DNA from: Natrinema salsiterrestre
GTDB lineage: Archaea > Halobacteriota > Halobacteria > Halobacteriales > Natrialbaceae
Direction of reading: 5' to 3'
NCBI RefSeq assembly: GCF_029502005.1
Contig: NZ_JAMQOT010000001.1
Span: 930,001 to 994,000 of the forward strand
Length of the DNA: 64,000 nucleotides
Each line of letters opens with the position of its first letter. Within the stretch, counting starts at the first letter, position 1. Positions 1-64,000 of this stretch are shown one piece after another. The notes beneath the pieces are model-generated. The model made no database searches. It was not told where the DNA came from and was given only the letters and a program-made list of their open reading frames with translations. The position numbers were made by a program, and so were the translations under genes.

Positions 1-360
1 GAGGCCGAGCTCCTCGTCTCGATCGGCCGCGGGATCGAAGAAGAAGAGAACCTCGACCTGATCCGCGATCTGGCGGACGCGCTGGGCGCGACGCTGTCGT
101 CCTCGCGACCGATCGTCGACAACGGCTGGCTGCCGAAGAACCGGCAGGTCGGCCAGTCCGGGAAGGTCGTGACGCCGGACGTCTACATCGCGATCGGTAT
201 CTCCGGCGCAGTCCAGCACGTCGCCGGCATGAAGGGCTCCGATACGATCGTCGCGATCAACACGGACCCCAACGCGCCGATCATGGACATCGCGGACTAC
301 GCGATCGTCGACGACCTCTTCGATGTCGTGCCGGAACTGATCGAAGAGTTCGAAGGCTAA
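1..360 (+). CDS. etfA: Electron transfer flavoprotein alpha subunit, C-terminal part
   Basis: This is the last 119 codons of a gene that begins before the window. It reads in frame from base 1 to a TAA at 358-360. The sequence matches the FAD-binding C-terminal domain of EtfA/FixB: the GRGI segment at the visible start, the [21 protein letters not shown] block that contacts FAD, and the INTDPNAPI and ADYAIVDD blocks near the end. EtfA pairs with EtfB as the soluble electron carrier between acyl-CoA or other dehydrogenases and the quinone pool. EtfB and the N-terminal domain would lie upstream. A hairpin terminator follows the stop. Confidence 0.93.
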
Positions 361-372
361 GTAGCGGTACCG

Positions 373-409
373 CGAGCGCCTGTGGCGCTCGTGTTGTGTC
401 TATATTTTT
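373..409 (+). terminator. Hairpin terminator after etfA
   Basis: The perfect 8-bp stem CGAGCGCC/GGCGCTCG (373-380 with 384-391, TGT loop) lies 12 bases after the etfA stop. A T-rich stretch ending in TTTTT follows. Archaeal termination mainly needs the T-tract; the stem adds support. Confidence 0.6.
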
Positions 410-739
410 GCGCCAGCGTGAGAAATCGCCGTCCCTACCGGGATCGCGAATGCCGCTTGGACACGATCGGATCGCTGCCGTCATTCTAATATCTTGACAA
501 ACGATCAGTAAAATCCAAATAGCTTCGAATTAATTATGCGAAGAATGCGAACTGGAACCGATGTGAAACTGACGATGCGTATCGGATTCGGGGGGGAGCG
601 CGGCAGTCGGCGAGTCGTCGTCCGATCCTCACGCGCGACGACGGTCGATGCTGGGGTCTCGCCGGACCGGATCGTGGAACGCGACCGGTCGCGGCCGGAC
701 GATAGCTCCCCGGCAGGCGAACCCGGTTCACGACGGGTG
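410..739. other. Gap with a possible promoter, no convincing gene
   Basis: Between the etfA terminator and the preferred start of the coiled-coil gene. The part up to about 535 is AT-richer and contains TATA-like sequence (taaaatccaaata near 507-519). Bases 536-739 are open in the frame of the downstream gene, but the predicted peptide is Arg/Ser-rich and not acidic like the rest of the protein, so I read it as leader. If the TATA-like sequence is used, the transcript would begin close to base 536 with a leader of about 200 nt, or translation would start at the ATG at 536. Confidence 0.4.
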
Positions 740-2398
740 ATGACCGACGGCGGAACCGTTTCGGACGCCAAAGCGGATCACCGAGTCGGAGACCGGGTCG
801 ACGATCTCGAGGCCGAAATCGCCAGCGCCGAGGAGACGCTCGAATCGCTCGAGGACCGACTCGCCGACCGAGCCAGTCGGGAGTACGTCGACGCCCAGCT
901 GGACGCGCTCACCGCCGTCATCGAGGACGTCGATAGCTCGGTCGAGGACCTCGAAACGGCGCTCGAGGAGACGGGCGACGACGCGGCCGACGTCGACGCG
1001 GCGGCCGTCGACGCCCTCGAGGCCGACGTCGAGGCGCTGTCGGAGGAGTTCGACTGGCTCGAGGAGCAGGTCTCCGAACGGCCGAAACGGGAGGCGGTCG
1101 ACACCCAGCTGAACGCGCTCACGGCCGTGGTCGACACGGTCGACGACTCCGTGCAGGAGCTCGAGACCGAACTCCGATCGCTCTCCGAGACCGTCGAGTC
1201 GATCGAGGCGTCGGAGTCGTCGACGGCCGCCGACCTCGAGCGCGATCTCGAGTCGCTGGCGAGCGATGTCGAATCGCTGTCGGCGGAACTCGAGGCGGTC
1301 GCCGAGACTGCAGTCGACGAGTCGGATCTGCAAGCGGCGACGGAGGGGCTGGCCGACGCGGACCGCCTCCGGGAGCTCGAGGAGGCCGTTCCGATGATCA
1401 CCCAGACGGTCGACAACCTCGAAACGGCGGTTACGGCCCGCCTCGAACGGCTCGACGAATACGGCGGCGGGGCGTCGGACGAGGCCGTCGACGCCCTCGA
1501 GAATCGCGTCCGGACGCGCTTCGAGGAGATCGACGGCGAGCTGTCGACCCTCGACGCGGAGCTCGCGGAGGTTCGCGAGACGGTCCCCGAACTGGAACGG
1601 TCGGTCGAGTCGACGGACGAGACCGTCCGTGCCGTCAGAGGGGAGCTTCGGGAAGAGGTCGGATCGATCCGCGAGGAGTTCGAGGGAGTACGGGAGCGGA
1701 TCGATGCGGTCGAAACTCGGGTCACCGAAGTCCCCGACGACGCCGCGGATGCGGACCGCGTCGAGGGTCTCGCGGAGATGATCGCCGACCTCCGTCAGAG
1801 CCTCGAGACGCTCGAGGAAGACGCCGCCACCGCGGAGTCGGTGACGACGCTGCAGGCGGAGCTGGCTCGGACTCGCCGGCGGCTCGAGGCTATGGAAGGG
1901 ACGGTCGAGGACGTCGAAGCCACCGGCGAAGAGACGGTCGCGGACGTCGAGGAGACGGTCGAGACGCTGGAACCCGCCGTCGCGAAACTCCGGACGGACG
2001 TCGACGCCAATCGAGAACAGCTGGAACGGCTCACGACGACCGTCGAGACGGTCGAGTCGGACACCGAGCTCGAGGCGACCGTCGAGGACGTCGAATCGAC
2101 CGTCGACGAGATCGAGGCGCGGGTCGACGGAATCAACGGGAAGCTCGAGTCGGACCTCAAGACCCTCCACCTGGAGATCGACGACCTCCGGGAGCAGGTT
2201 CGGACGGACGAGGAGAGCCTCCTCAAGCGAATGGTGAAAGACGACGTCTTCGGGCTGGTGACGGTCGCGTTCGTGGCCATCAGTGCGATCGGCGCGTCGA
2301 TGGCGTTCTTCGACGGGCAGCTCGCCTTCGCCGCCGTCTTCGCTGCCATCCCGATCGTGACCGTTCTGGGCGCCCGCGTTCTCTCCCAGCGATCGTGA
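740..2398 (+). CDS. Long acidic coiled-coil protein with C-terminal membrane anchor
   Basis: A 552-aa protein if translation starts at the ATG at 740 (MTDGGTVSDAK...), a typical haloarchaeal N-terminus; an in-frame ATG at 536 would add 68 unconvincing residues. Nearly the whole protein is heptad-like (LEDRLADRA, LEEQVSERP, VESIEASES and so on). Two segments near residues 55-80 and 115-140 repeat each other (AQLDALTAVIEDVDSSVEDLE-like and TQLNALTAVVDTVDDSVQELE-like), so part of the rod arose by internal duplication. The last 60 residues hold two hydrophobic helices (FGLVTVAFVAISAIGASMAFF and LAFAAVFAAIPIVTVLGARVL) that should anchor the rod in the membrane. I do not recognise a named family. 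A scaffold or SMC-like tether is possible but unproven. Confidence 0.8.
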   Translation: MTDGGTVSDAKADHRVGDRVDDLEAEIASAEETLESLEDRLADRASREYVDAQLDALTAVIEDVDSSVEDLETALEETGDDAADVDAAAVDALEADVEALSEEFDWLEEQVSERPKREAVDTQLNALTAVVDTVDDSVQELETELRSLSETVESIEASESSTAADLERDLESLASDVESLSAELEAVAETAVDESDLQAATEGLADADRLRELEEAVPMITQTVDNLETAVTARLERLDEYGGGASDEAVDALENRVRTRFEEIDGELSTLDAELAEVRETVPELERSVESTDETVRAVRGELREEVGSIREEFEGVRERIDAVETRVTEVPDDAADADRVEGLAEMIADLRQSLETLEEDAATAESVTTLQAELARTRRRLEAMEGTVEDVEATGEETVADVEETVETLEPAVAKLRTDVDANREQLERLTTTVETVESDTELEATVEDVESTVDEIEARVDGINGKLESDLKTLHLEIDDLREQVRTDEESLLKRMVKDDVFGLVTVAFVAISAIGASMAFFDGQLAFAAVFAAIPIVTVLGARVLSQRS

Positions 2399-2462
2399 CT
2401 GACTCGAGTGCGAGGACGGTCGATCCGTTACGTACTTTTCGCCCCTCTCCTAAACCCCTGCA

Positions 2463-3305
2463 ATGGAACTGCTGGAGCGCCGGCGGGCGCTGATCGAGGA
2501 GCGTCTCGTCGAGGTCGTCGATGGGGTCGAACCCGAGACGCTCAGCGAGGAGGTTCGCCACGTCGCGCTCTCGGGCGGGAAGCGCGTCCGACCGATGGTA
2601 ACGCTGTTGGCCTGCGAGACGGTCGGCGGCCGGGCCGAGGACGCGGTCGAGTTCGGGGTCGGTATCGAGCTCGTTCACGCAGCGTCGCTGGTCGTCGACG
2701 ACATCATCGATCGCTCGGAGCTGCGACGCGGGACGACCAGCGCCTGGGCCGAGTTCGGTCACGGCCCGGCGATCATCACCAGCGACGGATTGCTCGGCGA
2801 GGCATTCGCCCTCTTTTCGGCCGATCCGAACGCGACCCGCGTCGTCGCCGAGGCGATGGTCGAACTCGGCATCGGCGAAGCGACCGAGCTGTCGGCCGAG
2901 CCCACGAACGAGGAGGAGTACATGACGCTGGCACGCCGCAAGACCGGGGCGCTGTTCCGTGCCGCGGCCGAGCTCGGGGCGATCGCGGCCGAGTCGGACC
3001 CCGTCACCGTCGAGGCGCTGGGCGAGTACGCCGAACGGGTCGGCGTGGCCTTCCAGATCAGGGACGACGTGTTAGACGCCGTCGCCGACCCCGAGGAGCT
3101 CGGTAAACCCACCGGCAACGATGCCGCCCTCGAGCGGCCGTCGGTCGTGCAGGTGACCGATCTCACGCCGGAGGAGGCCAACGCCTCCGCCCGGCAGGAA
3201 GCCGACCGCGCGATCGACGCCTTAGACCGGGTCGACGTCGCGGACCCGGAGGCGAGAGACTACCTGCTCGAGCTGGCGGAGTTCGTCGTCGAGCGCGAGC
3301 GATAG
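2463..3305 (+). CDS. Polyprenyl (geranylgeranyl/farnesyl) diphosphate synthase family protein
   Basis: A 280-aa trans-isoprenyl diphosphate synthase. Both aspartate-rich motifs that bind Mg-diphosphate are present: DDIID near residue 80 (VVDDIIDRSELRRG) and DDVLD near residue 201 (QIRDDVLD). The N-terminal GGKRVRP substrate-binding motif is at about residues 38-44. The family condenses IPP with allylic diphosphates to make precursors for archaeal ether lipids or quinone tails. At 280 aa it is shorter than the usual IdsA (about 340 aa), mainly between the two motifs. Chain length cannot be read from sequence alone. It stands alone, converging on the DUF373 gene 8 bases away. Confidence 0.9.
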   Translation: MELLERRRALIEERLVEVVDGVEPETLSEEVRHVALSGGKRVRPMVTLLACETVGGRAEDAVEFGVGIELVHAASLVVDDIIDRSELRRGTTSAWAEFGHGPAIITSDGLLGEAFALFSADPNATRVVAEAMVELGIGEATELSAEPTNEEEYMTLARRKTGALFRAAAELGAIAAESDPVTVEALGEYAERVGVAFQIRDDVLDAVADPEELGKPTGNDAALERPSVVQVTDLTPEEANASARQEADRAIDALDRVDVADPEARDYLLELAEFVVERER

Positions 3306-3313
3306 GCGGCGGG

Positions 3314-4429
3314 TCAGACCCGTCCGGCCTGTCGCGATCCATCGTCCCGGTCCGTATCCGAAAAGCGCGACTCGGCGACGGCGAAGGTGAGCGTACTCAC
3401 GATCCCGAGCAGCGTCCCCGCCGTCAGCGCCGCAGCGAGATAGGCGATCTCGACGTAATCGAGGAAGAACGCGCTCACCGCGTGGAGGACGATGGCGATC
3501 GACAGCACGTAGAACGGCGCGTTGAGGTACCGCCACTCGAGCGAGCCGGCGATGTACTCGTCGGTGATCTGCCCGAGGCTGGTGGTGAGGCCCGCGGCGG
3601 CGAACCAGTGGATCGAACCGTAGACGAGCGCAGCGAGCATCACGGGCACGTCGAGTTCGACGGCGGTCGTTCGCTGGACCGTCTCGAGCGTCTCGACGCC
3701 GCTGACGCCGCCGAGCACGAACAGGGCTGCGGCGACGACGTACGCGAGTAGCGTCGTTCGACCGGCGTACAGCGACCGGCGGGCCCGTTCGACGGCCTCG
3801 TCCAGTCGATCGCCGAGCCCCAGCCCGCGCGAGATGAGATAGAAGCCGAGCAGCGCCGACGTCGTCCCCAGGACGAATCCGGGCATGTTGAGCACCGACC
3901 CGATCAGCGCGAGCGGATAGATCAACAGGAGGATGCCGAGCGGAATGAGGACCGTCCCTCGGGTCTCGGGGTCGTCCAGCACCTGCTTGATGGTGTAGTA
4001 CATCGACTCGAGGTTCTGGGCCTGTCGGACGACGACCCGCCGGACGCCGTCGATGGGAACGCGCGAGCGGATGATCGGAATGACGGACTCGTCCTGTGCG
4101 CCGTCGGTGACGACGAGCGTCGTGACGTCCTCCGCCGTCGAGAGGCTCGCGAGGACGGTGTCGACCTCGTCGCCGACTTCCCGGTTGGCGCTGACGTCGC
4201 CCTCGTCGTTGCCGGTCACGACGGCGACCTCGACGCTTTCGTCTCGTTCGTCGAGATCGTCGTAGATGTTTAACCCCTGAAAAATGACGTTGACGTCGGA
4301 GTCCTCCGGGTCCGCGGTCGCGAGCGCGACGGCCGCCTCCTCGACGGGATCGCGACCGATGACCGGCGTCGAAAAGCCGGTCTTCCGACCGAGATCGTCG
4401 TCGAGGTCGACACAGAGGACCAGCAGCAT
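3314..4429 (-). CDS. DUF373 family multi-spanning membrane protein
   Basis: A 371-aa protein that matches the archaeal DUF373 family. The N-terminal soluble half (residues 1-150) begins MLLVLCVDLDDDLGRKTG and includes VVTDGAQDESVIPII, a Rossmann-like region typical of the family. The C-terminal half holds about six or seven membrane helices starting near residue 155 (GTVLIPLGILLLIYPLALIG). The function of the family is unknown. It converges with the polyprenyl synthase gene and is 135 bases from the next minus-strand gene upstream. Confidence 0.85.
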   Translation of the reverse strand: MLLVLCVDLDDDLGRKTGFSTPVIGRDPVEEAAVALATADPEDSDVNVIFQGLNIYDDLDERDESVEVAVVTGNDEGDVSANREVGDEVDTVLASLSTAEDVTTLVVTDGAQDESVIPIIRSRVPIDGVRRVVVRQAQNLESMYYTIKQVLDDPETRGTVLIPLGILLLIYPLALIGSVLNMPGFVLGTTSALLGFYLISRGLGLGDRLDEAVERARRSLYAGRTTLLAYVVAAALFVLGGVSGVETLETVQRTTAVELDVPVMLAALVYGSIHWFAAAGLTTSLGQITDEYIAGSLEWRYLNAPFYVLSIAIVLHAVSAFFLDYVEIAYLAAALTAGTLLGIVSTLTFAVAESRFSDTDRDDGSRQAGRV

Positions 4430-4564
4430 CGATCGGACGTTCGAGCGCGGGGTATTTCCATCTTCTGGGGTCGAAAGAATGCGGGCGAAGCCCCGAGTCC
4501 GAGATGGGATATCGAGTCGGCCGGCGACGCGACGGAATCGCCGCGGAAACCGAGGATTGCAGGG

Positions 4565-6496
4565 TTACTCGAGGTCAGTCTCGTCCGCGTCGACGGACAC
4601 GCCGCGGATTTCGAAGCGCGCGCCGCCGTCTCGGCTCTCGCCTGCACTGACCTCCCAGCCGTGGGCCTCGGCGATCTGTTCGACGATCGCCAGCCCGAAG
4701 CCGGTCCCCTCCGGCGACGTCGTGTAGCCGAACTCGAACAGCGACTCCCGGTCGTCGGGCAGTCCCAGGCCCGAATCAGCGACGTAAAACCCCCTCGAGC
4801 GTGTCGGGTCGCCGGTCGATCCCTGCTCCCGGTCGACCGCGCCGATCGTGACGGTCAACGCACCGGTTTCGCCGCCTTCGGCGTCGACGGGGTCTCGCCC
4901 GGCCGGGTCCGAATCGGTCCGTGACTCGGGACCCGTCGAACCGTGTTCGACGGCATTGCGGCACAGGTTCTCGAGCAGTTCCCGGATTCGGGCCTCGTCG
5001 GCGTAGATTCTGACGTCGGTATCGACCTCGAGCCGGGCATCGCCGGTGTCGACGGTCGACCACGCTTCCCGGGCCACCGAGGCGAGCGAGACCCACTCCC
5101 GATCGCCGATCGTCTTCCCCTGACGAGCCAGCCGGAGGAGTCCGTCGACCAGTTCCTCCATCCGCGAGAGCGACCACCGCAGTTCGTCGACGTGTTGGCT
5201 GTCGACCTGCTCGTCGAGCATGTCGAGGTGCCCCTGTGCGACGTTCAGCGGGTTCCGGAGGTCGTGACTGACGAGGCTGGCGAACTCCTCCAAGCGCTCG
5301 TTCTGCCGCTCGAGTTCGTCTCGGTAGTGCTGTTGCTGCGTAATGTCGCGAAGCGCGTGGACCGTCCCGGCGAACTCGCCGTCCTCGAGCGGAAGGAGTT
5401 TGGTGTGAACGTCGTAGATCCGCTCGTCTCCCTCGGCGGACCGAAACTGAATGTTGTACGTCGCCAGCTCGCGGTCGTTGTTCGAGGAGAGGAGCGCCCG
5501 GACGTCGTCGATGTACCGGTCGATCGCCGCCTCCTGATAGTACCCGCGCTCGACGAGTGTCGGAAATTCGAGCCCGAGCAGGTCGTCTCTCTCTTCCTCG
5601 AACTCGGACGCGTACTCCTCGTTCATCCAGACGATAGTGGCGTCAGCGTCGAGCACGAACAGGCCGAAAGGAGCCGTCTCGAGGATCGTTTCGTACTGTG
5701 AGAGCTCGCGTTCGCGCTCCTTGCGCCGGGTAATCTCCCGAACGACGCCGACCGAACCGTCGAGCTCGCCGTCGTCGGTGAGCAGCGGCGTGACGCTCGT
5801 CTCGCAGATCTTCCGGCCACCGTCCTCGACCTCGAACGCGGACTCGAAGCTCGATGCGGTGGTCGGGTCCGACTCGAGCGACTCCCTGAGCGCAGCGGTC
5901 GCACGCTCGAACGTCTCGTCGGTAACGAACCGTTCGATGTTCGATCCGACCAGCCGGTCGCGATCGCGGCCCAGACGGTCGACCAGCGCGTCGTTGACCA
6001 GCGCGATCGAGCCGGTCTCGTCGAGCAGATACATCGGATCGGCGACGTTCTCGACCAGTTTCCGGTACCGTTCGAGGCGACGGTCGGCCGCCGCTCGAGC
6101 GCGTTCCGCGCGACGTTTCTCGACGGCCTGTCTGATCCGGTGTGCCAGTATTTCGTACTGAACCGTCCCGCGTCGCTTCTGTAGGTAGTCCGTGACGCCG
6201 GCCTCGATGGCTTCCCGTGCGATCTCCGAGGGGTCCGTGCCGGTGACCAGGAGAAACGGGATCGCCGGATCGCGGTCTCGAACGACATCGAGGAACTCGA
6301 GTCCGTCCATCTCGGGCATGTCGTAGTCGCTAACGATGCAGTCGATATCGCTGCCGTCCAGAACCGCCAGCCCCTCGCGACCGCTGCCGGCGGTCGTCAC
6401 GTCGAGGCCCTCGTCCGTTCGCTCGAGAACTGTCGCTTCCAGTTCGCAGACGCTCGGGTCGTCGTCGACGCACAGGACGTGAATCCCCGATCCCAT
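4565..6496 (-). CDS. Receiver-PAS-PAS-histidine kinase
   Basis: A 643-aa signalling protein. Order of domains: receiver domain at residues 1-125 with acidic pocket D11-D13 and phospho-acceptor D57 (IVSDYDMPEMDG); two PAS domains at about 145-260 and 270-390; a HisKA domain near 400-460 with the H-box SLVSHDLRNPLN; and an HATPase_c domain to the C-terminus with N-box NLCRNAVEHG, G1 DSGLGLPDD and G2 GTGFGLAI. No membrane segment is seen, so it should be cytoplasmic. This receiver-first layout is common in haloarchaea, where kinases outnumber response regulators. The input signal is unknown. An Asp/Gly-rich insert separates the N-box and G1, a usual haloarchaeal variation. Confidence 0.92.
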   Translation of the reverse strand: MGSGIHVLCVDDDPSVCELEATVLERTDEGLDVTTAGSGREGLAVLDGSDIDCIVSDYDMPEMDGLEFLDVVRDRDPAIPFLLVTGTDPSEIAREAIEAGVTDYLQKRRGTVQYEILAHRIRQAVEKRRAERARAAADRRLERYRKLVENVADPMYLLDETGSIALVNDALVDRLGRDRDRLVGSNIERFVTDETFERATAALRESLESDPTTASSFESAFEVEDGGRKICETSVTPLLTDDGELDGSVGVVREITRRKERERELSQYETILETAPFGLFVLDADATIVWMNEEYASEFEEERDDLLGLEFPTLVERGYYQEAAIDRYIDDVRALLSSNNDRELATYNIQFRSAEGDERIYDVHTKLLPLEDGEFAGTVHALRDITQQQHYRDELERQNERLEEFASLVSHDLRNPLNVAQGHLDMLDEQVDSQHVDELRWSLSRMEELVDGLLRLARQGKTIGDREWVSLASVAREAWSTVDTGDARLEVDTDVRIYADEARIRELLENLCRNAVEHGSTGPESRTDSDPAGRDPVDAEGGETGALTVTIGAVDREQGSTGDPTRSRGFYVADSGLGLPDDRESLFEFGYTTSPEGTGFGLAIVEQIAEAHGWEVSAGESRDGGARFEIRGVSVDADETDLE

Positions 6497-6624
6497 CGGA
6501 TACGCTACGTTCTAACTCCACAGTATAATAATATGTGGCTACGAGTCGGTTGGCAGCGATCGCCACACATGGACCGCGTCAGTTTCGGACTGCTTTTGAG
6601 GCTCCGGTGGGTACGTTCCCTCGA

Positions 6625-7620
6625 ATGATCTCGAAGGGCTGTGAGCAGTGCGCGAAAGGTGGCAAGATGGTGCTGTTCGTCTACGGATACTGCGACCAGC
6701 GCGACTGCTTTTACTGCCCGCTCGGCGAGAACCGCAAGAACGTCACCGACGTCTACGCCAACGAACGGCTCGTCGAGAGCGACGAGGACGTCCTCACCGA
6801 GGCCCACCGGATGGAGGCGCTCGGCACGTCCATCACCGGCGGCGAGCCCCAGGAAGCGCTGGGTCGGACCTGTCACTACCTCGAGCTCCTGAAAGACGAG
6901 TTCGGCGAGGACCACCACACGCACCTCTACACCGGCATCACCGGCGGCCGCGAGAACATGCGCCGCCTCTCCGAGGCCGGTCTCGACGAGATTCGCTTCC
7001 ACCCGCCGTACGAACAGTGGGGCGACCTCCACGGCACCGAGTGGGAGGAGATCCTCCACATCGCCCGCGAGGAAGGACTAACTCCCGCCTTCGAAATCCC
7101 CGGCATCCGCGCCGAGGAGGAGTTCCTCGAGTTCCTCGACGAGGGCGCGGCGGAGTTCTGCAACGTCAACGAGTTCGAGATGAGCGACGGGAACTACCGC
7201 CGGATGCAGGAACAGGGGTACGAACTCAAGGAAGACCACATGAGCGCCGTCGACGGCTCCCGCGAGGAGATCCTCGACGTCATGGGCGACCACGAGAAGG
7301 TCTACTTCTGTACCTCCGTGTTCAAGGACGCGGCCCAGCACCGCCGCCGCCTGAAGCGGATGGCCCGGAACATCCGCCGCGAGTTCGACGACGTCACCGA
7401 CGACGGAACCCTCGTCTACGGCAAGACCCACGCCGATCCCGCGGAGTTCGACGCCCTCGGCGTCCCCGAGGAGTTCTACACCGTCAAGACCGACCACGTC
7501 GAGGTCGCCTGGTGGCTCCTCGAGGAGATGATCGAGGACGGCGACCTCGAGGACGGCGAAATCGTCGAGCAGTACCCGACGTACGACGGCCAAGTCGTCG
7601 AGCGAACGCCGTTAGCGTAA
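6625..7620 (+). CDS. Radical SAM protein (COG2108-like)
   Basis: A 331-aa protein when started at the ATG at 6625 (MISKGCEQCAKGGKMVLFVYG). An upstream in-frame ATG at 6535 overlaps the promoter of the divergent kinase and adds an unlikely peptide. It resembles COG2108 proteins, described as related to pyruvate formate-lyase activating enzymes: a leading CEQC pair, the radical SAM cysteines in YCDQRDCFYCPLG, and SITGGEP for SAM binding. The cluster motif here is CX4CX2C, one residue longer than the usual CX3CX2C; the codons tgc gac cag cgc gac tgc ttt tac tgc were read directly. The substrate is unknown. A nearly identical copy of the last coding codons lies about 125 bases downstream. Confidence 0.88.
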   Translation: MISKGCEQCAKGGKMVLFVYGYCDQRDCFYCPLGENRKNVTDVYANERLVESDEDVLTEAHRMEALGTSITGGEPQEALGRTCHYLELLKDEFGEDHHTHLYTGITGGRENMRRLSEAGLDEIRFHPPYEQWGDLHGTEWEEILHIAREEGLTPAFEIPGIRAEEEFLEFLDEGAAEFCNVNEFEMSDGNYRRMQEQGYELKEDHMSAVDGSREEILDVMGDHEKVYFCTSVFKDAAQHRRRLKRMARNIRREFDDVTDDGTLVYGKTHADPAEFDALGVPEEFYTVKTDHVEVAWWLLEEMIEDGDLEDGEIVEQYPTYDGQVVERTPLA

Positions 7621-7996
7621 GGACCGCGAGCGAACGAAGTGAGTGAGCGGCTTTTTGGTGGAGATTTTTCGAGGAGGGTGAGTAGCGCGAACCCGACGAG
7701 AAAAAGGTCCACGTGGCAGGTCGTCGAGCGGACGCCGCTAGCGTAAGGACCGCGAGCGCTGCGCGGTTCGGAACGAGCGAAGCGAGTGAGAACCGCGAAT
7801 GCGAATAGCGAGGGACGCAGAGCGTCCCTCGGACCATGCGAGCGGGCCGTCGGCCCGCGAGCAGACGGGGAACGAAGTGACCCGTGAGCGAACGGAAGCG
7901 CGGCGCTACGCGTCGCGGGAAGACGAGCGGCCCGCGGCCGCGAGTCAGTGAGTGAGCGGGTTTTTTCGTCGAGATTTTTCGAGGAGGGTGAACGCA
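7621..7996. repeat. Repeat-rich gap: REP-like hairpins and a duplicated gene tail
   Basis: No intact gene here. Visible elements: (1) 7717-7758 repeats 7592-7632, the last codons and stop of the radical SAM gene; (2) a 43-45-base direct repeat (agtgagtgagcgg, T-run, gagatttttcgaggagggtga) at 7639-7681 and 7947-7991; (3) perfect hairpins CGAGGGACGC/GCGTCCCTCG (7809-7831) and GCGGGCC/GGCCCGC (7842-7858); (4) repeated gaacgaag/gagtgag words typical of haloarchaeal intergenic repeats. The T-run near 7652 may also terminate the radical SAM transcript. A related block lies near 25.4-25.5 kb. Confidence 0.6.
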
Positions 7997-8026
7997 GTGA
8001 ACCCGCCGTGTAACGACTGTGGCTCG

Positions 8027-8390
8027 ATGAACCCGTCAGCGACCGAAGCGGCCAGCGATCCCGCGGAAATCGACGAGCGAGGGTCCTGGCAGATCGTCCG
8101 GGACGGCAATCGAGAGATCACCGGACTGTGAGTGTTCGCCACCCTCGTCGGTTCGGTGACGCTGCTCGCGGGTGCGTCGCTACCTGGTACTGTCCGGGAT
8201 AGTCAACGGGAACCTGTCTGTCGGGGGCTGGATCGTCGGGTTCACTCTTCTCTTCGCGGGCGTCCTGGCGACTCCGGTCGTTCGCCGGCGACTCGAGAGC
8301 CGGTTCGAAGTCTACCCCTCCTCGCGGACGGTCCTCGAGCTATACGTGGCGCTCGTCGGCGGCGGTTTTGCGATCGCAACGATCCTCTGA
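8027..8390 (+). pseudogene. Probable broken small membrane protein gene
   Basis: Three pieces look like one gene. Frame 2 from the ATG at 8027 encodes MNPSATEAASDPAEIDERG and on to REITGL, then an in-frame TGA at 8129. The same frame continues with a hydrophobic stretch (VFATLVGSVTLLAGA). A shift is then needed to reach frame 3, where a 72-residue stretch (GTG at 8172 to TGA at 8390) has two membrane segments (WIVGFTLLFAGVLATPVV and LYVALVGGGFAIATIL). Read together this gives a protein of about 120 aa with a soluble N-terminus and three helices. The alternative is that only the 72-aa frame at 8172-8390 is a real gene. Confidence 0.4.
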
Positions 8391-8443
8391 ACCGACGCCG
8401 ACGCCGCAGGAACTGAGAGGGGCAGGAGAACACCGGCCGTCGG

Positions 8444-9748
8444 TCACTCCACTTCGGTCGGATCGACGCCCGGCAGCGTGATGAGGTTCTCGCGGCCGAT
8501 CCGGAGCTTCTCGATCTCGTCGTCGTCGTCCATCTTCGAGAGGAGCTGTGAGACCTTGGCGTTCGACCAGCCGGTCTCCGAGACGATCGAGGCCTGTTTC
8601 ATCCGCCCGCCGTTTCGCTTGAGCAGGCGGTGGACGCGCTCCTCGTCGCTCAACAGCTCCGGGTCGATCTCGTCGTCGACGGACTCCTCGAACTCGAGGC
8701 TCGTCCCCGGCCCGAGATCATCGGACGCTGGCGACTCGGCCGTCGAGACTGCGTCGGAGCCGCCGTTTCCGTCGGCCGTTGCGGTCCCGTGCCCGTCTCC
8801 GGGACTGTTCGAACGGCCGGGCAACGTCGCGTTCTCGAGGACCGACAACCGATCGGACGGAATCGGAACGCCGACGTCTATATCACGACGCGTGAGCAGG
8901 TACGCGATCCCACCGAGGAGGATCACGAGGGCGAGAACTGACGCGATCAGCCACCCGGCTCCGGGAAGGAAGAAGGGGCCGCCAGCACCCTCGAGAATCG
9001 AGATCTGGAGTCCGTTCTCGCCGAATTCGTGGGGACCGTCCCAGACGAGTGCGCCGTTCTCCGTGCTCGTCGGCGCATCGACGAACCCGTAGTTCGACGG
9101 GGGTTCGATAACCAGGCGCTGCCCGCTACTCAACGTCCGGAACAACGTCCCGTCGGACGTTTGGAGGGCGTCGCCGACGTGAATTCGCTCGCCGTCGACG
9201 GTGGCGAAGTTCGTCCACGTAAACGAGTAGGAGATGATCCCGACTCGATACGGCTCTTCATCGACTGATCGGTCCGCGTCGGTCTCGACGGTCTCGATCC
9301 GGGGGTCGTCCCACGCTGCGTTCTCGATCGACATATTGCGGCCGGTCGACTCGGACGCGAGAGCCGCGTACCGTTCGAACAGCTGGGGATCGTACCCGGC
9401 GTCTCGTTGCCCCGAGACGACCGAATCGGCGTACTCGTCGAACGTTTCGGCATCGTCGTCGTCCGTCACGCGGAACCGACTCTCGACCGTCCATTCCGCG
9501 TTCCCGGTATCGGTGATCCGAATCCTGATCACCTGCCAGGTGTCGGGACGGTCGAGCGGCGGTGGTGCGGTCGACGAGGCCGAAACGGACTGAGACTGCG
9601 CGGGGGCTGTGGAGAGCGATGAGGGTCCTGGGGCTGGCCGCTCGATAGTCGCCGGGGCCGATGCCGACGGCGTAGCGGCCACTGCCCCCATCGTGGTTGT
9701 CGCGAGGAGGGCTGCGAGGGCGAGTGTGGCGGCAGTGGACATCCGCAT
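8444..9748 (-). CDS. Membrane-anchored protein with C-terminal winged helix
   Basis: 434 aa from the ATG at 9748 (MRMSTAATLALAALL); the ATG at 9742 is also possible. A signal peptide (residues 3-25) is followed by a Ser/Pro/Ala-rich linker, an extracellular domain of about 200 residues (TWQVIRIRITDTGNAEWTVESRF onward), one membrane helix near 270-292 (WLIASVLALVILLGGIAYLL), an acidic linker, and a cytoplasmic winged helix at the end (LSDEERVHRLLKRNGGRMKQASIV to LRIGRENLITLPG). Haloarchaea have many such proteins with an outside sensor domain and an inside HTH domain. A role as a membrane-bound regulator is inference. Confidence 0.85.
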   Translation of the reverse strand: MRMSTAATLALAALLATTTMGAVAATPSASAPATIERPAPGPSSLSTAPAQSQSVSASSTAPPPLDRPDTWQVIRIRITDTGNAEWTVESRFRVTDDDDAETFDEYADSVVSGQRDAGYDPQLFERYAALASESTGRNMSIENAAWDDPRIETVETDADRSVDEEPYRVGIISYSFTWTNFATVDGERIHVGDALQTSDGTLFRTLSSGQRLVIEPPSNYGFVDAPTSTENGALVWDGPHEFGENGLQISILEGAGGPFFLPGAGWLIASVLALVILLGGIAYLLTRRDIDVGVPIPSDRLSVLENATLPGRSNSPGDGHGTATADGNGGSDAVSTAESPASDDLGPGTSLEFEESVDDEIDPELLSDEERVHRLLKRNGGRMKQASIVSETGWSNAKVSQLLSKMDDDDEIEKLRIGRENLITLPGVDPTEVE

Positions 9749-9917
9749 GCGTATCAACGGGTGGTTTCCCGGGGGAAAAAACACTTTCCATCGGAAAATA
9801 AAACGTTACTGGGGGCGTTGAAAGCCCTCATTCGCCGTAAGGGAGTCGCTACGATCGGTCTCCGGTCACCGTCGACAGACGACCGGTTTTTGTATCAAGA
9901 GCCCGTACGGAACCCCG

Positions 9918-11141
9918 ATGACTAACGCGACCCCCGCTCTCCTCGCGGTACTTCTCGTCCTGTCCCTGCCCGCGATACCGCTCGTCGGGGCAGGTCCCGA
10001 CGACGGGAGTATCGACGGCTCCGAGGCGGCCCTCCTCCAGGACACCGCCTCGGGAACGGAGCCGACGGCGGTCGACAATACGACCAACAGGCTCCAGCTT
10101 ACCGGAGACGTCAGAAGCGAGTACACCGAGTACGGACCGAATCTCGGAACGGCGCTCGCGAGCGCCGACGATCACCTTCGAGCCGACCACGATCAGTACA
10201 CCATCGTCGACAGCGAGTTCGACGGTGCAACCGCCGAGGAACGAGCGGCGATGATCCAGACGGCCTACGAGCGCCTCGCGGAGCGAGCGGACGAACTCGA
10301 GCGACGCGAGCGCGAGGCCGTCAGCGCACACGCGGCCGGCGACCGCTCGTCGACCGAGCTCCTCCAGACGCTGGTGCGAAATCACAACGAGGCGGCGATG
10401 CTGTCCCGCGACCTCGAGACGCTGGAGGATCGGGCGGCCAGCGTCCCGGGATACTCGCTGTCGGCGAGCGAGGTGCGTGCCGATCACAAGGCCCTGGACT
10501 ACCACCAGACCTCCCTTCGGACGACCCTCGAGCGACTGTCCGAACGACCGACGAGTACCCACCGCGATATCGTCGTCTCGACCTCCGAGACCGGATACAG
10601 CGTCGCGGTCATGGACGGGAGTCAGTACGTCGTCGAAACGAGTCGGTTCGATAACCGCGACGAGACCGCACCTGACCGCTTCGAAAACGGCGAAGCGTAC
10701 GATCATACGGCCGAGCTCTACCCGTGGGCGAGCGAATACGGCCCCCACTTCCAGGACAACAGCCCCGACTACTACTGGGCGGAGATGGGACACGATCACG
10801 GTCGCCTCGAGTTCTACTTCGACAGCGGAACGGGAGACGTCTACCGCGAAATGCAGCAGCTGTCCGCGTCGTCCCTTCCCGCGATGGACGCCACCTCGTG
10901 GCCCCGCGACGAACTCAACCTGACGGTCACCGAGACGCCGGCGAACGGGCCGGCCAAAATCACAGTCACTGATCCGGAGACCGGAGATCCCGTCCGATCG
11001 ACCGTTACGGTCGACGGCGTCGAACTCGGTGAGACCGGCGAAGACGGCACCATGTGGATCGCACAACCGGTCGGAACGTACGACCTGACAGTGTCGACCG
11101 AAGCGGGGAGCGTGAACGCGACGATAACGGGCGACCAGTGA
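9918..11141 (+). CDS. Secreted haloarchaeal protein of unknown function
   Basis: A 407-aa exported protein. The signal peptide is residues 1-25 (MTNATPALLAVLLVLSLPAI). A helical region at about 60-200 (YERLAERADELERREREAV) is followed by a middle domain rich in Tyr/Trp/His (YPWASEYGPHFQDNSPDYYW, GHDHGRLEFYFD), then a C-terminal immunoglobulin-like carboxypeptidase-regulatory-type fold (KITVTDPETGDPVRSTVTVDG to GTYDLTVSTEAG). It resembles haloarchaeal proteins annotated only as hypothetical or DUF. No C-terminal anchor is visible. Confidence 0.82.
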   Translation: MTNATPALLAVLLVLSLPAIPLVGAGPDDGSIDGSEAALLQDTASGTEPTAVDNTTNRLQLTGDVRSEYTEYGPNLGTALASADDHLRADHDQYTIVDSEFDGATAEERAAMIQTAYERLAERADELERREREAVSAHAAGDRSSTELLQTLVRNHNEAAMLSRDLETLEDRAASVPGYSLSASEVRADHKALDYHQTSLRTTLERLSERPTSTHRDIVVSTSETGYSVAVMDGSQYVVETSRFDNRDETAPDRFENGEAYDHTAELYPWASEYGPHFQDNSPDYYWAEMGHDHGRLEFYFDSGTGDVYREMQQLSASSLPAMDATSWPRDELNLTVTETPANGPAKITVTDPETGDPVRSTVTVDGVELGETGEDGTMWIAQPVGTYDLTVSTEAGSVNATITGDQ

Positions 11142-11290
11142 CCGTCGGATCCGGACCAGTCCGTCGCAGGTAGCAGTTCGATTCGAACGGCGAGTTCCGC
11201 GGGCCCCCGAGCCGTGATTTATACCGGAAGCCGAGGCCACCGTGTAGCGTGCACGGAAAGCGAACCTCCCGGTACCAGCGGATATCGGCG

Positions 11291-11758
11291 GTGAGCGATC
11301 GACGCGGCGTCAGTCCGATACTCGGCGTCCTCTTGCTGCTGGCGCTCACCGTCTGTCTCGCGACCGTCGTCGCCGTCGGGCTCGGCGGGTGGTCGCCAGA
11401 GTCCGCCGGTCCGAACGCGACCTTCGAGCTGTCGGCCGACGCCGACGGGTCGTCGATCGCGCTCGAGCACGTCGCGGGCGATCCGATCGACGTCGAGGCG
11501 CTGTCCGTGACGATCGCGATAAACGGGACGGAGCTATCGGCTCAACCCCCGGTTCCGTTCGTGGGTGCGAGCGGGTTTCGTGGCACACCGGACGGGCCGT
11601 TCAACGCGAGAACCGAGTCGGAATGGACTCCCGGAGAGGAAGCCGGCGTTTCGGTCGCCGAGACGAATACGCCGACGCTCGAGGCTGGCGATTCGGTTAC
11701 CGTGACGCTCGTCGTCGACGGCCGACGGATCGCCGAACTCGAGACGACGGCGACGTAA
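11291..11758 (+). CDS. Type IV pilin-like protein
   Basis: 155 aa from the GTG at 11291 (VSDRRGVSPILG); a GTG at 11249 would give 169 aa. It has the archaeal class III signal peptide: a charged start, RRGVSPILG where the prepilin peptidase would cut, and a hydrophobic stretch (ILGVLLLLALTVCLATVVAVGL). The mature domain is beta-rich and short, as in archaeal pilins. Such proteins form adhesive pili or surface structures. There is no pilus assembly ATPase nearby, so it would use machinery encoded elsewhere. Confidence 0.8.
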   Translation: MSDRRGVSPILGVLLLLALTVCLATVVAVGLGGWSPESAGPNATFELSADADGSSIALEHVAGDPIDVEALSVTIAINGTELSAQPPVPFVGASGFRGTPDGPFNARTESEWTPGEEAGVSVAETNTPTLEAGDSVTVTLVVDGRRIAELETTAT

Positions 11759-11763
11759 CAACC

Positions 11764-12387
11764 CTATTCCGGTGCGCGCCCGATCGTCGTGATCGCGACG
11801 TCGGGGTCGTACGACGGGCCCATGAACGCGTGTTTCACATCCTCGAAGCCGGCGGTTTTGAACATCCGATCGGCCTCGTACTCATCGTAGAAGAGCATGA
11901 TCGAGTCGGCTACCAACTGGCTGACGACGTTGTCGGGATAGTTCGGTCCGACGACGAGTACTTGCCCGCCGGGTTTGAGAACGCGGCGAAATTCGCGGAG
12001 CGCGAGGATCGGATTCGGCCAGTATTCGATCGATCCCGACGACCAGACGACGTCGAACGTGTCCGTCGCGAACGGGAGTCGTTCGGCGTCGCCGCGATGG
12101 AAATTGACCGGCGGCGCGCGTTTACCGAACTTCTCGTAGGCCTGTTCGAGCTGGTGTTCGCTCTGGTCGAGGGCGTAGACTTCGTCGACGTGCTCCAGGA
12201 GCCCCTCCGTGGCGAAGCCGGTGCCACAGCCGACGTCGAGAACCGTCATGTCGTCCTCGATATCGAGCAGGGAGAGCGCCTCGGTTCGCATGTCCTCGGT
12301 CCAGATGAAGGGATTCACCTGATCGTAGACCCGTGAGAGGTACTTGTAGAACAGTCGGGCACGGGCCTTGTTCTCGAGAAGTCCCAT
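11764..12387 (-). CDS. Class I SAM-dependent methyltransferase
   Basis: A 207-aa methyltransferase. SAM-binding motif I is LDVGCGTGFATEGL (about residues 49-62), followed by an acidic residue at the end of strand 2 (YALDQSE), GDAERLPFATDTFDVVWSSGSIEYW as motifs II/III, and LKPGGQVLVVGP. The N-terminus (ARLFYKYLSRVYDQVNPFIWTEDMR) resembles quinone and MPBQ/MSBQ-type C-methyltransferases, so a quinone-methylating role is possible. The substrate cannot be assigned. It ends 5 bases from the convergent pilin-like gene and is divergent from the ATP synthase operon. Confidence 0.85.
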   Translation of the reverse strand: MGLLENKARARLFYKYLSRVYDQVNPFIWTEDMRTEALSLLDIEDDMTVLDVGCGTGFATEGLLEHVDEVYALDQSEHQLEQAYEKFGKRAPPVNFHRGDAERLPFATDTFDVVWSSGSIEYWPNPILALREFRRVLKPGGQVLVVGPNYPDNVVSQLVADSIMLFYDEYEADRMFKTAGFEDVKHAFMGPSYDPDVAITTIGRAPE

Positions 12388-12506
12388 TAGTGAGGAGTTT
12401 CGGTCCGATCGGCATATGTCTGCTGTTCCCGACGGAAGAAACCGGAGAGTAATCGATTATTATCGGCCCCACGGGACCGAATCGCGCTGAGCCACTTTCG
12501 CAACTA

Positions 12507-12515
12507 CCATATACG
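12507..12515 (+). promoter_or_regulatory. Likely TATA box of the ATP synthase operon
   Basis: ccatatacg lies about 31-39 bases before the atpH start codon. Transcription would begin near 12535-12540, giving a very short leader. This is the only good TATA-like element between the divergent methyltransferase gene and atpH apart from AT-rich sequence near 12450-12460. Confidence 0.5.
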
Positions 12516-12545
12516 CGCTCTGGCAAACGTTCGATTGCTTAGAGT

Positions 12546-12878
12546 ATGCCGAGGCCAGAGGTTCTCGAACGAATTAAGTCGGCGGAGGACGAGGCCGACG
12601 AGATCGTCGCATTGGCAGAGAACGACCGCGACGAGCGAATAGCCGAGGCCCGGGAACGTGCCGAGGAGATTCGCACGGAAGCGGAACAGGAGGCGCAGGA
12701 GCTGAAAGAGCGCCGCCTGGAGGAAGCTCGCGAGGAGATCGACGCGGAATGCGAGCAGGTCCTCGAAGCAGGCGAACAGGAGCGCGAGGAACTCGCCGAG
12801 CGCGCCCGGAAACGGGTCGGCGACGTGACGGACCACGTCGTCGAACTGTTCCAGGAGGACGTCCATGCTCAGACCTGA
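12546..12878 (+). CDS. atpH: A-type ATP synthase subunit H
   Basis: A 110-aa, almost entirely alpha-helical, charged protein (MPRPEVLERIKSAEDEADEIV...), matching AhaH/AtpH of archaeal ATP synthases. Subunit H forms a heterodimeric coiled coil with subunit E as the peripheral stalk that holds A3B3 against the membrane subunit I. First gene of the operon. Its stop codon overlaps the start of atpI by 14 bases, suggesting translational coupling. Confidence 0.93.
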   Translation: MPRPEVLERIKSAEDEADEIVALAENDRDERIAEARERAEEIRTEAEQEAQELKERRLEEAREEIDAECEQVLEAGEQEREELAERARKRVGDVTDHVVELFQEDVHAQT

Positions 12879-15102
12879 GCGAATGAGCAAGGTCTCGGTG
12901 ACCGGATCCAGGGGCGTCATGCCCACGGTCATCGAGACGGTTCACGAGCTCAGTCTGGTGCATCTCTCGGACTACGACGGCTCCTGGGAGGGGTTCGACA
13001 ACGGCAACCCGATGGCGGGTGCCGATCGCGCCTCCGAGAAGCTGGTGACCGTTCGCGCCCTCGAGAGCACCCTCGAGCTGTCGGCCGACGAGGCCGAGCC
13101 GGGGACGCTCGAGGACGACTGGGAAGACCGGCTCGAGGAGATCCGAACGCGGGTCAACGACCTCGACGACCGCCGCGGGGAGATCAACGACGAACTGCGG
13201 CAAGTCAACGAGAAGATCGACCGCGTGGCTCCCTTCGCGGAGCTCGGTATCGACCTCGACCTGCTGTCGGGGTACGAGACGGTCGACGTGCTCGTCGGTG
13301 AGGGGCCCCTCGACGAGGTCGAGGCGGCCGTCGGCGCGTCCGACGATATTCGGGCCTTCGAGACGTTCACCGGCGGCGACGTCGTGGCCGTCGTGGCCGC
13401 GCCCGCCGAGGACGCCGACGAGGATCCGATCGACGACGCCCTGGTCGGCGTCGAGTTCACCCGCTACGAGGTGCCCGACACCGAACAGAGCCCGGCGGCG
13501 TACGTCGACGAACTCGAGAGCCGACAGCAGGAACTCGAGTCCGAGATCGACGAGATCGACGCGGAACTCGCGGAGATCAAGCGAGCGGAAGCGAGCTTCC
13601 TCCTGCGCGTCGAAGAGGAGCTGACGATCGACGTCCAGCAGGCGGAAGCGCCGCTGCAGTTCGCGACGACCGAACACGCGTTCGTCGCGGAGGGCTGGAT
13701 CCCGACCGCCGAGTACGACCGGCTCGTCGCCACGCTGCGCGACGCCGTCGGCGACAGCGTCGAGGTCGAAGAGCTCGAGCGGGCGGACTACGACCGCCAC
13801 GGGGCACACTCCCACACGGAAGACGTACAGGAAGGTGCGCCCGCGGCGGCCGACGAGGACGACGAAGCGGCCGCGGATGCGGACGAACAGAAACAGAAGG
13901 CCGTCACGGACGGCGGCTCGACGGTGACGATGGACGACGAGCCGCCGGTGATTCAGGACAATCCGTCGATCACCAAGCCCTTCGAGTTGCTGGTGCAGGC
14001 GGTCAACCGACCGAAGTACAGCGAGCTGGATCCGACGATCTTCCTGTTCCTGACGTTCCCGCTGTTCTTCGGGTTCATGATCGGCGACGCCGGATACGGG
14101 CTCATATACGTGGCCATCGGTGCGTACATGGCCACGCAGTTCGACAGCGAGGGCGTCACCAGTCTCGGCGGCGTCGCGATCTGGGCGGGCCTGTTCACGA
14201 TCCTCTTCGGGATCATCTACGGCGAGATATTCGGACTCCACGTGCTCGGAGAGTTCCTCTGGCACGGCGTGTTCGACTCCAGCCTGCTCCCGCTCAACAA
14301 GGGGCTCGAACCCGGAGCTAAAGCGTTCGCGCTGGGCTGGATGGTGATCAGCGTGCTGGCCGGGATATTCCACCTCAACATCGGATACATCCTGGACTTC
14401 TACGAGAATCTCAGCCACGGTGTCAAGGACGCCCTCTTCCACAGCGGGTCGTGGATCCTGATGATCAACGGGATCTGGGTCTGGATCTTCTCGGCCCAGG
14501 CGGAGGGCTCGAAGCCGGACTTCCTGTTCACCACGTTCGCCAGCGACGGGCCGTTCCCGATCGGCTTCACCGGGTTCCCGGAGTGGGGACTCGTCACGAT
14601 TCCGGGAATCGACTTCCTGCTGACGGCCCCACTGCTCGTCTTCCTGATCGGGTTCGTCATGCTCGGCATTAGCGATCCCGTCGAACTCGTCGAATCGCTC
14701 GACGTCGTCGTCAACGTCTTCTCGTACACCCGGATGGGCGCAGTGTTACTCGCGAAGGCCGGGATGGCCTTCGTCGTCAACCTGCTGTTCTTCGGGGCGT
14801 ACCAGGATCCAGACGGCGCGTTCCACTTCCTTCGGAGTCACGATTCGAGCTGGGTCGCCACGGAGTACGGTGGGGAAGCCGAAGTCATCTTCGGCGGACT
14901 CATGCACTCCGGTACCGCGGCCCTGCTCGGAGGACTTGTTATTCTCGTCGTCGGGCACATCGTCGTGTTAGTGCTTGGCGTGACAAGCGCCGGCTTACAG
15001 GCTGTGCGCCTCGAGTACGTCGAATTCTTTAACAAGTTTTATGAAGGCGGTGGGGAGAACTACGAACCGTTCGGAACCGATCGAAACCACACTGAGGACT
15101 AA
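12865..15102 (+). CDS. atpI: A-type ATP synthase subunit I (membrane stator, a-like)
   Basis: A 745-aa subunit. The N-terminal cytoplasmic half (about 1-370) contains long coiled coils (RLEEIRTRVNDLDDRRGEIND, LESRQQELESEIDEIDAEL) that join the peripheral stalks, followed by an Asp/Ala/His-rich linker. The C-terminal half holds about seven or eight membrane helices, beginning near FLFLTFPLFFGFMIGDAGYG, with the family's YTRMGAVLLAKAGMAFV region expected to carry the essential arginine facing the c-ring. The start MLRPERMSKVSV is the usual haloarchaeal one. Confidence 0.95.
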   Translation: MLRPERMSKVSVTGSRGVMPTVIETVHELSLVHLSDYDGSWEGFDNGNPMAGADRASEKLVTVRALESTLELSADEAEPGTLEDDWEDRLEEIRTRVNDLDDRRGEINDELRQVNEKIDRVAPFAELGIDLDLLSGYETVDVLVGEGPLDEVEAAVGASDDIRAFETFTGGDVVAVVAAPAEDADEDPIDDALVGVEFTRYEVPDTEQSPAAYVDELESRQQELESEIDEIDAELAEIKRAEASFLLRVEEELTIDVQQAEAPLQFATTEHAFVAEGWIPTAEYDRLVATLRDAVGDSVEVEELERADYDRHGAHSHTEDVQEGAPAAADEDDEAAADADEQKQKAVTDGGSTVTMDDEPPVIQDNPSITKPFELLVQAVNRPKYSELDPTIFLFLTFPLFFGFMIGDAGYGLIYVAIGAYMATQFDSEGVTSLGGVAIWAGLFTILFGIIYGEIFGLHVLGEFLWHGVFDSSLLPLNKGLEPGAKAFALGWMVISVLAGIFHLNIGYILDFYENLSHGVKDALFHSGSWILMINGIWVWIFSAQAEGSKPDFLFTTFASDGPFPIGFTGFPEWGLVTIPGIDFLLTAPLLVFLIGFVMLGISDPVELVESLDVVVNVFSYTRMGAVLLAKAGMAFVVNLLFFGAYQDPDGAFHFLRSHDSSWVATEYGGEAEVIFGGLMHSGTAALLGGLVILVVGHIVVLVLGVTSAGLQAVRLEYVEFFNKFYEGGGENYEPFGTDRNHTED

Positions 15103-15111
15103 CCAAATACA

Positions 15112-15369
15112 ATGATTGAATTCGCAGACCTCGTACTTCAGAACGGCGGAACAGTCGAAGCAGCGCCTACACTCAACGACGCCGGTGCCGCGGCAATCGC
15201 AGTCGGTCTCGCCGCGCTCGCAGCGGGATACGCCGAACGTGGTATCGGCGCAGCCGCCGTCGGCGCGATCGCCGAGGACGACGACATGTTCGTCCCGGGC
15301 CTGATCATGACCGTCCTTCCGGAGACGCTCGTGATCCTCGCTCTGGTCGTCGTCTTCATCGTCGGATAA
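15112..15369 (+). CDS. atpK: A-type ATP synthase subunit K (c-ring proteolipid)
   Basis: An 85-aa proteolipid with two membrane helices (AAAIAVGLAALAAGYAERGIGAAAVGA and GLIMTVLPETLVILALVVVFIVG). The ion-binding carboxylate is E71 in VLPETL. The Gly/Ala-rich first helix is typical of c subunits. It is a single hairpin (8 kDa), not a duplicated one. The N-terminal 20 residues (MIEFADLVLQNGGTVEAA) may form a short leader. It lies 9 bases after atpI. Confidence 0.95.
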   Translation: MIEFADLVLQNGGTVEAAPTLNDAGAAAIAVGLAALAAGYAERGIGAAAVGAIAEDDDMFVPGLIMTVLPETLVILALVVVFIVG

Positions 15370-15391
15370 CCACACCCCCTTTCTCTCACCA

Positions 15392-15973
15392 ATGAGTTTG
15401 GACACAGTCGTAGAAGACATTCGAGAAGAAGCCCACGCGCGTGCGGAGGACATCCGCTCAGAGGGCGAGACGCGCGCCGAGGAGATCGAATCGGCAGCCG
15501 AGGCCGACGCCGAAGAGATCCTCGCCGACGCGGAGGCCGAGGTCGAGCGCGAAATCGACCAGCTCCGCGAACAGCGCCTCTCCAGTGCGAAGCTGGAGGC
15601 GAAACAACAGCGCCTGGAGGCCCGCCGCGACGTGCTCGGGGACGTCCGCGAGGCCGTCGAGGACGAACTCGCTGACCTCGAAGGCGACACCCGCGAGGAA
15701 CTCACTCGAGACCTGCTCGAGGCCGCGAGCGGCGAGTTCGACGAGGGCGACGACGTCTCCGTCTACGGTCGAAGCGACGATCAGGAGCTGCTCGAGTCGA
15801 TCCTCGAGGACTATGACGGCTACGAGTACGCGGGCGAGGTCGACTGTCTCGGCGGCGTCGTCGTCGAGAGCGACCAGTCCCGCGTCCGAGTCAACAACAC
15901 GTTCGACTCGGTGCTCGAGGACGTATGGGAGGACAACCTTCAGGCGATCAGCAACCGACTCTTCGAGCAATGA
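15392..15973 (+). CDS. atpE: A-type ATP synthase subunit E
   Basis: 193 aa. The N-terminal half is a long alanine/glutamate-rich helix (EEAHARAEDIRSEGETRAEEIES...), and the C-terminal half is a globular domain (YGRSDDQELLESILEDY, DCLGGVVVES) that binds the top of A3B3. It partners with subunit H in the peripheral stalk. Its TGA overlaps the ATG of atpC by 4 bases (ATGA at 15970). Confidence 0.94.
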   Translation: MSLDTVVEDIREEAHARAEDIRSEGETRAEEIESAAEADAEEILADAEAEVEREIDQLREQRLSSAKLEAKQQRLEARRDVLGDVREAVEDELADLEGDTREELTRDLLEAASGEFDEGDDVSVYGRSDDQELLESILEDYDGYEYAGEVDCLGGVVVESDQSRVRVNNTFDSVLEDVWEDNLQAISNRLFEQ

Positions 15974-17022
15974 GTGCAGGCGCCTCGAATCCGGAATACG
16001 TCAACGCTCGCGTGCGGTCGCGCCGAGCCTCGCTGTTCTCGGACGAAGACTACCGCAAGCTGATCCGGATGGGGCCGAGCGAGATCGCGCGGTTCATGGA
16101 GGAGACGGAGTACGAACGCGAGATCAACGAGCTCGGCACGCGGTTTTCGGGCGTCGACCTCATCGAGTACGCGCTCAACCGCAACCTCGCGAAGCACTTC
16201 GACGACCTGCTCGACTGGTCGCAGGGGCGACTCTACGACCTGATCGCTCGCTACCTGCGGAAGTTCGACGTCTGGAACCTGAAGACGATCATCCGCGGGA
16301 TCTACACCGACACCGACCCCGAGGCCATCCAGACCGACCTCATCCGCGCCGGCGAACTCGAGGAGCGGACGATCGACCGGCTGCTCGAGGCCGACACGAT
16401 CGAGGATGTCGTCGAGATGCTGTACAACACGAGCTACTACGAGCCGCTGACGGTCGCCTACGAGGAGTTCGAGGAGACCGGCGCGCTCGTTCCCCTCGAG
16501 AACGCGCTCGACCGGGAGTTCTACGAGAACCTGCTCGCGGACCTCGGCCGGCCTCAGGAGGGCCCCGAGGCGAAGTACGTCGAGTTCCTCGAGGCCGAAA
16601 TCGACTTCCGGAACGCCCGGAACGCGTTGCGGCTCGCACGCAGCGGCGCCGACCTCGATCCGGCGACCTATTACATCGACGGCGGCGTCCTGTTCGACGC
16701 TGCCGATCTCAACCGGCTCGTCGGCGACTACGACGCGCTCGTCGATCACATCGCCGACAGCAGGCGGTACGGCGACCGACTCTCGAGTGCGCTCGGTCGG
16801 CTGCGCGATGCTGACAGCCTTATCCAGTTCGAGCACGCACTAGACGCTGCGTTGCTCGAGTACGCCGACACGCTCTCGAGCATCTATCCGGCCTCGGTCT
16901 CGGCCGTCCTCTCGTACATCCTCGCAAAAGAGCGCGAGGTCGAGAACATCCGCGCCATCGCGCGCGGTCGCGAGGTCGGACTCGCAGAGAACGAGATCGA
17001 AGAGGAGCTGGTGATCCTATGA
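15970..17022 (+). CDS. atpC: A-type ATP synthase subunit C
   Basis: 350 aa from the ATG at 15970 (MSAGASNPEYVNARVRSRR), which overlaps the atpE stop; an in-frame start at 15925 lies inside atpE and is rejected. Subunit C is the funnel-shaped helical protein (V-type d homologue) that links the central stalk to the c-ring. The three similar helical repeats of the family can be made out (for example LRKFDVWNLKTIIRGIY near residue 95 and VEFLEAEIDFRNARNALRLAR near residue 205). It overlaps atpF by 4 bases. Confidence 0.94.
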   Translation: MSAGASNPEYVNARVRSRRASLFSDEDYRKLIRMGPSEIARFMEETEYEREINELGTRFSGVDLIEYALNRNLAKHFDDLLDWSQGRLYDLIARYLRKFDVWNLKTIIRGIYTDTDPEAIQTDLIRAGELEERTIDRLLEADTIEDVVEMLYNTSYYEPLTVAYEEFEETGALVPLENALDREFYENLLADLGRPQEGPEAKYVEFLEAEIDFRNARNALRLARSGADLDPATYYIDGGVLFDAADLNRLVGDYDALVDHIADSRRYGDRLSSALGRLRDADSLIQFEHALDAALLEYADTLSSIYPASVSAVLSYILAKEREVENIRAIARGREVGLAENEIEEELVIL

Positions 17023-17351
17023 GCCAGGAAATCGCAGTCGTCGGCAGTCCGGAGTTTACCACCGGCTTTCGCCTCGCCGGCGTCCGCCGGTTCGAGAACG
17101 TGCCGGACGACGAGAAAGACGACCGGCTGGACGACGCTGCAACCGCAGCCCTCGAGGACGAGGGCGTCGGGATCGTCGTCATGCACGACGAGGATCTCGA
17201 GCACCTGTCGCGCAACGTGCGTCAGGAAGTCGAGACGAGCGTCGAGCCGGTCGTTGTCACGATCGGCAGCGGAACCGGTGGCGGCGGGCTGCGCGACCAG
17301 ATCAAACGCGCGATCGGGATCGACCTGATGGACGAGGACGAAGACAGCTAA
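17019..17351 (+). CDS. atpF: A-type ATP synthase subunit F
   Basis: A 110-aa small central-stalk subunit with the Rossmann-like fold of the family (IAVVGSPEFTTGFRLAGVRRFENV at the start, GVGIVVMHDEDLEHL in the middle). The C-terminal helix (QIKRAIGIDLMDEDEDS) reaches into the catalytic head in homologues. It overlaps atpC by 4 bases and is 3 bases from atpA. Confidence 0.93.
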   Translation: MSQEIAVVGSPEFTTGFRLAGVRRFENVPDDEKDDRLDDAATAALEDEGVGIVVMHDEDLEHLSRNVRQEVETSVEPVVVTIGSGTGGGGLRDQIKRAIGIDLMDEDEDS

Positions 17352-17354
17352 ACT

Positions 17355-19118
<1,764 letters not shown>

Positions 19119-19120
19119 CA

Positions 19121-20536
19121 ATGAAAGAGTACCAGACTATCACGGAAATCAGCGGTCCGCTGGTGTTCGCCGAGGTCGACGAACCCGTCGGGTACGACGA
19201 GATCGTCGAGATCGAGACCGAGGACGGGCGAACGCTGCGCGGTCAGGTGCTGGAATCGAGCGAGGGGATCGTCTCGATCCAGGTGTTCGAGGGCACGGGC
19301 GGGATCGACCGCAACGCCTCCGTTCGCTTCCTGGGCGAGACGATGAAGATGCCCGTCACCGAGGATCTGCTCGGGCGGGTGCTCGACGGCTCCGGGAACC
19401 CGATCGACGGCGGTCCGGAGATCGTCCCCGACGACCGACAGGATATCGTCGGCAAAGCGATCAACCCCTACTCGCGGGAGTACCCCGAGGAGTTCATCCA
19501 GACCGGCGTCTCCGCCATCGACGGCATGAACACGCTGGTCCGGGGCCAGAAGCTGCCGATCTTCTCCGGATCGGGGCTCCCCCACAACGAACTCGCGCTC
19601 CAGATCGCCCGTCAGGCGACGGTGCCGGAGGAAGACGAGGAAGGCGACGGCTCGGAGTTCGCCGTCATCTTCGGCGCGATGGGAATCACGGCCGAGGAGG
19701 CGAACGAGTTCATGGACGACTTCGAACGCACGGGCGCGCTCGAGCGCTCGGTCGTCTTCATGAACCTCGCGGACGACCCCGCAGTCGAGCGGCAGGTCAC
19801 GCCGCGACTCGCGCTCACCACGGCCGAGTACCTGGCCTTCGAGAAGGACTACCACGTCCTCGTCATCCTGACGGACATGACCAACTATTGTGAGGCACTG
19901 CGCGAGATCGGTGCCGCACGCGAGGAGGTCCCGGGCCGGCGTGGCTACCCCGGGTACATGTACACTGACCTGGCACAGCTCTACGAGCGTGCCGGTCGTA
20001 TCGAGGGCAAGGAGGGCTCGGTCACGCAGATCCCGATCCTGACGATGCCCGGCGACGACGACACGCACCCGATTCCGGACCTGACCGGGTACATCACCGA
20101 GGGCCAGATCATGATGGATCGGGACCTCAACAGTCAGGGGATCGAGCCGCCGGTCAACGTCCTCCCCAGCCTCTCCCGGCTGATGGACGACGGGATCGGC
20201 GAAGGTCTGACCCGCGAAGACCACGGCGACGTCTCCGACCAGATGTACGCCGCCTACGCGGAGGGTGAGGACCTGCGCGACCTCGTGAACATCGTCGGTC
20301 GCGAGGCGCTCTCCGAGCGGGACAACAAGTTCCTCGACTTCGCCGACCGCTTCGAGGAGGAGTTCGTCCAGCAGGGGTACGACACCAACCGCTCGATCGA
20401 CGAGACGCTCGAGATCGGCTGGGACCTGCTGTCGGACCTGCCGAAAGAAGCGCTCAATCGCGTCGACGAGGAGCTCATCGCCGAGCACTACCGCGAGGAC
20501 GAGTCCGAAGCCGCCGAAGTCACGGCCGACGACTGA
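19121..20536 (+). CDS. atpB: A-type ATP synthase regulatory subunit B
   Basis: 471 aa from the ATG at 19121 ([16 protein letters not shown]), 2 bases after the atpA stop. Subunit B is the non-catalytic partner of A: the P-loop position reads [13 protein letters not shown], which lacks the Walker A lysine, as expected. The arginine-finger region ([14 protein letters not shown] and [14 protein letters not shown]) is present. The usual next gene, atpD, is not here but 2.5 kb further on. A T-rich stretch (cttttctt near 20563) may end the transcript. Confidence 0.97.
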
Positions 20537-20708
20537 TCCGACCGGTCAGTTTCGTTCGCCGCGCTTTTCTTCGATGGAGTAACGGCCAGCGCCCGTCTCT
20601 CGTATCGCGTCGGCGTGCCGTCTCCAACTACCGAATTCACGCCGAGAACTGTCAGCGAGTGCGACCAATCGAAACTACCGTATGGATCGCCGATGAACCG
20701 TGGTACGT

Positions 20709-22322
20709 ATGCACAAACCACTGCTCGTCCCGGAGTTCCTCGACCGGGCGCGAACGCACTACGGCGACGACGAGGCGGTCGTGGCCACGACGGGGGAACG
20801 ATTCACGTACGACGAACTCGGCGAGCGAGCCGACCGGTTCTCCGCGGCGCTGCAGGAACGCGGGATCGAAAAGGGCGATCGCGTGGCGGTTCTCGATCCG
20901 AACACGCACTATCACCTCGAGGCGGCCTACGGAATCATGCAGCTGGGTGCGGTCCACACGCCGCTGAACTACCGGCTCACGCCCGACGATTTCGAGTACA
21001 TCCTGTCGGACGCGGGCGTCGACGCGATCTACGCCGACTACGACTTCGCCGACAGGATCGAGGAAATCCGCGACGAGGTGCCGACGGAGACGTTCGTGAC
21101 GAACGACGCGGACGCAGTGGAGGGCGACTGGGAGGATTTTGACGGCGTCCTCGAAGAGACGGGCACCGACTACGACCGCCCCGAGATGAGCGAGGACGAG
21201 ATCATCACGATCAACTACACCTCGGGGACGACGGGCGATCCGAAGGGGGTCTGTCGAACCCACCGCTGCGAGACGATCCACGCGTACCTGCTCGTCGGGC
21301 ATCAGGAGATCACCGACGACGACGTCTACCTGTGGACGCTGCCGATGTTCCACGCGAACGGCTGGGGTCACATCTTCGCGGTGACGGGAATCGGGGCGAC
21401 ACACGTCTGTACGCGCGGGGTCGACGCCGCGGACATCTTCGAGACCGTGCGCTCGGAGGACGTCTCGTACATGTGCGGCGCGCCGACGGTGTTGAACATG
21501 CTCACCGAGTACTACGAAGAAAACGAGCCGGAGACGACCGGCGACGCGGACATCCGCCTCGCGACCGCCGGCAGCGCGCCGCCTGAGGCCACCATCCGAA
21601 CCGTCGAGGACCAGTTCGGCTGGTACCTGAAACACGTCTACGGCGCGACCGAGACGGGGCCGCTGATCACGACCTCCGACGCGCGCCGGCACTTCGAGGA
21701 CGGCAGCGACGACCGGTTCCGGATCAAGAAGCGCCAGGGGCTGGCCTACCTCGGGACCGAAATCCGCGTCGTCGACGAGGACGGCGAGGACGTTCCCCGG
21801 GACGACGAGACGCTGGGAGAGGTCGTCGTCCGGGGCAACCAGATCATGGAGAAGTACTGGGGGAAACCGGAGGCGACCGAGGAGGCCTTCAACGACCGCG
21901 TCGCGGGCTACTACCACACCGGCGACCTGGCGACCGTCGACGAGAACGGGATGATCGCGATTCAGGACCGGAAGAAGGACATCATCATCTCCGGGGGCGA
22001 GAACATCTCGAGCATCGAACTCGAGGACACCCTCTTCGACCACCCCGACGTCTCCGACGCGGCGGTGATCCCGTCGCCCAGCGACGAGTGGGGCGAGACG
22101 CCGAAGGCCTTCGTCGTCCCTGCGAGCGGCGACCCCGAGGACCCCGGCGTGACGGAGGGCGACCTCGAGGCCTTCACCCGCGAGAACCTCGCGGGGTACA
22201 AGACCGTCCACCGGGTCGAGTTCGTCGAGGAGCTGCCGACGACGGCGACGGGGAAGGTCCAGAAGTACGAGCTCCGCCAGGAGGAGTGGGGCGAGGAGGA
22301 TCGAATGGTCGGGGAGGGCTGA
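20709..22322 (+). CDS. Acyl-CoA synthetase (AMP-forming), long/medium-chain type
   Basis: 537 aa from the ATG at 20709 (MHKPLLVPEFLDRA); the GTG at 20700 is less likely. ANL superfamily: P-loop YTSGTTGDPKGVCRTHR near residues 174-190, the YGATETGPL adenylate-binding motif, YYHTGDLATVDENGM, and the catalytic lysine in TATGKVQKYELR near the end. It activates carboxylic acids to acyl-CoA. It is closely similar to the protein at 47466-49076 along its whole length. It sits between atpB and atpD, which is not its usual functional company; the chain length used is unknown. Confidence 0.9.
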   Translation: MHKPLLVPEFLDRARTHYGDDEAVVATTGERFTYDELGERADRFSAALQERGIEKGDRVAVLDPNTHYHLEAAYGIMQLGAVHTPLNYRLTPDDFEYILSDAGVDAIYADYDFADRIEEIRDEVPTETFVTNDADAVEGDWEDFDGVLEETGTDYDRPEMSEDEIITINYTSGTTGDPKGVCRTHRCETIHAYLLVGHQEITDDDVYLWTLPMFHANGWGHIFAVTGIGATHVCTRGVDAADIFETVRSEDVSYMCGAPTVLNMLTEYYEENEPETTGDADIRLATAGSAPPEATIRTVEDQFGWYLKHVYGATETGPLITTSDARRHFEDGSDDRFRIKKRQGLAYLGTEIRVVDEDGEDVPRDDETLGEVVVRGNQIMEKYWGKPEATEEAFNDRVAGYYHTGDLATVDENGMIAIQDRKKDIIISGGENISSIELEDTLFDHPDVSDAAVIPSPSDEWGETPKAFVVPASGDPEDPGVTEGDLEAFTRENLAGYKTVHRVEFVEELPTTATGKVQKYELRQEEWGEEDRMVGEG

Positions 22323-22349
22323 ATTAGCGGGCACCAGTCCGCTCGAGGG

Positions 22350-22661
22350 TCAGGTGCGTCGATTTCCCCACCCGTCGTCTCGCTCGTCCCGATCGAAGTT
22401 CGTCGGCCAGTCGCCCTCCTCCGAATCCGTTTCCGCGCGGTGATCGCGATGGCCGTCCGCCGCGCGGTCGTCACCGGTGGGGGTCCAGTCAGCGTCAGTC
22501 GGTGAGCGCGACGTTTCGCGGCCGCCGCGCTCTTTCGCGATTCGTTCCGCCTCCGCGCGATCGACCACGGTCGGGTTGGACGTTTCCTGGCTGATCGCCA
22601 GCCAGAGGACCAGCGGAATCCCGAGCGAGATCAGTACGACGACGAGAACGGCGACTGCCAT
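22350..22661 (-). CDS. Small membrane protein, hydrophilic tail
   Basis: 103 aa from the ATG at 22661 (MAVAVLVVVLISLGIPLVLWL); a GTG at 22691 would add ten residues. One N-terminal membrane helix is followed by a strongly charged, probably unfolded cytoplasmic tail rich in Asp, Arg and Trp (ERIAKERGGRETSRSP...). No family recognised. It is on the minus strand, opposite to all its neighbours in the ATP synthase region. Confidence 0.65.
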   Translation of the reverse strand: MAVAVLVVVLISLGIPLVLWLAISQETSNPTVVDRAEAERIAKERGGRETSRSPTDADWTPTGDDRAADGHRDHRAETDSEEGDWPTNFDRDERDDGWGNRRT

Positions 22662-22725
22662 GACTCGTCGATCACTCGAGTCGCAGGACACAAAAGTTTT
22701 TGTCTCCTAACAGAAACACCGGAAT

Positions 22726-22929
22726 ATGAAAGGCGACGATCGCGGCTGTCCGAAGTGCGACCACACGGAGACGGAGATCGACGAGATTTCGACGACCGGG
22801 GGCGGGCTCTCGAAGATGTTCGATATCCAGAACCGCCGGTTCCACGTCGTCAGCTGTACGAACTGCGGCTACTCGGAGCTCTACAAGGGCCAGTCGTCGG
22901 GCGACATGATCGATCTGTTCCTCGGCTAG
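22726..22929 (+). CDS. Small zinc-ribbon nucleic-acid-binding protein (COG3478-like)
   Basis: 67 aa. Two CxxC knuckles (GCPKCDH at residues 8-11 and SCTNCGY at 44-47) frame the conserved block TTGGGLSKMFDIQNRRFHVV. This layout matches the COG3478/YpzJ Zn-ribbon family, annotated as predicted nucleic-acid-binding. Function unknown. It lies just upstream of atpD on the same strand, but about 100 bases and a promoter-like region separate them. Confidence 0.8.
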   Translation: MKGDDRGCPKCDHTETEIDEISTTGGGLSKMFDIQNRRFHVVSCTNCGYSELYKGQSSGDMIDLFLG

Positions 22930-22988
22930 GGGGGACGCCTCGACCGAAGGCGGCAATTCGCCTCGGAACGGGCCCGGCGGTGCGGAGA

Positions 22989-23026
22989 AACTGTAAACAG
23001 TTATCCGACTGGGGGCGCTAGCCCCC
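22989..23026 (+). promoter_or_regulatory. Palindrome and leader hairpin before atpD
   Basis: An inverted repeat AACTGT-AA-ACAGTT (22989-23002) is followed by GGGGGC/GCCCCC (23011-23016 with 23021-23026, loop GCTA), ending 6 bases before the atpD ATG. The first could be an operator or promoter element, the second an RNA hairpin next to the start codon. Both suggest atpD has its own control separate from the main operon. Confidence 0.45.
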
Positions 23027-23032
23027 CACAAG

Positions 23033-23779
23033 ATGGCCAACGACGTCAAGCCCACGCGCAAGAACTTGATGGCGATCGAGGATCGCATCGAGCTCTCCGA
23101 GCGGGGGCACGGTACGCTCGAGAAGAAACGCGACGGGCTGATCATGGAATTCATGGACATCCTGGACAAGGCCCAGGACGTCCGCGGCGACCTCGCACAG
23201 GACTACGAGGACGCCCAGAAGAAGATCAACATGGCCCGCGCGATGGAGGGCGACGTCGCGGTTCGCGGTGCCGCAGCGGCGCTGCAGGAACACCCCGAGA
23301 TCACCACCGAGTCCAAGAACATCATGGGCGTCGTCGTGCCCCAGATCGAGTCCTCGCGGGTCTCCAAGAGCCTCGATCAGCGCGGCTACGGGATCATGGG
23401 CACCTCCGCCCGCATCGACGAAGCCGCCGAGGCCTACGAGGACCTGCTGGAGAGCATCATCCTCGCCGCCGAGGTCGAAACGGCGATGAAGAAGATGCTC
23501 CGGGAGATCGAGACGACCAAGCGACGCGTCAACGCCCTCGAGTTCAAGCTCCTGCCGGAACTGTACGACAATCAGGAGTACATCGAGCAGAAACTCGAGG
23601 AGCAGGAACGCGAGGAGACGTTCCGCCTGAAGAAGATCAAGGAGAAGAAGGAGGCCGAAGAGAAGGCAGAGCGAGAGGCCGAAGCGGAAGCCGAGGCCGA
23701 AGAAGCGGAAGCGAAGGAGGAGGAACTCGAGGAGATTCAGCCGGACACCGCCGCGCAATCCCCGACGAGCACCCAATAA
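23033..23779 (+). CDS. atpD: A-type ATP synthase subunit D
   Basis: A 248-aa central-stalk rotor subunit. N-terminal and C-terminal halves are long helices ([45 protein letters not shown]), matching AtpD. The usual family length is about 210-230 aa; the extra length is an acidic Glu/Ala/Lys tail (about residues 190-240). It completes the H-I-K-E-C-F-A-B set but is separated from atpB by three unrelated genes. Confidence 0.95.
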
Positions 23780-23839
23780 GGAGGAGCTGCTGTCTCGCTT
23801 CGTCAATCGATCGGACGGTGACTCGCGGATTCGATCCCG

Positions 23840-24204
23840 ATGGCCTGTTCACAGTGCGGTTCGCCCGTGATTCAGTTTTCCGTCCCCGACGAGTATCGCG
23901 AATACACACCATCGGAAGCCGCGGTCTATTCCGTCTGCTCGCACTGTCTGACTCTCGAGACGATTTCGGACGAGGGGGTGGCGGCGGATCACGACCCGGA
24001 CTTTTCCCGAGTCGGCGACGCCTTCCCCACTAATCCCGAGCGTGCGATCCCGCTCGCGCTCGCGATCGGGCTGTGTTCGTCGCTCGCGACGAACCGCTCC
24101 GCGATCCGCTCTTGGTACTCGATCGGCTCGGTGACGATCCGTCGGTCGAGCCGGCGATCGACCTCGAGCGGCGGCGACACCAGCTCGAGCAGCTACTGTA
24201 CTGA
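23840..24204 (+). pseudogene. DUF6276-like zinc protein gene with a frameshift
   Basis: Frame 2 starts normally (MACSQCGSPVIQF) with CxxC pairs CSQC and CSHC and continues to LALAIGLCSSLATNRSAI near 24100. After this the same frame becomes Ser/Arg-rich nonsense to 24262. One frame over, from about 24103, the sequence reads DPLLVLDRLGDDPSVEP and then DLERRRHQLEQLLY with TGA at 24202, the ending I expect for this haloarchaeal family. The break is at gcgatccgctc, where about a dozen expected residues between RSAI and DPLL are missing, so a deletion not divisible by three is the simplest cause. The 140-aa frame to 24262 may still be translated. Confidence 0.6.
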
Positions 24205-24332
24205 CGATACCGTCTTCCGCCCCGACGTCGCCACTCCGGGACGGGCATCGTCGGCTCGTTAAAACGGAGCTGTATCGATCCCAGCGGTCGGGGCGAGACG
24301 ATCGAATACAGGAGCCCGAGAGCGGTACTCGG

Positions 24333-24731
24333 CTACTTTCCGGTCGGCCGCACGTTGTTGCTGATCGCCTGTTTCACCTGCAGGGCCGCACTCGCGGCCA
24401 GCCCGCGAGCGACCTCGTCGCGTTCGTCGGCGGTGATGACCTCCTCGGCGGCCGCCGCCTCCTCGAGGTCCGGCGTGAAGCCGGCACTGACCGCGTGGCC
24501 GACGGGCGGTCGGACGGCGACGGTGACCTCCGGGCCGGTCATGCCGCTCGAGACGTCGGCGTCGACGACGTATTCGTTCGGGAGGAACTCGCGGGTACGG
24601 GCGGCGATCCGCGAGACGTCGCGGTGGAGCAGTCGCTTCTGCGCACTCGAGAGGTCAGGAACGTCCGCCGCTGCACGTTGCCCAGCGCCAGTCTCGCCCG
24701 GTAGCCCTGCGTACGGCGTATTTCCGTTCAT
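24333..24731 (-). CDS. DUF5811 family protein
   Basis: A 132-aa protein matching the haloarchaeal DUF5811 family in length and character: an N-terminal NTPYAGLPG, a central helical DLSSAQKRLLHRDVSRIAA, the GMTGPEVTVAVRPPVGHAVSAGF strand region, and a helical end. No catalytic motif or membrane segment. Function unknown. It is next to and co-directional with the arginine decarboxylase gene (54 bases apart). Confidence 0.72.
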   Translation of the reverse strand: MNGNTPYAGLPGETGAGQRAAADVPDLSSAQKRLLHRDVSRIAARTREFLPNEYVVDADVSSGMTGPEVTVAVRPPVGHAVSAGFTPDLEEAAAAEEVITADERDEVARGLAASAALQVKQAISNNVRPTGK

Positions 24732-24785
24732 GAGAAGTGTGTGCCAGTAGCAATGCGCCGGCGGTTCAAAAGGGTTCGCCTTCAG

Positions 24786-25271
24786 TCAATCTGAGAGGAT
24801 CGGCTCGCTGTCGCCGTAGACGGCCAGAACAACCGCCGTCGTGTACAGCCCCGATTCGGCCTGTCGGCTCTCGACGGCGACCTGTGACTCTCCGAACTCC
24901 CAGTCGCGCAGTTCCTGTCCCGCAGCCAGTCCCTCGCGAACCCGCCGTTCGACGGTCTCGCTGTCCATCTCGCCCGCCGTCTCGTAGAACAACCCCGGGC
25001 CGTCGTCGACCGACTGCGTCCACGCGAGCGCCGCGCTCACGCGGCCGGGACCGGCGGTGGTGGCTCGAGCCTCGACGACCGTCAGGCGCTCGCCGGCGGG
25101 GCCGAGATCGGGCGCGGTACCGACGGCCTCGACGGTGGTTTCAGCGGGAATCACAGAAGAAACCGAGACGAGGTTGTAGTTCTCGATGCCGGCCTCCGCG
25201 AGGGCCGCGTCGTAGGAGGCCATCGCCGTGGGCGCCGACGCGGTCCCCCAGACGACTCGAATCGTGCTCAT
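24786..25271 (-). CDS. pdaD: Pyruvoyl-dependent arginine decarboxylase
   Basis: 161 aa, the usual length of PvlArgDC. The self-cleavage site is at Ser38-Ser39 (NLVSVSSVIPAET); cleavage makes the beta chain and an alpha chain starting with the pyruvoyl group. Other family blocks are TASAPTAMASYDAALAEAGI at the N-terminus and an acidic catalytic region (GLFYETAGEMD). It converts arginine to agmatine, which haloarchaea need for agmatidine in tRNA-Ile and for polyamines. Confidence 0.88.
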   Translation of the reverse strand: MSTIRVVWGTASAPTAMASYDAALAEAGIENYNLVSVSSVIPAETTVEAVGTAPDLGPAGERLTVVEARATTAGPGRVSAALAWTQSVDDGPGLFYETAGEMDSETVERRVREGLAAGQELRDWEFGESQVAVESRQAESGLYTTAVVLAVYGDSEPILSD

Positions 25272-25550
25272 GTCCGTACTCGGGGACGAGCGGCGTAAGG
25301 CGTTGCGATCCGGAACCGATGAGATACGACTCGCCCAGTGGCCGCGAGCGGAGCCCGAAGAACTGAGGGCTCCGCGAGTCGGGGGAGGGCAGGCGATTCA
25401 CCGATTTCACCGCGAGCGAACCCGTAGGGTGAGCGAGCGGGCCGACGACCGATGTGGAGAGCGCGAAGCGCTCGGAACGGAGTGAGGAGTGCTTTTCATC
25501 GAAGTTTTGCCGAGGGCGCGGCGAAGCCGCGCCCGCAGAGCAAAAGTTCG
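25272..25550. repeat. Repeat-rich gap with strong hairpin after the PAN gene
   Basis: No gene seen. It contains gcgaacccgtagggtgagcgagcggg-type words, a T-run block (tgcttttcatcgaagttttgccgaggg) related to the repeats near 7650 and 7960, and a perfect 9-bp hairpin GGGCGCGGC/GCCGCGCCC (25514-25534, GAA loop). Read on the minus strand, the hairpin comes directly after the PAN stop codon and is followed by short T-runs, so it may act as terminator or 3'-end stabiliser. Confidence 0.5.
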
Positions 25551-26783
25551 TTATTGATAGAAGTAGCCCGCCGACGAGACCACGTCGCTCGAGTCGTCGT
25601 CTTCGATCTTCTCGAGGGCCTCGGCGAAGTCCTGGTGGCGGACCTCGTCGCGCTCGTTGCGGATGGCGAACATGCCGGCTTCGGTGGCGAGACTCTCGAT
25701 GTCGGCGCCGGAGTAGCCGTCGGTGTCGTCGGCCAGGTCGGCGAAGTCGACGTCCGCGGCGATGTTCATGTTGCGGGTGTGGATCCCGAGGATCTGCTCG
25801 CGGCCGTCGCGGTCGGGCTCGGGGACTTCGATGAGGCGGTCGAAGCGCCCGGGGCGGAGGATGGCGCGGTCGAGCATGTCGTAGCGGTTGGTGGCGGCGA
25901 TGATGCGGATCTCGCCGCGGGCCTCGAAGCCGTCCATCTCCGAGAGGAGTTGCATCATGGTCCGCTGGACCTCGGCGTCGCCGGAGGTCTTGGACTCGGT
26001 GCGCCGCGTCGCGATGGCGTCGATCTCGTCGATGAAGATGATGGCGGGCTGGCGCTCGCGGGCCATCTCGAAGAGGTCGCGGACGAGTCGGGAGCCCTCG
26101 CCGATGAACTTGCGGACGAGCTCCGAGCCGGCCATCTTGATGAAGGTGGCGTCGGTCTCGTTGGCGACGGCCTTGGCGAGCATCGTCTTGCCGGTCCCCG
26201 GCGGGCCGTAGAGGAGAACGCCGCTGGGCGGATCGATGCCGACCTCGTTGAATATTTCGGGTTCGGTGAGCGGCTGCTCGACGGCTTCGCGGACCTCGCG
26301 GACCTGCTCGTCGATGCCGCCGATGTCCGCGTAGGTGACCTCCGGCTTCTCGGTGATCTCCATCGACTGGGCGCGCGCGTCGGTCTCCGTGTCCAGCACC
26401 GTCTGGATCGCGAAGGAGTCGTTGACCGCGACCCGGTCGCCCGGCTCGACGCGGTCGACCATGCGCGAGGCGACGTCGGTCAGCACTTCCTGATTGTTTC
26501 CGTGCTGTTTGACGATGACCTGATCGTCCTCGAGCACGTCCTCGACGGTCGCGATGTACAGCGAGGAGCTCTTCAGCGTCTCGTTTTCGCGTTCGACGCG
26601 ATCGACTTTCTCCCGGAGGCGCTCGCGGCGGTCCTCGGCGTCGTCGAGCTGGGCGGACAGCTGGTCGTTGACGTCGACCAGGTCCTCGTAGTGCCCGCGG
26701 AGCGCCTCGAGCCGCTCGTCGTCGGGGAGGTCTGAGTCGATATCGCGGTGAGGTCGGTCGGGAATAGACGGGCTTCGAGACAT
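25551..26783 (-). CDS. pan: Proteasome-activating nucleotidase (PAN)
   Basis: 410 aa. N-terminal coiled coil (about 25-80), OB domain (about 80-150), then an AAA+ module: Walker A GPPGTGKT near residue 191, Walker B IIFIDEID, second region of homology [20 protein letters not shown]. The C-terminus ends in YFYQ, an HbYX-type motif that docks into and opens the 20S proteasome. It unfolds substrates in the cytoplasm. Haloarchaea usually have two PAN paralogues; I cannot say which one this is. Confidence 0.95.
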
Positions 26784-26946
26784 CCTGATATAGGCCGTTA
26801 GGATTTGGATAGTAAATGTGCCTTTGGGTCCCGGAGGGATTTCTCGAATACGAGATCGAGACGCGCCGCGCCAGCACGTACGACGGACGGTATGGAGCGG
26901 CGAATTCGAAAGAACGACGCGAAAAGCGGCGGTCGGAGGGGCTCGA

Positions 26947-28740
26947 TCAGTCCAGCAGCGATTCGAACTCCGAGAGTCGGTCGCCGTACGTCTCGAGCGC
27001 GCGGTCGATCGGTTCGGACGAACTCATGTCGACGCCGGCGATCCGGAGGAGCTCGAGGGGGTACTCCCGCGATCCCCGCTGGAGGAAGTCGAGGTAGTCC
27101 TCGGCGGCGGATTCGCCGTTCTCGAGGACGTCGTCGACGATCGCGAGCGCGGCCGAGATGCCGGTCGCGTACTGGTAGACGTAGAACGCGCGGTAGAAGT
27201 GGGGAATGCGCATCCACTCGCGCGCGATGCGGTCGTCGATCGCCGCGGGCTCGTAGTAGTCTTCTTTCAGCCCGCGGTAGAGGTCGTCCAATCGGTCCGC
27301 GGTGAGGGGCTCGCCGTCCTCCTCGAGGCGGTGAGCCTCGTGCTCGAATTCGGCGAAGAGGGTCTGTCGGTACAGCGTCGAGCGCACGCGCTCGAGGAAC
27401 TCGTTGAGGACGTGTTTCCGGAACTCGGGGTCGTCGACGGTCTCGAGCAGGTGGTTGGTCAGCAGGGCCTCGTTGACCGTGCTGGCGACCTCGGCGACGA
27501 AGATCTCGTAGTTCGAGTAGATGTAGGGCTGTTCGTCCGTGGTGAGCTCGGAGTGCATCGAGTGGCCGAGTTCGTGGGCCAGCGTGTACATCGAGGAGAT
27601 GTCGTGCTGGTAGTTCAGGAGGATGAACGGCTGCGTGTCGTAGGTTCCGCCGGAGTACGCGCCGGACTGTTTGCCCTCGTTCTCGTAGACGTCGACCCAC
27701 TGCGAGTCGAGCCCCTCGGCGACGCGGGATTGGTACGTCTCGCCCAGCGGTGCGAGTGCCTCGACGACGTGCTCGGTCGCCCGATCGTACTCGAGGTCGG
27801 GGCCCTCGTCACCGGTCAGGGGCATGTAGAGATCCCACATCTCCAGTTCGTCGACGTCCAGCGCCCGTCGCTTGAGTTCGGCGTGGCGGTGGAGCTCGTC
27901 GATGTTGTCGTGGACGGTGTCGACGAGGGTGTCGTAGACCGCTGCGGGGACGTTCGGGCCGTCGAGGGCGGCTTCGCGAGCGGTGTCGTAGTTGCGCGCT
28001 CGCGCGGTCTTGACGTCGGCTTTGACGCTGTTCTTGTAGCTGGCCGCGACCGTGTTTCGGACCGACTCCCACTCGTCGAAGTAGCCCTCGTAGACGCGCC
28101 GTCGGAAGTCCCGGTCGGGTCGCTTGAGCAGGTTCGTGAAGTTGCTCTGCGTGATCTCGACGGAGTCTCCCTGCGGATCCTCGACCGTCGGGAACGTCAT
28201 ATCGGCGTTCGAGAGCATCTGGTACACCTCGCCCGTCGCGCCCGTCACTTCGCTCAGATCCGCCAGCAGCTCTTCGACTTCGGCCGATCGCGTGTGGGGC
28301 TTCATCCGGAGCACGTCGTCGACGTAGTGGTCGTAGGTCTCGAGGGCGGGGACCGCCTCGACCATCGCGTCGAACTCCTCGCGGGTCAGCGTCTGGATTT
28401 CGGGGTCGATGAACGACGCTGCCGATCGGGCGTCGGCGGCCAGGGACTGTGAGCGGGCCGTCAGCGCCTGATACTGCTGATTCGTCGTGTCCTCGTCGCG
28501 ACGCATGCGAGCGTAGGCCGCGACCGTCGACACCTCGCGCATGATCTCGTCGCGCAGCTCGAGGGTCTCGAGGAGGGTCTCGGCGCTCTCGGTCGCGCGG
28601 CCCTCGTAGGCTTCGAGTTCGTCGACGCGCTCGGCGACGGCCTCGTAGGCGTCCTCCCAGTCGTCGTCGGTCGCGTAGATGCTCTCGAGGTCCCACTTGT
28701 ACTCGGCGTCTATCTCCGAGCGTTCGGATACCGAACTCAT
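26947..28740 (-). CDS. pepF: Oligoendopeptidase F (M3B peptidase)
   Basis: 597 aa from the ATG at 28740 ([22 protein letters not shown]); a start at 28785 adds 15 residues not typical of the family. The zinc site HELGH is in [15 protein letters not shown] (about residue 385), with the third ligand expected in the downstream [11 protein letters not shown] segment. The N-terminal domain ([15 protein letters not shown]) is typical PepF. It should degrade cytoplasmic oligopeptides, a plausible partner to the neighbouring PAN/proteasome route. Confidence 0.93.
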
Positions 28741-28910
28741 ACCCCGTATGAGTCGATCCCCGGAGGTAAGGTTTATCTTTGTCACCGAGCGAACACGCCG
28801 GACGGCAGTGACGCGGTTCCGGACGCCGAACCCCGTGATCTATCATCGGGATTTCGCGGGCGGCACACGGCGGACTGTCGCTTATACGGACGAGAGCGGT
28901 ATCGTAGCCG

Positions 28911-30020
28911 ATGACAGACGCAGACGATATCCTGTTCGACGCGGTCGATCTCGGCGACGAGACGCTCGCAAACCGGGTCGGTCTCGCGCCGATGACGCGA
29001 ACCAGCGCAACCGAGAACGGGCGAGCGACGGCGGAGATGGCCCGATACTACGCGAAGTTCGCCCGCGGCGGCTTCTCCGTCCTCATCACCGAGGGCACTC
29101 ATCCGGACGACGCGCACAGTCAGGGCTACGACGACCAGCCCGGCCTCGCCACCGACGAGCACGTCGCGGCGTGGCGGCGAGTGACCGACGCCGTCCACGA
29201 GGAGGGTGCGCCGATCTTCGCCCAGCTCATGCACGCCGGCGCGCTCTCCCAGGGGAACCGCTACACCGACGAGACGGTCGGCCCCTCTGCCGTCCGCCCC
29301 GAGGGAGAACAACTCGAGATGTACGGCGGCGACGGGGAGTTCCCCGAACCGCGGGAACTGACGAGCGACGATATCGACGACGTGATCGAGGGGTTCGTCG
29401 CCGCAGCCGAACGCGCGGTGGAGGCGAACTTCGACGGCGTCGAGGTCCACGGCGCGAACGGCTACGTGCTGGACCAGTTCCTCACGACCTACACGAACCG
29501 GCGCGACGACGAGTACGGCGGCGACGTCGAGAACCGGATCCGCCTGACAGCGGAGGTGCTCGAGGCGGTTCGGGACGCCACACCCGACGATTTCGTCGTC
29601 GGTGTCCGGCTCTCCCAGAGCAAGGTCAACGACCCGGACTACCGCTGGCCCGGCGGCGAGGACGACGCCGAAGTGATCTTCGGGGCGGTCTCCGACGCCG
29701 GTACCGACTACATCCACGTCACGGAGGAGGACGTCACGGCACCGGCGTTCGACGAGGGCCCGACGCTCTCGGAGCTCGCGGATCGGTACGGTGACGCGCC
29801 CGTGATCGCCAACGGCGGGCTCGAGGATCCCGACGCGGCGCGAGCAACTGTCGAGGAAGGCGCGGACCTGATCACGCTCGGGACGGGCGCGCTCGCAAAC
29901 CCCGACTGGCCGACACGCGTCGCGGAGGGCCGCCCGCTCGAGGCGTTCGACTTCGGACGCGTCCTCCAGCCCGACGCCGCCATCGACGAGTCGGAAGTGC
30001 CGGCACCGGCGGACGACTGA
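28911..30020 (+). CDS. NADH:flavin oxidoreductase, old yellow enzyme family
   Basis: A 369-aa FMN-dependent TIM-barrel enzyme. Family blocks: NRVGLAPMTR (FMN phosphate/pyrimidine site) near residue 24, QLMHAGAL, the HGANGYVLDQFL block containing the substrate-binding residues, and NRRDDEYGG. The C-terminal part has the phosphate-binding VIANGGLEDPDAA and LITLGTGALANPDW. The substrate is unknown; the family reduces activated double bonds. It stands alone, divergent from pepF. Confidence 0.9.
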   Translation: MTDADDILFDAVDLGDETLANRVGLAPMTRTSATENGRATAEMARYYAKFARGGFSVLITEGTHPDDAHSQGYDDQPGLATDEHVAAWRRVTDAVHEEGAPIFAQLMHAGALSQGNRYTDETVGPSAVRPEGEQLEMYGGDGEFPEPRELTSDDIDDVIEGFVAAAERAVEANFDGVEVHGANGYVLDQFLTTYTNRRDDEYGGDVENRIRLTAEVLEAVRDATPDDFVVGVRLSQSKVNDPDYRWPGGEDDAEVIFGAVSDAGTDYIHVTEEDVTAPAFDEGPTLSELADRYGDAPVIANGGLEDPDAARATVEEGADLITLGTGALANPDWPTRVAEGRPLEAFDFGRVLQPDAAIDESEVPAPADD

Positions 30021-30066
30021 GGGACGGGACTCGCCGTTCTCATAGCCGGTCCCCGCGCCCGACCGC

Positions 30067-30072
30067 TTTTTT
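30067..30072 (+). terminator. T6 tract after the flavin oxidoreductase gene
   Basis: A run of six T in GC-rich sequence (gaccgcttttttcg), 47 bases after the stop codon. This is a typical minimal archaeal terminator; no strong stem precedes it. Confidence 0.4.
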
Positions 30073-30094
30073 CGATCGCCGCAAAAGAACGGGT

Positions 30095-31459
30095 ATGAAC
30101 GACAGCGATCCGGCCCTCGAGCGTGCAATCGGCCGTGCGTGGACCGACGATCGGTCCTGGGAGTTGCTCACCCGACTGACCGAACTGCCCCATCGGATGG
30201 GCGGCTCCGGCGGCGAGCGTCGGGCCGCCGAAATCGTCCGCGATGCGTTCACCGACGCAGGACTCGAGAGCGTTCGAATCGATGACTTCCCGATGCAGTA
30301 CTGGGAACGCGGCGAAACCGAATTCGCGGTACTCGAGGGCGCGGCGGCGGACGGCGCCGATCGAATCGACCGCTCGTTCGAGGCCATCGCGCTGCCGTAC
30401 GCGCCGGCGGGCGACGTCGAGGGATCGCTGGTCGATATCGGCTACGGGACGCCCGACGAGATCGAGGACGCGGATCTCCGAGGCGGGATCGCCGTCGCGA
30501 GCACGATGACGCCGTCCGGTCAGCGGTTCGTCCACCGGATGGAGAAATTCGGCCACGCCGTGGCGGCGGGGGCGAAGGCGTTCGTCTTCGGCAATCACGT
30601 CCCCGGCCAGTTGCCCCCGACGGGCGCACTGAAGTTCGACGCCGAGGCCGCCGTTCCCGGCATCGGCGTCAGCGCCGAAACCCACGACTGGCTCGTCGAT
30701 TACGCCGAGCGCGGCGCACGGGCACGGCTCCGCGTCGACGCGACGACCCGGGACGGCTCGAGCCAGAACGTCCACGGAACCCTCGGTCCGGAAACGGGCG
30801 CGGAAGTGCTGGTCCTCGCCCACTACGACGCTCACGATATCAGCGAGGGCGCGCTGGACAACGGCTGTGGAATCGCGACCGTCGCCGGCGCGGCCGCGGT
30901 CCTCGCGGCGATCGAAGACGACCTCGAATGCTCCGTCCGGATCGCCGGCGTCGGCTGCGAGGAGATCGGCCTGCTTGGTGCGGAGGCGCTGGTCGACGAG
31001 CTGGACCTCGAGTCGATCCGAGCGGTCGTCAACGTCGACGGCGCGGGGCGGTTTCGAAACCTGCGAGCGCTCTCCCACGGCACCGAGGCGCTCGCGGACC
31101 TCGCCGACGACGTGACCGAGGCCGTCGGACAGCCGGTCGTTCACGAGCCGGATCCGCATCCGTTCAGCGATCACTGGCCGTTCCTGCGGGCGGGGGTCCC
31201 ATCGCTGCAACTTCACAGCGAGCCGCCGGCCGGCGAGGAACGAGGGCGGGGCTGGGGACACACGACGGCGGACACCCGCGACAAGGTCGATCCTCGGAAC
31301 CTCCGTGAACACGCGGTGCTGACGGCGCTGCTCGTTCGCGAGCTGACGGCTCGAGACGTGCCCCGGGTCGACGTGGACGAGCTTCGCGACCGACTGCGCG
31401 ACCAGGAGTACGAGTCCGGAATGCGCGCCGCGGAGATGTGGCCCGACGACTGGACGTAG
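30095..31459 (+). CDS. M28 family metallopeptidase
   Basis: A 454-aa aminopeptidase-type protein. A PA-like insert domain lies at about 125-215 (GGIAVASTMTPSG, AGAKAFVFGNH). The M28 zinc ligands can be followed: LAHYDAHD (His, Asp), DNGCGIATV (bridging Asp), CEEIGLLG (Glu pair), VNVDGAG (Asp), and PFSDHWPF (His). There is no signal peptide, so it is probably cytoplasmic. Substrate not known. Confidence 0.9.
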   Translation: MNDSDPALERAIGRAWTDDRSWELLTRLTELPHRMGGSGGERRAAEIVRDAFTDAGLESVRIDDFPMQYWERGETEFAVLEGAAADGADRIDRSFEAIALPYAPAGDVEGSLVDIGYGTPDEIEDADLRGGIAVASTMTPSGQRFVHRMEKFGHAVAAGAKAFVFGNHVPGQLPPTGALKFDAEAAVPGIGVSAETHDWLVDYAERGARARLRVDATTRDGSSQNVHGTLGPETGAEVLVLAHYDAHDISEGALDNGCGIATVAGAAAVLAAIEDDLECSVRIAGVGCEEIGLLGAEALVDELDLESIRAVVNVDGAGRFRNLRALSHGTEALADLADDVTEAVGQPVVHEPDPHPFSDHWPFLRAGVPSLQLHSEPPAGEERGRGWGHTTADTRDKVDPRNLREHAVLTALLVRELTARDVPRVDVDELRDRLRDQEYESGMRAAEMWPDDWT

Positions 31460-31526
31460 GTTATCGTAGCCGCTCCGATTCAATGCACACCGAATCGCAC
31501 CGCAGTATCGATTCGGTATGATCGTT

Positions 31527-31772
31527 TCAGCGCCTACTGGTTTCGGCGTCGACCGCGGTCCGGACGATGCGAGCGACGCCCAGCGTCGCGACGAACGTCC
31601 CGACGAGGACGAGCAAGCCGAACAGGACGACACCGAGCGCGGACGCGCCCACTTCCGGATGGGTCCGCAGCGGCGACGTGAGCCGGAGTCCGAAAAAGAA
31701 GACGAGGACGCCTGCAGCGACGCGAATCGACGCGCGCCAGTACGCACCGTACTCTTCGGGCGACAGTTCCAT
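31527..31772 (-). CDS. Small two-helix membrane protein
   Basis: 81 aa from the ATG at 31772 (MELSPEEYGAYWRASIRV); a start at 31811 adds 13 residues. Two membrane helices (AAGVLVFFFGLRL and ALGVVLFGLLVLVGTFVATLGVARIV) are joined by a short polar loop. No family recognised. It lies downstream of truA on the same strand, 78 bases from it. Confidence 0.6.
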   Translation of the reverse strand: MELSPEEYGAYWRASIRVAAGVLVFFFGLRLTSPLRTHPEVGASALGVVLFGLLVLVGTFVATLGVARIVRTAVDAETSRR

Positions 31773-31850
31773 GTGCCGAGGTGTGTCCTCGGCCGTGAAA
31801 AACGCTCGCACGCGCTTCGATGGGACGGCAGCGCAGCGCGCCGGTGGCCC

Positions 31851-32687
31851 TCAGCGAATCCCGTCGGCTACTTGCCCGGCGACGCGAGCCCCCGTCCGCC
31901 GGTCGATGCGGCGGCGATCGAACACCGCTCGAGCGCTCTCGGCCGCCGCCTCGTCGATCTCGAACGCGAGATCCGGATAGCGAACGTCGGTCAGGACCAG
32001 CGGTTCGGCCGGTGCGGGTGCGATTCCCTCGTGGCCGGGAAGCGGCTCGGGCTCGAGCACGCGGCCGATCTTCGCGGGCGGCGACTCGCCGGTTCCGACG
32101 GCGCGAGCGAGCGAGACGAGCCGACGGACCAGTTCCCGGGCGAAGCCGCCCGCGCTGACCGTGACGACGAGGTAGTCCCCGTCACGGGTCGCCTCGAGCG
32201 CGAGCGAGCGCTCGGTGTTGCGGTCGTCGGGCGTGAGATTGTGAACGTCGTGGCTGCCGGAGAGCGCCTCGCAGGCCGCGTGGAACCGGTCGTCGTCGAC
32301 GGCGGGCGCGACTCCCTCGTCTTCCGCCGATGGCGCGTACAGATGGTACGTGTACTCCCGGCGGCTCGCGCGATGAGTCGCGTGGAACTCCGCCGGCGCG
32401 TCGGCGGCCGCCCACGCGCGGATATCGGCCGGGAGCTCGGCGTTCAGCGCCCGCGGCGCGAGCCAGTCGGGCGACTCGAGCGCGATCGTCTGCGCCAGCG
32501 CGGAGACGCCCGCGTCCGTGCGACCGGCGGCGGCGTAGCCGTCGGGTTTGTGCGCATCAGAGTCCAAGACGTCGAGCGCGCGGAGGGCGTCGAAGATCGC
32601 GTCCTCGACGGTGGAGACGTCGGGCTGGCGCTGGAAGCCGTGATAGTCCGTGCCGTCGTAGGCGATCCGGAACGCGCGAAGGGGCAT
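31851..32687 (-). CDS. truA: tRNA pseudouridine synthase A
   Basis: 278 aa. The catalytic aspartate is D58 in YAAAGRTDAGVSA. The N-terminus RAFRIAYDGTDYHGFQRQP and the later ELVRRLVSLARAVGTGE block are typical of TruA. It converts uridines 38-40 of the tRNA anticodon arm to pseudouridine. Archaeal TruA is also annotated as the Pus3-like enzyme. Confidence 0.93.
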   Translation of the reverse strand: MPLRAFRIAYDGTDYHGFQRQPDVSTVEDAIFDALRALDVLDSDAHKPDGYAAAGRTDAGVSALAQTIALESPDWLAPRALNAELPADIRAWAAADAPAEFHATHRASRREYTYHLYAPSAEDEGVAPAVDDDRFHAACEALSGSHDVHNLTPDDRNTERSLALEATRDGDYLVVTVSAGGFARELVRRLVSLARAVGTGESPPAKIGRVLEPEPLPGHEGIAPAPAEPLVLTDVRYPDLAFEIDEAAAESARAVFDRRRIDRRTGARVAGQVADGIR

Positions 32688-32798
32688 CGGGTCTCGAGTC
32701 GATCCAGCGGGGCCAGCGTGTTATACCGTTCGCTGTTCCGGCGGCGGGTGGGTCGCGAAAAAACGGTGCTACGGGTTCGGTCTCCCACGTCGCCAGAG

Positions 32799-33308
32799 TC
32801 AGGGCAGCAGCACGCCGTCGATGACGTGGACGACGCCGTTCGACGCTTCGATATCGGTGCCGACGATCGTCGCCTGCCCCTCGTTCAGGGTGGTCCCGTC
32901 GACGGTGACGGAGTCTCCGTTTAGCGTCTCCACCGCCGGTGCATTGACGACTGAGGGTGCGTACCGCCGACCCTCCGTCACGTGGTAGCGGAGGACGTTC
33001 TCGAGCGCGGCCGTGCTGAGCTGGGAGGTGTCCACACCGTCGAAGGCGTCGTCGGTCGGGGCGAACACCGTGTACTGACCGTCGTCGCTGTTCAGGACGG
33101 AATCGAGGCCCGTCGCCTCGAGTGCGGCGACGAGCGTCTCGAAGTCGTCGCTGCCGGCCGCGATCTCGGCGATCGTGCTCTCGGCGCTGGCTCCCTTGCG
33201 TTTGCCGTTTCGTGCGCTGACCGTGCCGACACCGCCGACACCGAACAGTGCACCGGCGCTGCCGACCGCCTTCAGGACGTCTCGTCGCTGTGGGTCGATT
33301 GGTGACAT
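32799..33308 (-). CDS. Tat-exported fasciclin-domain protein
   Basis: 169 aa from the ATG at 33308 (MSPIDPQRRDVLKAVGSAGALFG). A twin-arginine signal peptide (RRDVLKA then a Gly/Ala-rich hydrophobic stretch) precedes one fasciclin (FAS1) domain: TIAEIAAGSDDFETLVAALEA, YTVFAPTDDAF (H1 box-like), LRYHVTEG, and VVHVIDGVLLP (H2 box-like) at the C-terminus. FAS1 domains are surface adhesion modules. No membrane anchor is seen at the C-terminus, so it may be released or held by partners. Confidence 0.88.
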   Translation of the reverse strand: MSPIDPQRRDVLKAVGSAGALFGVGGVGTVSARNGKRKGASAESTIAEIAAGSDDFETLVAALEATGLDSVLNSDDGQYTVFAPTDDAFDGVDTSQLSTAALENVLRYHVTEGRRYAPSVVNAPAVETLNGDSVTVDGTTLNEGQATIVGTDIEASNGVVHVIDGVLLP

Positions 33309-33458
33309 ATACACCACAGTCAATCGGTTTGATACGATTCAACTCCTTTCCTAACTAGTAAGGTTTATTTCGCCGCTCGGCTCCGTTCGACGGTGCATTC
33401 AATAGAAGAGCGTTCCGATACGTGGCACTCAAGAGACTCGCTCTCGTAGGCGAGCGTA

Positions 33459-34115
33459 GTGAGTCAGGAGGTCATCGGAATACTGTTCGGCGACCCGTTC
33501 GCCGTCATGAACGCGATCGGCCTGGTCGCGTTCGCACTCGTCGGGTCGTCGAAGGCGATCCGCGAGGAGTTCGACGTCTTCGGGATCCTCATCGTCGGCC
33601 TGGCGATGGCGTTTGCCGGCGGCGCGACGCGCGATCTCCTCGTCACGCGAGTGCCGTTAGCGCTCCAGTCCCCGCTCGAGATCGGCCTGGGCCTACTCGG
33701 CGTCGCCTTAGCGATCGCTCTGAGCGTCGTTCTATCGTCTCCAGATACGCATCCGGTCACGCTCGTCGCGGACGCGATCGGCCTCGCTGCGTTCGCGACG
33801 ACCGGCGCTATCGTCGCGACCGAGGCGGGCCTGTCAGCGTTCGGTGTCGTCGCGATCGCGACGATCAACGCCGTCGGAGGGGGCGCGGTCGCGGATATCC
33901 TCCTCGATCGAGCCCCGTTCATCCTCTTCGAGGACTTCTACGCGAGCTGTGCCGTCCTCGGGGGGAGTGCGTACTGGCTGGCGGGAACGGTGGGGGCGGC
34001 CGAGAGTACGGCCGCCGTCGCGTGTGCGGTCGTGACCGTCGTGACTCGGTTGGCCGCGGTCACGTACGGCTGGCACCTCCCGACGGTACAGAATTCGGGA
34101 CTCCTACGCGACTGA
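33459..34115 (+). CDS. TRIC-type (UPF0126) channel-like membrane protein
   Basis: 218 aa from the GTG at 33459 (start read as VSQEVIGILF). Seven hydrophobic segments as two related three-helix repeats plus one: each repeat starts NAIGLVAFALVGSSKA- or DAIGLAAFATTGAIVA-like and carries the glycine-rich FAGGATRD or VGGGAVADIL motif. This is the UPF0126/TRIC family, prokaryotic homologues of trimeric intracellular cation channels. The start codon lies inside a stem-loop (33435-33465). Confidence 0.85.
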   Translation: MSQEVIGILFGDPFAVMNAIGLVAFALVGSSKAIREEFDVFGILIVGLAMAFAGGATRDLLVTRVPLALQSPLEIGLGLLGVALAIALSVVLSSPDTHPVTLVADAIGLAAFATTGAIVATEAGLSAFGVVAIATINAVGGGAVADILLDRAPFILFEDFYASCAVLGGSAYWLAGTVGAAESTAAVACAVVTVVTRLAAVTYGWHLPTVQNSGLLRD

Positions 34116-34316
34116 GAAAGCGGGCAGAGCGCCTCAGTACATCTGATGTCATTCTCTCGACAGATAGATGTTCAGTTCGCATCCGCAATTACTGCGAGTG
34201 CTACGTCCGAGAATCAGAGTCACGTCTGACAGTCGAACTCGAGTCAGCGGTCAGTACGGGAAGCGACTCACCGTCCCTCGCGAAGCGTTTTCCGTGACAA
34301 CGCCCTTGAGACGGGT

Positions 34317-34538
34317 ATGGCCACGACTGTTACGACACCCGACGCGGAGGAGACCTGTGTATACTGTGGGTCCCGCATTTTCGATCACGATCCCGTCTGC
34401 GTCCGCGATTGCGACGACGACTGTGGATCTCCCCTGTACTTCTGTAACTACGCCTGTCTCTCGGCGTACATCGACGAGAACGGCCTCACCACGGGCGACG
34501 CATGTGAGTGGAACCCCGGCGAAAACGGCCGTTGCTGA
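34317..34538 (+). CDS. Small cysteine-rich zinc-binding protein
   Basis: 73 aa. Eight cysteines or more in pairs: CVYC, CVRDCDDDC, FCNYAC, plus single cysteines near the end. The spacing, with YFCNYACLSAYIDENG, resembles zinc-finger small proteins of haloarchaea. No partner is obvious. Function unknown; DNA/RNA or protein binding is a guess. Confidence 0.7.
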   Translation: MATTVTTPDAEETCVYCGSRIFDHDPVCVRDCDDDCGSPLYFCNYACLSAYIDENGLTTGDACEWNPGENGRC

Positions 34539-34726
34539 TCGGCGGTTTCGGTAAATTCGCAGATGAACATACCGAACCGGGTATTCAGTTACGCGAATAG
34601 CTCTCACTGAAGAAATCGACCGACTGCTGTGATGACCACTTCCGAACAGCACACTCCAAAGGGAGTGCGGAACGACCACACTCGAGCCCCGGCGGCGGAT
34701 CGTCCGCTCGACCGGATAACGTGGTC

Positions 34727-34805
34727 CGCTCGCCGTCGGTATCGGTCGCCACTCGCGGCCGTCACGGAGCCACCAGCCGTCGACCGGACCGGGGCCGGAG
34801 CGGAC
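34727..34805 (-). pseudogene. Degenerate copy of the zinc-ribbon gene at 35242-35382
   Basis: This stretch aligns by eye with 35242-35330, sharing for example gtcac.gagccaccagccg. Translated on the minus strand it still gives GWWLRDGRE, matching GWWLCDDCE of the intact gene with Cys replaced by Arg or Gly. One base is missing, so a shift is needed to recover VATDTDGER. The rest of 34539-34820 holds nothing I can identify. Confidence 0.5.
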
Positions 34806-34820
34806 CGCGTTGCAATCGAG

Positions 34821-35134
34821 TCATATCCAATCCTCGGGGAGTTCGTCCCGGTGCCGTGCCATCATCTCCAGGAGCGGTCTGATGTCGTCGAACTTCGGGC
34901 CCTTCGTTACCTCGTGATTCCCTTCGTCCCAATCGATGAATCCGTAGTCTTCCAGCAGCGGGAGATGGACGTGTTTCATCTCGGTGAGCAGCGCCGCCAA
35001 TTCCTCGTCAGTCGTCTCCGTGTCCCCAACGTAGAGCTTCGAGTCGTCCTCCGGGTTGTGAGACAACATGTGTACTAACAATCGACGTCGTTGAACGCTC
35101 CCGACTGCTTTGAAAAACGATCTACATTGGACAC
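34821..35134 (-). pseudogene. Winged-helix (DUF7344-like) gene with a homopolymer frameshift
   Basis: From the GTG at 35134 the protein starts VSNVDRF, then hits a run of five T on the coding strand (35117-35113). The continuing homologous sequence FFKAVGSVQRRRLLVHMLSHN and on to RHRDELPEDWI lies in the other frame, ending with TGA at 34821. With six T the gene would be 315 bases, 104 aa, a normal length for small haloarchaeal winged-helix proteins. As sequenced the frame from 35134 stops at once. The long open frame up to 35291 runs through another gene and is not a credible N-terminus. Either a real mutation or a sequencing error. Confidence 0.6.
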
Positions 35135-35241
35135 GTTGGTAGTTAGATCCGAAATGGGTTAAGAATGGAACATATTCACTCGAGTCTGTGTTCTGATTAA
35201 GTGAGTGACAGCGTGGGAGACGGGCCGACTCGACGATCGAG

Positions 35242-35382
35242 TTACGCGATCCGTTCCCCGTCGGCGTCGACCGCCACCTCGCAGTCGTCACAGAGCCACC
35301 AGCCGATCAGCGGATCGCGGAGCGGGAGCACCGCCTCACAGTCGGGGCAGCGCTTCGGGTCATCGGCTCGAGGCCCGGTCAT
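35242..35382 (-). CDS. Small zinc-ribbon protein (46 aa)
   Basis: 46 aa, starting MTGPRADDPKRCPDCEAVLP and ending ERIA. Two knuckles, CPDC (residues 12-15) and CDDC (31-34), form a treble-clef or ribbon zinc site, with the conserved GWW between them. The ATG overlaps the stop of the upstream gene (ATGA at 35382-35379), so the two are translationally coupled. A decayed copy lies about 500 bases further along the same strand. Confidence 0.7.
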   Translation of the reverse strand: MTGPRADDPKRCPDCEAVLPLRDPLIGWWLCDDCEVAVDADGERIA

Positions 35383-35573
35383 CACTCCCCCGTCCCCAGT
35401 CCGCGGTCGGCTGGATCGGTCGTGAGGAGAACCGGATCCACCGAGCAGCTACAGGGGTAAGCGGTGCCCCTGTACAGCCTGCTCGAGGTCAGGACGCTGA
35501 CGGGCTCGCCGCAGTTGGGACAGTCGGGGCGCGACGACGGGCGGTCCGCGAGCGGGTCGCTGCCGTCAGGCAT
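35379..35573 (-). CDS. Small zinc-ribbon protein (first of a coupled pair)
   Basis: 64 aa from the ATG at 35573 (MPDGSDPLADRP); a GTG at 35582 would add three residues. A CPNC pair at about residues 18-21 and a CSC near 41-43 (YRGTAYPCSCSVDPVLL) suggest one zinc site. A TATA-like sequence on the minus strand (gggatataaacg, 35656-35645) fits a promoter about 75 bases upstream. It forms a two-gene unit with the next zinc-ribbon gene. The stop lies within the ATGA overlap. Confidence 0.65.
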
Positions 35574-35675
35574 GTCGATCACACCTCGAGCGGCTGTTCG
35601 CAGTCGAGACTGGTCGTATCGGGCGATTCGGCTGCCGTGCGGGACGTTTATATCCCGGTAGAATGTACGGAATCA

Positions 35676-35771
35676 TGGCTTCGAATCCCTTGAGGGGGAT
35701 GGAAGCCAGTCTCGGGTGCGCCAACACCCGGGGCGTTTGCGAACGCCCCCTATCGGAGACGTGGCCTCCGA
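35676..35771. ncRNA. Candidate structured RNA or palindromic element, four hairpins
   Basis: Four consecutive stems: TGGCTTC/GAAGCCA (35676-35682 with 35702-35708, with inner ATCCC/GGGAT), CGGGTG/CACCCG (35713-35718 with 35725-35730), GGGGCGTT/AACGCCCC (35730-35737 with 35742-35749), TCGGAG/CTCCGA (35753-35758 with 35766-35771). TATA-like boxes sit about 25 bases outside each end (tttatat at 35649-35655 for plus; ttataa at 35799-35804 for minus), so the strand is open. No coding frame fits. The alternative is a remnant or MITE-like end of an IS200/IS605-type element, whose ends also fold into hairpins. Confidence 0.5.
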
Positions 35772-35864
35772 CTTAATCGTCGTCTCGTTATCACTTATAA
35801 CTACTGCTTAGTAAGTCGAATGTATCGCCTCGGCTCGAGCGAGAACGTAGGTCCTGAGACTCCC

Positions 35865-36389
35865 TCACAGTTCGTCGCCGGTATCGAACTCCTCCGTGTC
35901 CGAGTCGTCGAACCCGACCTCGCCTGCTCCCGATTCCTCGGCCGCACCCTCGTCGATATCGAACTCGTCGGTCTCGAGTTCCGAGCCGTCGACGCCGATC
36001 CGACCGTCCTGAATCTCGATGGTGACCTCGTCCTCGGCGTCGCCCCTCGCGCCGAGCAGCTGGGTGGTCGCCGTCTCGAGTTCCTCGTTGACCGACCAGA
36101 CGAACCGGAGCACGGACTCGAATTCGGTACCCGCCTCGCGGACGCCGCGGTGTGGCGAGAGGTCGCCGAGACTCTGCGCTCCCTCAGGGTGGAGGTACTG
36201 GATCGGGTGGTCGGTCGGGACCTCTTGAAGGTCGACGTCGAACGACCAGAGGTACGGCAGGAACTGGATGGCGTAGCCCTGCGGTTTCGGTGCGCGCCGA
36301 CCGGCGGCGGTCAGCGCGACGTTGATTGCGGTGGACTCCGCATCGGTGTCGAAGTAGACGCCCGGAACGCGCGGAATGGATACTCGCAT
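35865..36389 (-). CDS. Conserved-looking haloarchaeal protein, unknown function
   Basis: A 174-aa acidic cytoplasmic protein. The N-terminal 120 residues look folded (VPGVYFDTDAESTAINVAL, GYAIQFLPYLWSFDVDLQEVP, HPIQYLHPEGAQSLGDLSPHRG), and the rest is an Asp/Glu-rich tail. No motif is recognised. A clear TATA-like box on the minus strand (catataaaagg, near 36443-36453) lies about 60 bases upstream of the ATG. Confidence 0.75.
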   Translation of the reverse strand: MRVSIPRVPGVYFDTDAESTAINVALTAAGRRAPKPQGYAIQFLPYLWSFDVDLQEVPTDHPIQYLHPEGAQSLGDLSPHRGVREAGTEFESVLRFVWSVNEELETATTQLLGARGDAEDEVTIEIQDGRIGVDGSELETDEFDIDEGAAEESGAGEVGFDDSDTEEFDTGDEL

Positions 36390-36485
36390 ACTCGTGAGAG
36401 GGGGCCGGGGCGGGGTGAGTCCGGACCCTGCAGGCCCACCCTCCTTTTATATGACGCCCGGACCCGGCGGTCGATCACCGCCTCG

Positions 36486-37229
36486 TCAGTGGAACGTGTC
36501 GGTGAACTTGTCCCGACGAGTGATATCGAGCTCGCTGATGCTCGAGCCCTCGCGGCTCGCGGCGAAGCGGATCGCTTCGGCGACCTCCCGCGGGTCGCTG
36601 GCCTCGTCCTCGTCGAATCGCTCGGCGAAGGTCTCGCCGTCGGGCGTCTCGAACTCCGAGCGGACCTCGGCCGGGTTGACGAGCGTGATCCCGACCCCGT
36701 CGTCGCCGATCTGGGCCGCGAGGCTCTTCGCGAAGCCCCGCACCCACCACTTCGACGCGGCGTAGACCGGATTGGCCGGCCGCGGGTGCTGGCCGGCGAA
36801 ACTGGCGACGAAGATGAGGTGCCCCCCGCGCTCGCGAATGTGCGGGATCGCCGCCCGCGACGCGTAGAAGACGCCGTCGACGTTGGTCTCCTGCATCGTC
36901 TCGTATCCCTCGGTCGACAGGGACTCGACCTCGCTCCCGCGGGCCAGTCCGGCGTTGTTCACCAGCACGTCGATGCCGCCGAACGTCTCGACGGTCTCCT
37001 CGATCAGCGCGTCCACGTCGCCCTCCTCGCGGACGTTCGTCGGCACGACCAGCGTCTCGACGCCGTACTCCGTCTCGAGGTCGGCCGCGAGACTCGTCAA
37101 CCGGTCTTCGCTGCGGGCCGCGAGGACGACGTTCGCCCCCGCGGCCGCGAGTTCGTGACAGGTCGCCGCGCCGATTCCGGCACTCGCACCCGTAACGATC
37201 GCCGTTCCCTGCTCGAGTGACTCTGACAT
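36486..37229 (-). CDS. Short-chain dehydrogenase/reductase
   Basis: 247 aa, classical SDR. The nucleotide-binding motif TGASAGIG is at about residues 13-20, NNAG in the centre, the catalytic serine in FVASFAG, and the YAASK catalytic pair near residue 155. Arg at the end of strand 2 (LAARSEDR) suggests NADP preference, as seen in the family. It resembles the YdfG/serine dehydrogenase-like group; the substrate is unknown. Confidence 0.9.
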   Translation of the reverse strand: MSESLEQGTAIVTGASAGIGAATCHELAAAGANVVLAARSEDRLTSLAADLETEYGVETLVVPTNVREEGDVDALIEETVETFGGIDVLVNNAGLARGSEVESLSTEGYETMQETNVDGVFYASRAAIPHIRERGGHLIFVASFAGQHPRPANPVYAASKWWVRGFAKSLAAQIGDDGVGITLVNPAEVRSEFETPDGETFAERFDEDEASDPREVAEAIRFAASREGSSISELDITRRDKFTDTFH

Positions 37230-37387
37230 CGTGCGACGGGTAAGCAGGCGTCGACCCTAAAAACGGGGGCCACGTGTCGATCGTTCATCATCCGGGCTCG
37301 AGGCGGGAGCCGACATCTGCGGCGGAGACATCCGTTCTCCGGTAGTCGTGGCGGGCGGTCAGCCGGTCTCGTCGACCGATTCCCCCA

Positions 37388-37438
37388 GTAATATATACCC
37401 CCCATATTCGATAAATATATGGTATTTACTTCTAATAT
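37388..37438 (+). promoter_or_regulatory. AT-rich promoter region with repeated AATATAT
   Basis: Within GC-rich DNA, about 50 bases are strongly AT-rich and contain AATATAT three times (near 37389, 37413 and 37433), the last running into the ATG at 37439. One copy can serve as TATA box, with a leaderless or short-leader transcript. Confidence 0.45.
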
Positions 37439-38104
37439 ATGGCTACGATGGGGGTAATTCAGGGGGAAGCCAGCGGTGGGACTATCAGCGCGGCAGCGAT
37501 CGCGGCGGTGCTCGAGGACTGGACCTACAGCGCGAAGCCCTCGAACGGAGACGCGCTCGTCGACGGACTCTCGAGGGCGTTCCCGAACGGGGACGTGCGA
37601 CGCGATTCGGGGGCGGCGGACGCACTGGTCGACGGCGTCGCGGTCGTGCTCGCACACGGATTGAATCGGGCGCTCAGGCGGGACATCGGGTCCCTCACCG
37701 AACGGTTCGGCGAGGTCGTAGTCTACTCCACGGCGTGTCACACCGACTCGCCGAACGAGTGGCGCGAGTTCAAACACAGGCGCTCCGGGCGGGGAACCGG
37801 GACGGTCCGTTTCGTCGAACGGACGCCGCGAACCGACGGAGACGGCAGCGCCGTATCGACGCGCACACTCGTCGCACTCCCGGCCGTTCTGATCGGGGTC
37901 GTCGGCCTGTTCGCGCGGTCGCTGGGCCCGTTCGGAACGACTGGAGCGTTCGGAGTCGCAACCGGCGCTGTGACGGCCGTCCCCGGAGGGACGGAGTTGC
38001 CGATCGCCAGCGCGGCGATCCTCGGAATCGCCGTCGCAGTCGGCGGTTCCCTCGCGACTCGGCGAGGGGTCTACCTCGCGCTCCTCGCACGACTCGCGCA
38101 GTGA
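37439..38104 (+). CDS. Unknown protein with C-terminal membrane helices
   Basis: 221 aa. The first 135 residues are soluble (YSAKPSNGDALVDGLSRAFPNGD, DALVDGVAVVLAHGLNRALRRD, VVVYSTACHTDSPNEWREFKHRR). The C-terminal 85 residues hold about three hydrophobic helices (LVALPAVLIGVVGLFARSLG, an Ala/Gly-rich middle, ILGIAVAVGGSLATRRGV). No family recognised. Its AT-rich upstream region is unlike those of its neighbours. An alternative start is the ATG at 37448. Confidence 0.65.
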   Translation: MATMGVIQGEASGGTISAAAIAAVLEDWTYSAKPSNGDALVDGLSRAFPNGDVRRDSGAADALVDGVAVVLAHGLNRALRRDIGSLTERFGEVVVYSTACHTDSPNEWREFKHRRSGRGTGTVRFVERTPRTDGDGSAVSTRTLVALPAVLIGVVGLFARSLGPFGTTGAFGVATGAVTAVPGGTELPIASAAILGIAVAVGGSLATRRGVYLALLARLAQ

Positions 38105-38181
38105 CTCGTTCGAGACCGAGACGGATCCCGGAACGACCGGGGTGAGAATACTGCGGCCGACTCGTCGGGGCCTTCGCGCGG

Positions 38182-39762
38182 TCAGTAGTCCTCGAGATCG
38201 TACAGCTCGCCGTATTTCGACTCGACGTACGCGAGGAAGTGGTCCGCGGTCAGGCCCTCGCCGGTGGCTCGCTCGATCAGGTCGGGCGTGACGTAGCGCT
38301 TGCCGTGCCGGTGGATGTTCTCGCGCAGCCAGCCGTTGAGCTCGTCGAACTCGCCCCGGCGGATTCCGTCGTCGAAGTCGCCGCAGTCGTCTTCCGCCGC
38401 GGCGTACAACTGCGCCGCGAGCACCGATCCCAGCGAGTACGTCGAGAAGTAGCCGAAGTCGCCGTGGGACCAGTGGATGTCCTGCAGGCACCCTTCCGCG
38501 TCCGTCTCGGGGCGCACGCCGAGGTACTCCTCGTACTTGTCGTTCCAGACTTCGGGGACCTCCGAGACCTCGAGGTCGCCCCGGATGAGGTCGCGCTCGA
38601 TCTCGAACCGGATCACGATGTGGAGGTGGTAGGTGAGCTCGTCCGCCTCGACGCGGATGAGGTTGTCGTCGTGAACCTGGTTCGCCGCCTCGTAGGCCTC
38701 TTCGGGCGTGACGTCCTCGAGTTCGGGGAAGCGCTCGCGGGCGATGGGAAGGAAGTGCTCCCAGAAGGGACGGGAGCGGCCGACGTGGTTCTCCCAGAGG
38801 CGGGACTGGGACTCGTGGACCGAGAGGTCCCGCGCCTCGCCCAGCGGCGTGCCGTAGCCGTCGTCGGGGAGGCCCTGCGTGTAGTTGGCGTGGCCGAACT
38901 CGTGGATCGTCGAGGTGATCGATCCGAGTAGATCGTCCTCCTCGAACCGGGTCGTCACGCGGGCGTCGAACTGCGTCCCAGAGGAGAAGGGATGGGGAGC
39001 CGTGTCCAGTCGACCGCGGCCCCAATCGTACCCCAGCGAATCGAGGACGTCGCGCGCGAGCGCCTCCTGATCGTCGTCGTCGAACGCTCCGGCGAAGGCA
39101 TCCGTGGTGAGATCAGCATCGCTGTCTTGGACGGCATCGATCAGCGGGACGAGGTTCTCCCGCAGCCGCTCGAGGACCCGTTCGGCCGTCTCGAGGTCGA
39201 TGTAGGGCTCGTAGTCCGCGAAGAGGACGGCGTAGGGATCGGCGTCCGGATCGATGTGGTTCGCGTACTCCCGCTTGAGGTCGACCAGTTTCTCGAGCGT
39301 CGGGGCGAAGTGCTCGAAGTCGTCCTCCTCTTTGGCCTGCTTCCACTTCGGGTGGGCGTTCGACGACGTCGCCGATATCTCTTCGACGAGTTCCTGCGGG
39401 ACGCTCGTTTCGCGGTCGTACCGCCGGCGAATCTCGCGGACGACCGCAGCTTGGTCGCTCTCGAGGTCGCCGCTCGCGGTTTCACCGCTCGCTTCTCGAG
39501 ACGACGCAGTCGTCTCGCCCCCCTCGAGCTCGGCGAGCAACTCGCCGGTCTCGTCGGCGGTCAAGAGCTCGTGGCTGATCGAGGACAGCGTCGAGAGCTG
39601 CTGCGCTCGGGCGGGCGTTCCCTCGTCGGGCATCATGACTTCCTGGTCCCATCCCAGGATGCCGGCGGCGTTTCCGACGTTCGAGATGCGCTGGACTCGC
39701 TCTTCGAACCGGTCGTACGTGTCGGCTTCGCTCGCATCGCTTCGAGCCTGATCGGTCGCCAT
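38182..39762 (-). CDS. M32 family metallocarboxypeptidase
   Basis: 526 aa, the full length of the family. All diagnostic M32 motifs are visible in order: HPF (APHPFSSG), DxRxT (DARVTTRF), HEXXH as HEFGH (about residue 286), HES (SVHESQSRLWEN) and GxxQDxHW (EGCLQDIHWSHG). It removes C-terminal residues from peptides in the cytoplasm using a metal, usually Zn or Co. A low-complexity insert (SSREASGETASGD, about 90-105) is extra. Confidence 0.94.
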   Translation of the reverse strand: MATDQARSDASEADTYDRFEERVQRISNVGNAAGILGWDQEVMMPDEGTPARAQQLSTLSSISHELLTADETGELLAELEGGETTASSREASGETASGDLESDQAAVVREIRRRYDRETSVPQELVEEISATSSNAHPKWKQAKEEDDFEHFAPTLEKLVDLKREYANHIDPDADPYAVLFADYEPYIDLETAERVLERLRENLVPLIDAVQDSDADLTTDAFAGAFDDDDQEALARDVLDSLGYDWGRGRLDTAPHPFSSGTQFDARVTTRFEEDDLLGSITSTIHEFGHANYTQGLPDDGYGTPLGEARDLSVHESQSRLWENHVGRSRPFWEHFLPIARERFPELEDVTPEEAYEAANQVHDDNLIRVEADELTYHLHIVIRFEIERDLIRGDLEVSEVPEVWNDKYEEYLGVRPETDAEGCLQDIHWSHGDFGYFSTYSLGSVLAAQLYAAAEDDCGDFDDGIRRGEFDELNGWLRENIHRHGKRYVTPDLIERATGEGLTADHFLAYVESKYGELYDLEDY

Positions 39763-40001
39763 AGCCGTACCGTTCGCTCGGAAGTGCTATCAACGTCGTG
39801 GTTCCGGGTCCCTCGTTCGCGATCGAGTAAGAGCGATGCGTACTGGAGGGGGCGGCCAGATGTGTCGGTTGGTGAGACAATCAGTGTGTCGTAGTAACGG
39901 CGTTGTGCGACGCTTTCCCGGCGCTCTGGAGAACCGATGAGAGGCGTGCGGAACTTGCAAGCACCGAACTATTCCGCCGATCTGATGTCCGTCGAACTAC
40001 T

Positions 40002-40370
40002 ATGGCCCTCGCATCACCAATCGCGTCGGCGATCGTGTTCGTCGTGAGCCTCCTGATCGGCGCGCTCGGCATCTACGCGGGCGCGCGAGTCATCGTCGGC
40101 AGAGCCGACTACGATCACGCCATCGTCACCGCGTTGATCGGTGCGATCGTCTGGGCGATCGTCGGCTTCCTCGTCGGCTGGGTCCCGCTCGTCGGACCGT
40201 TAATCGCCCTGATCGCGTACGTCGCGGTCATCAACTGGCGGTATCCAGGCGACTGGACCGCCGCGGCGATGATCGGCCTCGTCGCGTGGGTCACCGTCCT
40301 GATCGCCCTCTACGTCCTCGCCGCGCTCGGGATCACCGCCTTCGACGCGGTCGGCGTTCCGGGCGTCTGA
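40002..40370 (+). CDS. Small four-helix membrane protein
   Basis: 122 aa from the ATG at 40002 (MALASPIASAIVFVV); longer frames back to 39903 do not look coding. About four membrane helices rich in Ile/Val/Ala/Gly (AIVFVVSLLIGALGIYAG, AIVTALIGAIVWAIVGFLVG, LIALIAYVAVINW, MIGLVAWVTVLIALYVLAAL). No family recognised. Confidence 0.7.
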   Translation: MALASPIASAIVFVVSLLIGALGIYAGARVIVGRADYDHAIVTALIGAIVWAIVGFLVGWVPLVGPLIALIAYVAVINWRYPGDWTAAAMIGLVAWVTVLIALYVLAALGITAFDAVGVPGV

Positions 40371-40405
40371 GGTCGTAACCGAACGGCCGCGACCGCCGGG
40401 CGATC

Positions 40406-41503
40406 TCAGCGAGCCGGCGGCCACTGTTCTGCGATCCGCCGGTACGTCTCGCGACACCGCTCGAGGACGTCGATCGAGACGCTCTCGTCGTCGGTGTGAG
40501 CTTCCCCCGGTTCTGACGGGCCACAGATTACGCACTCCGTACCAGCCTGCGAGAGCCAACCCGCGTCGGTCGCGTGGGGTTTCGTCACGAGTTCCGGCTC
40601 GGCCGTCTGTGCGCCGGTCGCGGCCTCGAGAACCGTCTCGGCGAACGCTTCGTCCTCACACCGCATCGGTGGCAAGTCCTGATCGACCGTCCACTCGACT
40701 CCCTCGAGGTCCGCGGCCCGCTCGATCGCGGCCCGCTCGCCCGGAACCGTCCGCTCGTCGACCGTGAACGCACAGCGGGCGGGAACGACGTTCATCGCCG
40801 ACCCGCCCTCGATCTCGGTGACGGTGAGTCGGCCCTCGAGCGTCTCGCCGGCCACGTCGACCGACGGGGGCTCGAGGTCCCGAACGCGGTCGACGGCCGC
40901 GGTGGCGCGGTAGATGGCGTTCTCGCCGGCGTCGGCCTCGCTGGCGTGCGCGGCGGTGCCGCGGGCGGTGATCGTGCTCCCGCGTCGTCCCTTGTGGGCG
41001 ACCGCGACGTCGGTAACGTCCGGTCCCGAGTAGTTCGTCGATCCCTCGCCGACGACGGCGTAGTCGGGTGCGAACCCCTCGTCGATCGCGTGCCGTGCGC
41101 CGACGCCGCCGACTTCCTCGCCGACGAAACTCGCGACGACGAGTTCGCCCGCGGGGTCAGCATCGCGGAAGGCGAGCAAGGCGGCTGCGACCGCGCCCTT
41201 CATGTCCGCCGTCCCGCGGCCGTAGAGCCGACCGTCTCGCTCGTCGACGGCGTACTCGGTCGCTCCGTCCTCGTCCGCGGTCGCCACCTGCGACGCCGCG
41301 GGTTCGACGACGTCGTGGTGGCCGACCAGCGCGAGCGTCTCGTCGCCCGTTCCCTTTCGAGCGATCACGTTTCCGACCGAATCTTGAGTCACGTCGGCGT
41401 CGGTCTCGCGCCGCAGCCACTGTTCTACGAAGTCACCCGCGGCGGTCTCGTCCTCGTGACTGGGGATCGAGACGAGGTCGCGCGTGAGATCGATGAGCGC
41501 CAT
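40406..41503 (-). CDS. M20 family metallohydrolase (acetylornithine deacetylase/DapE-like)
   Basis: 365 aa from the ATG at 41503 (MALIDLTRDLVSIPSHEDE). Metal ligands in order: His in LVGHHDVV, bridging Asp in RGTADMKGAV, the Glu pair in FVGEEVGG, Glu in VVGEGSTN, and His near the end in GEAHTDDESV. The dimerisation domain lies in the middle (HKGRRGSTITARGTAAHAS). DapE, ArgE and other amidohydrolases share this layout, so the substrate is open. Confidence 0.88.
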   Translation of the reverse strand: MALIDLTRDLVSIPSHEDETAAGDFVEQWLRRETDADVTQDSVGNVIARKGTGDETLALVGHHDVVEPAASQVATADEDGATEYAVDERDGRLYGRGTADMKGAVAAALLAFRDADPAGELVVASFVGEEVGGVGARHAIDEGFAPDYAVVGEGSTNYSGPDVTDVAVAHKGRRGSTITARGTAAHASEADAGENAIYRATAAVDRVRDLEPPSVDVAGETLEGRLTVTEIEGGSAMNVVPARCAFTVDERTVPGERAAIERAADLEGVEWTVDQDLPPMRCEDEAFAETVLEAATGAQTAEPELVTKPHATDAGWLSQAGTECVICGPSEPGEAHTDDESVSIDVLERCRETYRRIAEQWPPAR

Positions 41504-41570
41504 ACGGTGGGCATCGGTCGCGGCGGTGTTCACTCCACCGGAGTCCGCGGTCGCTGTCCGCAATCGGGGC

Positions 41571-43214
41571 TCAGCCGAGTCGCTCGTAGACCGGCGGCTC
41601 CGCGCCGTCCTCGTCGTCGGTTAACCGAGCGACCGATCGGCGAACCTCGCGGAGGCTGGCCGTCTGCTGTTGGCTGGCCGCCGCGACCGACTCCGCGGCG
41701 CTCGCGACGGTATCGGCCGACTCCGAGAGGTCCTCGAGCGTCTCCGCCGTCACCTCGACGCCCTGTGCTTGCTGGTCGGTCGCAGCCGCGACCTCTTCCA
41801 TGCCCGACGCCGTCTCCCGCGCCGACTCGTGGATCTCTTCGAGCGAGTCGACCGTTTCCCGAACGCGGTTCGTTCCGATATCCACGCGAGCGACCGTCTC
41901 CTCGGTCGTTTCCACGGTCGCCGCGGCGTCCTCGCGGACGGCTTCGACGGCGGTTTCGATCTCCGCGAGGTCGGCTTTCGTCTGCTCGGCGAACGATCGC
42001 ACTTCGCTCGCGATGACGCCCATCGTCTCGCCGCCGTTGCCGTCCGACCGTGACGACTCGATCTTCGCGTTCGCCGCCAACACCGTCGTCCGTTCCGCGA
42101 GGTCGTCGAGCCTGTCGACGACCTCGTCGATCTCGTCGGTCCGCGCTGCGAGGCCGTCGACGGCATCGGCGACCTCGTCGGTCGCGTCCTCGATCGCCTC
42201 GAGTTCTTCGAGGGCGTCGTCGGCCGCTTCGACGCCCTGAGCGGCGAGTCGCTCCGTCCGGTCGCTCTCCGCCCTGACCTCGTCGGCGACGCTCGCGACC
42301 TCCTCGACGGCGGCGCTCACTTCGTTGAGGTCGCCCGCCGCTCGCGTGACGCCGGCGGCCTGGGACTCGGTCTGTTCGCTGATCGCCTCGGCGCGCCGTG
42401 CGACCACCTCGCTCGAGTCGTGGAGTTCGGCGATCGGCCCCTGCACGTCGGTTTCGACCTCGCTCGCGAGTCGCTCGCGGCGCTCGATCGACTCCTCGAG
42501 TTCCTGTGCGTAGGAATCGACGTAGGTATCGACCGCGACCTGCATGTCGAGGTTGATGATACGCAGGAGCGAGAGAACGTCCATCATGCCGTCGTCGATG
42601 GCGTCCCTCACGGTCGCTTCGAACGACTCGTCGAGCCCGTCTTCGTCGTGGCGGCCCTCGCCGCCGAGACCCAGCGCACCGACGAACCGCTCGAGCCCGC
42701 CGTCGCCTTCGGCATCACGCTCTTCGGCCCACCCCTCGATGGCGTCAATGACCTGTCGTTGGACTCGCTCGTTCAACCGCGAGAGGATCAGATCGTAGTA
42801 GACGCCGTACTGTCCCACGTACTGTTTCAGCGGCATATCGAGTAGCTCGTGAAGCTTCCCGATCCGCGCACGGTTCTCGAAGAACTCTCGGTCGTACTCT
42901 CCGGTCGCCAGCGAGACGAGATACGCGCGCTGCGTCCGCTTGAGCGCGTCGACGTCTTTCGGAGAGCGGTCGACGATCGCCCGTGTCTGTTCGTAGTGCA
43001 ATACGTTCTCGTAGAAGTCGTCGGCGATCTCCTCGGAATTGGCCTGTAGGAGCGGCTCCAGCTCCGCCAGCCGCCGTTCGTCGGCCTCGTCGAACCCGAT
43101 AAAATCCTTTCGCCACGCGATTTCGTCGTCGTCGAGCCCGATCCGGTCCACGAGATCGTCGACGTCGAGAAAGCCGTTGAGTCCGCCGGTACCGAACGCC
43201 TGCTCCGGTTGCAT
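41571..43214 (-). CDS. hemAT: Globin-coupled chemotaxis transducer (HemAT-type)
   Basis: 547 aa from the ATG at 43214 (MQPEQAFGTGGLNGFL). An N-terminal sensor globin (about 20-190) carries the proximal haem histidine H122 (ARIGKLHELLDMPLKQYVG). A helical linker and the cytoplasmic methyl-accepting signalling domain follow, with the hairpin tip near AKIESSRSDGNGGETMGVIASEVRSFAEQ. No membrane segments. It matches archaeal HemAT, an oxygen sensor for aerotaxis. Confidence 0.92.
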   Translation of the reverse strand: MQPEQAFGTGGLNGFLDVDDLVDRIGLDDDEIAWRKDFIGFDEADERRLAELEPLLQANSEEIADDFYENVLHYEQTRAIVDRSPKDVDALKRTQRAYLVSLATGEYDREFFENRARIGKLHELLDMPLKQYVGQYGVYYDLILSRLNERVQRQVIDAIEGWAEERDAEGDGGLERFVGALGLGGEGRHDEDGLDESFEATVRDAIDDGMMDVLSLLRIINLDMQVAVDTYVDSYAQELEESIERRERLASEVETDVQGPIAELHDSSEVVARRAEAISEQTESQAAGVTRAAGDLNEVSAAVEEVASVADEVRAESDRTERLAAQGVEAADDALEELEAIEDATDEVADAVDGLAARTDEIDEVVDRLDDLAERTTVLAANAKIESSRSDGNGGETMGVIASEVRSFAEQTKADLAEIETAVEAVREDAAATVETTEETVARVDIGTNRVRETVDSLEEIHESARETASGMEEVAAATDQQAQGVEVTAETLEDLSESADTVASAAESVAAASQQQTASLREVRRSVARLTDDEDGAEPPVYERLG

Positions 43215-43372
43215 GCGAGAAGCGTGTTCGGCCGTTCGATTAAGGGCCCGTGAGTGTTCCCGGCGAATAGGAACGTGCGTCCGAGTCACACGGGCGATAC
43301 GCTGATGAACGACGACGTTCGGCGCGGATTCGGTGTGGACACCCTTATAGGCGTACGTCGACCAGTTTACGT

Positions 43373-45256
43373 ATGAACGTCGTGCCGGATACGAGCGTGG
43401 TCATCGACGGCCGCGTCTCGGCGACTATCGAAGACGGGCAGTTCGAGGGAGCGACGATCTGCGTCCCCGAGGCGGTCGTCGCGGAACTCGAGGCGCAGGC
43501 CAACGACGGGATCGACAGCGGCTGGGACGGCCTCGAGGAGCTCCAGCGGCTGGCCGACCTCGCCGACGACGGGGTCATCGAACTCCGGTACGTCGGCGAG
43601 CGGCCCAGCGCCATCGAGCGGGGCCACGCCTCCGAGGGCGAGATCGACGCGCTGATCCGCGATCTCGCGGAGGAGCTGGACGCGACCTTCGTCACGAGCG
43701 ACATCGTCCAGTCCGAGGTCGCCCGGGCGAAGGGCCTCGACGTACAGCACGTCTCGCCGGAAGTTCGCGAGGTCGGAACGCTGACCGTCGAGGAGTTCTT
43801 CGACGATCAGACGATGAGCGTCCACCTCAAGACCGACGCCGTCCCGAAGGCCAAACGCGGTGAACTCGGGGCAATGGCCTACGAGCCGATCGCCGACGAA
43901 CCGCTCGACGAGGCGACGATGGACGAGTACGCCCGCGAGGTCGTCGACGGCGCGAAGGAGGCCCCCGACGGCTTCATCGAACTCTCCGAACCGGGCATGA
44001 AGATCGTCCAGTTCCGGGACTACCGGATCGCGATCGGCCGCCCGCCGTTCTCCGACGGCATCGAGATCACGGCCGTCCGCCCGATCGCCCAGACCGACAT
44101 CGAGGACTACGAGCACGCCGACGAACTGAAAGAACGGCTGCTCGAGCGCCAGCGCGGCGTCCTCATCTCGGGTGCGCCCGGGGCCGGGAAGTCGACGTTC
44201 GCGCAGGCGGTCGCCCGCTACATCGCGGATCACGACTACTCCGTCAAGACGATGGAGAAACCGCGGGACCTGCAGGTCGGCCCCGACATCACCCAGTACA
44301 CGGAACTGGGCGGCGAGATGGCGAAGACCGCAGACGCGCTGTTGATGGTCCGACCGGACTACACGATCTACGACGAGGTCCGCAAGACCGACGACTTCGA
44401 GGTCTTCGCCGACATGCGCCTGGCCGGCGTCGGGATGATCGGCGTCGTCCACGCGACGCGACCGATCGACGCGCTGCAGCGGCTGGTCGGCCGGGTCGAG
44501 CTCGGAATGATCCCGCAGGTCGTCGACACCGTCGTCTACATCGAGGCCGGCGAGGTCTCGACGGTGTACGACGTGAAGACGGAGGTCAAGGTCCCCGCCG
44601 GACTCACCGAGGAGGACCTCGCCCGCCCCGTCATTCAGGTCACGGACTTCCAGACCGGCGAGCCCGAGTACGAGATCTACACCTTCAACCGCCAGGTCGT
44701 CACCGTCCCGCTGAAAGACGAGGACGGCGGCCCGGCCGACGAGTCCGGCGTCGACCGCATCGCCAAACAGGAGATCGAACGGGAGATCCGCTCGATCGCA
44801 CACGGCTACGTCGACGTCGAACTCAGGAGCCAGGACAAGGCCGTCGTCTACGTGGAAGAGGACGATATCTCGAGCGTCATCGGCAAAGGCGGCGGTCGAA
44901 TCACCGATATCGAGAACCGGCTGGGGATCGACATCGACGTCCGCACCCACGACGAGAACCCCAACTACGGCGCGGGAAGCGGCTCCGGCGGTGCCAGCGC
45001 GAATAGCGGCGGAAGTAGCGGCGGGGATTCACAGCCCGGCCAGATGGTCCAGCCCGAGATCACCTCGCGACACATCGTCATCCCCGTCGACGGCAACCAC
45101 GGCGAAACCGTCGAAGTCCAGGCCGGCGGCGAGTACCTCTTCACCGCGACGGTGAGCCGCGGCGGCGAAATTCAGGTATCGCGCGGGAGTGCGATCGCGG
45201 AAGAACTCGAGCGGGCGATCGATCGGAAAGACCCGGTGACGATCGTCCCGTCGTAG
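43373..45256 (+). CDS. PIN-domain, PilT-like ATPase and KH protein (COG1855)
   Basis: 627 aa. The N-terminal PIN domain starts VVPDTSVVIDGRVSA with its acidic residues (residues 1-140). A secretion-ATPase-like module has Walker A SGAPGAGKSTFAQ near residue 265 and a Walker B-like TIYDEVRKTDD region. A KH domain is near 490-530 (AVVYVEEDDISSVIGKGGGRI), and the tail has a Gly/Ser linker and a final beta module. This is the archaeal COG1855 family, of unknown role; RNA binding or processing is implied. Confidence 0.93.
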   Translation: MNVVPDTSVVIDGRVSATIEDGQFEGATICVPEAVVAELEAQANDGIDSGWDGLEELQRLADLADDGVIELRYVGERPSAIERGHASEGEIDALIRDLAEELDATFVTSDIVQSEVARAKGLDVQHVSPEVREVGTLTVEEFFDDQTMSVHLKTDAVPKAKRGELGAMAYEPIADEPLDEATMDEYAREVVDGAKEAPDGFIELSEPGMKIVQFRDYRIAIGRPPFSDGIEITAVRPIAQTDIEDYEHADELKERLLERQRGVLISGAPGAGKSTFAQAVARYIADHDYSVKTMEKPRDLQVGPDITQYTELGGEMAKTADALLMVRPDYTIYDEVRKTDDFEVFADMRLAGVGMIGVVHATRPIDALQRLVGRVELGMIPQVVDTVVYIEAGEVSTVYDVKTEVKVPAGLTEEDLARPVIQVTDFQTGEPEYEIYTFNRQVVTVPLKDEDGGPADESGVDRIAKQEIEREIRSIAHGYVDVELRSQDKAVVYVEEDDISSVIGKGGGRITDIENRLGIDIDVRTHDENPNYGAGSGSGGASANSGGSSGGDSQPGQMVQPEITSRHIVIPVDGNHGETVEVQAGGEYLFTATVSRGGEIQVSRGSAIAEELERAIDRKDPVTIVPS

Positions 45257-45456
45257 CGTCGCCGAGACGAGCGGGATCCCGTCCGTTCAGGAATTGCGAT
45301 TTTCGAGGAAGATATTTCGACGAACGGTCAGTGAAAAGGACCAGACGCGATCATGCGACCCCGAAACACGAATATAACTACTAGCTGTTTAAGGATTAGC
45401 TTCATATATGGGACGATCGTCTACTGAGTTAGAGTGAACCAGAGTGATTCCAACGG

Positions 45457-46374
45457 ATGAGCGCATATAGCGAGACGTTCGTCTATTCCGACGTCGAACG
45501 CACGAACGGACCGTTTCACACTGATTACCGCTCGCTCGAGACGATACGCGAGCGAATCGTCGCCGATATCCGGACGAGAGTCGCGAACGCGGGAGCGGCA
45601 GGTGTCGTCGTCGCGATGAGCGGCGGCATCGACTCGACCCTGACGACGGCGCTGGCGGTCGAAGCCCTCGGTACCGACCGCGTCCTCGGGCTGGGACTGC
45701 CCTGCCACAAGGCCGAGGGCGCCCACGTCAGCGACGCCCGGACGATCGCCGAGGGAATGGGAATCGACTTCGAGGAGATCCAGTTGCGCCCGCTCCTCGA
45801 GGCCTTCGAGGGGACGGTCGCGAGCGAACTCGAGCCGGAAGGGGCCTCGAGTGAGGGGGCCGACGAACGAGCCCTCGAAACAGGCAACGTCGTCGCGCGG
45901 TTGCGGATGGTCACCGCGTACTACGCGGCGAACAGGGGGTCGCGGCTCGTGCTCGGCACCGCGAACCGGTCCGAGCAGTTACTCGGCTACTTCACCAAGT
46001 ACGGGGACGGTGCGGCCGACGCCTATCCGATCGGCGAGTGCTACAAGACGGAGGTCCGAGCGCTCGCGAAACACGTCGGGATTCCCCGCCGAATCATCGG
46101 CAAGGAACCGACGGCGGGGTTCTGGGCGACGCAGACCGACGCCGACGAACTCGGCGCGCAATACGACGTGATCGACCCGCTGTTGTATCGGCTCGTCGAC
46201 GAGGGGCTCCCGCTGGAAGAAGCCGTCACGGATCTCCGAATCGACCGCGAGACGGCCGAAGAAATCGCACTGAGACACGAGGAGACCGCTCACAAGCGGT
46301 CGACGCCGCCGACGCCGGGGATCGCGTGGCGAACCGACGAGCGCAGCGGAGAGGAGTCGGGCTCGCTCGAGTAG
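45457..46374 (+). CDS. nadE: NAD+ synthetase, ammonia-dependent
   Basis: 305 aa. The PP-loop motif SGGIDST is at about residues 55-61, followed by LGLPCHKAEG, the NVVARLRM and TANRSEQLLGYFTKYGDGAAD blocks, and KEPTAGFWATQTDADELG, all typical of NadE. There is no glutaminase domain, so ammonia is the likely donor. The intergenic region before it is AT-rich with TATA-like sequence near 45376 and 45402. Confidence 0.93.
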   Translation: MSAYSETFVYSDVERTNGPFHTDYRSLETIRERIVADIRTRVANAGAAGVVVAMSGGIDSTLTTALAVEALGTDRVLGLGLPCHKAEGAHVSDARTIAEGMGIDFEEIQLRPLLEAFEGTVASELEPEGASSEGADERALETGNVVARLRMVTAYYAANRGSRLVLGTANRSEQLLGYFTKYGDGAADAYPIGECYKTEVRALAKHVGIPRRIIGKEPTAGFWATQTDADELGAQYDVIDPLLYRLVDEGLPLEEAVTDLRIDRETAEEIALRHEETAHKRSTPPTPGIAWRTDERSGEESGSLE

Positions 46375-46477
46375 GAACGGGACCTCCCGATCGAATCGCG
46401 CCGCACCTCTCGCCGACCGGGACGGAGTGCCCGACGGACCGCCAGTGGTCGGGCGAGCGGCTCGTTCAGTGTCGGTC

Positions 46478-46888
46478 TCAGCCGTCCGTTTCGATAGAGT
46501 AGACCTCCGGATTGCGCCACCAGAACAGTCCCCAGGCCAAAAGGAATCCACCCCCCATCGCGATCACGTCCTGAACGAAGTTCGGAAGCCCCAGCCCGGC
46601 GATCCCGACGAGCACGATGGCAGACCCGAGAGCCGCCCCCGTCACGACGAAGAGAACGTCCCCGGCGATTCGGGTTCGGGAGTGCTGCCAGTAGTGCTGT
46701 CGCTCCTCGTCGTACCAGACGCCGACGTAGATCAACACCGGTGCCATGGTCGTGATGACCGTGATCGATTGATACGTCTCGGCGAAGACGGCGGGCACCA
46801 GCAACAGATTGAGAACCGACGAAACGAGCGATGCCAGAAACAGACCGAGCAGCAACCAACCCCATCGCGGGAGTCGTTCTTTCTCCAT
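46478..46888 (-). CDS. Four-helix membrane protein
   Basis: 136 aa from the ATG at 46888 (MEKERLPRWGWLLLGLFLAS). About four membrane helices: WLLLGLFLASLVSSVLNLLLV, SITVITTMAPVLIYVGVWY, IAGDVLFVVTGAALGSAIVLV and a final AMGGGFLLAWGLFWW. No motif recognised. It is downstream of the winged-helix regulator gene on the same strand (46 bases), so they may share a transcript. Confidence 0.7.
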   Translation of the reverse strand: MEKERLPRWGWLLLGLFLASLVSSVLNLLLVPAVFAETYQSITVITTMAPVLIYVGVWYDEERQHYWQHSRTRIAGDVLFVVTGAALGSAIVLVGIAGLGLPNFVQDVIAMGGGFLLAWGLFWWRNPEVYSIETDG

Positions 46889-46933
46889 ACCGGATCCGCT
46901 CACCGCTGGGAAATAATCCTGGCGCTCTCGCCG

Positions 46934-47227
46934 TTATTCCGCGCAGCAGGCGTCTTTTTTCGGGGATTCCTCGACGCCGTTTCCGTCGGCCGCGACCGGC
47001 TCCTCGAGTCGATAGAGGCTCTGTCGAGCGTCCGCAAAGTAGATGTCCTCGTCGACGATCCCGATCTCTTCGAGGCGCTCGAGGGCGTATCGCACCGTTC
47101 GGGCCGAGAGCATCGATTCTTCGACGATCTGTTTCTGCGTCAGCGGCCCGTCGTACTCGAGAACCTTGAAAACGAGTTTCGCACTCGGTGGCAAGTCTTC
47201 GATTTCTTCCCCGTCGGTCTCTGCCAT
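46934..47227 (-). CDS. Small winged-helix transcriptional regulator
   Basis: 97 aa from the ATG at 47227 (MAETDGEEIEDLPPSAKLVF). The winged helix covers about residues 12-70 (VLEYDGPLTQKQIVEESMLSARTVRYALERLEEIGIV). The Asp/Cys tail (KKDACCAE) is a feature of this haloarchaeal group and might bind metal or sense redox. The TATA-like box cttttatact on the minus strand (47260-47251) is about 28 bases from the ATG, so the transcript is probably leaderless and the upstream extension of the frame to 47395 is not used. Confidence 0.82.
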   Translation of the reverse strand: MAETDGEEIEDLPPSAKLVFKVLEYDGPLTQKQIVEESMLSARTVRYALERLEEIGIVDEDIYFADARQSLYRLEEPVAADGNGVEESPKKDACCAE

Positions 47228-47250
47228 ACTACGATTCGAAACGCGCCAGC

Positions 47251-47260
47251 AGTATAAAAG
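47251..47260 (-). promoter_or_regulatory. TATA box giving a leaderless transcript
   Basis: cttttatact on the minus strand, centred about 28 bases from the start codon at 47227. This spacing puts transcription start at or next to the ATG and supports the short start. Confidence 0.55.
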
Positions 47261-47465
47261 TTGAGCCTTACCGAGAGGGGACGCTGATATATTACAATAT
47301 GTTTTTTCCAGTAAACTGCTTTCTGAGGTATTGAGGAGCCATATTTTTAGCGCGTGGCCCGAGAGGTGAAACCCGTCGTGACCCGGGACAGTCATCGATT
47401 CGGACGGATCCTCACCAGCGGCCCTGAAACGATTCGATCCCCGATCGAATAGGAACCGGCAGCGA

Positions 47466-49076
47466 TTATCCCTCGCCGATCATCCGGTCTTCGTCCGCCC
47501 ACTCCCGCTGGCGGAGTTCGTACTTCTGGGTCTTCCCGGTGGCAGTCTTCGGCAGCTCCTCGACGTACTCGACCCGGCGGACGACCTTGTACCCCGCCAA
47601 CTGGTTCCGGGTGAACTCGGTCAGTTCGTCCGCCGAGACCGGCGGGTTATCCGGGTCGTCGTTCGACGGCACCACGAACGCCTTCGGCGTCTCGCCCCAC
47701 TCGTCGCTCGGTGCCGGAATCACCGCCGCGTCCGCCACTGCGTCGTGGTCGAACAAGGTGTCCTCGAGTTCGATGCTCGAGATATTCTCGCCCCCGGAGA
47801 TGATGATGTCCTTCTTCCGATCACGGATCGCGATCAGTCCGTTCTCGTCGACCGTCGCGAGGTCGCCGGTGTGGTAGTAGCCCGCGACGCGGTCGTTGAA
47901 GGCCTCCTCGGTCGCCTCGGGTTTGTTCCAGTAGCGGTCCATGATCTGGTTGCCCCGGACGACGATCTCGCCGAGCGTCCCGTCGTCGCGGGGGACGTCC
48001 TCGCCGTCCTCGTCGACGACGCGAACGTCGGTGCCGAGGACGCCCATCCCCTGGCGTTTCTTGATCTCGAAGCGGTTGTCGTCGGTCATGAGTCGCTTCG
48101 CGTCGGAGATGGTGATCAGCGGTCCCGTCTCGGTCGCGCCGTAGAGGTGTTTCAGGTACCAGCCAAAGCGGTCCTCGACGGCCCGGATGGTCGCTTCGGG
48201 CGGCGCGCTGCCCGCGGTCGTCACGCGAACCTGCTCCTCGCCCGTCATCTCCGGCTCGCCCTCGCTCTCGTAGTAATCGATCAGCTGGTTGAGCACCGCC
48301 GGCGCCGCACAGAGAAGTGACACGTCCTCCTCGCGGATCGAGGAGACGATCTGATCGGGGTTGACCCCGCGCGTACAGACGTGGGTCGCGCCCATTCCGG
48401 TCACCGCGTAGATGTGCCCCCAGCCGTTGACGTGGAACATGGGCAGCGTCCACAGGTAAGTGTCGTCGTCGGTGATCTCGTGGTAGATCGACATCAGGTA
48501 GGCGTGGATCGTCTCGGTCCGGTGGGTGCGACAGACACCCTTCGGGTCGCCCGTCGTCCCCGAGGTGTAGTTGATCGTGATGATCTCGTCCTCGGCCATC
48601 TCGGGCTGGTCGAATTCGGTCCCAGTGTCCGAGATCACGTCGTCGAAGTCCTCCCACTCGCCGTCGACGGCATCCGCGTCGTTCGTCACGAACGTCTCCG
48701 TCGGCACCTCGTCGCGGATCCCTTCGATCTTCTCGGCGTACTCGTAATCGGCGTAGATCGCGTCGACCCCCGCGTCCGACAGGATGTACTCGTAGTCGTC
48801 CGGCTCGAGGCGGTAGTTCAGCGGCGTGTGAACGGCACCGAGTTGCATCGCGCCGAACGCCGCCTCGAGGTGATAGTGCGTGTTCGGGTCGAGGACGGCG
48901 ACCCGATCGCCCTTCTCGATCCCTCGCTCCTGGAGCGCCGCCGCGAAGCGATCGGTCCGCTCACCGAGCTCGGCGTACGTGAATCGATCACCCGCTGCAC
49001 CCACGACGGCCTCCTGATCCCCGTAGTACTCCCGCGCCTGCTCGAGGAAATCCGTGACAATGAGTGGCGTTTCCAT
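47466..49076 (-). CDS. Acyl-CoA synthetase (AMP-forming), second copy
   Basis: 536 aa from the ATG at 49076 (METPLIVTDFLEQAREYYG); the start at 49109 is less likely. It carries the same motifs as the protein at 20709-22322: YTSGTTGDPKGVCRTHR, YGATETGPL, YYHTGDLATVDENGL, and TATGKTQKYELR with the catalytic lysine. The two proteins look about 80 percent identical by eye across their length, including loops, so they are recent paralogues. Confidence 0.9.
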   Translation of the reverse strand: METPLIVTDFLEQAREYYGDQEAVVGAAGDRFTYAELGERTDRFAAALQERGIEKGDRVAVLDPNTHYHLEAAFGAMQLGAVHTPLNYRLEPDDYEYILSDAGVDAIYADYEYAEKIEGIRDEVPTETFVTNDADAVDGEWEDFDDVISDTGTEFDQPEMAEDEIITINYTSGTTGDPKGVCRTHRTETIHAYLMSIYHEITDDDTYLWTLPMFHVNGWGHIYAVTGMGATHVCTRGVNPDQIVSSIREEDVSLLCAAPAVLNQLIDYYESEGEPEMTGEEQVRVTTAGSAPPEATIRAVEDRFGWYLKHLYGATETGPLITISDAKRLMTDDNRFEIKKRQGMGVLGTDVRVVDEDGEDVPRDDGTLGEIVVRGNQIMDRYWNKPEATEEAFNDRVAGYYHTGDLATVDENGLIAIRDRKKDIIISGGENISSIELEDTLFDHDAVADAAVIPAPSDEWGETPKAFVVPSNDDPDNPPVSADELTEFTRNQLAGYKVVRRVEYVEELPKTATGKTQKYELRQREWADEDRMIGEG

Positions 49077-49290
49077 ACGGTACAAACGTCGCGAATCCGC
49101 CGTATACATATTTTGTTTTATACCCGATACGCGTACGACTTTCGGGCTCGATTCGTCCGGAAGAAAGTCGAGCGATAGCTCTCCGTCACCGAATACGTCC
49201 CAGATCGATTAGTTATCATTATATCGACTGATCTGGTGATTCGAGGGACGTCAAGACGCTCCACACGAGTATAGAGTCAGAGATCTGAGA

Positions 49291-50472
49291 CTAGAGCTGT
49301 TCCCAGACCTCCTCGTCGTCCTCGAAGCCGTCCGGATCCTCCGGCGACGCGAACTCGTCGCTCGGATCGAGTTCCGAGAGATCCTCGGCCGATACGTCTC
49401 CATCGCCGTCGATGACGGCCGGCTGCTCCTCCAGATCCATCTCCGGCCAGGCGGTCTCCTCCCAGAGGCCGCGGTCGCTGTAGTAGTAGACGACGCCGTC
49501 GTTGACCACCGCGAACAACCCTCGTTGCTCGTCGTGGACGACGCGCTCGTTCGTGTCGATCGCGACGTCGACGACGTCCTCGAGCGTGTCCAGGGAGACG
49601 TGATAGTCGCCGATCCACATCGGAATCGAACCCCGCGAGATCCACTCGGCGTATCGCTGTTCGTGGACGGCCCGACGGGCGGCTTCGATGTCGGTCGGAG
49701 ACCGGCGGGAGACGAACGCCGCGCCGGCCAGCGAGAGCGTTCCGAGCACCGACAGGCCACCGATGAGTGCCGGACTGCGGGATTCGGTCGTCCGGTTCGT
49801 CCCGCTCTGGTAGCTGTGCGTCGCGGCGTCGGACAGCGATTCCTCGAGCCAGTAGGCGTCGTCCGTGATCCGCACCGGCGTCGTCGTCGTGAGCGTTCCC
49901 TGCTGACGACCCGTATCGTACTCGACGCGGAGTTCCAGCGTGAGCTGGACCGTTCCGATTCCGCTGACCTCCCGCTGGAGTTCGCGCTGTCGCTGGCGGT
50001 ACGATTCGACGTCGATCGTCGCGTCCGACGTCGCGACGCCGTTCTCGACCGACGGCGACTCCCGGAGCACCTGGTGGGTTTCGTTCCAGAACGACGCCCC
50101 GTCGCGAGTCGCCTCGAACCGGAGCGTGAGCTCGTGAGTGACGCTTCCGTCCTCGACCGGGACGCCGCCGTCGTTTCGCAACCTCGTTTCCGGTTCGACG
50201 GTCAGCTCCGGTGACGTGTTCAGAAAGTAGACCGAACTGTTCGTGAGCCGCTCGCCTTCGGTCCAGAGCGTGCCGCTTTCGGTGACGACGGCGCTCGTCT
50301 GCGCGTCGGCCGTAACGCGTTCCTCCTCGAACGTCGGCGACGTCGTCGTCTCCGGGTTCGCGACCGCCCACCCGGTCGCACCGATCGCGAGGGCACCGAT
50401 AACGACCAACGCGATCGCGATCGACCGTCCCTGTTTGGCGAGCAACAACTCGAGGCGCGGATTGTCGATCAT
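49291..50472 (-). CDS. DUF5305 family membrane protein
   Basis: 393 aa. An N-terminal membrane segment (SIAIALVVIGALAIGATGWAVA, about 16-37) is followed by an extracellular beta-rich region (40-235), a second membrane helix near 243-260 (LIGGLSVLGTLSLAGAAFVS), a cytoplasmic domain (WISRGSIPMWIGDYHVSLDTLEDVVDVAIDT) and an acidic tail. This matches DUF5305, found in archaea next to signal peptidase I and DUF1102-type genes. Here it follows such a signal peptidase gene on the same strand (134 bases). A role in export of the neighbouring small proteins is inference from context. Confidence 0.82.
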   Translation of the reverse strand: MIDNPRLELLLAKQGRSIAIALVVIGALAIGATGWAVANPETTTSPTFEEERVTADAQTSAVVTESGTLWTEGERLTNSSVYFLNTSPELTVEPETRLRNDGGVPVEDGSVTHELTLRFEATRDGASFWNETHQVLRESPSVENGVATSDATIDVESYRQRQRELQREVSGIGTVQLTLELRVEYDTGRQQGTLTTTTPVRITDDAYWLEESLSDAATHSYQSGTNRTTESRSPALIGGLSVLGTLSLAGAAFVSRRSPTDIEAARRAVHEQRYAEWISRGSIPMWIGDYHVSLDTLEDVVDVAIDTNERVVHDEQRGLFAVVNDGVVYYYSDRGLWEETAWPEMDLEEQPAVIDGDGDVSAEDLSELDPSDEFASPEDPDGFEDDEEVWEQL

Positions 50473-50606
50473 TCGTTGGCTCCAGCACTCGCCTGCCCGG
50501 ACGCGCCCGCTGGCCGAACGGTTCGGTTCCGAACTGTTCGGTCATCGGGACAATACATGCGCTAGTGAAAGAAATCAACCACTATAAGGGTAGTGGCCCC
50601 GGGTCG

Positions 50607-51788
50607 TTACTCTCGATCCTCGAACCACTTCCGAAGCCGTCGCTCGAGTCGGGTGGACAGCGGGACGTGACTCCCCGCGGATCGAAACCGAATGTCGGAA
50701 CTACCGAACAGAACGAGCACGAGTACGACGGCGATCCCGACGATAACGCCGTTTACTGCTCCGATAGCGGCGAGCGGATGGACTCCGTGGAGCCAGACGA
50801 GCACGGACGGCGGCAGCACGGCGAGATATCGATACTCGCCGAGGTGACGAACGTACTCGCCCGTTTCGCTGGGAGCGGACAGCGTCACCGTCGTCTCCCC
50901 GCTCCCCCGAATGCCGACCGTCTGCCACGTCGGATCGGCACTGATCCCGCCGCTTTCCGCCTCGTGGACGACCACCACGGGGAGGTATCCGGCGTTGTCG
51001 ACGGTACGAGTGAAGTCGGTCGTCTCGCCGGGAGCGACGATCTGTGGGTCCTCGGTGGGCGACTCCGAACTGACCAGCCCGTACTCGGTGGTCCCCGACG
51101 GGACGACCATCGCCGCGGTCGCGAACGTCACGAACACGACCAGAACGAGCCCGAGCGCGGTCCAGAACGCGATCACGTTCTCGCGCGAGCGCGACCTCGT
51201 CGCCTCGCGTCGCGTCGGCCCCACCTGCTCGAGCAATACCCCGAACCCGAGCATGGCGACGCCGAGTGCGACGAGCACGGAGCCCAGCCCGTTCGATGAC
51301 GCTGTCGTCGTGAGCCCGAAAACCGGGGCGACCGCACCGTACGCTCGCTCGACGAGTCCCTGAGCCCCCATGATCGCGGTGCCGAGATACGGGATCGTGA
51401 CGACCTCACCGCCGACCTGCAGGGTTTTGGCGACGATCTGGCCGTCGGTAACGTGGGGCTCACCGCCGTCCTGATCGGTAAAGGGGTTCGCGTCGCCTTT
51501 CGTGACGTACCCCTCCTCCGTCTCGCCGACCACGCGGTGAGTCGTCAGTCCGCCGTCGTGGAGCTCTCTGGCCTGGTAGACGACGACATCGCCCTCCTCG
51601 ACGGGACCGGCGACGACGCTCGGAATCGCGACGAAGCCGTCGCCCGCGTCCATCGCGGGTTCCATGCTTCCGGTCGCGACGTACCCGAGCAGGATCGGCT
51701 GCCCGAGGAGTTGTCCGACTATCAGGAGGATTATAGCCAGGACGACGACGAGGCCGACACCTCGCTTGACGAGCGTAGCCGGAGTCAT
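50607..51788 (-). CDS. Signal peptidase I, SipW/ER type, with long membrane extension
   Basis: 393 aa. The peptidase core (1-155) has one N-terminal helix, catalytic Ser41 in ATGSMEPAM, and His84 in LTTHRVVGE in place of the lysine of bacterial SPase I, as in SipW and the ER enzyme; D99 of KGDANPFTD belongs to the same site. The rest is unusual: helices at about 163-185 and 205-230, an outside beta domain (about 235-315), and a last helical pair, whereas SipW-type enzymes are usually under 200 aa. In Bacillus, SipW processes TasA-type fibre proteins. Three candidate substrates lie directly upstream. Confidence 0.88.
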   Translation of the reverse strand: MTPATLVKRGVGLVVVLAIILLIVGQLLGQPILLGYVATGSMEPAMDAGDGFVAIPSVVAGPVEEGDVVVYQARELHDGGLTTHRVVGETEEGYVTKGDANPFTDQDGGEPHVTDGQIVAKTLQVGGEVVTIPYLGTAIMGAQGLVERAYGAVAPVFGLTTTASSNGLGSVLVALGVAMLGFGVLLEQVGPTRREATRSRSRENVIAFWTALGLVLVVFVTFATAAMVVPSGTTEYGLVSSESPTEDPQIVAPGETTDFTRTVDNAGYLPVVVVHEAESGGISADPTWQTVGIRGSGETTVTLSAPSETGEYVRHLGEYRYLAVLPPSVLVWLHGVHPLAAIGAVNGVIVGIAVVLVLVLFGSSDIRFRSAGSHVPLSTRLERRLRKWFEDRE

Positions 51789-51921
51789 TAGCCGATTGAA
51801 CGAGCAGTCATGGGTGGCTGACGGTACAACTGAACTATACTTCGTTTCCAGGAGTATAAAGCTCGCGAGAGAACCGACCGACTGGTCGAGCGGAGCGTAC
51901 GGCCGTGGGATACCCTCGCGG

Positions 51922-53148
51922 CTACCGGGCGAACGCCCATTTCCGATTCGCAGCGACCGCCAGGAACAACAGCCCCGCCGTCGTCGGCGGCGCGAGCGCT
52001 GCGGTCGTCGCCGCCGAAAGCTCGCGGTTCGGCATCGGAACCGGAGCCGGCCGGTCGGAGACGGTCACCGTTCCAGCAGTGACGCCGCTCACGCTGATCT
52101 CGTACGTCCCCGCGCGGTCGAACCCGCGGTCGAACGAGACCGTCCGCTCGCCGTTCGCCGGGATCGAAACGAGCCGGCTCTCGACGACGATCCCGTCGAC
52201 GGAAAGCTCGAGCGTGCGCTCGACCGTCGCGTTAGTCGGGTTCCGTACCGTCGCCCGAACCGCCGTCGACTCGCCGACGGTGATATCGGCGGTCGTATCG
52301 CTATCGTCGATAGCCACGTCGTCCACGACGCCCGCATCGACGATGGCGACCGGCGGCCCCTCGACGGTAACCGATTCGCTCCCGACGCCGTCGATACCGA
52401 CGGCGTACGTTCCCGGCCAGTCCATGCGGCGCTCGAACGTCACGGTCGTCTCTTCCCCGGGCCGGAGTTCGATCCGCTGTCGGTCGACGACGGTTCCGTC
52501 GACGGTCAGCGTCGCCACGGCCGTCCCCCTCGCATCACCGGCGTTTCGATACGTCGCGCTCGCCGTCAGCGTCTCGCCGGTCTCGAGCGTCGTCGGCGAG
52601 AGCGTCAGCTCCGACCCCAGGATAGTCGCCGACGAGCTCGACCCGTCGTCCGCGCTGTCGCCGGTACCTCCGTTCGTCCCGTCCCCACCTGTCCCGTCCT
52701 CGCTCGTGTCGTCTTCGTCCGCGTACCCCACCGCGACCGTGAACGTCTCCGTTCCGGCCGTCGCGACGGACGAGTCGACCGCCACTCCCACCCTGATACT
52801 GTCGCCGGGGTCCGGCTCGAGTCGCGAGTCGTTCGTGACCGCCGACCCGTCCGCGTGGAAGGTCACACCCTCGACGTCGTGATCGATCCACACTGCTTCG
52901 ACGTCGTCGGCGTCGTCACCGATCGCGATCGTGAACACGTCGGCAAACCGCGTCTCCGTGTTGGCGACCACGCCGAGATCGAGCCTGAGCTCGCCGTCGT
53001 CGATCGTCGCGTACCGATCGTCGACGGACTCGAGAACGACATCGTCGTCCGTCCGATCCTCCCCCACAGTGATCGCCGCAGTCGGAACTACGAGCGCGAG
53101 GAGAAAGCAGAGCAGCGCGGCGACGAGTGGGGTCTTTACTGATGACAT
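51922..53148 (-). CDS. Large secreted beta-repeat protein, C-terminal membrane anchor
   Basis: 408 aa. A signal peptide (1-26) precedes a DUF1102-like region (YATIDDGELRLDLGVVANTETRFADVFTI, residues 45-140), an Asp/Gly/Thr linker (about 150-170), and two CARDB-like beta repeats (LTLSPTTLETGETLTASATYRN and, later, ITVGESTAVRATVRNPTNATVERT, each ending in a TYAVGI/TYEISV strand). The C-terminal PPTTAGLLFLAVAANRKWAFAR can anchor the protein. It sits between the small secreted proteins and the signal peptidase on the same strand, so it may be the base or tip of the same structure. Confidence 0.82.
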   Translation of the reverse strand: MSSVKTPLVAALLCFLLALVVPTAAITVGEDRTDDDVVLESVDDRYATIDDGELRLDLGVVANTETRFADVFTIAIGDDADDVEAVWIDHDVEGVTFHADGSAVTNDSRLEPDPGDSIRVGVAVDSSVATAGTETFTVAVGYADEDDTSEDGTGGDGTNGGTGDSADDGSSSSATILGSELTLSPTTLETGETLTASATYRNAGDARGTAVATLTVDGTVVDRQRIELRPGEETTVTFERRMDWPGTYAVGIDGVGSESVTVEGPPVAIVDAGVVDDVAIDDSDTTADITVGESTAVRATVRNPTNATVERTLELSVDGIVVESRLVSIPANGERTVSFDRGFDRAGTYEISVSGVTAGTVTVSDRPAPVPMPNRELSAATTAALAPPTTAGLLFLAVAANRKWAFAR

Positions 53149-53209
53149 ATATAGGACTCGTCCGAACGGTACCCGAGACCGATTCCGAAGGGACTGTCGC
53201 TAATCGTGA

Positions 53210-53707
53210 CTACGCTGACGTGTCCGTTGCCGTAAACGTAATCGTCTGGGTCGCGTCCACGCTGTTCTGGCCCTGCAGGTCGATTTCGACATCGAACGTC
53301 ATATCCCCATCAACACCGATGGTCGCCGTATTTCCACTCAGTGCAGTATCTCTCCCACCGGATCCATCCGGATCGTAGAGAAACGTGACGTCCTCATTGG
53401 TCGAGACGTCGAGATCGACTTCGTTACTCCCGTTGTTGGAAATCGTCAGCAGACCGTTGAATGTAGTCACGGCATCAGCATTGAGATCCGAGAATTGTAG
53501 CGCAAGTACATCACCAGTGCCGTTGTTACTCACTCCGCTAAATTCACTAGTAGTGGCGGATAGTGCCAACAGCGCACTCCCATCGCCGGTCGTCTGAATG
53601 GTCATCTCTCGATCCGCTTCCACGCTACTGAACGCGCCCGTTCCGAGTGCTGCGCCGCCGCCGGCGACGATCGTTCCGAGCCCGACTAACACGTTTCGTC
53701 TGTTCAT
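53210..53707 (-). CDS. TasA/camelysin-like (DUF1102) small secreted protein 1
   Basis: 165 aa from the ATG at 53707 (MNRRNVLVGLGTIVAGGG); a start at 53713 adds Met-Arg. An N-terminal RR is followed by a Gly-rich hydrophobic stretch ending GTGAFSSVEADRE, where SipW-type signal peptidase would cut near AFS. The mature part is beta-rich, Thr/Asp/Asn-rich and without cysteine (LQFSDLNADAVTTFNGLLTISNN, ATIGVDGDMTFDVEIDLQ). The transcript has a conserved 5' hairpin. The RR start might also direct Tat export. Confidence 0.8.
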   Translation of the reverse strand: MNRRNVLVGLGTIVAGGGAALGTGAFSSVEADREMTIQTTGDGSALLALSATTSEFSGVSNNGTGDVLALQFSDLNADAVTTFNGLLTISNNGSNEVDLDVSTNEDVTFLYDPDGSGGRDTALSGNTATIGVDGDMTFDVEIDLQGQNSVDATQTITFTATDTSA

Positions 53708-53724
53708 TCTCATGGTATGCTCAC

Positions 53725-53762
53725 CGTACGGTTCGCCCGGCACCGGTTACGGGTGCCGTACG
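53725..53762 (-). promoter_or_regulatory. Conserved 5' leader hairpin, copy 1
   Basis: On the coding (minus) strand: CGTAC-GGCACC-7 nt loop-GGTGCC-9 nt bulge-GTACG, ending 11-17 bases before the start codon depending on which ATG is used. The same nested plan occurs at 55638-55679. It lies 29 bases downstream of the shared AATACAAAG element, so the RNA probably begins at or just before this hairpin. Confidence 0.6.
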
Positions 53763-54075
53763 ATTCTGGTCCTTCCTAAACCGTCTCCCTACTTTGTATT
53801 GATCACCGAGAACGATTACACGAACACCAATACTCGCGACGGACGGAACGGATGGTCTTCAAGCCGAGCTTGAGCGATCGAAATCGGCCGTCTCAGTGTC
53901 ACGATAGAATGCAGTAAAGCAGCATGGAACATGACACACAGCACTCGCGTCCGAGTCCGCCGGACCGATTTCGACTCGATCACCACTCGAGTTCGGTAGA
54001 TCGAATCCGTTGCGATGGCCCGATCCAGCGAGCGTCGCGAAAAACGTTCTCGCTGAGAGCGAAAACTCAGGACCG
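53763..54075. other. Intergenic region with shared promoter element
   Basis: No gene. The element ACTTTGTATTGATCA (53791-53805; coding-strand AATACAAAGT) is shared with 55711-55720 and may act as the TATA box of the small secreted protein gene. The remainder to 54075 shows no structure I can name. Confidence 0.45.
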
Positions 54076-54945
54076 TTAGAAGTCACACCCGCTCAGACAG
54101 AGCGTCTCGACGCTCGTGCTGCCGTCGCTGAACGCCAGCGTCACCCTGACGTCGTCGCCTTTCATTTTGGCGTTCTTTCCTTGACCGTCCAGGAACCGAT
54201 CGAACCTGAAGCCGTTCGTCTCGTTTACGGTCAGCGTCACCTCGTCGCCGTCATCGAACCCGATGACCGTCGCGTTCCCGGGGTCGCTACTATCGATCGG
54301 GATACCTTCGGAAACGAGGCTCACGCCACGGTCGAGATCGACCAGAATCTCGTCGGGACCGCCGTCGACCCGAACCGCGTCGGCGTTCGTGGTTTCGTTG
54401 ATACCGAGTCCGACGATCGTGACGTCGATCGAACCGGTGTTCTCGAGTTCGAACTCGTATTTCCCGCTGTTCCCCGCGGACTTCACGCTGGCCGTCACCT
54501 GAATCTGTTCGGCCTGCGGAATCGCCGCGGTCCGCTGGGCAGTGATCGCTCCAGCGACGGAGCCGTCGGTGGCGATCAGTTCCGCGGCGATGTCGAGCGG
54601 TGCTTCCTCGCTATCGGCGGTGATCGGCGCTTCGACACCGTCGTCGATCGCGATATCGAATGACACCGGAACCGGCTCGAAGGAATCAGTGTTCCCGACG
54701 TCGACCTCGACGCTCGCGTCCGAGGAATCGAGTTCGACGGCGAGCGTCTGGGACGAACGGTTGACGAACTCCGGCGTCGTACTGGCGTCCTCGATGCCGA
54801 CGAGGCCGAGCTGGGCGTTCGGATCGTCGGCAGCGCTCACGGTGACCCCTCGAGCGGCAGTAGTCGCGCTAAACGCGCCGGTGTCGTACACCGCTCCCAC
54901 GCCGATCGAGATGATTCCGAGACCGATGAATGCTCGGCGCTTCAT
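54076..54945 (-). CDS. TasA/camelysin-like (DUF1102) secreted protein 2
   Basis: 289 aa. The N-terminus MKRRAFIGLGIISIGVG ends in a hydrophobic segment with YDTGAFSATTAARG, the same Gly-Ala-Phe-Ser signal as its neighbours. The mature part begins VTVSAADDPNAQLGLVGIED, resembling archaeal DUF1102 proteins, followed by a second beta domain (QIQVTASVKSAGNSGKYEFELENTGSIDVTIVGLGINE). It ends with a cysteine pair (LCLSGCDF) absent in the others. A TATA-like sequence on the minus strand (near 54967-54973, about 25 bases before the ATG) suggests a leaderless transcript. Confidence 0.82.
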   Translation of the reverse strand: MKRRAFIGLGIISIGVGAVYDTGAFSATTAARGVTVSAADDPNAQLGLVGIEDASTTPEFVNRSSQTLAVELDSSDASVEVDVGNTDSFEPVPVSFDIAIDDGVEAPITADSEEAPLDIAAELIATDGSVAGAITAQRTAAIPQAEQIQVTASVKSAGNSGKYEFELENTGSIDVTIVGLGINETTNADAVRVDGGPDEILVDLDRGVSLVSEGIPIDSSDPGNATVIGFDDGDEVTLTVNETNGFRFDRFLDGQGKNAKMKGDDVRVTLAFSDGSTSVETLCLSGCDF

Positions 54946-55027
54946 ACTATCATTGTACGGTTCAGTATATTACGTCCGCTGATTCGATACTCGATACCGA
55001 TCTCGTTCGATGAGTAGCCTGACGAAC

Positions 55028-55618
55028 TCAGGCTTCCGTGATCGTGATTTCGAGCGTGCCGCTGTCGTTACTGCCACCGGTATTGATATCGGTACTGATC
55101 GCTTCGGTGTCGCCTCCCGTTCCGAGGTTCGCTGTGTACGACGTGGACTGTGCGTTCGAAGTCCCGTTGAATTCGACGCTCGGGCCGCCCGTCGCCTCGA
55201 ATTTGACATCGAAGGCCTGGCTGGTGGATCCGTCGTCGTTGACGACCGTAAAGAGGTCGGTATACGACACGGTCGCGTTCGGCGGAAGCTCGCTTCCGTC
55301 GGGGCCGACGACGATTGTCACGTCGTTTTGCATGAGGCTGACGTCGGTGTCACTCGGAGAAAAGTCAGACTCGTAGGTATCACCGCTATCCGGGAAGAGA
55401 TTGGCTGGATCGTCGTCATCGGTACCGAGTGCGATGCTACTGTGGTCGCCCACGTGCAGGATGATATCGACGAAATCGGCCGCGATATCGGTGTTCGTAA
55501 CGACGTTGACGTCGAGCGTTCGGTCCGCGCTCGCGGTACTGAACGCACCCGAGCCGAGCGCTGCTCCGCCACCCGCGACGATCGTTCCCAGTCCAACAAC
55601 CACGTTGCGTCGATTCAT
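55028..55618 (-). CDS. TasA/camelysin-like (DUF1102) small secreted protein 3
   Basis: 196 aa from the ATG at 55618 (MNRRNVVVGLGTIVAGGG); 55624 adds Met-Lys. The first 30 residues are almost the same as in protein 1 and end GSGAFSTASADRT. The mature part is beta-rich (TIVVGPDGSELPPNATVSYTD, AFDVKFEATGGPSVEFN). Cysteine-free and acidic. It is the first gene of the minus-strand cluster, divergent from the giant pilin-like gene. It carries the conserved 5' hairpin and promoter element. Confidence 0.8.
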   Translation of the reverse strand: MNRRNVVVGLGTIVAGGGAALGSGAFSTASADRTLDVNVVTNTDIAADFVDIILHVGDHSSIALGTDDDDPANLFPDSGDTYESDFSPSDTDVSLMQNDVTIVVGPDGSELPPNATVSYTDLFTVVNDDGSTSQAFDVKFEATGGPSVEFNGTSNAQSTSYTANLGTGGDTEAISTDINTGGSNDSGTLEITITEA

Positions 55619-55637
55619 TTTCATTGATTATGGTCTC

Positions 55638-55679
55638 CGTACCACGCGCCAGCACCGATCCGCGAGGGGTGCCGGTACG
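55638..55679 (-). promoter_or_regulatory. Conserved 5' leader hairpin, copy 2
   Basis: On the coding strand: CGTACC-G-GCACC-11 nt loop-GGTGC-8 nt bulge-GGTACG, ending 13-19 bases before the start codon. It has the same nested stems and one-sided bulge as 53725-53762, while the loop bases differ, which suggests selection on structure. Confidence 0.6.
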
Positions 55680-55710
55680 CGGTTCTTACACCACTCCATG
55701 ACTGTCACCC

Positions 55711-55720
55711 ACTTTGTATT
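55711..55720 (-). promoter_or_regulatory. Shared AATACAAAGT promoter element
   Basis: The coding-strand element tcAATACAAAGTggg lies about 100 bases before the start and 32 bases before the hairpin. The other copy is at 53791-53800. It could be a TATA-like box or a regulator site. Confidence 0.45.
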
Positions 55721-56033
55721 GAGCAGGCAGAACTGCCGAAAGACCGTCCATACGTCGGTTCAAGGCGTCGCTGAAGCGATGGTATCGGACACCTATCCGT
55801 GCAGCGGCCCCCGAAAGCGCCGCTCGAGTCGATCCGACCCGCGACCGGATGCGTCGACTCGATCGGGGACGAGTTAATTTCGGTAGATAGTGTCAAAATA
55901 TAAAACAACGCACATAATTCGCAGTACGGATTGCTGCGATGACAGCGAAGTTCGGTCGTCCCGCCGATACGTTGTCTGGGAGCATATCAAGCGTTACTTG
56001 AACACTATTGCGAGAATACTCCCACTGATACAA
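55721..56033. other. Divergent intergenic region, AT-rich
   Basis: No gene seen. A TATA-like stretch (aaaatataaaac, near 55894-55905) might serve either direction. Nothing else recognisable. Confidence 0.4.
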
Positions 56034-56056
56034 ACATACATATTTTTACTATAGGA
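56034..56056 (+). promoter_or_regulatory. Promoter element shared by both giant pilin-like genes, copy 1
   Basis: ACATACAT-A-TTTTTACTAT-AGGA starts 42 bases before the ATG at 56076. The second copy, ACATACATTTTTATGCTATCAGGA, starts 41 bases before the ATG at 60035. Confidence 0.55.
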
Positions 56057-56075
56057 TTCAGGTATTAACACAGAA

Positions 56076-59000
56076 ATGGGGAAAAACAATCGGGGTCAGA
56101 AATGCAATTCGACGGGCGATCAACGGGCAGTGAGTCCGCTGGTGGGGGTCATCCTGTTGTTCGCCATCGTCGCGATCGGTGCGATGATGGTGTTCGTCAC
56201 CGGCGCGTCGATGCTCGATGCGTTCGAATCGGATGCCAACGCGGAACGGGCCCAGCAGGTCATGAGCGAAACCGACCACAGGATCGCGACGGTCGCAGCG
56301 ACGGGGACGCAACAGGAACTCCCCGAGATGGAGGGGTCGATCACGAACGACGGCTCGATCGAGGTCACGTGGTACAACGCCTCGACCGGGACGAGATGTC
56401 CTACAGGACCCGTTAGGGGAGACTTACGCGCTCTCGAGTTCGAACTGAACGATCGGACGATCGCCCATCAGGGCGGTGGCGTCTGGGTGAAGACTGAGAA
56501 CGGCGTCACCGTCGACTCGGAACCGCAGATCGAGTACGACGGGGACTCGCTACGGCTGCAGATCCTCCAGCTCGAGGAGGGAGACTTCGAGGGCCCCGAG
56601 ACGGTCGCGAGGGCGAACCACAGCAAGTCGACGAGTCTCACGAAGGACATCAACGACGCTGCCAGCAACTGTCCCGACGCCACCGACATCGAAGTCGAGA
56701 TCGAAAGCTCGTACTACGAGGGGTGGAATCGGTATCTCGAGGACGCCGTCGGAGACAGCAACGTCGAATCCTACTCCGGCAACCAGACTGTCGAGATGAA
56801 GATCCAAAACGTCCGGTCTCCTACCAGCAACCCCACCGTTCTCATCGAGTCGGACGACGGACTGAAAAATACAGTCGGAACGGACGACCAGCGGGTCGAA
56901 TATAGCGATCCGCTGAAGTTCCGGGCGACGCTGAACAACACCGGAGACAATACGATCACCACACCGATGAGAGTCTCGATCGATGGTGGAGCGATCGTAA
57001 AAGATGGCGATAACGCACTGCCCAATGGGCAAACCAAGTCAAATAGGAAAGCCACTGTAAAACAGAGTTCGTACGAAGACACTCTCACACCGGGACAGAC
57101 GTACGAATATACGATCGAGTCGCTCGACGATTCGGGCAACGTCGAAGACTCGCTCGACAGCCCCGGTGAGTTCTATCTCGGCAAATCCGGGTCGCAGTTC
57201 AACGTGACCGACAGCGACGTCACGACGACGTCGACCGGCGACGGAAACGTCACGATCAGCGCCGAGGTGACCAACCGCGGCGTCGAGGAGGGGACCCGAG
57301 ACGTGACCCTCGAGCTCGAAGAGTACAACGTCACCGCCAGTGAGGAACTCACCCTCGACTACGGTGCGAACGGGACCGTCAGCTGGACGGTCAACGAGAG
57401 TGACCTCCCGATCGGCTCGAACGCGTTCACGATCGACACGGGTGACGATACCGCGAACGGAACCGTCACCGGGAAAGCGACCGGCGGCGAGGACGCCTTC
57501 GTGGTCGTCGAGGACGAGGGGGTCGGCGACGATCAAGTCGTCGCGGACGACAAGCCGTTCAGCGTCGAAGCAAGCGTCGTGAGCACCTACAGCGGCAAGG
57601 AGACCCGAAATGTCAATCTGTCCATTCCGGGTACCGACGTCCACCGATCCGAGCTGATTACCCTCGAGGGCGGCGAAGAGAACACGATCTCGTTCTGGAT
57701 CGATCCCGACAAGTACGACCTCGAGCCGGGAACAGTCTACGACTACGACATCGACGCCGACGGTACCGGCCTGAGCACTCCCGGATCGTTCTACATCGGG
57801 GAGCCCGGAACCAATTTCGAACTGTCGGACGGAAACGCGACGACCGACGACAACGTCACCATCACGGCCGATCTGAAAAACACCGGCGTCGATTCCGGTT
57901 CACAGACCGTGACCGTCGAGCTCGAGTACCTCGACGAGATGCCGGCCGAGCTCGAGGACGAGGATCCGTACGGGACGCTCTTCGATGGAGAAATTAATCG
58001 GTCGTACGGTGAATCGGACACGATCGAACTGGACCTGAACAGGAGCAGGCTCCTCGACGGTGAGTACCGAGCGACGATTCAGACGGAAGACGAGTCGACG
58101 ACCACGTCGTTTACCGTTACCGCTGGTGTCGATCCCGGGCGAGCGGGGCTCGACGATCTCGATAACGCCACCGTAGATATTTCGGTGCTGAGCTCGCAGG
58201 TTTCCGGAATCAACGGCTACCCGAACGATCACGAACTGGGAACCATGACTCTCGAGGTGCTGACCAAACAGGAGGGGACGACGACGACCGAACACGTATT
58301 CGAGAACCCCTCCGGCGGGGAAAACATCAACACGTACCCCAGCTGGCAGGACAAGAGCGATCCGGTCTACAATACCACCCTCGAGATCGAGGAGGAAGCC
58401 ACGCTGACCCTCGCATCGAGTTCGTACGGGCTCCCGAGCGGTACTTCAGGGTGTAACGTGCAGGAGGAAGCGGAATCGAACTACTTCAGTCCCGTCGACC
58501 AGCACAGGTGGTGTGAAGACGTCGACACTTCCTCGGACGATTATCTCGTCGATCAGATCAACGCGACGGCCGACTCACGGGAGCAGAACCTCCGCGTTCG
58601 AACGGCGAAAGACAACAGTGTACCGGGTCTCCAGGCGGGGAACGAAGAGCAGGAGAGCGTCGACGAAATTCTCGCCGACGTGTCGGACCCGGTCATCGAC
58701 CGCGATAGTCTCTGGAACGACGGCGAACTCACTCTCGACGAGAACGAGTTCATTTTCCTGTTTGAGGCCACGACTCAGTGTGGAATGTACGACTCCGGCT
58801 GTGCAGAGAGCAACGACGACATCGACGCGCTGTGGGAAAGCGCACGCGACAATACCGGCTCGGGCGATCCGAACTTCAACGACCTGATCGTCTACGTCAA
58901 CGTCGAGCGAGCGAACGTCGATCCCGGGACGCCGAGTATTACCATCACGCCCGGCGACGGCGACTCGACCGACGTCGACGCCGGCGAGGGTCGTGACGCG

Positions 59001-59159
59001 GGCGGAGCCGGCGAAATCGACGCCCGCTTCGAGGGAGACACTGACGAAGGCAGCGCTCCCGACGTCGGGACCGGTGATTCGGCCCCCACTGACGGCACGA
59101 GCGGAGCCAGCAGCAACACCGGTATCGAGATCGACACCGATCACGTCGTGATCGGCTGA
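56076..59159 (+). CDS. Giant type IV pilin-like surface protein 1
   Basis: 1027 aa. Residues 1-45 form a class III (prepilin) signal: charged N-terminus, QRAVSPLVGVILLFAIVAIGAMMVFV. The mature part starts with a pilin-like region (ERAQQVMSETDHRIATVAATG, LEFELNDRTIAHQGGGVW). From about 260 to 690 come four CARDB-like beta repeats, several ending in PGTVYDYDIDADG- or PGEFYLGKSG-like text. The last 330 residues are acidic and unrecognised, with several cysteines and an Asp/Gly tail ending HVVIG. No C-terminal membrane anchor. Far longer than normal archaeal pilins (100-200 aa), so more likely an adhesin or minor pilin. Confidence 0.85.
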   Translation: MGKNNRGQKCNSTGDQRAVSPLVGVILLFAIVAIGAMMVFVTGASMLDAFESDANAERAQQVMSETDHRIATVAATGTQQELPEMEGSITNDGSIEVTWYNASTGTRCPTGPVRGDLRALEFELNDRTIAHQGGGVWVKTENGVTVDSEPQIEYDGDSLRLQILQLEEGDFEGPETVARANHSKSTSLTKDINDAASNCPDATDIEVEIESSYYEGWNRYLEDAVGDSNVESYSGNQTVEMKIQNVRSPTSNPTVLIESDDGLKNTVGTDDQRVEYSDPLKFRATLNNTGDNTITTPMRVSIDGGAIVKDGDNALPNGQTKSNRKATVKQSSYEDTLTPGQTYEYTIESLDDSGNVEDSLDSPGEFYLGKSGSQFNVTDSDVTTTSTGDGNVTISAEVTNRGVEEGTRDVTLELEEYNVTASEELTLDYGANGTVSWTVNESDLPIGSNAFTIDTGDDTANGTVTGKATGGEDAFVVVEDEGVGDDQVVADDKPFSVEASVVSTYSGKETRNVNLSIPGTDVHRSELITLEGGEENTISFWIDPDKYDLEPGTVYDYDIDADGTGLSTPGSFYIGEPGTNFELSDGNATTDDNVTITADLKNTGVDSGSQTVTVELEYLDEMPAELEDEDPYGTLFDGEINRSYGESDTIELDLNRSRLLDGEYRATIQTEDESTTTSFTVTAGVDPGRAGLDDLDNATVDISVLSSQVSGINGYPNDHELGTMTLEVLTKQEGTTTTEHVFENPSGGENINTYPSWQDKSDPVYNTTLEIEEEATLTLASSSYGLPSGTSGCNVQEEAESNYFSPVDQHRWCEDVDTSSDDYLVDQINATADSREQNLRVRTAKDNSVPGLQAGNEEQESVDEILADVSDPVIDRDSLWNDGELTLDENEFIFLFEATTQCGMYDSGCAESNDDIDALWESARDNTGSGDPNFNDLIVYVNVERANVDPGTPSITITPGDGDSTDVDAGEGRDAGGAGEIDARFEGDTDEGSAPDVGTGDSAPTDGTSGASSNTGIEIDTDHVVIG

Positions 59160-59264
59160 CGGGACCACCGCCCTCGAGTCGAACGGGATTCGCGACCGGG
59201 TACTCGTCGACGGCAGTGCTCGAGAGCGCGGAGCTCAAATACCCCATCACGGACCACCGATTTC

Positions 59265-59774
59265 ATGCGATCGATCACTACCCTCGGCGTCGCCCTCCTC
59301 GTCGTCGGCGGACTCCTGTTCGCCGCCTCGAGCGGTGCGTTCGACTCGCTGGATGCCGATCGAGAGGTGGGGATCGAAACGGCCGACGACGAACGGGCAC
59401 TCCTCTCACTCGACGTTCCGGAGCGGATCGAATTATCGGACGGGACCCTCGTTTGTGAGGGGTTCTTTTGTTATCGAGGCTACCGCCAGTACGACGTCGA
59501 GATCGTCACGATCACGGATCGAACGGCACCTCCCCCGCTGGTCGTTGGTGAGGGGGACGTGTCGCTGGAGGCGGAATCCGGTGACAATCCCTCCCTCGAG
59601 GATTGGAACGTGACGACAGTGGACGGCGGGCACGTCGTAGCGGGTCAGATCCGCTGTGATGCACCGTTCGGAGCCCAACAGCCAGCCAATACGGAACTCA
59701 CGTTCGACATCGAAACCGGCGACGGCGAAATCACGATCAGTCTCGATCGACGAATCGCGATTCAGTGCGCGTAG
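59265..59774 (+). CDS. TasA/camelysin-like small secreted protein 4
   Basis: 169 aa. The N-terminal hydrophobic segment (MRSITTLGVALLVVGGLLFAAS) ends SGAFDSLDADREVGIETADDERALLSLDV, closely like the junction of proteins 1 and 3 (SGAFS...ADR). Four or more cysteines (LVCEGFFCYRGY, IRCD, IQCA at the end), unlike the minus-strand proteins. It lies between the two giant pilin-like genes, on the same strand. Confidence 0.75.
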   Translation: MRSITTLGVALLVVGGLLFAASSGAFDSLDADREVGIETADDERALLSLDVPERIELSDGTLVCEGFFCYRGYRQYDVEIVTITDRTAPPPLVVGEGDVSLEAESGDNPSLEDWNVTTVDGGHVVAGQIRCDAPFGAQQPANTELTFDIETGDGEITISLDRRIAIQCA

Positions 59775-59993
59775 GTATCGAATCTGGGGTCGGTCGGTGC
59801 TCCGACCCGTCGGACGTGTTGTCAAGGAATTATTACTTGCCGAGAACAGGTCCGAACGAACGAGCTACCGCCATCTGACCGGCGTCCGTCGTCGGATACC
59901 GCCGTCACCCCATCGAATTACCGTTCAGTGCTTCTTCTACAATATAGACATGATATTTGAATTCGTATTTAGACTTATACTCAGTTTATTACC

Positions 59994-60017
59994 ACATACA
60001 TTTTTATGCTATCAGGA
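59994..60017 (+). promoter_or_regulatory. Promoter element shared by both giant pilin-like genes, copy 2
   Basis: ACATACATTTTTATGCTATCAGGA starts 41 bases before the ATG at 60035. It matches the copy at 56034-56056 in order and spacing and sits in a long AT-rich stretch beginning near 59930. Confidence 0.55.
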
Positions 60018-60034
60018 CAGTCTCATAGCGAAGG

Positions 60035-63000
60035 ATGTGGACGGACCAATTCAGAGGGGGCGGCAAGACCAGTCGCGGAGTGAGCCCGGTCGTCGGTGTC
60101 GTGTTACTGGTGGCGATCGTCCTGATAGGTGTCACGCTAGTGTTGACGGTGGGGTCGTCAGTACTTGACGGGGTCCAGTCGGAGGCCAACCGCGAACAGG
60201 TACACATGTGTATGGACGAGTCGGATCACAGACTCGACACCGTCGCGATGACGGGCCAGGAACAGCCGATGGGGTTCGACGATCAAGTCTGTCAACCGCA
60301 GATCGACGGGCACGGAACGCTCTCGGTCACCTGGTATAACAGTTCGGACGGCGACCCGGATTGGTCCGACGACGACCGGGTCGTCTCCGAGGACCTCGGA
60401 ACCTACGAGTTCGAACTCGAGGACGGAACGCTCGCCCATCAGGGGGGCGGCGTCTGGGAGCGAACCGGTTCCGGGGTCAGAGTCGATAAATCTCCGGAGA
60501 TCGGCTTCGGGTCCAACGACACACTTCAGTTGAATTTCATGCGCCTCGATTCCGAGGGTGGTATCGGATCGGGCTCGAAGGCCGAACGCGATCACGAGGC
60601 TGCCACAAATACGACCGAAAGCCTACGTGGGATAACTGAAAACGCCAGTAGCGACGATTTCGCCGTCAGGATCGAAAGCGAGTACGCCGACGGGTGGGAA
60701 CGACACTTCGAACGCGAGTCCGAGAACATTACTGAGTGGAACGTCAGTGTGAATCGGACGGCCGAGGACGTCGTGGTCGTGACGGTTGAGGGAATGGGAG
60801 ACGTACCGGAGACGAGTCATTTCCAGATCGTCGAAGACCGCGGCCTCGTTGACAACGGCGGGACTTCCATCGACGACAATCTCGTCGGAAACGACGAGGA
60901 TTTTCATATCGATGCCACACTGAAAAATCGCGGAGGGAAAGAGAGTTCCGTCACCGCCAACCTAACCATTCGCGATGAATCAGGGGCAGTCGTTGAGGAA
61001 CGAACTATCGAATCGGATGGACCGAAGAGGGAACTTGCTGAAAACGAGTCGATAGAGACAGATGAGCAGAGCAACTGGGAGTGGGTAGATGGTTCAGGAA
61101 ACCACAAGTTCGAACCGGACGATATCGGTCTCACACCGGGACAAAAATACAAATACGATATCGAAACCGATCCGGGCGGGGACACGCTCGATGAGCCGGG
61201 ATCGTTCTACTACTTGCACGACGATTCACACTACAGCGTCGTCAACAGCACGACCAACGTGTCGGGCGGATTGATCGACATCTCCACGGTCGTACGAAAT
61301 CTCGGGGACACGGACGGAAGCGCACAGAACGTCACCCTCGAGATCGCGCCGGAGGACGGAAACGAGACCGCCACGTCGACCGCGGAGGTCGAACTCAACA
61401 GCACCGAAGCCGCGAACGTTTCGTGGTCGCTCGACGAATCGAAGTGGCCCAAAGGCGACTACGAGTTCACCGTCGAGACGGACGACGACGACGCGAGCGG
61501 GACGTTCGAGGTCGAAAACGGCGGCGTCTTCGAGATCACCGAGGACCTGGGAATTCCCGAGGAAAAACAGCTCAACGGGTCCGACGGACAGGTCATCACG
61601 GAAGAGGACGACGTCACGATCAGTGCGAACGTAACCAGCACGTACGCCGCCGAACAGACCCAGAACGTCACGCTCGAGGTGCTGGACGAGGACGGAAACG
61701 CGATCGACAGCGTCGAAACGGAGGTCACGATCGGTGCCGGCGACACGGAACGAGTCGAACTGACGGCCCCATCGGTCGATGCCGGGGAGATCTACGAGTA
61801 CGAGCTGCGTACTGAGGGCGATTCCCTCGACGAACTGGGGTCGTTCCTCGTCATCGACGAGCCCGCTCAGTTGTTCATCGACGAGACCACCGTCGTCGAC
61901 GAGTCGGTCAAGCCGGGTGAGTCGCTGGCGGTCGAGGTCGATATTCGAAATCGGGGTGAAGACGGCGAGCAGTTCGTCTGGATCGAGGGCTTCGACGGGG
62001 ACGTCGTCACTGTCCGAGAGGTAGCACTCGACGGCGGGACGTCGACGACGGCCACGCTCGAGTGGGGTAGCGTCGCGGTCCCCGATTCGGTCGATAACAC
62101 CACCGTCACAGTCCAGACGAACAGCGACGAGGACACGGCGGAGATCGATGTCGAACCGCTCCTCATGGTGAACGACGTCACGGTCGACGATCCGGTCGCG
62201 CAAGGCGAGTCGGTAGCGATCGACGCCGACGTCGAGGGCGTCGCGGGCGATCCCACTCAGAACGTCGTTCTGGAGGACCCGAACGGCGACCGGGTCGCTT
62301 CACAGGAGGTCACCGTATCGGACGGTGAGACCGAGACCGTCGAACTCGAGTACGAGACGGACGGGAACGCGATCACGGACCGCGTCACCGTCCGGACCGA
62401 CGACGACGAGACGGAGGAAGTCGTCGTGGTCGAACGGGATGGGCCCGACTGTAGTGCGGTTCGCTACGCGGGGAGCGGAACCAGCGACGATCCGTACGAG
62501 GTCAGCACCGTCGACCAGCTCCAGTGCATCGATGACGACCTCGATGCGAATTACGAGCTCGTCGATGACATCGACGCCCAGGGGACCGAATACTGGAACG
62601 ACGGTGCCGGCTTCGAACCGATTGGCGATCAGGAGAGAGGGGAACGGGAATTCTCGGGTAACTTCGACGGCAACGGGAACGCGATCGAAGGGCTTCACAT
62701 CGACCGCCCGGACGAGGACTTCGTCGGGCTGTTTGCCATCAACTCGTATTTCCACGAAACGTGGAGAGGTATCGGCGAAGGATCGAAAATTCACAACCTG
62801 CGACTCGAGAACGTTTCGGTCCACGGACGACAGGTCACCGGCGGGCTGGTCGGTGCAGCCGGCGGCACGATCGAGAACGTCCGTGTGAGCGGCGACGTCA
62901 CGGCCGAACATCAGGAAGTCGGTGGAATCGTCGGTTCCTCACACAACGCCGATCTGGACAACCGGCTGGTCTCGGAAGCGACGGTCAGCGGCGGAATCCC

Positions 63001-64000
63001 GGCCAGAGCAACCCACGGGGTGAGCCATCCCTGGGGTGCCAAGAACATGGGCATCGGCGGCATCGTCGGATCGACCGGGTATAATACCAAAGTATCGACT
63101 GTGTACTCGCAGGCCGACGTTGAGGGGCCGTTCGCCGTCGGCGGCATCGTCGGCTGGACCTCCGACTATGCCAGCGAAAACAAGCAGATGTACTGGGCCG
63201 AAGGAGATATCGAGTTGACGATGACCCAGCCGGAGATCGAATACTACCTGGGTCGGATGGACAGAACCTCTCACACCGATCGGAACACGGGTGGTGCGAT
63301 CTTCGGTCGCGGTGACGACACCAACGACGAATTCGCCGATAGCGTCTACTACAACAGGTACCATCACTCGTCCCCGTTCGGCGAACACGTCATCGGGGAC
63401 GAAATCCACGTCAACGAACGGACCACCGACGAAATGCAAGGGCTCGAGGTCACGGAGAGCGGCAACCTCGGCGAACTGGACTACGAGGAGGATGGCGGTC
63501 CCTGGGTTGCGATTCCCGATGAGTACCCCCGATTCGCCTGGGAGCTCGCCGCCGAGGGCGCCTTCCAAGTCACCATCGACGACGTCGAGAACGTGACCGC
63601 CGGCGAAGCCGCCACGGTCGAGGTCACGGTCACGAGCCTGTACGAGAACAGGGAGGAAACGGACGTCGAACAGACGATCGCCCTCGAGGACCCCGACGGG
63701 CGGACGGTGGACACGGAAACGGTGACCCTCTCGAGCGAACTCGGGGAGACCGACGAGGAAACCATCGATCTCGTCTGGCAGACGGACTCGGAAGACAACG
63801 GGACCGCCGAGGTCAGCGTTCGGAGCGAGGATACGGAAGATTCCGCACCGATCACCATCGAGCCGGCCGAACACGGGCCCGGAGCCTCGCACGGTCCCGG
63901 CGTCGGTCCGGCCCCCGGAGACGGGAGCATCGACGACGACGGCGAACCCGACGTCGGTCCCGGCGAGGCGAGTCGTTCGGGGGGCGGCCCAGCGGGAAGC
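60035..64000 (+). CDS. Giant type IV pilin-like surface protein 2 with GLUG region, cut by window end
   Basis: At least 1322 aa, open from the ATG at 60035 to the window end. Class III signal: SRGVSPVVGVVLLVAIVLIGVTLVLTVG (about 15-42). The next 200 residues match the pilin-like start of protein 1 (LAHQGGGVWERTG, SDHRLDTVAMTG). CARDB-like beta repeats fill about 290-800. A GLUG-type region follows at about 815-1050: YEVSTVDQLQCIDDD, then repeated GGIVGS- or GGLVGA-type turns. Another beta repeat and a Gly/Pro/Asp-rich linker (ASHGPGVGPAPGDGS) lie near the window end. GLUG and CARDB modules occur in adhesins. A surface role is likely; its partner is unknown. Confidence 0.88.
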   Translation, partial: MWTDQFRGGGKTSRGVSPVVGVVLLVAIVLIGVTLVLTVGSSVLDGVQSEANREQVHMCMDESDHRLDTVAMTGQEQPMGFDDQVCQPQIDGHGTLSVTWYNSSDGDPDWSDDDRVVSEDLGTYEFELEDGTLAHQGGGVWERTGSGVRVDKSPEIGFGSNDTLQLNFMRLDSEGGIGSGSKAERDHEAATNTTESLRGITENASSDDFAVRIESEYADGWERHFERESENITEWNVSVNRTAEDVVVVTVEGMGDVPETSHFQIVEDRGLVDNGGTSIDDNLVGNDEDFHIDATLKNRGGKESSVTANLTIRDESGAVVEERTIESDGPKRELAENESIETDEQSNWEWVDGSGNHKFEPDDIGLTPGQKYKYDIETDPGGDTLDEPGSFYYLHDDSHYSVVNSTTNVSGGLIDISTVVRNLGDTDGSAQNVTLEIAPEDGNETATSTAEVELNSTEAANVSWSLDESKWPKGDYEFTVETDDDDASGTFEVENGGVFEITEDLGIPEEKQLNGSDGQVITEEDDVTISANVTSTYAAEQTQNVTLEVLDEDGNAIDSVETEVTIGAGDTERVELTAPSVDAGEIYEYELRTEGDSLDELGSFLVIDEPAQLFIDETTVVDESVKPGESLAVEVDIRNRGEDGEQFVWIEGFDGDVVTVREVALDGGTSTTATLEWGSVAVPDSVDNTTVTVQTNSDEDTAEIDVEPLLMVNDVTVDDPVAQGESVAIDADVEGVAGDPTQNVVLEDPNGDRVASQEVTVSDGETETVELEYETDGNAITDRVTVRTDDDETEEVVVVERDGPDCSAVRYAGSGTSDDPYEVSTVDQLQCIDDDLDANYELVDDIDAQGTEYWNDGAGFEPIGDQERGEREFSGNFDGNGNAIEGLHIDRPDEDFVGLFAINSYFHETWRGIGEGSKIHNLRLENVSVHGRQVTGGLVGAAGGTIENVRVSGDVTAEHQEVGGIVGSSHNADLDNRLVSEATVSGGIPARATHGVSHPWGAKNMGIGGIVGSTGYNTKVSTVYSQADVEGPFAVGGIVGWTSDYASENKQMYWAEGDIELTMTQPEIEYYLGRMDRTSHTDRNTGGAIFGRGDDTNDEFADSVYYNRYHHSSPFGEHVIGDEIHVNERTTDEMQGLEVTESGNLGELDYEEDGGPWVAIPDEYPRFAWELAAEGAFQVTIDDVENVTAGEAATVEVTVTSLYENREETDVEQTIALEDPDGRTVDTETVTLSSELGETDEETIDLVWQTDSEDNGTAEVSVRSEDTEDSAPITIEPAEHGPGASHGPGVGPAPGDGSIDDDGEPDVGPGEASRSGGGPAGS

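Follow-up and report, generated by a model that had tools for sequence, protein, structure and literature searches.

A probable Tat-fimbria locus in Natrinema salsiterrestre and the signal peptidase/DUF5305 pair at its core

A 64,000-nt stretch of the Natrinema salsiterrestre genome (NZ_JAMQOT010000001.1, 930,001–994,000) was analyzed; it is called the window here, and coordinates are positions in it. The initial annotation had read one of its loci as an extracellular fibre system in which a SipW-type signal peptidase serves TasA-like neighbours. Which kind of fibre could this locus encode, and are its subunits related to TasA at all? The three secreted GAFS proteins described on the minus strand, and the GAFD protein on the opposite strand, correspond to open frames at the positions given below. 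Six genes follow each other on the minus strand, from 55624 down to 49291, and three on the plus strand, each listed in gene order.

55028..55624, minus strand: TafA-type fimbrial subunit, 198 aa; Tat signal NRRNVVVGLG; GA/FS junction (predicted cut between GA and FS); NF052520 above cut-off; TafA clade
54076..54945, minus strand: candidate minor fimbrial protein, 289 aa (candidate tip or adaptor); KRR signal; GAFS junction; pilin-like N-terminal part
53210..53743, minus strand: pilin, 177 aa; Tat signal; GA/FS junction (predicted cut between GA and FS); counterpart of the N. gari pilin 9P0A
51922..53148, minus strand: TafF-type protein, 408 aa; no RR in its signal peptide; pilin-like domain at about 34–142; CARDB repeats; C-terminal hydrophobic tail
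50607..51788, minus strand: archaeal (Ser/His) signal peptidase I, 393 aa, with C-terminal extension; TIGR02228, 57 bits
49291..50472, minus strand: DUF5305 protein, 393 aa; PF17231, 168 bits
56076..59159, plus strand: giant secreted DUF7289 protein, 1027 aa, with type IV pilin-like N-terminus; DUF7289, 92.7 bits
59265..59774, plus strand: small GAFD protein, 169 aa, candidate minor subunit; no RR; junction and N-terminal segment as in the pilins
60035->64000, plus strand: second giant DUF7289/GLUG protein, >1300 aa, with type IV pilin-like N-terminus; incomplete at the window end

Assignment of the locus and its solved relative

Tat-fimbriae (tafi) are outlined in PMC12687288 as thin haloarchaeal filaments whose components are exported via the Tat pathway and whose core component is TafA. 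Models for the fimbrial proteins TafA, TafC, TafE and TafF (NF052520–NF052523) are included in NCBIfam release 20. The 55028–55624 protein scored 212 bits (E 9e-63) against the TafA equivalog NF052520, the cut-off being 190, and it was placed in the TafA clade of the tree with an SH-aLRT support of 99%. TafA was found above cut-off in 21 of 292 genomes of the order Halobacteriales. The 177-aa pilin matched TafE over its full length, at 96 bits and below the cut-off of 155, and the CARDB protein matched TafF (NF052523) at 44.6 bits, below the cut-off of 420. The best TafC equivalog score at the locus was 27 bits (cut-off 410), and no DUF7344 gene was recognised there. In canonical tafi loci, of which L078 is an example, DUF5305, TafF, TafE, TafA, a DUF7344 protein and TafC with a lectin-like LamG domain are found together with the same signal peptidase, and the TafE-like and TafF-like genes of the window occupy the equivalent places. 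The DUF7344 protein of L078, encoded between TafA and TafC (8486–9046), is a possible regulator. Since the TafA match has an E-value of 9e-63 and the gene order is kept in relatives of the locus, the assignment goes beyond chance. A PHROGs search returned no match for the core genes.

The 53210–53743 pilin, whose probable start is residue 11, is related to a protein of solved structure, PDB 9P0A (phmmer 1.6e-20; profile search 2e-46), with 54% identity over 119 residues. This entry, labelled only "Pilin" and comprising three chains, is 100% identical to a protein of Natrinema gari JCM 14663 across the 156 residues compared. The N. gari gene lies at the syntenic place, where the order pilin, TafF, peptidase, DUF5305 and the flanking genes are the same as in the window. 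Identity between the two loci is 68–98% in the flanks, 81% for DUF5305 and 77% for the peptidase. A homologue of 9P0A at the syntenic place in the same genus makes fibre formation likely at this type of locus. The extracellular fibre system proposed in the initial annotation is thus supported, both by the TafA equivalog and by the syntenic relative of a solved pilin. With considerable confidence, we regard the locus as a Natrinema variant of the already described haloarchaeal Tat-fimbria system, known here from its genes, and not as a new system.

The signal peptidase and DUF5305

The score of the 50607–51788 protein against TIGR02228 (archaeal signal peptidase I) is above the cut-off of 51.85, and its 36.9 bits against the SipW equivalog NF046067 are below the cut-off of 190. 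Ser41 and His84, which had been proposed as the catalytic pair, are invariant in 97/97 relatives, as are D99 and D105; in the same 97 proteins the C-terminal extension likewise has several residues that vary little or not at all. The extension is predicted to contain about four transmembrane segments and a loop domain (230–340). It has no domain in common with DUF5305 (hhalign 2%) and shows a weak CARDB-like match (hhalign 36%). For the DUF5305 protein, transmembrane prediction gives an N-terminal transmembrane segment, an outer domain, a second transmembrane segment at 236–254 and a C-terminal domain.

In order to evaluate the linkage of both genes, 59 haloarchaeal loci were picked solely for holding DUF5305, the window being excluded. 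Within 7.5 kb of DUF5305, 56 of them have an extended peptidase, 49 a GAFS protein and 17 a TafF-like protein; in the three exceptions (L123, L120 and L130) no extended peptidase lies nearby. In the reverse survey, DUF5305 was present within about 3.3 kb of 45 of the 47 extended peptidases with strong extension matches (25 genomes; positions compared by hand). TIGR02228 matches five places in the N. salsiterrestre genome, and three of these are exactly its three DUF5305 loci. The co-occurrence of DUF5305 and peptidase in haloarchaea, on which the earlier reading depended, was therefore confirmed. By the same surveys the enlargement of the peptidase, which had been thought to set this locus apart from the bacterial one, is a trait of the whole family. 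The two other peptidase/DUF5305/GAFS loci of the genome (L112, C11:742–760k; L113, C20:662–680k) are both devoid of TafF. Shortened peptidase and DUF5305 frames were seen at L202 (5806–6096) and L211 (6935–7303), perhaps decaying copies of the locus.

From these data DUF5305 is predicted to be the membrane partner of the peptidase in assembly. A less probable reading, which still deserves some weight, is that DUF5305 acts as a regulator or sensor linking fibre assembly to the cell interior: its C-terminal domain is predicted on the inner side past the second transmembrane segment (an inferred topology), and DUF5305 is kept in several loci from which TafF or recognised pilins are missing. The constant pairing with a processing enzyme and the large predicted outer domain, however, suit a role as assembly partner better.

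The linkage, the common junction and the invariant catalytic residues lead us to infer that the neighbouring pilins are cut by this peptidase between GA and F. The proposal that it serves the adjacent substrates thus stands as far as gene linkage is concerned, the cleavage itself being deduced. It is rather unlikely that the peptidase is a mere genomic neighbour and that pilin maturation falls to the housekeeping signal peptidases of contig C24. Two other TIGR02228 places do exist in the genome and linkage is no proof of function, but peptidase and DUF5305 stay together across paralogous loci, the catalytic residues do not vary, and the divergences of the two proteins correlate (r 0.89 over 91 loci, uncorrected for the species tree).

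DUF5305 is also found in other families of the same phylum and is absent from 14 control genomes, Bacillus subtilis included. Outside the order, an extended peptidase lies close to DUF5305 in 15 of 18 readable loci (hand count). The neighbours outside haloarchaea carry the classical GTxAxFSDxE junction; the camelysin family PF12389 was matched by 7/7 tested neighbours and the SipW-dependent signal model TIGR04088 by 6/6 tested, while RR occurred in 0/21 camelysin/TasA-type neighbours. The one locus of a different kind, L208, holds DUF1102 pilins without RR instead of camelysin/TasA-type proteins. The haloarchaeal pilins are related to these DUF1102 proteins (hhalign 97.7%, E 2e-12), with no direct Pfam match to DUF1102 (PF06510). 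This distribution suggests that subunits of two families, using two export routes, are found alongside one and the same peptidase/DUF5305 core. The chances seem to us evenly balanced that the pair is a general archaeal fibre-assembly core for two families without detectable sequence relation, namely Sec-exported camelysin/TasA-type proteins outside haloarchaea and Tat-exported DUF1102/Taf-type proteins within them, with the Sec-type DUF1102 pilins of L208 as an intermediate; the pair would have been kept while substrate export went from Sec to Tat. This shared core may be the new part of the system. Through it DUF5305, a family annotated as being of unknown function, acquires a role that can be tested, next to the extended peptidase, and Tat-fimbriae, themselves described only recently, become linked to fibre loci of the SipW/TasA-like kind in other archaea.

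Subunits and the predicted course of assembly

The three GAFS proteins on the minus strand (53210, 54076 and 55028) all carry RR (Tat) signals, a feature that had been missed in the initial annotation. Among related pilins, RR precedes the hydrophobic stretch in 124 of 127. F1, A6 and R8 of the mature N-terminal strand are invariant in a set of 34 pilins. The GAFD protein falls into a distinct clade with good support (n=11), of which 0/11 members have RR. Because this protein lacks RR yet has the same junction and an N-terminal segment matching the pilins (hhalign 79%, E 1.6e-5), the locus seems to combine substrates of the Tat type and of the Sec type that share one cleavage site. The 289-aa protein gave a weak TafE/TafA match (NCBIfam), and its residues 25–91 are related to the pilins (hhalign 92.7%, E 4e-7). 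Both it and the GAFD protein are candidate minor subunits. Elsewhere in the genome, on contig C26 (L114, 7301–7873), a GAFN pilin-like protein with a Tat signal was detected; no peptidase or DUF5305 was recognised in the surrounding 16 kb.

The mature 177-aa pilin was modelled with AlphaFold (pLDDT 82) and compared with solved folds by Foldseek. Self-complemented FimA came first (E 2e-4), and Pyrobaculum AbpA and the Sulfolobus thread followed (E 4–5e-3), with modest TM-scores to known pilins of about 0.4–0.5. FimA, AbpA and the thread are all donor-strand fibre subunits. The AlphaFold model of TafA was poor (pLDDT 55). A fold like that of AbpA had been anticipated together with one like that of TasA; the former is among the best matches after FimA, and TasA is missing from the top 50, TM-scores being modest throughout. 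No window protein matched the camelysin/TasA families PF12389, NF046066 or TIGR04088 (Pfam, NCBIfam), and the pilins showed no relation to the camelysin set (hhalign <1%). On these three comparisons, homology of the subunits to TasA was rejected. A matrix-fibre system built from homologues of Bacillus TasA is thus improbable here: the hydrophobic-A-F junction is of the same kind and PF12389/TIGR04088 proteins accompany the peptidase/DUF5305 pair outside the order, but the window subunits match no such family and bear Tat and not Sec signals, and the modelled pilin resembles AbpA and FimA. What survives of the TasA link is indirect, in that the core pair occurs mostly with camelysin/TasA-type proteins outside haloarchaea.

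Both giant flanking genes, noted earlier as pilin-like, encode DUF7289 proteins; for the 1027-aa protein, a relative adjoins 18 of 46 TafF loci. A TapA-like match in a giant protein (TIGR04087, 14.6 bits) was put down to chance. An appendage of the type IV pilus kind, built from GAFS and DUF7289 proteins as the type IV pilin-like N-termini of the two giants might hint, is very improbable, for the small subunits carry RR signals with a GA/F junction and not class III prepilin signals, their fold is FimA/AbpA-like, and the eight locus proteins include neither a recognisable pilus ATPase nor a platform protein.

The 51922–53148 protein, initially described as DUF1102/CARDB-like, indeed matches CARDB (48.8 bits against a Pfam cut-off of 22.7), and by profile its N-terminal domain is a relative of the pilins, which in turn are related to DUF1102 proteins. 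The relation between TafF and the pilins (hhalign 96%, E 2e-9) begins only at pilin residue 19. Between the signal cleavage junction and the pilin-like domain, TafF typically has 11 residues versus 21 in the pilins. Judged by this alignment, about 10 residues of donor strand are absent ahead of the pilin-like domain in TafF. With the acceptor domain present and the donor strand missing, TafF would accept but could not donate a strand, so that it is probably the first subunit of the chain and a membrane-held anchor; its C-terminal tail, which is hydrophobic, conserved and furnished with basic residues, argues for the base rather than the tip. Alternatively, TafF could be a tip protein by analogy with FimH. 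In the tree, pilins of TafF-less loci group apart from those of TafF loci.

We consider the following course of events highly probable for this Natrinema tafi locus. Pilin precursors, whose RR motifs were observed, would leave the cell via the Tat pathway. The adjacent Ser/His signal peptidase, held beside its presumed membrane partner in assembly, DUF5305, would cut them between GA and F. Cleavage would free the conserved N-terminal strand, which would supply the strand lacking in the beta-sandwich of the subunit that follows, and strand donation would yield a head-to-tail fibre, as the fold and the relation to 9P0A imply. TafF, the predicted fibre-starting and anchoring protein, would start the chain and probably anchor it, and the 289-aa and GAFD proteins would be added as minor subunits.

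Comparison with known systems

In the Bacillus SipW-TasA-TapA system, a devoted signal peptidase cuts the subunits at a hydrophobic-A/F junction, between A and F. The window locus resembles it in both the presumably devoted peptidase and the junction. It differs in that its subunits are not TasA by sequence and use Tat instead of Sec, that its peptidase is archaeal-type with an extension, and that DUF5305 was not found in Bacillus subtilis. As for chaperone-usher pili, no PapD-like chaperone or usher was found among the eight locus proteins (Pfam, NCBIfam).

The Pyrobaculum AbpA bundling pili (7UEG) and the Sulfolobus thread (7PNB) share a similar incomplete beta-sandwich with the modelled pilin, although the Foldseek E-values are only 4–5e-3 and no sequence relation to the window pilins was seen. 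The thread is a donor-strand fibre whose subunit is reportedly exported via Sec (PMC9715654), whereas the window pilins carry Tat signals.

The likeness to the canonical tafi loci comprises TafA above cut-off, Tat signals, adjacent TafE-like and TafF-like genes, and the common signal peptidase and DUF5305. In contrast to them, the genes of the window locus are co-directional, the TafE/TafF-like proteins score below the cut-offs, TafC with its lectin-like LamG domain and the DUF7344 gene are not recognised, a 9P0A-type pilin accompanies TafA, and the GAFD protein and the DUF7289 giants lie next door. The N. gari locus is alike in junction, TafF, peptidase, DUF5305 and flanks; it has a single pilin, whereas the window has TafA and the 289-aa protein in addition.
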